Below, one piece after another: positions 1-33,561 of a stretch of 33,561 nucleotides of DNA. The position numbers were made by a program, and so were the translations under genes. The stretch is from Actinomyces urogenitalis DSM 15434. Its GTDB lineage: Bacteria; Actinomycetota; Actinomycetes; Actinomycetales; Actinomycetaceae. Where the stretch lies: positions 341,406 to 374,966 of the forward strand of contig NZ_DS999574.1 of assembly GCF_000159035.1 (NCBI RefSeq), given 5' to 3'. The first letter of the stretch is position 1; each line of letters opens with the position of its first letter. The notes under the pieces were generated by a model, which saw nothing but the letters and a program-made list of their open reading frames with translations, was not told where the DNA came from and made no database searches.

Positions 1-2
1 TC

Positions 3-734
3 GGGCGTGACGAGCTGGGGCCGCAGCGGCTCCGACAGGGGGGCGGGCTGGGCCGCGCGCTGGCCCGTACGGTCGGAGACCTGGCCGACGCGGTGCGCTA
101 CCTGGTCCGGCGCGGGACGCCGGGGTTGGCGCTGAGCACGATGGCTCTGCACCGCTTCGTCTACGGCATGGAGCTCATCACCCTCATCCTCACCTCTCGC
201 AACCTCCTGGCCCCCGGTGGCGACGCCGACGCGGGCCTGGCGGTCTTCGGCACCCTCATGGGGACGATGGTGGCCGGCCACGGCCTGTCCGTCATCCTCA
301 CGCCGCTCGCCCACGAGCGGATCGCGCCCTCGACGTGGATCGTGTGCTGCCTGCTGGGAGGGACCGTGGGCCAGATCGTCCTGGTGGTCACGCACCACCA
401 GCTGGCGATGACGATCGGCATCTTCGTCTTCGGCGTCGGCGTGCAGGGCGCGAAGATCGCCGTTGACACGATCGTCCAGGCTGACACGGACGACGCCTAC
501 CGAGGCAGGGCCTTCTCCATCTACGACGTCCTGTTCAACACCGCGGAGTGCGTGGCGGCCGGGGTGGCGATCCTCGTGCTGCCGGACACCGGCTGGTCGC
601 GGGTGGTTCAGGGCGCGCTCGTGGTCTTCGTGTGGTGCGTGGCCGCGTGGTACGGCCGCGGAGTGCGGCGCCTCGGGGACCGGCCACGACCCGTGACAGG
701 GCTGCCGGGGCTGGAGGGCTCGGCGCAGGCTTGA
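3..734 (+). CDS. MFS transporter, C-terminal half (5' end outside window)
   Basis: The reading frame is open from the first bases of the window to the TGA at 732-734, so this is the 3' part of a longer gene. About 243 residues are visible. They contain roughly six hydrophobic segments of membrane-span length, separated by short charged loops, as expected for the second half of a 12-span major facilitator. The C-terminus is a short, Arg/Pro-rich cytoplasmic tail. The substrate cannot be told from the sequence. A TipA-like regulator follows in the same direction 65 bases later, which fits a drug or peptide exporter with its sensor, but that is inference from context. The family call rests on membrane topology more than on a specific motif. 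Confidence 0.6.
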   Translation, partial: GRDELGPQRLRQGGGLGRALARTVGDLADAVRYLVRRGTPGLALSTMALHRFVYGMELITLILTSRNLLAPGGDADAGLAVFGTLMGTMVAGHGLSVILTPLAHERIAPSTWIVCCLLGGTVGQIVLVVTHHQLAMTIGIFVFGVGVQGAKIAVDTIVQADTDDAYRGRAFSIYDVLFNTAECVAAGVAILVLPDTGWSRVVQGALVVFVWCVAAWYGRGVRRLGDRPRPVTGLPGLEGSAQA

Positions 735-799
735 CCCTCACGCTGCGTCAGGCACGAGGCTCGGTGGCCGTGAACGATCGCGCCAGAGGGGAGAAGGAC

Positions 800-1588
800 G
801 TGGTGGAGGACGAGCTCACGGTGGGGCAGGCCGCACGGATGGTCGGGGTGTCTGTACGCACCCTGCACCACTGGGACGAGATCGGGCTGGTCAGCCCCTC
901 GGCCCGCTCGCGGTCTGGCTACCGGCTCTACAGCAGCGACGACGTCGCCCGCATCCACCAGGTTCTGGTCTACCGGGAGACCGGTATGGGGCTCAGTGAC
1001 ATCGCCACGGTTCTTGGTGATCCCTCGACCCAGGCCTCCGGCCACCTCCTGCGTCAGCGGGAGCTGCTGATTCGGCGCATCGATCACCTGACCCGCATGG
1101 TGCGGGCAGTGGACACGATGATGGAGAAGACCATGACGGGGCAGGTACTGAACGCTCAGCAGCGTGCTGAGATCCTCGGCCGTGACTGGGACCCAGCCTG
1201 GGAGGAGGAGGCTGAGCGACGCTGGGGAGACACCGAGGACTGGAAGGTCTCCACTCGGCGGATGGCCTCCATGAGCAGGGAGGATCTAGAGGTGGCGAAG
1301 AAGCGGATCGAGCGCGTTGAGGAGCAGCTGGCCCAGGCGCTGCGAGAGGGCGTGGAGCCGGGCAGCGAGCGGGCCAACGCGCTCGCGGAGGAGCACCGGG
1401 CCTGTATGAGCTGGTTCGACGTGACGCGGTCCAAGCACGTGCTGATCGCGTGCAACTACGTCCAGGACCCGCGCTTCGCCGCCCACTACGACGAGCGTGA
1501 GCCGGGCCTGGCTCGGTGGCTCAAAGACGTTATTGACGCCAATGCTGCGGCACACGGCATCGACCCCGCCACGGCGCAGTGGGAGTAG
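800..1588 (+). CDS. MerR-family regulator, TipA-like (HTH plus TipAS domain)
   Basis: Cytoplasmic transcription regulator of about 262 residues. The N-terminus has the MerR winged-helix signature: LTVGQAARMVGVSVRTLHHW, then DEIGLVSPS and SGYRLYSSDDV. A dimerisation helix follows around residues 80-120. The C-terminal 140 residues resemble the TipAS effector domain (acidic/aromatic EEEAERRWGDTEDW, then helices). TipAL-type proteins are about 250 residues, so the length fits. I chose the GTG at 800 because GAGGGG at 786-791 gives a good ribosome site; GTG at 770 is in frame but has no clear one. TipA-like proteins bind cyclic thiopeptides or similar drugs and activate their own and efflux genes; the upstream MFS gene suits that role. 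The effector here is unknown. Confidence 0.85.
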   Translation: MVEDELTVGQAARMVGVSVRTLHHWDEIGLVSPSARSRSGYRLYSSDDVARIHQVLVYRETGMGLSDIATVLGDPSTQASGHLLRQRELLIRRIDHLTRMVRAVDTMMEKTMTGQVLNAQQRAEILGRDWDPAWEEEAERRWGDTEDWKVSTRRMASMSREDLEVAKKRIERVEEQLAQALREGVEPGSERANALAEEHRACMSWFDVTRSKHVLIACNYVQDPRFAAHYDEREPGLARWLKDVIDANAAAHGIDPATAQWE

Positions 1589-1613
1589 CCGAGCCGCAGG
1601 GTGTGGCCAGGAG

Positions 1614-1740
1614 CCGTGCTTGCGCTGATCGGGCCGGGCTTTGATGACTGGGGCGTGCCTCCCGAGGGATGGGAGGCACGCCCCAGTCGTTGAAGGCCGT
1701 TCGCGTGGCTGAGCGGTCGTTCCAGCGGTGCTGTTCAGGC
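1614..1740. repeat. 127-bp direct repeat, left copy
   Basis: Matches 4667-4793 with an offset of exactly 3053 bases. The two copies differ only at 1648 (C, versus T at 4701) and 1686 (G, versus A at 4739). Identity stops sharply at both ends. The copy contains the hairpin at 1646-1688 and ends six bases past the start of the RM stop codon. It also follows the rightward MerR gene, so it may serve as terminator for both genes. Confidence 0.95.
1646..1688. terminator. Perfect 18-bp-stem hairpin, bidirectional terminator in left repeat
   Basis: The arms 1646-1663 and 1671-1688 are perfectly complementary over 18 bases (GACTGGGGCGTGCCTCCC and its complement) around a 7-base loop, GAGGGAT. It lies between the rightward MerR gene and the leftward RM gene, where a two-way terminator is expected. 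There is no long T run on either side, so it could be a high-GC Actinobacterial terminator or simply an mRNA 3' end stabiliser. Confidence 0.75.
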
Positions 1741-4569
1741 GCTGGGATCGGCGGTGGCCCGCGCGTAGAGGGCGAAGAGATGGGCGACGATGGCGCGTTC
1801 TCTCTCCTCCTCGCCCATCTGCGCCGGGAAGCTGAGGCCATAGGCCTGCTCGACGGCGAGGTCGAGCGCTCGGTGTGCGGCGGTGAGCGCCGGGTAGAGG
1901 AAGTCGTTATCCGGGTCGTACAGGTCTGCGAGACTCGCTCCTTCGTACTGCGCTCGTGCGTCAAGCACGGCCTGGGCGCAGTGCTCGATCTCAGCGCGCT
2001 GCGTATCGGTGGCATCTGGCCAGACCAAGGTGTTGTAGACGATGGTGTTGGCGTAGTTGTAGTCGGACTTCAGCCGTCCTGCGACCACACGCATCCAGGC
2101 GTTGTGGACCCGGGACATGAGAATCCCGAATATATCGAGGCGATCCGTGGGGATGAAGTAGAGCTTGTTCCCTGGAATCATGCCGTTATGCACGAATCCC
2201 ATGGGGATATAGTGACGGCGCTCCGATGAGACGGCGGGGACGGCGATGTAGGTGCCGTCCCTAAACAGTCCGTTGGGTCGAAACTGATGGGGGCGGTTAG
2301 CAAGTTTGAAGGCGTCTCCGGTTGGAGTTTGCTCTAGCCGCCATGAGTGGCATGCATCGACGCGTGCTCGAACCTCTGGATGTTTTGTGAGTGCAGGGAG
2401 ATCGAAGTCACTCAGCCACAGGCAGTATCGATCTTGTCCCTTGATGAACTCGGCGCCCATCGAGAATTCCCTCACCCATTGCACGGCGTCAGGATCCTCG
2501 TCTAGGAGTGTCGATCGTTCAGTGTCAGAGAGAATGAGGTAACCATGGTCAGCTGGCTTAAAACCTTGAGCCATTGCAGGTACATCCCCTAGAGGCTGGC
2601 TCCGCCGCTCAATGAAGGCGTCTGGTGCGTCCACGAGGTAAGCATTGATATGCGCGACCTCGCGGACGGAGGAGGCTCCGCTGTTGTGCTCGAACAGGAG
2701 CTTCGACGTCGGAGACTCGTAACTGAAGCCCACGATGACGACGTGCACATGTGCCTGGTCGGAGGCCTCGTTGCCCCAGACGAAGCTGCGGTGCGCGAAG
2801 GTGATGTCGACGCCGTCGTTAAACAGCGGCTTCCAGATCGGGGTGACCTGCTGCCCCTGACATATCGAGTTCGTGGAGACGAAGGCGGTATGGATTGCCG
2901 TCCCGCGCATGTACTGCGCCGCCTTGACGTACCAGCAGGCCACGTAGTCCACCGTCTTGACCTTGCCGAAGAGCCGAGCGCGATCGGCATTCTGCTCTGG
3001 CGTGAGATTCGAGTAGCCGATGAACGGTGGATTGCCCATGATGTAGGAGCATCGCGAGGCTGGCAGGAGGTCATTCCAGTCCATGTCGAGGGCGTTTCCC
3101 TCAATGATCGTGGCGGCGTCGCGCAGCGGCAGGTCTTCGACCTCACGCTGGATGATCTCCGCTGTCTCCGCATTGGCTTGGAGCTCTGCGATCCACAGCG
3201 CGGTGCGTGCGACGGAGGCTGCGAAGTCGTTGATCTCGATGCCGTGGAACTGGGCGAGCTGCACCTTGATGGCAGACTCACCCACGCCCTCGAACTCCAG
3301 TGCCGTCTGCGGCCCCTGGAGGACGGAGAGCACCTTGTTCTCCAGGCGTCGCAGGCAGATGAAGGTCTCGGTGAGGAAATTGCCGCTGCCAGCAGCCGGA
3401 TCCAGGAAGGTCAGGGACGCCAGCTTGTCCTGATAACGACGCAGGCGGGTCTTCCGTGTGCGCTCGGTGACGGTGGTATCGGCCAGGATCCCCTCAAGCT
3501 CCGCGGTCAGTGCGTCAAGAAACAACGGATCGATGACCCGGTGGATGTTCTGAGGGCTCGTGTAGTGCATGCCGCCGGCCCGTCGGGTTTCCGGGTTGAG
3601 CGTGGACTCAAAGACGCCGCCGAAGACGGTTGGAGAGATCCCAGACCAGTCCACACCGGTGGAGACCTCATGGACTAGCAGGGTGCATATCTCCTGCGTG
3701 AGCTGAGGGATCTCAATCGGATCCGCAAACAGGCCGCCATTAACGTAAGGGAAGCAAGCGAGCTCAGGAGACAGATAGACGCTGCGAGCTTCGCTCGGGG
3801 TGTTGAGGACGGTAAACAGGTCCAGTAGCGCCTGCCTCATCTGGGCCGGGCTAAAGCTGTGTAGATAGGTGCCGAAGGCGTCCTTGGGGAACAGACCTGC
3901 GTCTTCCGCGTAGAGACAGAAAACCAGGCGGACGCATAAGACGTTGAGGTCCCGCCAGCGGTCGTCGCCAGCAGTGCGGTACTGCTCGTGGAGGGCGTCG
4001 CGCAGCTGCCCGATGACCTCGCCTGCCTGGATCGACACCTGGCGTTCGCGTTCTGACCGGGATCGCGCGGGATCGATAAGGAAGTCGAGGAGGTGGTACT
4101 GCTCGGCCAGCTCCGCCAGGGTGAAGGAGATGTAGCTGTGCTCTGGGTCCTCTCGGCGTAGGTCGTGGACGCGGAAGCACTCGAAGTTGCAGACGACGAT
4201 GAAGTCAGGGCGTTGCGGATTGGGCAGGCTGTCTGCGTAGCGCTTGGCCTGTTGGTAAGGCGTGACCATGGTGCCCTGCCGAGGCTCAGGCTTGTCGAGG
4301 TCAATGTGGGAGGCCTTTTGCTCCACGAGGGTGCGGGCCTCAGGAATGAGGACGTCGATAAATCCTCCGGCAGAGGTCTTCTGTTCGAAGATCGCTGCTG
4401 TGGCTGCTCCCTCGATCCCGACGACGCTGCCGAGCAGGTCGATCCAGAAAGCCTGAGTCTCGCCCTTCTCGTACCCGTGACCGTCCCAGCGTTGCGTAAA
4501 GGCCTTTGCTGCTAGGCGTCGCTCATTGAGATGAGGTCCTCGCTCAGCCGATGGGGGGGGTTGTTGCAA
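1735..4569 (-). CDS. Single-chain restriction-modification enzyme, MmeI-like (type IIL/IIG)
   Basis: A 944-residue protein combining restriction and adenine methylation, close to MmeI in length (about 920). Near the N-terminus a PD-(D/E)xK nuclease core is visible: D72, then E83-Q-K85 in IDVLIPEARTLVEQK. A helical spacer follows, with FGGVFESTLNPETRRAGGMH around 316-335. The methyltransferase has motif I DPAAGSG at 390-396 and motif IV NPPF at 513-516. The last 300 or so residues should hold the target-recognition domain. The only start in this frame is TTG at 4569: a TGA lies two codons upstream, there is no ribosome site, and no other start appears before the nuclease core. An 8-C tract directly follows the start region, and 7 Cs would join the frame to an upstream ATG or GTG. 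The gene lies between 127-bp repeats and looks lower in GC than its neighbours. The recognition site is unknown. Confidence 0.88.
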   Translation of the reverse strand: MQQPPPSAERGPHLNERRLAAKAFTQRWDGHGYEKGETQAFWIDLLGSVVGIEGAATAAIFEQKTSAGGFIDVLIPEARTLVEQKASHIDLDKPEPRQGTMVTPYQQAKRYADSLPNPQRPDFIVVCNFECFRVHDLRREDPEHSYISFTLAELAEQYHLLDFLIDPARSRSERERQVSIQAGEVIGQLRDALHEQYRTAGDDRWRDLNVLCVRLVFCLYAEDAGLFPKDAFGTYLHSFSPAQMRQALLDLFTVLNTPSEARSVYLSPELACFPYVNGGLFADPIEIPQLTQEICTLLVHEVSTGVDWSGISPTVFGGVFESTLNPETRRAGGMHYTSPQNIHRVIDPLFLDALTAELEGILADTTVTERTRKTRLRRYQDKLASLTFLDPAAGSGNFLTETFICLRRLENKVLSVLQGPQTALEFEGVGESAIKVQLAQFHGIEINDFAASVARTALWIAELQANAETAEIIQREVEDLPLRDAATIIEGNALDMDWNDLLPASRCSYIMGNPPFIGYSNLTPEQNADRARLFGKVKTVDYVACWYVKAAQYMRGTAIHTAFVSTNSICQGQQVTPIWKPLFNDGVDITFAHRSFVWGNEASDQAHVHVVIVGFSYESPTSKLLFEHNSGASSVREVAHINAYLVDAPDAFIERRSQPLGDVPAMAQGFKPADHGYLILSDTERSTLLDEDPDAVQWVREFSMGAEFIKGQDRYCLWLSDFDLPALTKHPEVRARVDACHSWRLEQTPTGDAFKLANRPHQFRPNGLFRDGTYIAVPAVSSERRHYIPMGFVHNGMIPGNKLYFIPTDRLDIFGILMSRVHNAWMRVVAGRLKSDYNYANTIVYNTLVWPDATDTQRAEIEHCAQAVLDARAQYEGASLADLYDPDNDFLYPALTAAHRALDLAVEQAYGLSFPAQMGEEERERAIVAHLFALYARATADPSA
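4553..4560 (-). other. C8 homopolymer tract at the RM gene 5' end (candidate phase-variation switch)
   Basis: Eight G on the + strand (C8 on the coding strand) lie a few codons inside the RM frame. Upstream ATG (4588-4586) and GTG (4576-4574) share one frame, which in the present state stops at TGA soon after the tract. Removing one C, or adding two, fuses that frame to the RM frame and gives a start MLRIVTLATTPPSAERGP or shorter. A TATGCT (-10-like) sequence ends 7 bases before the GTG, which would suit a leaderless start. Whether the tract varies in length is not known. Confidence 0.5.
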
Positions 4570-4666
4570 GGGTCACGATGCGAAGCATACGGCGCGGTGC
4601 CGTGTCCCTCGGACGGGCCTACTTATGGGGCCAGTGTCCCCTGAGTCGTGGAACGGCGCTAATGGA

Positions 4667-4793
4667 CCGTGCTTGCGCTGATCGGGCCGGGCTTTGATGA
4701 TTGGGGCGTGCCTCCCGAGGGATGGGAGGCACGCCCCAATCGTTGAAGGCCGTTCGCGTGGCTGAGCGGTCGTTCCAGCGGTGCTGTTCAGGC
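4667..4793. repeat. 127-bp direct repeat, right copy
   Basis: Second copy of 1614-1740, with 125 of 127 bases identical. It lies between the 5' end of the RM gene and the 3' end of the leftward PEPCK-like gene, whose stop is at 4812-4814. It includes the hairpin at 4699-4741. If the left repeat arose by duplication, this copy is the natural candidate for the original terminator of the PEPCK-like gene, giving the ancestral order MerR gene, terminator, PEPCK gene; that is inference. Confidence 0.95.
4699..4741. terminator. Perfect 18-bp-stem hairpin in right repeat
   Basis: Same hairpin as in the left copy, with arms 4699-4716 and 4724-4741 and loop GAGGGAT. One C-G pair of the left copy is T-A here, so the stem stays perfect. 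It lies just after the leftward PEPCK-like gene and is the likely transcription stop for it. Confidence 0.75.
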
Positions 4794-4811
4794 CGCCAGG
4801 CGAGGCTGTCT

Positions 4812-7800
4812 CTACTTGCCGTCCACCGGCTCGCCCTCAGCGAGCTCGGGCTGCAAGCCGAGAGTGCCTACGAGGCTGTCGCGGTAGGCGGGCGAGGTGA
4901 CCTCCTTCAGCCAGGCACGAGCGGCCTCCAGCCGGCCCTCGATGTCCAGACGGTCGGAGACGCCCTGGTTGCCCTCGGTCTCGATAAAGCGAGTGAGCGC
5001 ACGGATCGAGGCCTCTGCCTGCTTGCGGTCACGCTCCACCTTGGCGTCCAGGCGCTCGGCGTACCACTGCGAGGCCAGGATGTTCTCCCGCTCGAACAGG
5101 GCACGGAACTCTGGGCTCGCCAGTGTCCACCCCTCAGCCGAGTGCCCGGAGTACATGATCTCCAGCAGCGCCCGGACGGGCGGGACGGCGTGAGCGATCG
5201 AGCCGTCGTCGACGTAGTGCTTAGCCACGACCTGGTGCGTGGTGACGATGACGTCGACGGAGTCAGCGAAGACCTCAGGATCCTGCAGCTCGGGCTTGAG
5301 CATGGCCTCGGTGAAGACGACGTCGGGGTGGAGGAAGATCCGGCCGAAGAAGTTTGAGGCGAAGGCCTTGTTCATGCGGTAGCCAAGCCGCGAGGCCTGG
5401 ACCGTGCGGCCGCCGAGCTCGTAGTCCTCCAGCTTCTCCAGGTACCCGGCCTCAAGGAGGTGATGGGCGTCGCGCTCCTCAGGCTCCATGCGGGAGAAGA
5501 CCTCGGGGACGAGCATCGAGATGTCGTGCGCCACCTTGACCTTCGGCCCGATGTACCCGGCCGAGGACAGCCAGCCGTCGTAGCCGCTCAGGGCGTAGGA
5601 CAGCAGTGCCGCGTTGAGGTCGTAGACCGGGGGCAGGGCATTGAAGGGAGACTTCGTCAGGGCCCCTTCGCTACCGGCCCCCGTGGTCGACGGCGACTTG
5701 CCGGTCATCGAGGAGATGAACTCCATGAACAGCTCGGGCAGCTCCATGAAGTGCAAGGGGTTGTAGGCGCACAGGGCCGGCACACCCTCCTCTGGCGGGT
5801 TGTTGCGGCGCCCGGCTGCCACGATGTCCACGCTGTGCCGAATCGGCTCGTCAAGCGGGATGTCGGAGAACAAGTGGGTAGCCAGGTCCGCCAGGTGGGC
5901 CTCCTGTGGCCGGGCGACGTCGGGGCGCACCTGAAGGTAGCGCGGGTTCTTCGTCGGGGCGCCGCCCACGATGCGTGGGTTGGCAGTAGAGACCCAGTAG
6001 GTCTGGTGCCTCGGGTCGCCGTCGTCCTCAACTGCTGCGGCCCGGCGCACGAGGTCCTGCATCGGCTCAGTGAACTGGGACAGTCCCGGGGCGTCGTCAA
6101 CCATCGCCCGCGCGTCCGCGGGCGTGAGCGGCGCGTAGTTGGACAGGAACAGGCCCGTACCGGACATATCGAGCTCGGTCTGCTTGTCGTAACCGCGCAC
6201 GATCGCGTCGTCGGGCCGCTGGAAGAGCAGGGACTCGGCGTTGGTGACGTACTTGCGGGACAGGCGCTGGGTGAAGGCCGGCTCGTCGGCGCTGGCCGGA
6301 GCCACCGTGGAGGCAGTGATGTCGTCCTCGGTCTGGACCTTCGCGGCGGCGGCGAAGTCCGGGCGCAGGGAGAACAGCCGCCAGGATCCGTCCTCCTCGA
6401 AGCCCACGCGCAGCATGTTGATCTTGACGGTGTCCCCGTCCATGCGCACGGCGTTGCCCGGGCGGCCGTTCATGATGCTCACCGAGAAGTGCGAGCGCCA
6501 GTCCTCGCCCCACTCCGGGCGGTAGTAGCGCTTGACGGTGAAGATGAGCTCCTTGATATGCGCGGGGATGGACTCCAGGAAGGCGTTGTACTCCTCGGTG
6601 TACATCGCCGAGGGAGTCAGCAGCTTGATGACGCTGCCCAGCGAGCGGCGCTCGGACAGGATGTGGCGGTGGTGAGCGGACTCGTTGGCCTTGTCCACGA
6701 AGCGGTGGGTGTAGTCGCCGTCGAAGATCCGCTGCACGGCGTCCAGGTCCGCCTCCAGGTCTCCCACATAGGCCTCACCGAAGACGAAGGCGTCCAGGAT
6801 CGACTTGGAGATCTCGGACTTGCCGCCGCCGGAGACCGTGGCCGGCTTGTGCAGCTGGGTGTGCCAGGGCGCGGTGCCGATCATGTGCCACTGCTTGGGG
6901 CTGCCGACGGCGGCCTTGCAGTGGACCTGGTAGCCCGACGGCGTGATGTAGGTCTTGCCCGCACGCATCGGGATTGACCGCTCTTCGCCGTCGGCCTGCC
7001 AGGTGATGGTCTGGGTGAGCATGGAGTAGAAGGCGCCACCCGGCACGAGGATGACCGAGTCGTCGGTCAGGTCCAGTGCGTGGCCCTCGGCCTGGAGCTC
7101 GAAGCGGCCAGGGTTGATCTTGAGCACGTGGGCGAGCGTGCGGGAGGCGGGGGTGTGGACGTCGCGGAACTCGCGGCCCAGGTCGTAGCGAGGGAAGGCG
7201 ACGGCGCCGCCGGCGTGCTCCTCCTCGACGCAGCCGAAGAGGTTGGCCGAGTACCCGATCTGGGTCTTGACCTCCTTCTTGCAGTAGCCGAAGTAGTTGT
7301 CCGCGATGACGGTGACGATGACGCCGCGCTCGTCGCGGGCGACCAGCTTGAAGGCCTTGCCGTCGTTGTAGCGCTCGTTGGCGTCTTTCCAGCACATGCC
7401 GTCACGGCGCTGGCGCTCGGTGGCCTCGTCCCAGGACGGCAGGCCAAGCTCCTTCTTGGTCAGGGTGGTCAGGTGGGGAGCGAGGATGACGCAGCCGGTG
7501 TGCCCGGTCCAGCCCTCCGGCGCCAGAGAGGCGTCGTTCTCCGGCAGGAAGGGATCGCCGGCGTTGCCGAAGATGCCCTCGACGAAGTCGAGGTTGGACA
7601 CCAGGCCACCAGGGGCGATGAACCGGATCTCCATCCGACGCTCGGCGGAGAAGCCGGTGACCTCGGGCACGACGACGGGCCGCAGCAGCAACGAGACGAA
7701 ACAGCGGGCGGGCTCGTCCTGGGTGGAGGACCACGGCAGGGTGAGCAGGTCCTGCGGGGCGTCGACGGCGGCCGCCAGGATCCGGGCGAAGACGTCACGT

Positions 7801-8291
7801 GGGACGGCCTTCTTGTCATCCGGGATGGGCAGGCCTCCCTCGGCCACGTGGAAGACGCCGGCGGTGGTGCGGCGGTCGTTGCGCGGGTTGTGCAGCACGC
7901 CCTGCAGGGTGCGGTAGCTCTCTACGTAGGGGGAGGTGAAGCTCGTGGAGTCCAGCGGAAGCGACAGCGCGCGTGCCAGGCCCGGCTGGTCGAGGACGAA
8001 GGTGTCGGCCGGCAGGTGCGGGTGGAGCGGAGCGTCCTCAAGGTAGGAGTCGAGGAAGGCCTGGATGCGGCGGTCAGCAGCGCACAGGCGGCCGGACAGG
8101 CGCCGGCTCATCTCACGCTGACGCGCGAGGATCGGGGACATGAGGCGATCGGTGACCGGATCTCCGGCTCCCTCAGGAGCAGGAAGACCCAGCAGGTCCA
8201 GTCGCAGCGCGATGGCGGAGTTGAAAGCGGCGTCCTGATTGGCAGAAGCAGTCGCAGCGTCGGCGCGCTGCGTCGTGCGGATCGTGTCCAT
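4812..8291 (-). CDS. Probable pyrophosphate-type phosphoenolpyruvate carboxykinase (1159 aa)
   Basis: A very large soluble protein with no signal peptide or membrane span. Features I associate with the PPi-PEPCK family (EC 4.1.1.38, described from Entamoeba and Propionibacterium, about 1,100-1,200 residues) are ADNYFGYCKKEVKTQIGYSA around 330-349, AGKTYITPSGYQVHCKAAVG around 444-463, and the glycine-rich SGGGKSEISKS at 487-497. The family interconverts oxaloacetate plus PPi with PEP, CO2 and phosphate. In fermenting Actinobacteria this would feed succinate formation while conserving the energy of PPi. The start ATG at 8291 is preceded by AGGG about 8 bases upstream. The gene stands alone on its strand and the repeat hairpin at 4699-4741 probably ends it. 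The assignment is from remembered family motifs, not a search; older databases may call it hypothetical. Confidence 0.7.
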   Translation of the reverse strand: MDTIRTTQRADAATASANQDAAFNSAIALRLDLLGLPAPEGAGDPVTDRLMSPILARQREMSRRLSGRLCAADRRIQAFLDSYLEDAPLHPHLPADTFVLDQPGLARALSLPLDSTSFTSPYVESYRTLQGVLHNPRNDRRTTAGVFHVAEGGLPIPDDKKAVPRDVFARILAAAVDAPQDLLTLPWSSTQDEPARCFVSLLLRPVVVPEVTGFSAERRMEIRFIAPGGLVSNLDFVEGIFGNAGDPFLPENDASLAPEGWTGHTGCVILAPHLTTLTKKELGLPSWDEATERQRRDGMCWKDANERYNDGKAFKLVARDERGVIVTVIADNYFGYCKKEVKTQIGYSANLFGCVEEEHAGGAVAFPRYDLGREFRDVHTPASRTLAHVLKINPGRFELQAEGHALDLTDDSVILVPGGAFYSMLTQTITWQADGEERSIPMRAGKTYITPSGYQVHCKAAVGSPKQWHMIGTAPWHTQLHKPATVSGGGKSEISKSILDAFVFGEAYVGDLEADLDAVQRIFDGDYTHRFVDKANESAHHRHILSERRSLGSVIKLLTPSAMYTEEYNAFLESIPAHIKELIFTVKRYYRPEWGEDWRSHFSVSIMNGRPGNAVRMDGDTVKINMLRVGFEEDGSWRLFSLRPDFAAAAKVQTEDDITASTVAPASADEPAFTQRLSRKYVTNAESLLFQRPDDAIVRGYDKQTELDMSGTGLFLSNYAPLTPADARAMVDDAPGLSQFTEPMQDLVRRAAAVEDDGDPRHQTYWVSTANPRIVGGAPTKNPRYLQVRPDVARPQEAHLADLATHLFSDIPLDEPIRHSVDIVAAGRRNNPPEEGVPALCAYNPLHFMELPELFMEFISSMTGKSPSTTGAGSEGALTKSPFNALPPVYDLNAALLSYALSGYDGWLSSAGYIGPKVKVAHDISMLVPEVFSRMEPEERDAHHLLEAGYLEKLEDYELGGRTVQASRLGYRMNKAFASNFFGRIFLHPDVVFTEAMLKPELQDPEVFADSVDVIVTTHQVVAKHYVDDGSIAHAVPPVRALLEIMYSGHSAEGWTLASPEFRALFERENILASQWYAERLDAKVERDRKQAEASIRALTRFIETEGNQGVSDRLDIEGRLEAARAWLKEVTSPAYRDSLVGTLGLQPELAEGEPVDGK

Positions 8292-8427
8292 GCTTCGACC
8301 CTAGCGGTTCACCTGCCTGCCCGCGCAGGGACGGTCGGCCCGTCACCCGGGCGCGGACTGTGAGCGCGCCGTGAATCGCGTCATCGCGGGTGGGGCGTAC
8401 AGGCCTATCTTGGCGAGGGGGCGGCTG

Positions 8428-9480
8428 TCACAGCACGCTGGAGCCTGCCACCACCAGGCGCCCGGCGATGGCCTCGACGCCGTGGTGCGGCTGGCCCGCC
8501 ATGGCCTCGCGCAGGCGCTGGGCGGCGGTCCTGCCGATCTTCTCCAGACGCATGTCGATCGTGGTCAGGCTCGGGCGGCAGCCGTCGATGATGGGGTGCC
8601 AGTTGTCGTGGCCGACGACGGCGACGTCCTGGGGCACGTTGGCCCCGAGGTCTCGCAGGGTGTCGAGGGCGCCGCGGGCAATCTGGTCGTTGCCGCACAC
8701 GAGGGCGTCGACGTCGGGCCACTGGCTCAGCGCCGTCCGGGCGCCACTGCGTCCCCACATCTCGCTCCAGTCTCCGTACAGCGCCCCGCCGCCACATGGT
8801 GCCAGGCCGGCCTCGTGCAGGGCGTCGACGGCGCCGGCGGTGCGAGCCGTGGCTGCACCGTAGCTGGAGTCTCCCTGGATGAGGGCGATACGGCGTCGTC
8901 CTTGAGCGACCAGGTGCTCCACGGCCAGGCGCCCGGCCAGCCTGTTGTCCGAGACGATCGAGCAGTCCTGCGGGTCGAGGGAGGGGGCGTAGGCGTAGAC
9001 GACGGGGACGGGCAGGTCCTTGCCGATCGAGGGGCGTGGGTCCGGGCGGGCGCCGACGACGACGAGTCCGTCCACCCGCCGCTCCAGCATGGAGGACAGG
9101 TGGTAGCGCTCGCGGATGACGTCTCCGCGGGCGTCGCAGAGCATGACGGAGACCTCGTTGACTCCGAAGGCGTTCTCCACCCCCATGAGCAGGGGGATGG
9201 AGAAGCGGCCGACGAGGTCGTGGGTGATGAGCCCGACGGTGTTCGTGCGGCCGGTGGCCAGGCTCCGGGCGATGGTTGAGGGCGCGAAGCCAAGCTCGTC
9301 AGCTGCCTGCCGGACGCGTTGACGAGTGCGGGGACTGACGCCGTCGCGGCCGTTGAGGGCCTTGGAGGCAGTGGACAGGGAGACCGAGGCTCTGGCGGCA
9401 ACCTGTGCCAGAGTGACGGGCGTGCGCATGGTCGAGGACGATGCTTCTGCGTCACTTTCGAAAATCTCCGCGGATGCCAT
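8428..9480 (-). CDS. LacI-family transcriptional regulator of the adjacent arabinofuranoside operon
   Basis: The N-terminal LacI helix-turn-helix is clear: VTLAQVAARASVSLSTASKA, followed by LNGRDGVSPRTRQRV and the hinge helix ARSLATGRT. A periplasmic-binding-like sensor domain follows, ending in the usual DVAVVGHDN and PSLTTIDM strands. The protein is 350 residues with the ATG at 9480. An internal ATG at 9429 (MRTPVTLAQV) would give a more typical LacI start. I kept 9480 because a promoter-like TTGCCC, 17-bp gap, TAGCGT lies six bases upstream and suits a leaderless mRNA; neither start has a ribosome site. It is divergent from the sugar ABC operon, so it most likely represses that operon and responds to an arabinose-containing sugar (inference). 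Confidence 0.88.
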   Translation of the reverse strand: MASAEIFESDAEASSSTMRTPVTLAQVAARASVSLSTASKALNGRDGVSPRTRQRVRQAADELGFAPSTIARSLATGRTNTVGLITHDLVGRFSIPLLMGVENAFGVNEVSVMLCDARGDVIRERYHLSSMLERRVDGLVVVGARPDPRPSIGKDLPVPVVYAYAPSLDPQDCSIVSDNRLAGRLAVEHLVAQGRRRIALIQGDSSYGAATARTAGAVDALHEAGLAPCGGGALYGDWSEMWGRSGARTALSQWPDVDALVCGNDQIARGALDTLRDLGANVPQDVAVVGHDNWHPIIDGCRPSLTTIDMRLEKIGRTAAQRLREAMAGQPHHGVEAIAGRLVVAGSSVL

Positions 9481-9486
9481 AGTGGC

Positions 9487-9515
9487 ACGCTACCGGGCTT
9501 GCCCGGATCGGGCAA
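9487..9515 (-). promoter_or_regulatory. Candidate lacI promoter with overlapping inverted repeat
   Basis: On the - strand TTGCCC (9515-9510), a 17-bp spacer and TAGCGT (9492-9487) lie just before the ATG at 9480. The -35 is part of an inverted repeat TTGCCCG-ATC-CGGGCAA (9515-9499), which could be an operator for autoregulation. Match to the sigma-A consensus is partial. Confidence 0.4.
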
Positions 9516-9612
9516 CCCGTCACTGTTTTCGTTGAATTACCAGGGATTGACATGCTTCTCCCAGTGTTGTCGAGAGGCTGTATCTCCCTGCTCGGGGAAG
9601 AGGTTCTCGCGC

Positions 9613-9662
9613 TTGCCTCCATAGAACTGGCGGCTGTACGCTCAGTTTCGCAAGCGCTTTCC
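9613..9662 (+). promoter_or_regulatory. Candidate operon promoter with LacI-type operator
   Basis: TTGCCT (9613-9618), an 18-bp gap and TACGCT (9637-9642) make a weak sigma-A promoter. Directly after it, GTTTCGCAAGCGCTTTCC (9645-9662) carries the palindromic core AAGCGCTT with the central CG typical of LacI-family operators. The operator would cover the transcription start, an ideal position for repression of the binding-protein operon that begins at 9734. Confidence 0.6.
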
Positions 9663-9733
9663 ATCGTGTGGACAAAGTCCTGGCGAGGAGCGTCCCGGGC
9701 CTGGCCCACCCTCAATGACGAGACGGAGAACCC

Positions 9734-11053
9734 ATGAGCACAACGATGATGAGTCGGCGCAGCCTCCTTCAGACCACTGCTGTTGTCAGCGCCCTGGCAA
9801 TGGCTGCTGGACTGTCCGCGTGTGGGGGCAGCAGCAGCTCCGGTGCCAGCGACGACGTCGAGATCCCGGCTGCCGGAACCGACGACGGCACGGAACTGAC
9901 GATGTGGTCGCGCGCCCCGCTGGAGCGTCAGGTCAACAACGCGGTTGACGCCTACAACGCCAGCCACAAGAACCAGATCAAGGTCGAGCTCCTGCCTAAT
10001 GACGACGTCGAGGGCAAGGTTGGCGCCGCTATCCAGACTGATGGCCTGCCGGACATCCTGGCCGGTGACGTGGTTCGTATCCCCTACTGGGTTCAGCAGG
10101 GTGTCTTCCGCGACCTGACTGCCCAGATCGACGCGCTGGCCAACAAGGACGACCTCCAGCAGGGGCACATCGACGCTGGCACCTTCGAGGGCAAGTCACA
10201 CACCCTCCCCTTCGTCACGGATATCTCCGTCATGGTGTGGAACAAGGACCTCTATCGTGAAGCCGGGCTTGACCCTGAGGCCGGCCCGACCACGCTTGAG
10301 GAGTACGAGGCTCACGCTACGGCTATTGCCAAGCTCGGTAAGAGCGACGTCTCGGGGACCTTCATCGCCGGCTCCTCCGGTGGTGCCCTGGTCTTCACCC
10401 TCTTCCCGATGCTGTGGGCGGGTGGAGAAGAGGTCCTCAGCGATGACGGCACTCAGTCCTTCATGGCCTCCGAGGACGCTAAGAAGATCTACTCCTCCCT
10501 CAACCGTCTGGCAGCGCTCGACGGAGGTATCGGTGCGGGCTCGAAGGAGGAGACCGGCGCCACCTGGACGGCGGCCTTCTCTGAGGGGCGCGTTGGCGTC
10601 ATGCCCTACGCCTACACGGCTGTGACCTCGCTGTTCGAGGAGTCCTCCTTCGAGGTTGGCGTCGCGGCGATCCCGGGCGTCAACGGCGGTGGCTCCACCT
10701 TCCTGGGCGGGGACGCCATCGGCATCTCGCGTAACTGCGCCAAGCCCGCCCAGGCCTGGAACTTCATGGCCTGGCTCATGAGCGATGGGGCTCAGCAGGC
10801 CGTCTTCGCTGACAACAACGACACCGCATCCTCGCTCACGGTCCTGGCTGACGGGTACAGCGAGGCTGACGAGCGCACTCGGACCGCCAACGCGGCGATC
10901 GCCAACGGGCGCACGCCGGTGGCCGTCAACTTCAACGAGGCCTTCAACGCCGCCGGAAGTCCCTGGCAGCTGCTGATCCAGGACGGAATTTGGGGCGATG
11001 GCTCCAAGGTGGACACCTACAACGAGCAGATCGACGCCGTGCTCGCCCAGTAG
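9734..11053 (+). CDS. Sugar ABC transporter substrate-binding lipoprotein (family 1)
   Basis: A 439-residue secreted protein. The N-terminus has SRRSLL, a possible twin-arginine motif, a hydrophobic stretch and the lipobox LSAC with Cys30 as the lipidation site, followed by a Ser/Gly linker. The mature part shows the family 1 extracellular solute-binding fold (ELTMWSRAPLERQVNN, PFVTDISVMVWNKDLYREAG, and FLGGDAIGIS near the C-terminal lobe). GGAGAA at 9725-9730 is a good ribosome site for the ATG at 9734. It is the first gene of an operon with two permeases and a GH127 enzyme, so the ligand is probably an arabinofuranose-containing oligosaccharide; this comes from context only. Confidence 0.92.
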   Translation: MSTTMMSRRSLLQTTAVVSALAMAAGLSACGGSSSSGASDDVEIPAAGTDDGTELTMWSRAPLERQVNNAVDAYNASHKNQIKVELLPNDDVEGKVGAAIQTDGLPDILAGDVVRIPYWVQQGVFRDLTAQIDALANKDDLQQGHIDAGTFEGKSHTLPFVTDISVMVWNKDLYREAGLDPEAGPTTLEEYEAHATAIAKLGKSDVSGTFIAGSSGGALVFTLFPMLWAGGEEVLSDDGTQSFMASEDAKKIYSSLNRLAALDGGIGAGSKEETGATWTAAFSEGRVGVMPYAYTAVTSLFEESSFEVGVAAIPGVNGGGSTFLGGDAIGISRNCAKPAQAWNFMAWLMSDGAQQAVFADNNDTASSLTVLADGYSEADERTRTANAAIANGRTPVAVNFNEAFNAAGSPWQLLIQDGIWGDGSKVDTYNEQIDAVLAQ

Positions 11054-11067
11054 GCCTGCCCGCTGCA

Positions 11068-11110
11068 TCGTCCCGGATGACGGTGACCTCGTTGCCGTCA
11101 TCCGGGACGA
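11068..11110 (+). promoter_or_regulatory. Intergenic hairpin between binding protein and permease genes
   Basis: Perfect 16-bp inverted repeat: TCGTCCCGGATGACGG at 11068-11083 and its complement at 11095-11110, with an 11-base loop. It sits 15 bases after the binding-protein stop and 38 bases before the permease start. Such hairpins commonly act as partial terminators or 3' stabilisers, giving more binding protein than permease from one operon. No T run follows, which favours partial readthrough or stabilisation. Confidence 0.7.
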
Positions 11111-11148
11111 TGCCGGCCCCTGTTCCTGACCTTCCAGACGGAGAAACC

Positions 11149-12078
11149 ATGCCCCACACACTCACGGCCGCCCAGGAGCGCCGGATGCGACGCGTCAAGC
11201 GGCGCGAGAACCTGCGTGCGGGTGCCTATGTAGCACCCACCGTGGTCATGCTCGTCCTGTTCTTCATCGTGCCGATCGTCCTGGTCGTCATCATGTCGGT
11301 GTCTCGGTGGACCCTGCTTGGCGGCAACATGGGCACCGCCTTCCCGGACAACTTCGTCAAGGTCCTGCGTGACCCGATGCTCGTGCAGTCCACGGTCTTC
11401 ACCTTGAAGTACACCGTGGTCACCACGATCATTCTCATGCCGATCGCCCTGGGGCTGGCCCTGCTGATTCAGGAGGCACGACGGTGGAACGCCGTCGTAC
11501 GTACGGCGATTCTCTTGCCGGCGGCGCTCGGCATCGCCTCAGCCTCCCTGCTGTTCTACGCGATCTACTCCCCGCAGGTTGGCCCGGTGACCGATATTCT
11601 GGCCGCTCTGGGCCTGGCGGAGGCCGGTAGCTCGGTGCTGGGTACTCCCACAGGCGCGCTGATCGCCACGGTGGTCCTCGTGGTGTGGCGCTTCGCTGGC
11701 TACTACATGATCCTCACGATGGTGGGCGTCCAGGCGATCCCGACCGAGGTCTACGAGGCTGCCAAGATTGACGGCGCCGGGCGCTGGCGCACGTTTACTG
11801 ACGTCACCTTCCCCCTGCTCAAGCCAACGATTGCCATGACGACGATCATGTCCGTCACGGGCTCGCTGCTGGCCTTTGACCAGTTCTTCATCCTGACCAA
11901 GGGCGGGCCGAACAACTCAACGATGACGGTGGTCCAGCTCATCTACAAGTACGCCTTCGAGACCAAGCGTGACCTTGGCATGGCTGCGGCCCTGTCCGTG
12001 CTTGTGCTGATCGCTCTGGTGGTCGTCAACGCGATCCAGCTGCGTGCCATGGGCGTGACCGACTCTGAGGAGAAGTGA
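11149..12078 (+). CDS. ABC sugar transporter permease, MalF-like
   Basis: Inner-membrane permease of 309 residues with a basic cytoplasmic N-terminus (RRMRRVKRRENL) and about six membrane spans. The coupling-helix EAA motif is visible as EVYEAAKIDGAGRWRTFTDV, followed by FPLLKP; it contacts the ATPase. The start ATG at 11149 has GGAG at 11140-11143 just upstream; the frame stays open further upstream but lacks a better start. The next permease begins three bases after the stop. No ATP-binding subunit is encoded in the operon, so a shared MsiK/MsmK-type ATPase from elsewhere probably powers it, as in many Actinobacterial sugar importers. Confidence 0.92.
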   Translation: MPHTLTAAQERRMRRVKRRENLRAGAYVAPTVVMLVLFFIVPIVLVVIMSVSRWTLLGGNMGTAFPDNFVKVLRDPMLVQSTVFTLKYTVVTTIILMPIALGLALLIQEARRWNAVVRTAILLPAALGIASASLLFYAIYSPQVGPVTDILAALGLAEAGSSVLGTPTGALIATVVLVVWRFAGYYMILTMVGVQAIPTEVYEAAKIDGAGRWRTFTDVTFPLLKPTIAMTTIMSVTGSLLAFDQFFILTKGGPNNSTMTVVQLIYKYAFETKRDLGMAAALSVLVLIALVVVNAIQLRAMGVTDSEEK

Positions 12079-12081
12079 CCG

Positions 12082-12900
12082 ATGAGCTCTTACAAGCTCT
12101 CCAAGAGCATCTACTACCTTGGCACCGGCCTGCTGGCACTGTCCTTTGTGATCCCCCTGGTGTGGGCGCTGGTCTCCTCTGTCTCGCCTGCTGCTGGAAC
12201 GGCCCAGGCTGAGGGCTACGGGTTGGGCAACTACGTCAAGCTGTTCACCTACGGAGCTGGGCTGCCGCTCTACCTGAAGAACTCCCTCGTGATCTCCGCC
12301 GTGTGCGTGCTGGTGACGTTGGTGGTGTCCACGACCGGTGGCTATGCCTTTGCGCGCTTCAGCTTTCCCTTCAAGAACGCGCTGTTTGTGCTCGTCCTGT
12401 CCATCATGATGGTGCCCTACGCCGCGCTGCTGATCCCGCTCATCGTGTGGATGAAGGACCTGGGGATGGCCAACTCCCTGGTTGGGGTCGGTCTGGTGCT
12501 GGCGCTGTTCCAGCTGCCCTTCAGCGTGTTCATGATGCGCAATGCCTTTGCGGCCCTGCCGCGCGACCTGGAGGATGCTGCCCTCATTGACGGCTGTGGC
12601 TCCTTCACGGCCTTCACCCGGATCCTGTTGCCCTCGGTGCTTCCCAGCCTGGTGACGATCGGCCTGTTCTCCTACCTCGCTGCCTGGAACGACTTCATGG
12701 TCTCGCTCTACCTGCTCGGTATGGACAACTCGCCCCTGCCTCTGGCCCTGGTCAATATGCGTCAGCAGACCATCGGCGTCATTGACTACGGGCTGACGAC
12801 GGCGGGCGTCGTCGTCCTGACCGTGCCCGCCTTCATCCTCTTCCTCGCTCTCCAGCGCTACTACATCAAGGGCATGACCTCAGGAGCGGTCAAGGGCTGA
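12082..12900 (+). CDS. ABC sugar transporter permease, MalG-like
   Basis: Inner-membrane permease of 272 residues with six predicted spans; it pairs with the upstream MalF-like protein. The EAA motif is ALPRDLEDAALIDGCGSFTA, and the C-terminus RYYIKGMTSGAVKG is the usual ending of MalG-type proteins. The start ATG at 12082 lies three bases after the previous stop, with the GAGGAG ribosome site inside the end of the upstream gene, which indicates translational coupling. Confidence 0.92.
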   Translation: MSSYKLSKSIYYLGTGLLALSFVIPLVWALVSSVSPAAGTAQAEGYGLGNYVKLFTYGAGLPLYLKNSLVISAVCVLVTLVVSTTGGYAFARFSFPFKNALFVLVLSIMMVPYAALLIPLIVWMKDLGMANSLVGVGLVLALFQLPFSVFMMRNAFAALPRDLEDAALIDGCGSFTAFTRILLPSVLPSLVTIGLFSYLAAWNDFMVSLYLLGMDNSPLPLALVNMRQQTIGVIDYGLTTAGVVVLTVPAFILFLALQRYYIKGMTSGAVKG

Positions 12901-13009
12901 GCCTTGCTCCTAGCCGCCACACACTGTTCTTGACCAACCCATTGGCTTTTCGCTCCACGGCTGCCACTTCTGCCCGATACTGACACCGACGTCATCAAAG
13001 GAAACCCTC

Positions 13010-14971
13010 ATGCACACCCAGATCGCCCCTGCTGCCAAGGCCCAGGTCCTGCCGAGCCCCGGCTCGGTGCACGTGCTCAATCCCCTGAGCATGGACGAGG
13101 TCACCCTCACCTCCGGATTCTGGCGGGAGCGCCAGGAGGTCAATGCCTCGGGCACCCTGCCCCACTCCCTGGCGTGGGAGGAGAGGATCGGCTGGATCGA
13201 CAACTTCGTGCGTGCCGCCGCAGGTGATATCGCCGGACACCACGCCGGCCTGTGGTTCGCGGACTCAGACGTCTACAAGCTCATCGAGGCCATGGCCTGG
13301 GAGGTCGGCCGCACCGGGGACGCTGCTCTGGAGGCACAGATCCAGCGCCTGGGCGCCCTGATCGAGACCGTCCAGGACGAGGACGGGTACCTCAACACCC
13401 GCTATGACAAGCCGGGGGTCGAGGACCGCTACACCGACTTCGCCATGGGGCACGAGCTGTACTGCACGGGCCACCTCATTCAGGCAGCCGTCGCCCGCCT
13501 GCGTACCGGCTTCGGCAGCGACGACGTCATCGTGCGCATCGCCCTGCGCAACGCCGACCACGTCTGCCAGACCTTCGGGCCGGACGGCCAGGTCGCCGTC
13601 GGCGGTCACCCTGAGGTTGAGGTGGCGCTCGTCGAGCTCTACCGCGCCACCGGCGAGCGCCGTTACCTTGACCAGGCCCAGCTCTTCCTCGACCGGCGCG
13701 GCCACGGCCTGCTGGGCGACTGGGAGTTCGGCCGCGAGTACTTCCAGGACGCCACCCCGATCCGCGAGGAGACCGTGGCCCGCGGTCACGCTGTGCGAGC
13801 GCTCTACCTCATGGCCGGCGCGATCGACGCCGCCATGGAGCGCGGGGACACTGAGCTGCTGGAGATCGTGCGCGCCCAGTACGACCGCACCCTGGCCAGG
13901 CGCACCTACATCACCGGCGGCATGGGCTCACGTCACGAGGGCGAGGCCTTCGGCGAGGACTTCGAGCTGCCGGCGGACCGCTCCTACTGCGAGACCTGTG
14001 CGGGCATCGCCTCGGTCATGGTGGCCTGGCGCCTGCTGCTGGCCACGGGCGAGACCTCGTACGCCGACGTCATCGAGCGCACGCTCTACAACGTCGTGGC
14101 CACCTCTCCCAGCGCCGAGGGCTGCTCCTTCTTCTACGCCAACCCCCTCCAGGTCAGGGTCCCCGGGCAGGAGTCCACCCCCAACGAGCTGTCGATGCGA
14201 TCGGGATCCAGCCTGCGTGCCGCGTGGTTCGAGGTCTCCTGCTGCCCGACCAACATCGCCCGCACGCTGGCCTCCCTCGGTGGTGCCAGCGTCACGCGCA
14301 GCACCCAGGACCCTGCGAGCCTGTTCATCCACCTGCTGTCAGCCATGCAGATCCGCACGCAGGTTCCCACTGACGACGGCGAGCAGGAGCTCGTGGTGAG
14401 CCTGGAGACGGACTATCCCGTCAGCGGCCGGCTGACCCTGAGAGTCGAGCAGGCGCCGTCGTGCCCGGTCAGCGTGTCCGTGCGCGTGCCCGCCTGGACG
14501 TGGTCGGGCGCCAGGCTGGACGGAGCTGAGGTCAGCGGCGGCTACGCCGTCGTCTCCGGGGTCCTGAGCGCCGGCGAGACCCACGTGCTGGAGCTGGACA
14601 TGAGTCCGCGTCTGACTGTGCCGGACCCGCGGATCGATGCGGTGCGCGGCTGCGTAGCCGTGGAGCGTGGACCGCTGGTGCTGTGCGCGGAGTCCGTGGA
14701 CTTGCCTGAGGGCATGAGCCTGGACGAGATCGCACTCGTGCCAGGTGCCGCCCCGGCCATCGCTGACGACGGCGCAGTGGTCGTCCCTGCCCGCCGGGTG
14801 CCCGAGGCTGCGCGCCGGTGGCCCTACAGCGAGGCCGGCTCGCACCAGGGGTGCGAGGAAGGCGGCGACCAGCCGGCCGAGGTCTTCGACCTGCCGCTCA
14901 TTCCTTACTACTCCTGGGCTAACCGTGGCCCGGCCACCATGCGTGTGTGGCTGCCTCGCGCCGAGGCCTGA
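13010..14971 (+). CDS. Beta-L-arabinofuranosidase, glycoside hydrolase family 127
   Basis: Cytoplasmic enzyme of 653 residues with no signal peptide, cleaving beta-L-arabinofuranosides brought in by the upstream transporter. The (alpha/alpha)6-barrel N-terminal part carries the family's zinc-thiolate catalytic site: Y-C327-E328-T-C330 and C411-C412-P-T-N. In the characterised Bifidobacterium longum enzyme HypBA1 the matching residues are E338, C340, C417 and C418, with the first cysteine of the CC pair as nucleophile, so all four are present here. Beta-sandwich domains follow. GGAAA before the ATG at 13010 is a ribosome site. It lies 109 bases after the permease genes and is probably in the same operon. 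Likely substrates are arabino-oligosaccharides from plant cell-wall glycoproteins. Confidence 0.92.
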   Translation: MHTQIAPAAKAQVLPSPGSVHVLNPLSMDEVTLTSGFWRERQEVNASGTLPHSLAWEERIGWIDNFVRAAAGDIAGHHAGLWFADSDVYKLIEAMAWEVGRTGDAALEAQIQRLGALIETVQDEDGYLNTRYDKPGVEDRYTDFAMGHELYCTGHLIQAAVARLRTGFGSDDVIVRIALRNADHVCQTFGPDGQVAVGGHPEVEVALVELYRATGERRYLDQAQLFLDRRGHGLLGDWEFGREYFQDATPIREETVARGHAVRALYLMAGAIDAAMERGDTELLEIVRAQYDRTLARRTYITGGMGSRHEGEAFGEDFELPADRSYCETCAGIASVMVAWRLLLATGETSYADVIERTLYNVVATSPSAEGCSFFYANPLQVRVPGQESTPNELSMRSGSSLRAAWFEVSCCPTNIARTLASLGGASVTRSTQDPASLFIHLLSAMQIRTQVPTDDGEQELVVSLETDYPVSGRLTLRVEQAPSCPVSVSVRVPAWTWSGARLDGAEVSGGYAVVSGVLSAGETHVLELDMSPRLTVPDPRIDAVRGCVAVERGPLVLCAESVDLPEGMSLDEIALVPGAAPAIADDGAVVVPARRVPEAARRWPYSEAGSHQGCEEGGDQPAEVFDLPLIPYYSWANRGPATMRVWLPRAEA

Positions 14972-15069
14972 CAGTTTCCTGGACGCGTCTTCGGACCATG
15001 TCACAGGCGCTGCATGCTGTTCTCCTCGCTCTGGTGTGGTCATACTGGACAACAGCCTGAGGCGGCCTC

Positions 15070-17445
15070 ATGCCGTCTCAGCCAGTGTCCGCGGACAGAA
15101 ACGAGGAGCGCGTGGCAGACAGCGCGAAGCCCAACGGTTCCAGCCGCCGAGGCGGGAAGCTCGCTGAGGCGGCCAGGAGCGGCAGGCAGGACGGCGGCGG
15201 TCGTGGCCGCCGTCCAGGCTCGTCACGGCCGTCCTCACGATCGGCCAGCAGCCCGGCCCGCAGCAAGGCGAAGAGTGCCCGGGGCGCGGGGGCGTCATCG
15301 GCGAGCAGGAAACGGCTGCTGAACTACCCACGAGCCGGCAAGGGGCCGATCCACCGGTGGCTGCCCAGCTGGAGGTTCGTTCTCGGGGCCTTCCTGCTCA
15401 TGATCGCGGCGATGGCGACCACCTTCATCATCGCCTACAACATCATCAAGATCCCCGCGCCCAGCGAGTTCGCCCAGGCGCAGTCCACCACCGTCTACTA
15501 CGCCGACGGTCAGACCAAGATGGGCACCTTCGCTGAGGTCAACCGCACCATCATCGACGCCTCGACGCTGCCGGACTACGTGGGCAACGCCGTCATCGCC
15601 TCGGAGGACCGCAGCTTCTACACCAACAACGGTGTGGACCCCAAGGGCATCGCACGCGCCTTCTGGAACAACCTGCGCGGCGGCGCGACCCAGGGCGCCT
15701 CGACGCTGACTCAGCAGTACATCAAGAACTACTACGTGGACACCACCAGCTCCTACGTGGGTAAGTTCAAGCAGGCCATCATGGCCATCAAGATCGACCG
15801 TGAGATGTCCAAGCAGGACATCCTCGACTCCTACCTCAACACGGTCTACTTCGGGCGCGGCGCCTACGGCATCGAGGCCGCTGCACAGGCTTTCTTCGGG
15901 CACAGTGCCAGTGAGCTGACGGCCTCGGAGTCGGCGCTGCTGGCCGGCATCATGCCTGCGCCTAGCGCCTGGGACCCTGCGGTGGACCCGGAGCAGGCTC
16001 AGGTGCGTTTCCAGCGCGTGCTGGACTTCATGCTCGCTGACGGCTACATCACCCAGTCCGAGTACGACTCGGCGGCCATGCCCGAGACCACGACGCAGCA
16101 GACTGACGAGGTCTACGCCGGGCCGGGCGGCTACATCCTGCAGCTGGTGCGCTCTGAGCTCGTGGCCAAGGCCGGCATGACCACCGAGCAGATCGACACC
16201 GGCGGCTACCGCATCACGACGACGATCAACAAGACCGACCAGGACGCGGCCGTGGCCGCCGTCCAGGCGTTGCCGGAGGGGCACTCGGAGAACCTGAGGG
16301 CGGCGCTGGTGTCCATCGACGCCACCAACGGCGGCATCCTGGCCCTGTACGGAGGAGCGGACTACCTCACCAGCCAGGTCAGCTCGGCCACCGACGCCGT
16401 CGCCCAGGCCGGATCGACCTTCAAGCCCTTCGCGCTGGTCGGAGCCCTGGAGAAGGGGGCGACGCTGTCCAACGGGTACTCCGGCTCCTCGCCCATGTCG
16501 ATTGAGGGCACGACCTTCCAGAACTACGGCAATACCTCCTACGGCTGGTCCAACCTCATCACGGCCACGGCCTACTCGATCAACACGCCCTACGTCCAGC
16601 TCAACCGGGACCTGGGTCCGGAGGTGACCAGCGACGTCGCGGTGCGTGCCGGTTACCCGAAGGACACGATGGGACTGGACACCACGGTCCAGAACGTCCT
16701 GGGCTCAGCCTCCCCGCACACCATTGACATCGCCACGGCCTACGCCACCTTCGCCGCACAAGGCACCCGGCACGAGACCCACGTGGTGGCGCAGGTGGCC
16801 AATGCCGGCGGGGACGTGGCCTACACGGCCAACACCACCGGCGAGAAGGTCTTCTCCGACGACGTCATGGCGGACGCCACCTACGCCATGCAGCAGGTGG
16901 TGAGCGAGGGATCGGGCAAGACCGCCAGGTCGCTCGGACGGCCGATCGCCGCCAAGACCGGCTCGTCCTCGGAGAACAAGTCTGCCCAGTTCGTGGGCTT
17001 TACCCCGCAGATCGCCACTGCCGTCACGCTCTACCAGACCGGTGCGGACGGCTCGGAGGAGTCGATCACCCCGTGGGGCAGCTACGACGAGATCACGGGA
17101 TCGACCTATCCGGCTGACATCTTCACCCAGTACATGACCACCGCCCTGGCGGACCTTCCGGTCGCTGAGTTTGCGCAGCGCACCTCAGGCTCCTACAAGC
17201 GGGGCAGCCTCTACGGCACCGTGGCCCCGCAGGAGGAGTACGAGCTGGAGGAGGAGTACGTCGAGCCTGAGCAGGACGAGGAGCAGCAGTCCGAGGAGAA
17301 AGAGGACACCTCGCAGGACTCTGATCCCACGCAGCAGGACCCGGCTCCGGCGGCCACCCAGGAACCCGCCCCGGGTCCCACCCAAGGCAGCGGTGGGGAG
17401 GGCTCCGGCCAAGGCGGGGTCGGAAGCCCTCAGGGCAACGGCTAG
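15070..17445 (+). CDS. Class A penicillin-binding protein (transglycosylase/transpeptidase)
   Basis: A bifunctional peptidoglycan synthase of 791 residues anchored in the membrane. A long Ser/Arg/Lys-rich cytoplasmic tail (about 100 residues) precedes one membrane span near residues 98-121. The GT51 glycosyltransferase domain has E179 in SEDRSFY and the [14 protein letters not shown] segment. The transpeptidase domain has all three penicillin-binding motifs: S449-T-F-K452, S503-I-N505 and K629-T-G631. The C-terminus is an unusual tail rich in Glu, Gln and Pro, then Gly. GAGG at 15059-15062 supports the ATG at 15070; a GTG at 15112 after GAGGAG is an alternative. The ribosomal rpsF operon starts 224 bases downstream, beyond a terminator; this gene order is common in Actinobacteria. 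Confidence 0.93.
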
Positions 17446-17481
17446 CACGACGGCGCAGAGCGCCTGAGAGGGTGAGTCACC

Positions 17482-17515
17482 ACGGCCCCACGTGTCCGAC
17501 GGCACGTGGGGCCGT
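17482..17515 (+). terminator. Rho-independent terminator after the PBP gene
   Basis: A 13-bp perfect stem (ACGGCCCCACGTG at 17482-17494, complement at 17503-17515) with an 8-base loop, 36 bases after the PBP stop. TCGTCGTC follows instead of a pure T run, as is usual at high GC. It separates the PBP gene from the rpsF operon. Confidence 0.8.
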
Positions 17516-17619
17516 CGTCGTCCCGCCTTCCGAGCCGGGGCCGGCTCCGGTAGGCTCGTGGATTGGCTGCGCCGTCTGGCAACCCGCTGGGTGGAGCAAC
17601 CAATACGCATCACCCTCCT

Positions 17620-17638
17620 GTCACGGAGAGACCGTGAC
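17620..17638 (+). promoter_or_regulatory. Hairpin in the rpsF leader (possible S6:S18 autoregulatory site)
   Basis: GTCACGG (17620-17626) and CCGTGAC (17632-17638) form a 7-bp stem with loop AGAGA, 31 bases before rpsF. Many bacteria have an RNA in this leader bound by the S6:S18 complex. I cannot confirm the consensus (a bulge with CCG) by eye, so the role is only suggested by position. Confidence 0.3.
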
Positions 17639-17669
17639 CGCCATAGACCAGAGGAGGTGGGTACCAAGC

Positions 17670-17957
17670 ATGCGTCACTACGAGATCATGATCATCCTCG
17701 AGCCCGAGACTGACGAGCGCACCGTCGCTGCGTCCCTCGAGAAGCTGCTGCAGGTCGTTCCCAGCAACGGGGGCACCGTCGACAAGGTCGACGTCTGGGG
17801 CAAGCGCCGCCTTGCGTACGACATCAAGAAGAAGTCCGAGGGCTTCTACATCGTCGTCGACATGACCACCACGCCCGAGATTGCCCAGGAGCTTGACCGT
17901 CAGCTCGGCCTCAACGAGACCGTTCTGCGCACCAAGCTGCTGCGCCCCGAGGCCTGA
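17670..17957 (+). CDS. rpsF: 30S ribosomal protein S6
   Basis: A 95-residue protein with the S6 ferredoxin-like fold: [16 protein letters not shown] at the N-terminus, [20 protein letters not shown] in the middle, and TKLLRPEA at the end. S6 binds S18 on the small-subunit platform. The start ATG at 17670 follows the strong ribosome site GAGGAGGTGG (17651-17660). It is the first gene of the block rpsF-ssb-rpsR-rplI, with only 26 bases to ssb. Confidence 0.98.
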
Positions 17958-17983
17958 GCCCGGGTCAGGGAACGGAGACACGC

Positions 17984-18565
17984 ATGGCTGGCGACACCGT
18001 CATCACGATCATCGGGAACCTCACTGCGGACCCGGAGATGCGCTTCACTCCCTCGGGTGCGGCCGTGGCGTCCTTCACGATCGCCTCGACCCCGCGTACC
18101 TTCAACCGGCAGGCCAATGAGTGGCAGGACGGCGAGACGCTGTTCATGCGCTGCTCGATCTGGCGTGACGCGGCGGAGAACGTGGCGGAGTCCCTGACCA
18201 AGGGCACGCGCGTGATCGCGCAGGGTCGTCTCCAGCAGCGTTCCTACACCGACCGCGAGGGTCAGCAGCGCACCGTGGTGGAGATGCAGGTCGACGAGAT
18301 CGGCCCCTCCCTGCGCTACGCCAAGGCCCAGATCACCCGGCAGTCGCGCGGCGGCGGCCAGGGCGGCTTCGGTGGCGGGGCCCCGCAGGGCCAGGGCGGC
18401 TACAACAACGCCAGCCAGGGCAACCAGGGTGGCTACAACGCCAACCAGGGCGGTTACAACGGTGGCGGCCAGCAGCCGAGCTACAACGCTCCTGCCGGCG
18501 GCGCCGTGGACGACCCGTGGGCCACGGGCGGCGGCACGTCCTTCGGTGACGAGCCTCCGTTCTGA
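17984..18565 (+). CDS. ssb: Single-stranded DNA-binding protein
   Basis: A 193-residue protein. The OB fold occupies about the first 110 residues ([57 protein letters not shown]). A flexible linker rich in Gly, Gln, Asn and Tyr follows, with short repeats of the GGYN type. The acidic tip ends in DEPPF, the conserved docking peptide for replication and repair partners. The position between rpsF and rpsR, with a ribosome site ending in GGAGAC, fits the housekeeping ssb rather than a competence paralogue. Confidence 0.98.
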
Positions 18566-18666
18566 TCCCGAGCCCGGATCCCGTTCCCTTCTCGCGCGGC
18601 ACGCGCTGCGCACCACACACCATCTCGTATGAGCGCCACGGGCGCTCGATAGCAAGGAGTACCACC

Positions 18667-18903
18667 ATGGCGAAGCCTCAGCTTCGTAAGCCGAAGAAGA
18701 AGATCGGCCCGGTGAAGGCCATCAAGGTCGGCACCATCGACTACAAGGACACCGCCACCCTGCGGAAGTTCATCTCGGACCGCGGCAAGATCCGCGCCCG
18801 CCGCGTCACCGGCGTCTCCGTCCAGGAGCAGCGCAAGATCGCCAAGGCCGTGAAGAACGCCCGCGAGATGGCCCTCCTGCCCTACTCGAGCTCTGCTCGC
18901 TGA
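18667..18903 (+). CDS. rpsR: 30S ribosomal protein S18
   Basis: A 78-residue basic protein with the S18 core ([19 protein letters not shown], then [20 protein letters not shown] and [11 protein letters not shown]). There are no cysteines, so this is the zinc-independent form. AAGGAG at 18654-18659 precedes the ATG. The 101-base gap after ssb holds a small hairpin, GAGCGCC-ACG-GGCGCTC at 18631-18647, which may modulate translation or mRNA processing. Confidence 0.98.
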
Positions 18904-18918
18904 TCGGAGGCTGCGGAT

Positions 18919-19374
18919 ATGACCACCAAGCTCATCCTCACCCACGACGTCACCCACCTCGGTGCCGCCGGCGAGGTCGTTGAGGTCAAGGACGGCTACG
19001 CCCGTAACTACCTCCTGCCCCGCAAGCTGGCCACCCCGTGGACCAAGGGTGCCCAGCGTCAGATCGACCAGATGGCCGAGGCTCGCCGCAAGCGCGCCAT
19101 CGACTCCCTGGAGCAGGCCCAGACCGCTCGCGCCTGGCTGCACGAGAACGTCGTGACCGTCTCCGCCACCGCTGGTGCCAACGGCCGCCTCTTCGGTGCC
19201 GTCACCACCGCGGACCTGGCTGACGCCGTCAAGGCCGCTGGCGGCCCGGCGCTCGACCGCCGCAAGATCGAGGTTGTTCCCCCGATCAAGTCGACCGGTC
19301 GCCACAGCGCCACCGTGCGTCTGCACACCGACGTCGTTGCTCCCCTCGAGGTCAACGTCGTCGCCGCTCGCTGA
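18919..19374 (+). CDS. rplI: 50S ribosomal protein L9
   Basis: A 151-residue two-domain protein. The N-terminal RNA-binding domain has the L9 signature (VTHLGAAGEVVEVKDGYARN, then YLLPRKLATP). A long connecting helix follows, and a C-terminal domain with GRLFGAVTTADLADAVKA. The start ATG at 18919 lies 15 bases after rpsR, with GGAGG at 18905-18909. It ends the ribosomal block and is followed by a strong terminator. Confidence 0.98.
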   Translation: MTTKLILTHDVTHLGAAGEVVEVKDGYARNYLLPRKLATPWTKGAQRQIDQMAEARRKRAIDSLEQAQTARAWLHENVVTVSATAGANGRLFGAVTTADLADAVKAAGGPALDRRKIEVVPPIKSTGRHSATVRLHTDVVAPLEVNVVAAR

Positions 19375-19406
19375 GCACCCCTGACTCGGCCACGCTGAGC
19401 CTGGAC

Positions 19407-19443
19407 CTGAGGGCCCGCCACCATCACGGTGACGGGCCCTCAG
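19407..19443. terminator. Terminator after rplI, probably two-way
   Basis: Arms CTGAGGGCCCG and CGGGCCCTCAG (19407-19417 and 19433-19443) form an 11-bp stem. Inside, CACC and GGTG form a further short stem. TCTGTAT follows on the + strand. It lies between the rightward rplI and the leftward MATE gene and can serve both. Confidence 0.85.
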
Positions 19444-19466
19444 TCTGTATACGGCGGCGATGGTTC

Positions 19467-20840
19467 CTAGTGGCGCCAGGCGTCGGAGCGGGCGCGCAGA
19501 CCGGTGGTCAGCCCCCTGGCAGCCATGAAGACCCAGGCGAAGCCAATCCACAGGGCAACCAGGCCAGTGGTCCCCGAACCGAGGAGCCCGCGTCCCACGG
19601 CGATCGCCACAGGGAGGTAGGGCACGAGGGTGACGATCCCCGCCCGGGCGAGGTAGCGCCCGTCGCCGGCGCCCATGAGCACGCCGTCGAAGAGGAAGAC
19701 GGCACCGGCCAGCGGCATCGCCGAGGCGGTGACCAGGAGCGTTGGCCGGGCCGCGGCGATGACGGCAGGGTCGGAGGAGAAGAGGTGTGGCAGCCAAGAG
19801 GAGGCTGTCGCCAGGACGAGCCCGATCACCGCGCCGGTGGCCAGGCCCCAGGCCAGGCACCGGCGCAGGACGGCGTCGATGCTGAGTACCTGGACGGGCT
19901 CACCCGCCGTCGAGGCAGGGGCCTGGTCCGCCTCGGCCTGCCCGAGCGCGGTGCCGATGAGCGCCTGGGTGGCGATGGCCAAGGCGTCGAGCGCGAAGGC
20001 GGAGAAGCTCCACAGGGAGTTGACGACCTGGTGGGCCGCGAGCGGGACCTGGCCGAGCGCCGTCGCCGCCCAGACCGTGGCGAGGATGGCCACGCGCAGG
20101 GACAGCGTGCGCACCAGCAGGGGCAGGCCGGCGCCTAGGGAGGTGCCCAGGCCGGCCCGATGGGGCCGCAGAGAGACCTGGGCATGGCGGGCCGCGCGGG
20201 TGACCGGCAGGGTCAGTGCCACTGCCATGAGGCTCTGGCTGATCGCGGTCCCGGCTCCCGAGCCGGCGATCCCGGTGTGCAGTGCGTAGAGGAAGGTCGC
20301 GTTGAGGGCCACGTTGGCCGCGGCGCCGGCTGCGGCGACGACGAAGGGTGTGCGGGTGTCCAGCAGCCCGCGCAGGGTGCCGGTGGCGGCGAAGACGACG
20401 AGCATGCCTGGCAGGCCCGGGGCTGAGGCGCGCAGGTAGGCCACGGCCGCATCGGCGAGCTCGCCGCGGGCACCGAGGGCGTGGGTGACCCAGGGGGCCA
20501 TGATCCACAGCAGCAGGAAGGCGGCGAGCCCCAGGATCGCGGCCAGCCACAGACCGTCGACGCCTGCGCGCAGTCCGCCAGCGCGGTCGCCGGCTCCGAA
20601 GCGGCGGGCGGTGGTCGCCGTCGTCGCGTAGGCCAGGAAGACGAAGAGGCCGACGATGGTGGTCAGGACCGTGGAGGCGAGGGACAGCCCCGCCAGGCTC
20701 GTGGCGCCGAGGTGGCCGACCATGGCGGAGTCGATGAGCACGAAGAGTGGCTCGGCGACCAGGGCCCCGAGGGCAGGCAGGGCGAGGGAGAGGATCTGGC
20801 GGTTCAGGCCTGTGGGGGCCAGGGGGCGGTGGCGGGTCAT
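19467..20840 (-). CDS. MATE-family efflux transporter (DinF-like)
   Basis: An inner-membrane exporter of about 457 residues with twelve hydrophobic spans. The N-terminal LNRQILSLALPALGALVAEP, LFVLIDSAMVGHLGATSLAG and the segment TTATTARRFGAGDRAGG are typical of the DinF branch of MATE proteins, which exchange Na+ or H+ for cationic compounds. I chose the ATG at 20840 (MTRHRPLAPTG) since MATE proteins begin just before the first span. The frame extends to a GTG at 20921, adding residues without family resemblance. No ribosome site is clear for either. It is divergent from dnaB across the DnaA-box cluster. Substrate unknown. Confidence 0.9.
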   Translation of the reverse strand: MTRHRPLAPTGLNRQILSLALPALGALVAEPLFVLIDSAMVGHLGATSLAGLSLASTVLTTIVGLFVFLAYATTATTARRFGAGDRAGGLRAGVDGLWLAAILGLAAFLLLWIMAPWVTHALGARGELADAAVAYLRASAPGLPGMLVVFAATGTLRGLLDTRTPFVVAAAGAAANVALNATFLYALHTGIAGSGAGTAISQSLMAVALTLPVTRAARHAQVSLRPHRAGLGTSLGAGLPLLVRTLSLRVAILATVWAATALGQVPLAAHQVVNSLWSFSAFALDALAIATQALIGTALGQAEADQAPASTAGEPVQVLSIDAVLRRCLAWGLATGAVIGLVLATASSWLPHLFSSDPAVIAAARPTLLVTASAMPLAGAVFLFDGVLMGAGDGRYLARAGIVTLVPYLPVAIAVGRGLLGSGTTGLVALWIGFAWVFMAARGLTTGLRARSDAWRH

Positions 20841-20948
20841 CGGTAGCGCAGCTGGTGATCGGCGGGACCACGCAAGGTGGTCATGACGGGCCTGCAGTGT
20901 CTCACGGCAGGTGTCTGGCACCTGGGAATCTCATCCTCACCTTGAGGT

Positions 20949-21166
20949 TTGTCCACAGAATGGGCATGTTATCCACATCTTTGACGAGTGGTTGCGCATC
21001 CGGCGAGCCACAGGGTCGATTGCCGACCTTTCGTTGCAAGAACGGGGCAGTGTTCAGCGCATCCACACAAGGGCTCATCTTGTCCCCAGAGTTATCCACA
21101 TTGCGGCCCCCTCTCTCACCACAGGAGGCACGGGGTGTTCCACAGCAGTAGGGTGGGTTGTCCACA
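20949..21166 (+). promoter_or_regulatory. Cluster of DnaA boxes upstream of dnaB
   Basis: The 460-bp stretch before dnaB has four strong DnaA boxes, all in the same orientation: TTGTCCACA at 20949-20957, TTATCCACA at 20969-20977, TTATCCACA at 21092-21100 and TTGTCCACA at 21158-21166. TTATCCACA is the general consensus and TTGTCCACA the form favoured in Streptomyces. Weaker two-mismatch copies lie at 21059-21067, 21080-21088 and 21136-21144. No AT-rich unwinding element and no dnaA or dnaN gene is seen here. The likely roles are DnaA control of dnaB or titration of DnaA. Confidence 0.75.
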
Positions 21167-21300
21167 TCAGGTGCCGCACGAGCGTGTTGCGACGGGCGCA
21201 GCCGCTGGCTAGGGTCACGCGCGCGGCGTGCTGCCCGCACCGCCGGTCTGCGGTTGTTGCGGCGCGATCGTGTGGTGCCCAGGTCGGTCAGGAGCAGCGG

Positions 21301-22833
21301 ATGACGGAGATGGATCCGGCGATCGAGCCGGTCAGTGACGAGCGGCCAGGCCGCGAGCGTTCCGGACGCTGGGACGAGGGTGAGGGACCTGGTCCTCGTG
21401 GGCACCGTGAGGGCGGTTCCGGGCGCGCAGATACTGCGGGCTCTGGTGGAGCCCGATTCGACGGCGTCTTCGACCGCGTCCCGCCTCAGGACCTGGCCGC
21501 CGAGATGGCGACCCTGGGTGGCATGCTCATGAGCAAGGAAGCCATCACCGACGTCATCGAGGTGCTGCGCGGACCGGAGTTCTACAAGCCGGCCCACGAG
21601 ATGATCTTTGACGCGATCGTCGAGGTCTACAACCGCTCCCAGCCTGCTGACGCCCTGCTCGTGGGAGATGAGCTGGCCAAGCGCGGCGAGCTGGAGCTCG
21701 TGGGCGGCGCCCCCTACCTCGCTGACCTCATGGGGCAGGTGCCCACGGCGGCCAACGCCGGTTACTACGCCCGCATCGTCAAGGAGAAGTCCCTCATGCG
21801 CGGCCTGGTGCAGGCCGGTACCCGCATTACCCAGCTGGGCTACTCCACCGACGCCGGGGACATCGACGAGCTCGTGACCATGGCGGAGGCGGAGGTCTAC
21901 GCCGTCGCCCACCGCGAGGGGGAGCGGGAGGACTACTCTGCCGTCGGCGAGCTGCTCAATGACGCCAATATGGAGATCGAGGCCGGCCAGTCGCGTGAGC
22001 ACGGTCAGATGACCGGTGTGGCCACGGGCTTCGCTGAGCTCGATGAGCTGACGGGCGGGCTCAAGGGCGGGCAGATGATCATCGTCGCGGCGCGTCCGGC
22101 CATGGGTAAGTCGACCCTCGCCGTCGACTTCTGCCGCTCGGCCTCGATCCATGCTCGGGACCACAACGGCAATCCCTTCACCAGCTGCTACTTCTCCCTG
22201 GAGATGGGCCGCATGGAGCTGATGATGCGCATTCTCTCCGCCGAGTCCGGGGTGGAGATGACTAAGCTGCGCGGCGGCAAGTTGATGGATGATCGCGACT
22301 GGAAGGACGTTGCCTCGGTCTACCACCAGGTCAGTGAGGCGCCTCTGTTCATCGACGACTCCCCGAACCTGACGATGCCGGAGATCCGTTCTAAGGCGCT
22401 GCGGCTCAAACAGCAGCAGGGGCTCGGGCTCATGGTCATCGACTACCTCCAGCTCATGAGCTCCGGTAAGCGGGTGGAGTCGCGTCAGCAGGAGGTCAGT
22501 GAGTTCTCCCGTTCGCTCAAGCTCCTGGCCAAGGAGCTGGACATCCCGGTGGTAGCCGTCGCCCAGCTCAACCGTGGTCCTGAGCAGCGCACCGGCAACA
22601 AGCCGCAGATGTCTGACCTGCGTGAGTCTGGTTCGCTGGAGCAGGACGCTGACATCATCATGCTGCTGCACCGCCCGGAGTACTACCAGCCCGAGGAGCG
22701 CCCCGGCGAGGCGGACATCATCGTGGCCAAGCACCGCAACGGCTCGACCCGCACGATTCCCGTGGCCTTCCAGGGGCACTTGTCCCGCTTTGCCAACATG
22801 GCGCGGGACATGGCTCCGGAGCCGGAGTACTGA
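21301..22833 (+). CDS. dnaB: Replicative DNA helicase DnaB
   Basis: A 510-residue hexameric helicase that unwinds the fork. A Gly/Arg/Glu-rich extension of about 55 residues precedes the N-terminal domain (VPPQDLAAEMATLGGMLMSK). The RecA-like ATPase domain has Walker A ARPAMGKST with K270, and Walker B LGLMVIDYLQLM, followed by the DnaB motifs VAVAQLNRGPEQR and SDLRESGSLEQDADIIMLLH. The length is that of an uninterrupted helicase; there is no intein. AGGAG at 21290-21294 supports the ATG at 21301. The frame stays open for 390 bases upstream, but those codons overlap the DnaA boxes and show no protein-like content. Confidence 0.97.
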   Translation: MTEMDPAIEPVSDERPGRERSGRWDEGEGPGPRGHREGGSGRADTAGSGGARFDGVFDRVPPQDLAAEMATLGGMLMSKEAITDVIEVLRGPEFYKPAHEMIFDAIVEVYNRSQPADALLVGDELAKRGELELVGGAPYLADLMGQVPTAANAGYYARIVKEKSLMRGLVQAGTRITQLGYSTDAGDIDELVTMAEAEVYAVAHREGEREDYSAVGELLNDANMEIEAGQSREHGQMTGVATGFAELDELTGGLKGGQMIIVAARPAMGKSTLAVDFCRSASIHARDHNGNPFTSCYFSLEMGRMELMMRILSAESGVEMTKLRGGKLMDDRDWKDVASVYHQVSEAPLFIDDSPNLTMPEIRSKALRLKQQQGLGLMVIDYLQLMSSGKRVESRQQEVSEFSRSLKLLAKELDIPVVAVAQLNRGPEQRTGNKPQMSDLRESGSLEQDADIIMLLHRPEYYQPEERPGEADIIVAKHRNGSTRTIPVAFQGHLSRFANMARDMAPEPEY

Positions 22834-22897
22834 TCTGCGAGGAGGCTGTACCGGGGCCCTGGTTGGTTTAAGGGGGCGTGACCGCAGGTCGCGGGTA

Positions 22898-22913
22898 CGT
22901 CAGGCTGCTGACG
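22898..22913. terminator. Small hairpin between convergent dnaB and kinase genes
   Basis: CGTCAG and CTGACG form a 6-bp stem with a 4-base loop GCTG, two bases before the stop codon of the leftward kinase gene and 65 bases after dnaB. It could help end dnaB transcription, but it is short and weak. Confidence 0.35.
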
Positions 22914-22915
22914 CC

Positions 22916-23755
22916 TCACTGGCGTCCGTAACGCCCCTGGTAGACGCAGTCGAAGGGGGCGTTGCCGTGCATACGGTTCTCGATGGAGGAGACGACGACG
23001 TCCTTGGCTGTGCGGCAGGCGTCCAGCGGGCTGGCGCCCTTGGCGAGTTCGGCCGTGATGGCAGCGGCGAGCGTGCAGCCGGCGCCGGAGACGCGCTCCT
23101 GGCCGATGGCCGGGACCTCAAGGACCTCCAGGGTCTGGCCGTCATAGAAGACATCCAGGGCGGTGCCGGTGCCCAGCAGGGTGCCCGCCTTGGCGAGCAC
23201 ATTGGGTACGCCGTGGTCGTAGATCCGCTTGGCGGCGTCCTTAAGGGCGTCCACCGTGGTGATCTCCTCCACGCCGGCCAGCACCTGGGTCTCGAAGAGG
23301 TTGGGGGTGGTGATGGTGGCGTAGGGCAGGACCTTCTCGCGCAGGGCGTTGTCAATGTCGAGGGCGGCGCCCGCCTCCTGGCCCTTGCAGATCAGGACGG
23401 GGTCGACGACCACGTTGGCGAAGCGGTACTGCTCCAGAGCTCCGGCGACGGTCTCGATGGTGGGGATCGTGCCGAGCATGCCGATCTTGACGGCGTCGAT
23501 GGTGCCGTGCACGCCGACGGCAGCCTCGATCTGGTCAGCCAGGACCTGGGGGTCGATGGCGTGGAGGCGGTGGGCGAAGTCGTTCTTGGGGTCGAAGGAG
23601 ACGATGCAGGTCAGGGACACGCAGCCGAAGACGCCCAGCTGGGCGAAGGTCTTGAGGTCAGTCTGGGCGCCGGCGCCTCCGGAGGTCTCAGAGCCGGCGA
23701 TGGCCAGGGCGATGGGCGGGTTGGAGGGACGGACGGTGGTGGGGGTGGCAGTCAT
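22916..23755 (-). CDS. Pyridoxine/hydroxymethylpyrimidine kinase (PdxK/ThiD-like, ribokinase fold)
   Basis: A soluble kinase of about 279 residues. The N-terminus has AIAGSETSGGAGAQTDLKTF, the ThiD-family substrate loop. KIGMLGT, VVDPVLICKG and the anion-hole motif SGAGCTLAAAITA follow, the last holding the catalytic region. The CKG motif and the cysteine in GAGC resemble the Gram-positive pyridoxal kinases that evolved from ThiD, so vitamin B6 salvage is at least as likely as thiamine synthesis. No thiamine genes are next to it. I chose the ATG at 23755; a GTG at 23788 is also in frame. The family call is firm, the substrate is not. Confidence 0.85.
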   Translation of the reverse strand: MTATPTTVRPSNPPIALAIAGSETSGGAGAQTDLKTFAQLGVFGCVSLTCIVSFDPKNDFAHRLHAIDPQVLADQIEAAVGVHGTIDAVKIGMLGTIPTIETVAGALEQYRFANVVVDPVLICKGQEAGAALDIDNALREKVLPYATITTPNLFETQVLAGVEEITTVDALKDAAKRIYDHGVPNVLAKAGTLLGTGTALDVFYDGQTLEVLEVPAIGQERVSGAGCTLAAAITAELAKGASPLDACRTAKDVVVSSIENRMHGNAPFDCVYQGRYGRQ

Positions 23756-23821
23756 AGGTGAAGCCTGCCCCCTGGCTGGCGTCCACACGTGGTGCTGGCC
23801 CGCGTGTCTCGCTCCCCACCT

Positions 23822-23896
23822 CGTCGATTCAGGCGCTGAACAGTCGATTCCAGTGCTGGGAGCATGGGATCCGACTGTTCAGGGCCTGAATCGACG
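23822..23896. repeat. Long imperfect inverted repeat (25-bp arms)
   Basis: Arms 23822-23846 and 23872-23896 are complementary with one mismatch; the 25-base loop can pair further (GCT and AGC, ATTCC and GGGAT). The left half also contains a direct near-repeat, GTCGATTCAGGCGCTG and GTCGATTCCAGTGCTG. It lies after the NAD(P)-binding gene and before the kinase start, so it may end the upstream transcript or be a dispersed palindromic element. Confidence 0.8.
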
Positions 23897-23918
23897 TAGC
23901 GGGTGCCCTGTGCAACCG

Positions 23919-24533
23919 TCAGGCGCTGGCGACGGCGAAGCGAGCGCCGCGGTGAGCGTCCTTCTCGGCCTCGTCGATGAGCGCGATGGCCATGTCCGCG
24001 GCGGAGAGGGTCTCGCCGGCCGGGGTGTCAGTGGTCGTGACGTAGGAGCCGGAGGAGGCCGGTACTGGGTAGGCCGGGGCAGGGGAGACCAGGGTCCAGG
24101 CGATCGAGCTGCCGGCTGCGCGGAAGAGCTCCAGGACCTTGGAGAAGGCCAGGGCCTCGCTGCGGTAGGCCTCCGGGAAGGCTGGGTCGTCCACGAGGCG
24201 CTTGCCGGATGCGTCCAGGAGCGAGCCGGCACCACCGACGACCACGAGACGGCCGGTGGGGCGGGCGTCGATGAGAGCCTTGAAGGCGTCGATCACCGGC
24301 TGGGGCGAGCCTCCGGTGCGATCGGGGGAGACGGCGATGATCGTGGCGTCGGCCTGGTTGACCAGGTCCACGACGGCGGCGGTGTCACCCAGGTTGACGG
24401 CGACGGCGTGCGTGGCGCCCTCGGGCTTCGTGCCGGAGCGGGAGACGGAGGTGACTTCGTGGCCGCGGCAAGCGGCGTCGGCGACGGCGGCCGATCCGGT
24501 GGCGCCGGTTCCTCCGATGACGGTGATCTTCAC
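23919..24533 (-). CDS. NAD(P)-binding Rossmann-fold protein (SDR/NmrA-like)
   Basis: A 204-residue protein starting at GTG 24533 after the good ribosome site GAGGAG. The N-terminal beta strand and glycine motif, MKITVIGGTGATGSAAV, bind the dinucleotide. VVVGGAGSLLD and the YRSEALAFSKVLELFR segment match the small atypical SDR proteins of the NAD(P)H-binding/NmrA-like group (204 residues is usual). These act as reductases or redox sensors; the substrate is unknown. It is divergent from an HxlR regulator, an arrangement typical of quinone- or electrophile-responsive SDR genes, and is probably that regulator's target. Confidence 0.85.
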   Translation of the reverse strand: MKITVIGGTGATGSAAVADAACRGHEVTSVSRSGTKPEGATHAVAVNLGDTAAVVDLVNQADATIIAVSPDRTGGSPQPVIDAFKALIDARPTGRLVVVGGAGSLLDASGKRLVDDPAFPEAYRSEALAFSKVLELFRAAGSSIAWTLVSPAPAYPVPASSGSYVTTTDTPAGETLSAADMAIALIDEAEKDAHRGARFAVASA

Positions 24534-24623
24534 GGTGACTCCTCGTGTGTCAGTCCTGGGCGGTGACCCAGGTTCGTCGGTGGTGTCTCGCGCCTCGGCG
24601 AGCCGATTGCGATGGCTTCATGG

Positions 24624-24660
24624 TATGTTTTAGGTACTAGGTACCTCAACGTAACTAAGG
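24624..24660. promoter_or_regulatory. Divergent promoter region with tandem TAGGTAC operator candidate
   Basis: The 136-bp divergent gap contains an AT-rich block unlike its surroundings. TATGTT (24624-24629) is -10-like. Two tandem heptamers TAGGTAC (24631-24637 and 24638-24644) follow, the second extended to the palindrome GGTACC. AAGGA at 24656-24660 is the ribosome site of the HxlR gene. The heptamers are the best candidates for binding by the adjacent regulator. Confidence 0.45.
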
Positions 24661-24669
24661 ATATGACCC

Positions 24670-25050
24670 GTGACACACGAAGCGCCGCTTGTCGCTTTCG
24701 ACGTGCTTTCACCCCAGTGCCCCTCGCGCACGGTGCTGCGCCACGTCGTGGACCGCTGGACACCGCTGGTCGTCGTCGTCCTGTCTGACGGTCCGCGTCG
24801 CTTCAGCGAGCTGCGCCGCGAGGTGGGGGGCGTGACTCCGAAGGTCCTCACTGAGACCCTGCGGTCGATGGAGCGCGACGGGCTCGTGGTACGCAGTCAG
24901 ACTCCCGGGGTCCCGCCACGCGTGGACTACGAGCTGACCGAGCTCGGCCGCAGCCTGACCGGGCCACTGACGGCTCTGCGCGACTGGGTGCAGGATCATG
25001 CCGGCCAGGTGCTGGTGCATCGCGAGAGGCATGACGCCGCGCTGGCGTGA
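24670..25050 (+). CDS. HxlR-family winged-helix transcriptional regulator
   Basis: A 126-residue protein with the HxlR layout: an N-terminal Cys (SPQCPSRTVLRHV), the helix DRWTPLVVVVLSDGPRRFSE, recognition helix GVTPKVLTETLRSMERDG, then the wing with PRVDYELTELGRSL. HxlR proteins often sense aldehydes, quinones or other electrophiles through that cysteine and control a divergent oxidoreductase gene, which is the arrangement here. The start is GTG 24670, with AAGGA nine bases upstream. Confidence 0.9.
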   Translation: MTHEAPLVAFDVLSPQCPSRTVLRHVVDRWTPLVVVVLSDGPRRFSELRREVGGVTPKVLTETLRSMERDGLVVRSQTPGVPPRVDYELTELGRSLTGPLTALRDWVQDHAGQVLVHRERHDAALA

Positions 25051-25182
25051 GGAGTAGCGGCGTGCCTCCCGGCAGGGCGTGGTGCGCAGGCCTGGGTGGC
25101 CACGCCGTGACCTCGCGTCTGCTGCGTGAGCGTCTTTGTCCTCCTGGCCCCATCCGCGAGCAAAATCGGCGACTATAGAGGC

Positions 25183-27219
25183 ATGAGTGCCACCACATCC
25201 TCTGCCGCCGAGACCACCCCACCCGTCTACGGCCTGCCACCTGCGGTGTGGGACGCCGTCGGCCCGGCCCTGGAGGGGATGGGTACCACCAGGCGCGAGG
25301 TCTTCTGCTCGCGCCTGGCGCACTGGTATCCCGACCTCATCGACGGGCTGACCACCCTGTACGGAGAGAAGGCCGAGGGTACGGCCGCCCACCTGGCTGC
25401 CAAGGCCGCTCAGGCCTACGCCGAGCGCTCGGGCGGGCTGCGCCGCCTGGACCTGGACCGTACGCTTGACCCGCTGTGGGCGCAGGACCCTTCGCGGATC
25501 GGCTACGCCGCCTACACCGAGCGCTTCGCCGGTGACCTGCGCGGAGTCGAGGAGCGCATCCCCTACCTGCGGGAGCTGGGTGTGAGCTACCTCCACCTCA
25601 TGCCACTGCTCACCCCGCGCCCGGGTGACTCCGACGGCGGCTACGCCGTCGCTGACTACCGCAGCGTGCGTGCGGACCTGGGGGACATGGAGGACCTGGA
25701 GCACCTGACGGGAGCGCTGCGCCGCGAGGGAATCAGCCTCGTGGTCGATCTTGTGCTCAACCACGTGGCCCGCGAGCACGAGTGGGCCCAGCGAGCCCGC
25801 GCCGGCGAGGAGCGCTACCGCGACTACTTCTACATCTTCCCCGACCGCACCGAGCCAGACGTCTACGAACAGACTCTTCCCGAGATCTTCCCGGACTTCG
25901 CCCCCGGGAACTTCACCTGGGACGAGGAGGCCGAGGGCTGGGTGTGGACCACCTTCAACTCCTTCCAGTGGGACGTCAACTGGCGCAACCCCAACATCAT
26001 GGAGGAGTACGCCCAGATCGTCCTGGACCTGGCCAACAGAGGCGTGGAGGTCCTGCGCCTGGACGCCATCGCCTTCACCATCAAGCGCAAGGGCACCGAC
26101 TGTCAGGGCCAGCCCGAGGTCCACGCCATCACCGAGGTGCTCAAGGCACTGACCCGCATCGCCTGCCCTGCCGTGGATCTCAAGGCCGAGGCGATCGTGG
26201 CGCCAACGGAGCTCCTGCAGTACCTGGGGCAGGGCAAGTACACCGGCAAGGTCTCTGACCTGGCCTACCACAACTCCCTCATGGTGCAGGTGTGGTCGAT
26301 GCTCGCCTCCAAGAACGTCCGCCTGGCCGCTCGCGCCCTGTCCGCGCTGCCGGTGGAGCCATCCAGCGCCACCTGGATCACCTATATCCGCTGCCATGAC
26401 GACATCGGCTGGGCGATCGACGACGCCGACGCCGAGGCAGTCGGCCTCAACGGCTACTGGCACCGTCAGTTCCTGGCTGACTGGTACCGCGGCGTCTACC
26501 CCATGTCTGACGCGCGAGGCCTGGTCTTCCAGTACAACCCCGTCACCCAGGACCGGCGCATCTCGGGAACCGCTGCCTCGTTGATCGGCATCGAGGCGGC
26601 CGCTGAGGCGGTGGCTGGGATCGGGGAGGAGACACCGGCCTGGCGCGAGGAGGAGCTGCGTGGCTGGCTCGCCCAGCGTCTGGACGCCCTGCGGCTGGCC
26701 AACGCCATCATCTACGGCTGGGGAGGCATCCCGGTGCTGTGGAGCGGTGACGAGCTCGGCCAGCTCAACGATCCGAACTGGGACACCGAGCCGGGCCATG
26801 AGGCGGACTCGCGCTGGGCCGGCCGCCCGGTGCTCAGTGAGGAGGCCGTGGCTCAGCGCCACGATCCCACGACGATCCCCGGCCGGGTCTTCGGTGACCT
26901 GGCACACCTGGGCAAGGTACGTGCCAGCCTGCCGCAGCTGGGGGCTCAGGTGCGCACCGTCGTCGCCCCGGTGGATGACGACGGCGTGCTGGTCACGGTG
27001 CGTGAGCACCCGCGCGGCAGCTTCGTCGGCGTGTACAACGTCACCAGCGACTGGCGGGCGATCCCAGCCTGGCGCCTGGCGGAGTACGGGGTCCTCGGCG
27101 CCGTCGACGTCCTGACGGACACGGTCCCGGCCGGTGCGGCGAGCCTGGAGGGTGGCGGCGACGGCATGGTCGCGGTGCCTCCCTTCGCGGCCTGGTGGCT
27201 CGTGCGTTCGACGGACTGA
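25183..27219 (+). CDS. Amylosucrase (GH13 subfamily 4)
   Basis: An enzyme of about 678 residues that transfers glucose from sucrose to an alpha-1,4-glucan, releasing fructose. After a helical N-terminal domain, the GH13 barrel shows DLVLNH, the nucleophile D294 in VLRLDAIAF, the acid/base E336 in KAEAIV, and the pair H405-D406 in RCHDDIGW. RCHDDIGW and TFNSFQWDVNWRNP are close to the amylosucrase pattern, and separate it from ordinary alpha-glucosidases. There is no signal peptide, so it acts in the cytoplasm on imported sucrose, or as a sucrose hydrolase. The ATG at 25183 starts the sequence-like region; AGAGG is very close upstream. L-serine dehydratase follows 52 bases later. Confidence 0.9.
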   Translation: MSATTSSAAETTPPVYGLPPAVWDAVGPALEGMGTTRREVFCSRLAHWYPDLIDGLTTLYGEKAEGTAAHLAAKAAQAYAERSGGLRRLDLDRTLDPLWAQDPSRIGYAAYTERFAGDLRGVEERIPYLRELGVSYLHLMPLLTPRPGDSDGGYAVADYRSVRADLGDMEDLEHLTGALRREGISLVVDLVLNHVAREHEWAQRARAGEERYRDYFYIFPDRTEPDVYEQTLPEIFPDFAPGNFTWDEEAEGWVWTTFNSFQWDVNWRNPNIMEEYAQIVLDLANRGVEVLRLDAIAFTIKRKGTDCQGQPEVHAITEVLKALTRIACPAVDLKAEAIVAPTELLQYLGQGKYTGKVSDLAYHNSLMVQVWSMLASKNVRLAARALSALPVEPSSATWITYIRCHDDIGWAIDDADAEAVGLNGYWHRQFLADWYRGVYPMSDARGLVFQYNPVTQDRRISGTAASLIGIEAAAEAVAGIGEETPAWREEELRGWLAQRLDALRLANAIIYGWGGIPVLWSGDELGQLNDPNWDTEPGHEADSRWAGRPVLSEEAVAQRHDPTTIPGRVFGDLAHLGKVRASLPQLGAQVRTVVAPVDDDGVLVTVREHPRGSFVGVYNVTSDWRAIPAWRLAEYGVLGAVDVLTDTVPAGAASLEGGGDGMVAVPPFAAWWLVRSTD

Positions 27220-27271
27220 GCCGCCCGCGCGGGGAGTGCCGCGCGCAGGCCGAGGCGGGCATGATGGGCCC

Positions 27272-28888
27272 ATGACCGCCGACGCCGTCGATACGACCCT
27301 GCACCCCACCGCCCTGGACGTTGCCACGCCGGCGGCCCTACTGGCGGGAGAGATTACTGCCGAGGAGGCCTCGCGCCCGCTGAGCGTCTTCGACCTCATG
27401 CGCATCGGCATCGGTCCCTCCTCCTCGCACACGGTGGGTCCCATGCGTGCCGGACGTGCCTTCGCTGCGGAGCTGGCCGGAGTCGTTGCCGCGGACGCTG
27501 CCGTGAGGGACCTGCTCACCCCCGGCGACGTCGCCGGGGGCGATTCCTCACCGGCCTCCTCCCACGGTGAGGGCCAGTGCACCGAGCCGGTCAGTCGCCT
27601 CACCGTGGAGCTGTACGGCTCCTTGGGTGCCACGGGCCATGGCCACGCCACCGATCGCGCCGTCGTCATGGGGCTGGCGGGCTATGAGCCGGAGACCGTG
27701 CCCAGCCAGGTGTGTGAGAACCTCATGGAGGAGGTCGAGGAGGCGGGGCGCCTGGAGGTCGGTGGCGTGGGCACGATCCCCTTCACCCCCTCCAGCGACA
27801 TCCACTTCCTGCCCGGCCGGGTCCTGCCCTACCACGTCAACGGCCTGACTCTGACCGCCTACTGCGCCGCCGGTGGCGAGATCCTGCGGCGCACCTACTA
27901 CTCCGTGGGCGGCGGCTTCGTCATGGAGGACGTCGGCAAGCCCGGTTCTCCCTCGATCCGTGCCCTGGCCACAGCAGTGGTTGCCCAGGCTCACGCCACC
28001 CCGGCGCCTTACCCCTTCTCCTCCTCGGCCGAGCTGCTCCAGATCTGCGCCCGGGAGGGCCTACGCGTGTCCGAGGTCGTCATGGCTAACGAGGTCTCGG
28101 TGCGCGAGGAGAGCGAGGTCGTGGGATACCTCGACCGCCTGCGCCAGACCATGACCGCCTGCATCGAGGCCGGCATGGCTGCGGACGGGACGTTGCCGGG
28201 CGGGCTGGGGGTGCGTCGTCGGGCCAAGGGCCTGCACGAGCGGCTGCTGGCCCAGGCCAGCGGGCCGGCGGCCGCCTTCACGATGGCCGACCCTCTGCGC
28301 GGCATGGACTGGGTGGACCTGTTCGCGCTCGCGGTCAACGAGGAGAACGCTGCCGGACGGCGCGTGGTGACCGCCCCGACCAACGGCGCGGCCGGGATCG
28401 TGCCGGCGGTGCTGCGTTACTACGAGCAGTTCATCCCCGGGGCTGACGACGACGGTGCTCGCCGTTTCCTCCTGGCTGCTACCGCCGTGGGTGCGCTGAT
28501 CAAGACCAACGCCTCGATCGCCGGGGCGGAGGTGGGCTGTCAGGGCGAGGTCGGCTCGGCGTCGTCGATGGCGGCGGCGGGGCTCGCCGAGGCGTTAGGT
28601 GGTACGCCGGCGCAGGTGGAGAACGCCGCCGAGATCGCCATGGAGCACAACCTCGGCCTGACCTGTGACCCGGTGGGCGGTCTGGTGCAGATCCCCTGCA
28701 TCGAGCGCAATGCGGTGGCCGCGGTCAAGGCGATCAACGCGGCGCGGATGGCACTGTGGGGCGAGGGTCGTCACCAGGTCAGCCTGGACACCGTCATCGA
28801 GACCATGCGTCAGACCGGTGAGGACATGCTCGCCAAGTACAAGGAGACCTCGCGCGGGGGACTGGCTGTCAACGTCGTGGAGTGCTGA
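27272..28888 (+). CDS. sdaA: L-serine dehydratase, single-chain, iron-sulfur type
   Basis: A 538-residue enzyme converting L-serine to pyruvate and ammonia. The N-terminal beta domain has the characteristic [20 protein letters not shown]; the C-terminal alpha domain has [15 protein letters not shown] and three cysteines, C423, C465 and C476, spaced 42 and 11 apart exactly as in known single-chain enzymes, where they hold the oxygen-sensitive [4Fe-4S] cluster. The protein is longer than most (about 455) because of an N-terminal extension of about 37 residues and an insert of about 25 residues near 90-110. The ATG at 27272 has only a weak ribosome site (GATGGG), which suggests co-expression with the amylosucrase gene. 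Confidence 0.95.
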
Positions 28889-28912
28889 GCGCCGGGACGG
28901 GCACAGCCACCA

Positions 28913-28940
28913 CCAGGTTTTACGCTACACCAAAACCTGG
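28913..28940 (+). promoter_or_regulatory. Inverted repeat at the GH13 gene start (candidate operator)
   Basis: CCAGGTTTT (28913-28921) and AAAACCTGG (28932-28940) form a perfect 9-bp inverted repeat, with TACGCT, a -10-like sequence, between and overlapping the arms. It lies 13 bases before the GTG chosen as start. A dimeric repressor bound here would block the promoter. It could instead be a weak terminator for the serine dehydratase gene. Confidence 0.5.
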
Positions 28941-28953
28941 CAGGATGCCGCCC

Positions 28954-30792
28954 GTGACTAGCACGACCCACGCGACCGCATCGACCGGCTCCGACCCCAT
29001 CCAGGCCTCTCAGGCCCCGACTCGTCAGTGGTGGAAGGACGCCGTCGTCTACCAGATCTACCCGCGTTCCTTCGCGGACGCTGACGGCAACGGCATCGGC
29101 GACCTTGCCGGTATCACCAGCCGCGTGCCCTACTTGGCTCGCCTCGGCGTGGACGCCGTGTGGCTCTCGCCCTTCTATCCCTCCGCCCTGGCCGACGGCG
29201 GCTACGACGTTGACGACTACCGCGACGTCGCCCCGGAGATCGGGACGCTGGAGGACTTCGACGCCATGGTCGCCGCTCTCCATGAGGCCGGGATCCGGGT
29301 GATCGTCGACCTCGTGCCTAACCACACCTCCAACCGTCATGCCTGGTTCCGCGCTGCGCTGGCGGGTGGGCCAGACGCCCCCGAGCGCGGGCTCTACCAC
29401 TTCTACGAGGGCCGAGGCGAGGACGGCGTGGAGCCGCCCAATGACTGGCGTTCCCTGTTCGGTGGCTCCATCTGGGAGCGGGTGGAGGACCAGGCTGAGG
29501 ACGGTACGCCCCTGACCGGACCGGGGACAGGGCGCCCCTACCAGTGGTACCTGCACATCTTCGCCCCCGAGCAGCCTGACCTGAACTGGGCCAACCCGGC
29601 AGTACGTAAGGACTTTGAGCGCACGCTGCGCTTCTGGTGCGACCGCGGGGTCGATGGCTTCCGCGTGGACGTGGCCCATGGCATGACCAAGGACATGGGG
29701 CAGCTGGAGCGTCCCTTCGCCCAGATGCCCTACTGGCCGCTGCCGGACGACGGCTCCCACGCCCTGTTTGACCGCGACGAGGTCCACGAGGTCTACGCCC
29801 AGTGGCGTACCGTGCTGGACTCCTACGACCCGCCGCGCTTCGCCGTCGCCGAGGCCGGTGTCCACCCGGCCCGCCGTGCGCGCTACGCCGCCTCCATCGG
29901 GCAGGCCTTCAACTTCCAGCTCCAGGACGCTGACTTCACGGCGCCCTCCTACGCCTGGGCGATCGACGCCGGTCTGGCTGACGAGGCTGCCTGCGGCTCG
30001 ACCACCTGGGTGCTGGGCTGCCATGACACCTTCCGGGTGGCCACGCGCTACGGCTTCGATCCGGAGGAGAAGGTGGTTGAGCAGGTGCGCGCTGACCGCG
30101 ACCAGGCTCATGACGCGGGCGCAGGTGCGGACGGTACACCGGCAGGGCGTCAGATGCGCTTGTCTCGCCTGTGGTTGCTGGCCGACGGCGAGTCCCCGGC
30201 CCAGGACGCGGCGTTGGGGGAGCGGCGTGCTCGCGCGGGCGCGATGCTGACGATGGCCCTGCCCGGGTGCATGTACGTCTACCAGGGGGATGAGCTCGGT
30301 GTGCCCGAGGTGCCTGACATTCCCGAGGATCGGCTGCAGGACCCCATCGCCCTGCGCAACCGCGAGGTGGAGAAGGGGCGCGATGGCTGTCGCGTGCCGC
30401 TGCCCTGGAGTGCGGAGGGCACGAGCTACGGTTTCGGGCCCGACGGCGGGGCTGAGGCGCACCTGCCGCAGCCGGCGGGGTGGGGGAGCCACGCCGTCGA
30501 CGCCGAGGAGGGGGACTCTGGCTCGACCCTGGCGCTGTACCGGCGAGGACTGGAGCTGCGCCACCAGCTGTGGAGTGCGGCCAATCGCGAGCCGCTGAGC
30601 TGGCTGCGGCGCGACGAGCACGTCCTGGCCTTCGCGCGTGGCGAGGTCGAGTGCTGGACGGCCTTTGACCAGGACGCTGAGCTGCCTGCGGGCGAGGTGC
30701 TGCTGGCGAGCGGGCCGCTGACGCAGGAAGGCGCGGCGGGACGCGGTGGCGTCCTGCCTGCGGCGACGACGGTCTGGCTGCGCCGGGCCTGA
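28954..30792 (+). CDS. GH13 alpha-glucosidase / oligo-1,6-glucosidase-like enzyme
   Basis: A cytoplasmic enzyme of about 612 residues. It begins with WWKDAVVYQIYPRSFADADG and GIGDLAGITSRVPYLARLGV, the classic start of intracellular alpha-glucosidases. Catalytic residues are nucleophile D239 in GFRVDVAHG, acid/base E300 in VAEAG, and D358 in GCHDTFRV, where most relatives have N or S before HD. DLVPNHTSNRHAWF forms region I. It hydrolyses terminal alpha-glucosides such as maltose, isomaltose or sucrose-derived sugars; specificity is not certain. AGGA at 28942-28945 suits the GTG at 28954; the ATG at 28945 is an in-frame alternative. It follows sdaA with a possible operator in the gap. Confidence 0.88.
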   Translation: MTSTTHATASTGSDPIQASQAPTRQWWKDAVVYQIYPRSFADADGNGIGDLAGITSRVPYLARLGVDAVWLSPFYPSALADGGYDVDDYRDVAPEIGTLEDFDAMVAALHEAGIRVIVDLVPNHTSNRHAWFRAALAGGPDAPERGLYHFYEGRGEDGVEPPNDWRSLFGGSIWERVEDQAEDGTPLTGPGTGRPYQWYLHIFAPEQPDLNWANPAVRKDFERTLRFWCDRGVDGFRVDVAHGMTKDMGQLERPFAQMPYWPLPDDGSHALFDRDEVHEVYAQWRTVLDSYDPPRFAVAEAGVHPARRARYAASIGQAFNFQLQDADFTAPSYAWAIDAGLADEAACGSTTWVLGCHDTFRVATRYGFDPEEKVVEQVRADRDQAHDAGAGADGTPAGRQMRLSRLWLLADGESPAQDAALGERRARAGAMLTMALPGCMYVYQGDELGVPEVPDIPEDRLQDPIALRNREVEKGRDGCRVPLPWSAEGTSYGFGPDGGAEAHLPQPAGWGSHAVDAEEGDSGSTLALYRRGLELRHQLWSAANREPLSWLRRDEHVLAFARGEVECWTAFDQDAELPAGEVLLASGPLTQEGAAGRGGVLPAATTVWLRRA

Positions 30793-30806
30793 GGCGCGGG
30801 CTCGAC

Positions 30807-30882
30807 CGACCACCGCGGGCGCCGTCGACCACCTCGGGGGCGATCGACCACCCACGCCCCGTCCGACCACTGGATTCACGCG
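30807..30882 (+). repeat. Four 19-bp-period repeats with CGACCAC[C/T] core
   Basis: CGACCACC starts at 30807, 30826 and 30845, and CGACCACT at 30864: an exact 19-base period. Outside the 8-base core the units diverge, though the first two also share CGGG. Inverted copies of the core occur at 30889-30894 and 30926-30933. The array fills the gap between two convergent genes, where a promoter operator is not expected, so its role is unknown. Confidence 0.75.
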
Positions 30883-30898
30883 AATCAGGTGGTCAGAC
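30861..30898. terminator. Imperfect 38-bp palindrome between convergent genes
   Basis: GTC-c-GACCAC-tg-GATTC-acgc-GAATC-ag-GTGGTC-a-GAC reads nearly the same on both strands, with mismatches in the small linkers. It uses the last 19-bp repeat as its left arm. It lies between the GH13 gene and the leftward lipoprotein gene and may terminate both; no T run follows. Confidence 0.45.
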
Positions 30899-30940
30899 GA
30901 GGCACAGGCGGTCCGTCGAGTAATGAGTGGTCGGTGGAGG

Positions 30941-32683
30941 TCAGCGCGGGCCGCCCTGACCGCCTTGTCCCGGCTGCTCCTGGCCTCCCATGCCGCTCAT
31001 GCCCGCAGACAGGGCGGAGGCGGTACCGGTGGCTGAGCCGCCCGACGTCGTCGCTACCGTGTACTCGGTGCCCTCGGTCAGTCCCAGGACCGTGACGTAG
31101 TCCGAGGAGATCGTCGAGGTCAGCGTCCAGCTCGTCCCGTCCGAGCTCGTGACGGTGATGGTGTCCCCGACGGCGACGCTCGGCGAGCCGGTGACGCCGA
31201 CGACGTCGGACTCGCCGTTGACGTCGACGGCGCCGTCCATGGAACCGGCCGAGCCTGCCACGACGACCTGCCCGCCGGTGACCGAGGCCGATCCGTTGGA
31301 GTCGATGCCGTCGGAGTTGGCGTAGTCGATCTGGACGCTGCCGCCGGTGATCGTGAGGTACGCGCCGTCGTCGGACTCGGAGTCAGCGTTCTCGTAGCCC
31401 TCGATCGTGTAGTCCCCGTTGGTGGCGTTGATGCCGTCGTCGCCGGAGGCGATGGTGAGCGTGCCTCCCGAGACGGTGACGAAGGCGCCCTGGAGGCCTT
31501 CGTCTGCCGCGTCGACGGCGACTGTCCCAGAGTCCTGGGAGTAGGCCACGCCAGCGTTGACGCCCTTGGGCTTGACTGAGTCGTCGGTGGAGGATTCGTC
31601 CTCGGTGTCATCGGGGTCGGCCTGCCATCCAGGCTGGGACTGGACGGTGGAGGCGTTGGACTGCCCACCGCCGGCGATGATGGACAAGGTGGTGCCGTCC
31701 ACGGTGACGTCGGTGGTGGCTGAGACGCTGTCGTCACCGGAGGTGATGGCGATCTCGGCCTCGCCCAGGGCGACGAACCCCTTGGTCTCGTCGTCGTCCT
31801 CCGTGGACTTCAGGCCGTCGCCCCCGGCTGTGACGGTCAAGGAGCCGTCAGAGACCAGGAGCCAGTCCTTGCCTCGGACGCCGTCGTCAGCGGCCGTGAC
31901 GGTGATGGTGGGCGAAACGGTGATTGCCAGGCCGTTCTTGGAGGAGATGCCGTCATTGCTGTTGCCAGTCACGGTCAGGGAGCCGGTGCCCGTGATGGTG
32001 AGCGTGTCAGAGGAGAAGAGGGTGGCCGTGGGGGCGTCCTCGATCGTGTCTGAGTAGGTCTCGCCGTCGGTCAGGGCGTTCTCGGTGCCCTCGGCCAGGA
32101 CGACGACGGCGCTGCCCGCGTCCTGGATGTCGATGGCCGGCCCGTCGGCGTTGGTGATCGTGACGCCGTCCAGGACGAGGTGGACCTCGGCGTCAGCGGC
32201 GTTGACGACGACCTGACCGTCATCGAGGCTGCCGGCCAGGACAAAGGTTCCGGAGCCGGTGATGGTGACGGTGGTGCCATCCACGCTCACAGAGTCTGCC
32301 GCGTCACCGGAGACGGAGGCGGAGTCTCCGTCCAGGGTGATGGTGGTGGCGGAGTCGGTGTCCCAGGAGCCGGACTGCTCGGCGGAGGTGGCGGCAGCCA
32401 CCACCTCGGAGGTGTCGGCGTTGGCGGCCAGGACATCGCTCACACTGGCACCGATCGAGGCCTGACGTACCGCGGAGGAGATGGTGGTCCACACGGTGCC
32501 GGAGGACTCGTCCGCTGCGGCGACGGCGGAGGCGGACGTGGCGGAGGAGTCCGTGGTGGCGGCGGTGCCGCAGGCGGCGGTCAGGGCGATGGCGGTGAAG
32601 AACGCGAGGGTGCCGCTGACGCGGCGTGTACGACGGCGAGGGTCGGTACTGGAGGTGCCGTGACAACTGAACGGGTTCTTCAT
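30941..32683 (-). CDS. Carbohydrate-binding beta-helix lipoprotein (Cthe_2159 / DUF4353-like)
   Basis: A 580-residue surface lipoprotein. The signal sequence has basic residues (RRRTRR), a hydrophobic stretch and lipobox LTAAC with Cys38. The mature part is rich in Thr, Ser, Asp and Gly, in repeated short strands: ITITGSGTFVLAGSLDDGQV-like, then DGVTITNADGPAIDIQDAG, SNDGISSKNGL, ADDGVRGKDW, GDDGINATNGDY and NSDGIDSNGS. The DDGI/NDGI repeats are the calcium-binding turns of the right-handed beta-helix in Cthe_2159-type proteins, which bind cellulose or pectin acids. The C-terminus has GMSGMGGQEQPGQGGQGG. AGGAGACACC precedes the ATG. Ligand is not known. Confidence 0.82.
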   Translation of the reverse strand: MKNPFSCHGTSSTDPRRRTRRVSGTLAFFTAIALTAACGTAATTDSSATSASAVAAADESSGTVWTTISSAVRQASIGASVSDVLAANADTSEVVAAATSAEQSGSWDTDSATTITLDGDSASVSGDAADSVSVDGTTVTITGSGTFVLAGSLDDGQVVVNAADAEVHLVLDGVTITNADGPAIDIQDAGSAVVVLAEGTENALTDGETYSDTIEDAPTATLFSSDTLTITGTGSLTVTGNSNDGISSKNGLAITVSPTITVTAADDGVRGKDWLLVSDGSLTVTAGGDGLKSTEDDDETKGFVALGEAEIAITSGDDSVSATTDVTVDGTTLSIIAGGGQSNASTVQSQPGWQADPDDTEDESSTDDSVKPKGVNAGVAYSQDSGTVAVDAADEGLQGAFVTVSGGTLTIASGDDGINATNGDYTIEGYENADSESDDGAYLTITGGSVQIDYANSDGIDSNGSASVTGGQVVVAGSAGSMDGAVDVNGESDVVGVTGSPSVAVGDTITVTSSDGTSWTLTSTISSDYVTVLGLTEGTEYTVATTSGGSATGTASALSAGMSGMGGQEQPGQGGQGGPR

Positions 32684-32855
32684 GGTGTCTCCTGCGTGGT
32701 CGGCTGGCCGGTGTGGCGACGAGAAGGCTGAAGCGCGCCGCTGGCCTTGATCTTTCAGGAGCTGGGTATGAGGTGGCTGTGAGGGCTGGGTGGTCGCGCT
32801 AGGAAGAGGGTGAATGAATGCTGATGATTGAAGATGGTGATGGCACTCATGCTTC

Positions 32856-32885
32856 TTGACTCAAGGAAAATCCACAGAATACGGT
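32856..32885 (+). promoter_or_regulatory. Candidate promoter of the CAP-like gene
   Basis: TTGACT (32856-32861), an 18-bp gap and TACGGT (32880-32885) lie 57 bases before the ATG at 32943. The surrounding 100 bases are relatively AT-rich compared with the window. The -10 match is partial. Confidence 0.4.
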
Positions 32886-32942
32886 TAATTGAGCGGTCTA
32901 TCGCCTACCCCGGCGGACCGAGGAATCCCGAGAGGGCATGAC

Positions 32943-33561
32943 ATGAGGAGACCACGGCGGATCCTGGCTGCCTTCGCGGCCCTGGTCCTGGCTGGTGCAG
33001 TGGGTGTGGGCGCTCCCACCGCGATGGCTGCAGACGTCTCTGCAGATGGTGCGACATCGCCTGACAACATCGCTAAGGCCTTGGACTATCTGGATCAGAT
33101 CAACAAGGACGTGTACGGGACGAAGCGCACGCCTTTGAGTGAGCAGCAGATTGCCGACGCAAAAACTCTGTCTAAGCTTCGCAATGAATATGTTAAAAAA
33201 CTGGTCAGTCGGCTGATAACTTAAGCGAAGAACAGCTGCGAGCGGCGCTGAGTCCCGAAGAAATTCAGAAGGCGACGGTCGCTGAGAACATGATTATCGA
33301 TGGTGCGGGTACGGGCGATACGCTGTCGGCGCTCAACGTCAACTCGGACATCATGAAGTGGGCTCAGATCCGTGCGGATGAGCTGGCCATCGCGGCCGAG
33401 TCTTTGACCTCGCGAGGGCAGAGTCCGCTCTCGCATGACAATGCCGAGAACGGGCAGCCTGCGTGGGCCGATGACAGTCTGACCAAATCCCCGAACTATC
33501 AATGGAATGATATCGGCAACGGTTATATGCAAGGCCGTAATTATGGCGGCCCAGAGAATCT
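32943..33561 (+). pseudogene. Secreted CAP/SCP-like protein gene with frameshift, 3' end outside window
   Basis: The ATG at 32943, with AGAGGG six bases upstream, starts a clear Sec signal peptide (MRRPRRILAAFAALVLAG, cleavage near AMA-AD). The frame reads through LDYLDQINKDVYGTKR and NEYVKK, then stops at TAA 33222-33224. The break comes at an A6 run, 33195-33200. With one more A, or a -1 shift there, the frame opens to the end of the window and reads LSEEQLRAALSPEEIQK, then LNVNSDIMKWAQIRADELA, SHDNAENGQPAW and NYGGPENL, which resembles a CAP domain with its His and Glu-Asn motifs. CAP proteins are secreted and their function in bacteria is poorly known. It could be a true mutation, phase variation, programmed frameshift or a sequencing error. 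Codon use is less GC-rich than in neighbouring genes. Confidence 0.65.

Follow-up and report, generated by a model that had tools for sequence, protein, structure and literature searches.

Groups of DnaA boxes that titrate DnaA include datA of E. coli and clusters in Streptomyces, among which D78, H24, and H69 are reportedly counted. Class I activators such as CRP have a proximal site near -60, and their positions show helical periodicity. The closest described system for the locus considered here is that of the mycobacteria: according to the cited parts of PMC7738170, the region upstream of dnaB was bound by M. tuberculosis DnaA in vitro and by M. smegmatis DnaA in vivo. The dnaB-upstream site (Rv0057 region) is one of five regions in which DnaA was highly enriched in M. 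tuberculosis, and ChIP-seq in M. smegmatis revealed homologues of those five (PMC7738170, same parts). The DnaA I282T variant showed reduced binding upstream of dnaB, with under-expression of dnaB, an effect on the M. tuberculosis gene that could be indirect; in these portions of the text Caulobacter is cited as consistent and as the sole example outside mycobacteria (PMC7738170). As for the boxes themselves, according to the cited part of PMC4285127 the high-affinity box is TTGTCCACA in M. tuberculosis and Streptomyces coelicolor and TTATCCACA in several other bacteria. Among the papers listed in our search, only PMC7738170 turned up on DnaA at dnaB. The same search, which left subscription journals mostly uncovered, found no literature on class-wide conservation or promoter register of dnaB boxes and nothing on binding or expression in Actinomyces. 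A DnaA site upstream of dnaB is thus already known in Mycobacterium.

We analyzed a stretch of 33,561 nucleotides from Actinomyces urogenitalis DSM 15434 (the window), which encodes a DnaB whose best-matching named relatives are from Actinomyces species. The earlier note on this DNA had described four DnaA boxes and at least three weaker ones, all in a single orientation, within a 460-bp gap ahead of dnaB. The gap was confirmed at positions 20841-21300, and the boxes at their exact coordinates: four exact boxes start at 20949, 20969, 21092, and 21158 on the plus strand between the MATE gene and dnaB, and no box at two or fewer mismatches from TTRTCCACA was found on the minus strand of the gap. 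The features of the locus are as follows, with box centres given relative to the predicted dnaB start site.

19467..20840, minus strand: divergent MATE-family transporter gene (PF01554), start at 20840, the other border of the gap
20931, plus strand: weak box TCATCCTCA, at most two mismatches from TTRTCCACA
20949..20957, plus strand: DnaA box TTGTCCACA, exact, centre at about -269, with column conservation
20969..20977, plus strand: DnaA box TTATCCACA, exact, centre at about -249
21059..21067, plus strand: weak box GCATCCACA, two mismatches, about -159
21080..21088, plus strand: weak box TTGTCCCCA, one mismatch, about -138
21092..21100, plus strand: DnaA box TTATCCACA, exact, centre at about -126, a position seen again in other families
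21136..21144, plus strand: weak box TGTTCCACA, two mismatches from TTRTCCACA, about -82, its CCACA kept in the genus alignment
21158..21166, plus strand: promoter-proximal DnaA box TTGTCCACA, exact, centre at about -60
21187..21192, plus strand: predicted -35 element TTGCGA of dnaB, from the pattern TTG-N16..18-TANNNT found in 49/49 congeners
21210..21215, plus strand: predicted -10 element TAGGGT of dnaB, from the same pattern, with an inferred start near 21222
21301..22833, plus strand: dnaB, replicative DNA helicase of 510 aa (PF00772, PF03796), ATG at 21301

Exact matches to TTRTCCACA number 27 in the genome (2,702,812 bases in 67 contigs), and the dnaB gap holds their sole group of four, for which uniform scatter predicts about 5e-8 groups. 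With the pattern TTWTCCACA at one or fewer mismatches, nine matches were obtained in the window versus 2.5 ± 1.6 in shuffles. Consensus boxes near the predicted promoter are thus in excess of chance, as expected of a member of a DnaA regulon. The boxes at 20949 and 20969 lie 20 bp apart start-to-start, a same-strand spacing that was also seen in 39/49 congeners; this pair is the sole genome match to TCCACA-N14/15-TCCACA, and the reversed control pattern likewise has one match. Another exact pair, consisting of two inverted TTATCCACA boxes with starts 37 bp apart, was observed at C66:477255-477300 (locus L012), on a contig without dnaA.

To assess conservation, boxes differing from TTRTCCACA at no more than one position were counted in the 600 bp before the DnaB match, and the next 600 bp upstream (-1200 to -600; 400 bp for 19 of the 49 congeners) served as a control. 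The genus set comprised 49 genomes, A. urogenitalis included. For the class, 158 genomes were searched and 151 matched (own genome included); 112 were retrieved and used, leaving out the own genome and split or contig-edge matches. Two of these (G216 and G238) had too little upstream DNA, so that 110 were kept. The phylum set consisted of 21 of the best 30 loci, with two loci at contig edges (L137 and L138) and seven own or class members left out. Several class DnaB matches (e.g., in G086, G110, G187, G206, and G226) fell into two pieces within long open frames, a pattern that inteins in dnaB would produce.

At least two boxes were present upstream of dnaB in 49/49 congeners, 92/110 class genomes, and 5/21 of the best-matching further phylum loci, against 1/49, 4/110, and 0/21, respectively, in the control stretch and 0.4, 1.5, and 0.1 genomes, respectively, in dinucleotide shuffles. 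The class genomes with fewer than two boxes numbered 18/110, and in 24 of the 34 families of this set one or more genomes carry two or more boxes. Boxes are therefore kept upstream of orthologous dnaB genes, which is a further mark of a DnaA regulon. The earlier note had made conservation in close relatives a check on its proposal, and the result in all 49 congeners bears it out. Named actinobacterial dnaB loci carried at least two boxes in 22/23 cases; at a locus of Streptomyces sp. ISL-87 (L065), which encodes a DnaB 49% identical that is perhaps a second copy, zero boxes were found upstream. Outside the Actinomycetota, where 54 of 57 loci were used and three were left out for short upstream DNA, at least two boxes occurred in 8/54 near stretches and 2/54 far ones. 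In the genus alignment, the box columns averaged 1.54 bits versus 0.58 elsewhere in the gap; since adjacent columns and kindred genomes are not independent, we put weight on this difference in bits rather than on a p-value. The boxes lie on the same strand in 172/198 cases in the genus and 289/365 in the class.

The position of the boxes was then compared with that of a predicted dnaB promoter, the start site of which (21222) is itself a prediction that assumes a 7-bp step from the -10 element. Each of the 49 congeners has a single occurrence of the pattern TTG-N16..18-TANNNT in the 600 bp preceding dnaB. In the 250 bp nearest to the DnaB match the pattern was found in 49/49 congeners and 38/110 class genomes, and in a control stretch (-1000 to -750) in 0/49 and 2/110, respectively. 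The strict pattern together with an upstream box was found in 47/110 class genomes, the pattern being missing from 63/110. A consensus-based promoter scan reported no promoter upstream of dnaB, so the predicted core promoter would be weak at best. All 198 genus boxes lie upstream of the pattern, with 0/198 overlapping or following it, and in the 47 class genomes having the pattern 176 boxes lie upstream, two overlap, and four lie downstream. The centre of the nearest plus-strand box falls between -59 and -61 in 26/49 congeners and at -60 or -61 in 23/47 class genomes with the pattern. The other 23 congeners have no plus-strand box (at most one mismatch) centred at -60 ± 1, and in 12 of these the nearest lies at -124. 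Further recurring positions fall near -48, -72, -82, -105, and -126. In A. urogenitalis the exact boxes are centred at -60, -126, -249, and -269 and the weaker ones at -82, -138, and -159.

For the analysis of periodicity, each family was counted once per distance, and the results were compared with 2000 random draws. The period was 10.7 bp for box-to-box distances (vector strength 0.67) and 10.9 bp for box-to-promoter distances (vector strength 0.79), both exceeding the 2000 draws; the two far boxes of A. urogenitalis, at 17.3 and 19.2 turns, fit this lattice less well. Box centres between -200 and -43 in 14 families outside the genus gave a vector strength of 0.82 at 10.95 bp. Because distances within a genome are not independent, shifting the promoter family by family is the fairer test of phase; under such shifts the vector strength reached a maximum of 0.71, and 0/1000 attained 0.82. 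Five decoy promoter patterns were paired with an upstream box in 1-18 of the 110 class genomes versus 47 for the real pattern. Vector strengths were 0.66-1.0 for four of the decoys, each with just 2-10 distances, and 0.50 for the most frequent one, which had 14 distances in 18 genomes; with so few distances the decoys are little informative on phase, and the family-wise shift is the real control. The boxes thus have a preferred position relative to the predicted promoter, as expected under a DnaA regulon.

From these sequence patterns we propose that the upstream DnaA-binding array probably activates the dnaB promoter. Several DnaA molecules would occupy largely one face of the DNA in a single orientation. 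The DnaA at about -60 would sit like a class I activator beside RNA polymerase at the weak promoter TTGCGA-N17-TAGGGT, and others, about 2-19 helical turns further upstream, would stabilize it cooperatively, so that helicase supply would track DnaA activity. The array, which lies about 53 kb from the dnaA-dnaN spacer, would incidentally retain some DnaA once duplicated early in the cycle. We infer that Actinomyces DnaA binds the boxes, that the predicted promoter is the real dnaB promoter, that the effect of DnaA on dnaB is activation and not repression, and that DnaA contacts RNA polymerase there. A one-face, one-orientation array ahead of a weak core promoter, with its last box at -60, is what a class I-type activator with cooperative upstream sites would be expected to show. 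The earlier suggestion that DnaA controls dnaB gains support from the conserved spacing, and the mycobacterial binding data in the cited parts of PMC7738170 agree with it.

Four other readings of the array were weighed against this proposal. That the array is a replication origin, or part of one, has next to no probability. Its multiple intergenic DnaA boxes would suit an origin, as might the base composition of the gap, where 60-bp bins range over 55-77% G+C and three bins, at 55-57%, fall under the local average of about 67%. The genes dnaN (307730-308956) and dnaA (309340-310917), their families confirmed, lie together on the minus strand of contig C67 beside recF, gyrB, and gyrA, about 51-55 kb from the array, which is itself about 53 kb from the dnaA-dnaN spacer. 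That spacer (L010:13958-14340) holds zero exact boxes; its boxes are diverged, two of them one mismatch off the consensus, with TTGTCCACG, CTGTCCACG, and TCGTCCACA following one another at steps of 11-12 bp; since this presumed oriC has no exact consensus box, the dnaB array is the richer of the two in consensus boxes. The GC skew, which the earlier note had proposed as a way of placing oriC, was positive in 12 of 16 bins of 5 kb from 295 to 375 kb (negative at 295, 335, 350, and 355 kb), and within this range it showed no lasting change of sign at dnaB (362 kb). Having neither a skew switch nor adjacent dnaA and dnaN genes, the array lies near the origin and is very unlikely to be the origin itself; the origin reading is rejected on the skew and the location of dnaA-dnaN, and oriC is presumed to lie at dnaA-dnaN. 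A lone exact DnaA box was also observed at C67:311023 (L010:16024), some 100 bp ahead of where dnaA starts, and by analogy with the mycobacterial rpmH-dnaA site it is possibly an autoregulation site. Very little probability attaches also to the boxes serving the divergent MATE transporter instead of dnaB. A divergent MATE match lies upstream of dnaB in 48/49 congeners, as this reading would have it, but the phasing of the boxes fits the promoter pattern on the dnaB side, and the boxes persist where no MATE match lies upstream. When the class genomes were typed by tblastn over the 1.2-1.5 kb upstream of dnaB, at least two boxes were found in 37/41 with a divergent MATE match, in 35/44 where a co-directional rplI was matched and MATE was not, and in 20/24 with neither; the single genome with an inverted rplI match was without two boxes. 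As the counts are similar whichever neighbor lies upstream, the boxes travel with dnaB and not with the other gene, making MATE an unlikely target.

The remaining two readings keep DnaA at the site and differ in what it would do there. Some promoters elsewhere are repressed by DnaA, and a same-strand, phased array could seed a spreading filament, so DnaA oligomers might spread or loop over the dnaB promoter and shut it off after initiation. We consider such repression unlikely, mainly because the promoter pattern is free of overlapping boxes in the genus; few of the class boxes overlap or follow it either, and a weak core promoter suits an activator. The lower dnaB expression that accompanies weaker binding of M. 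tuberculosis DnaA I282T at dnaB (PMC7738170, cited parts) also speaks against it. It is likewise quite unlikely that the array is mainly a DnaA-titrating or recycling site of the datA or DARS kind, which would limit initiation with dnaB as a mere neighbor. The array does have many boxes outside oriC and close to the origin, as such sites do, and nowhere else in the genome are exact boxes grouped as densely. Moreover, the distance from dnaA to dnaB is 35-126 kb in 17/17 single-contig congeners, so the site would be duplicated soon after initiation, and a degree of titration is inevitable. However, titration needs no fixed promoter distance or helical register, yet both recur over many families; the boxes also hold their strand relative to dnaB, and the cluster is present with either MATE or rplI upstream. 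Titration is the weaker account because it leaves the promoter register unexplained, and the conserved spacing to the promoter pattern on the dnaB side favors control by DnaA over pure titration.

A second site was assessed beside the homologue of mycobacterial Rv0011c, which we take to be crgA. Among the best 30 of the 151 matching genomes (L309-L338), 26/30 class genomes had at least two boxes just downstream of crgA, in the stretch 240-590 bp past the beginning of the crgA match, versus 1/205 other windows of the same loci. A DnaA-box site beside crgA thus looks widespread in the class. In A. urogenitalis no box (at most one mismatch) was found at this place downstream of crgA. A five-box cluster was observed in this genome at C67:299485-299685 (L010:4486-4686), about 4 kb from crgA, between a rhomboid gene and the tRNA-Ala and tRNA-Ile genes near gyrA. 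For the mycobacterial Rv0010c-Rv0011c DnaA site, the cited part of PMC7738170 states no obvious correspondence in other species.

Activation of dnaB by the upstream array may extend well beyond one genome. A broader reading, which we hold tentatively as quite possible rather than probable, is that of an ancient, class-wide DnaA-driven dnaB promoter, with a one-sided, class I-like array in helical register that couples helicase supply to the initiator and that, together with the crgA-side site, would make up the core of a DnaA regulon ancestral to the Actinomycetes. In actinomycetes, helicase supply is probably governed by the initiator that loads the helicase, and a peculiarity of one genome would thereby become a rule that can be tested. 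Which mutations should break the control can be read from the favored box positions, at -60, -126, and further steps of about 10.9 bp, and two experimentally known mycobacterial DnaA sites, beside dnaB and crgA, would be placed in an evolutionary frame.

The array shares with the Mycobacterium site (PMC7738170, cited parts) a DnaA site upstream of dnaB. Binding is experimental there, whereas the Actinomyces array is known from its sequence, and box spacing, strand, and promoter geometry are not given in those parts of the source. The presumed oriC in the dnaA-dnaN spacer of the same genome likewise has intergenic DnaA boxes, and its 11-12 bp box steps are also found in dnaB-upstream regions of the class; it is, however, a separate locus 53 kb off, and the dnaB site is without a skew switch. 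Like the CRP-type class I activators, the dnaB array has a proximal site near -60 and helically periodic positions, but DnaA is an initiator, and its contact with the polymerase here is proposed from box geometry. Finally, the datA-type clusters resemble the array in having several boxes outside oriC and close to the origin, whereas the dnaB boxes hold a helical register to the promoter pattern and lie mostly on one strand.
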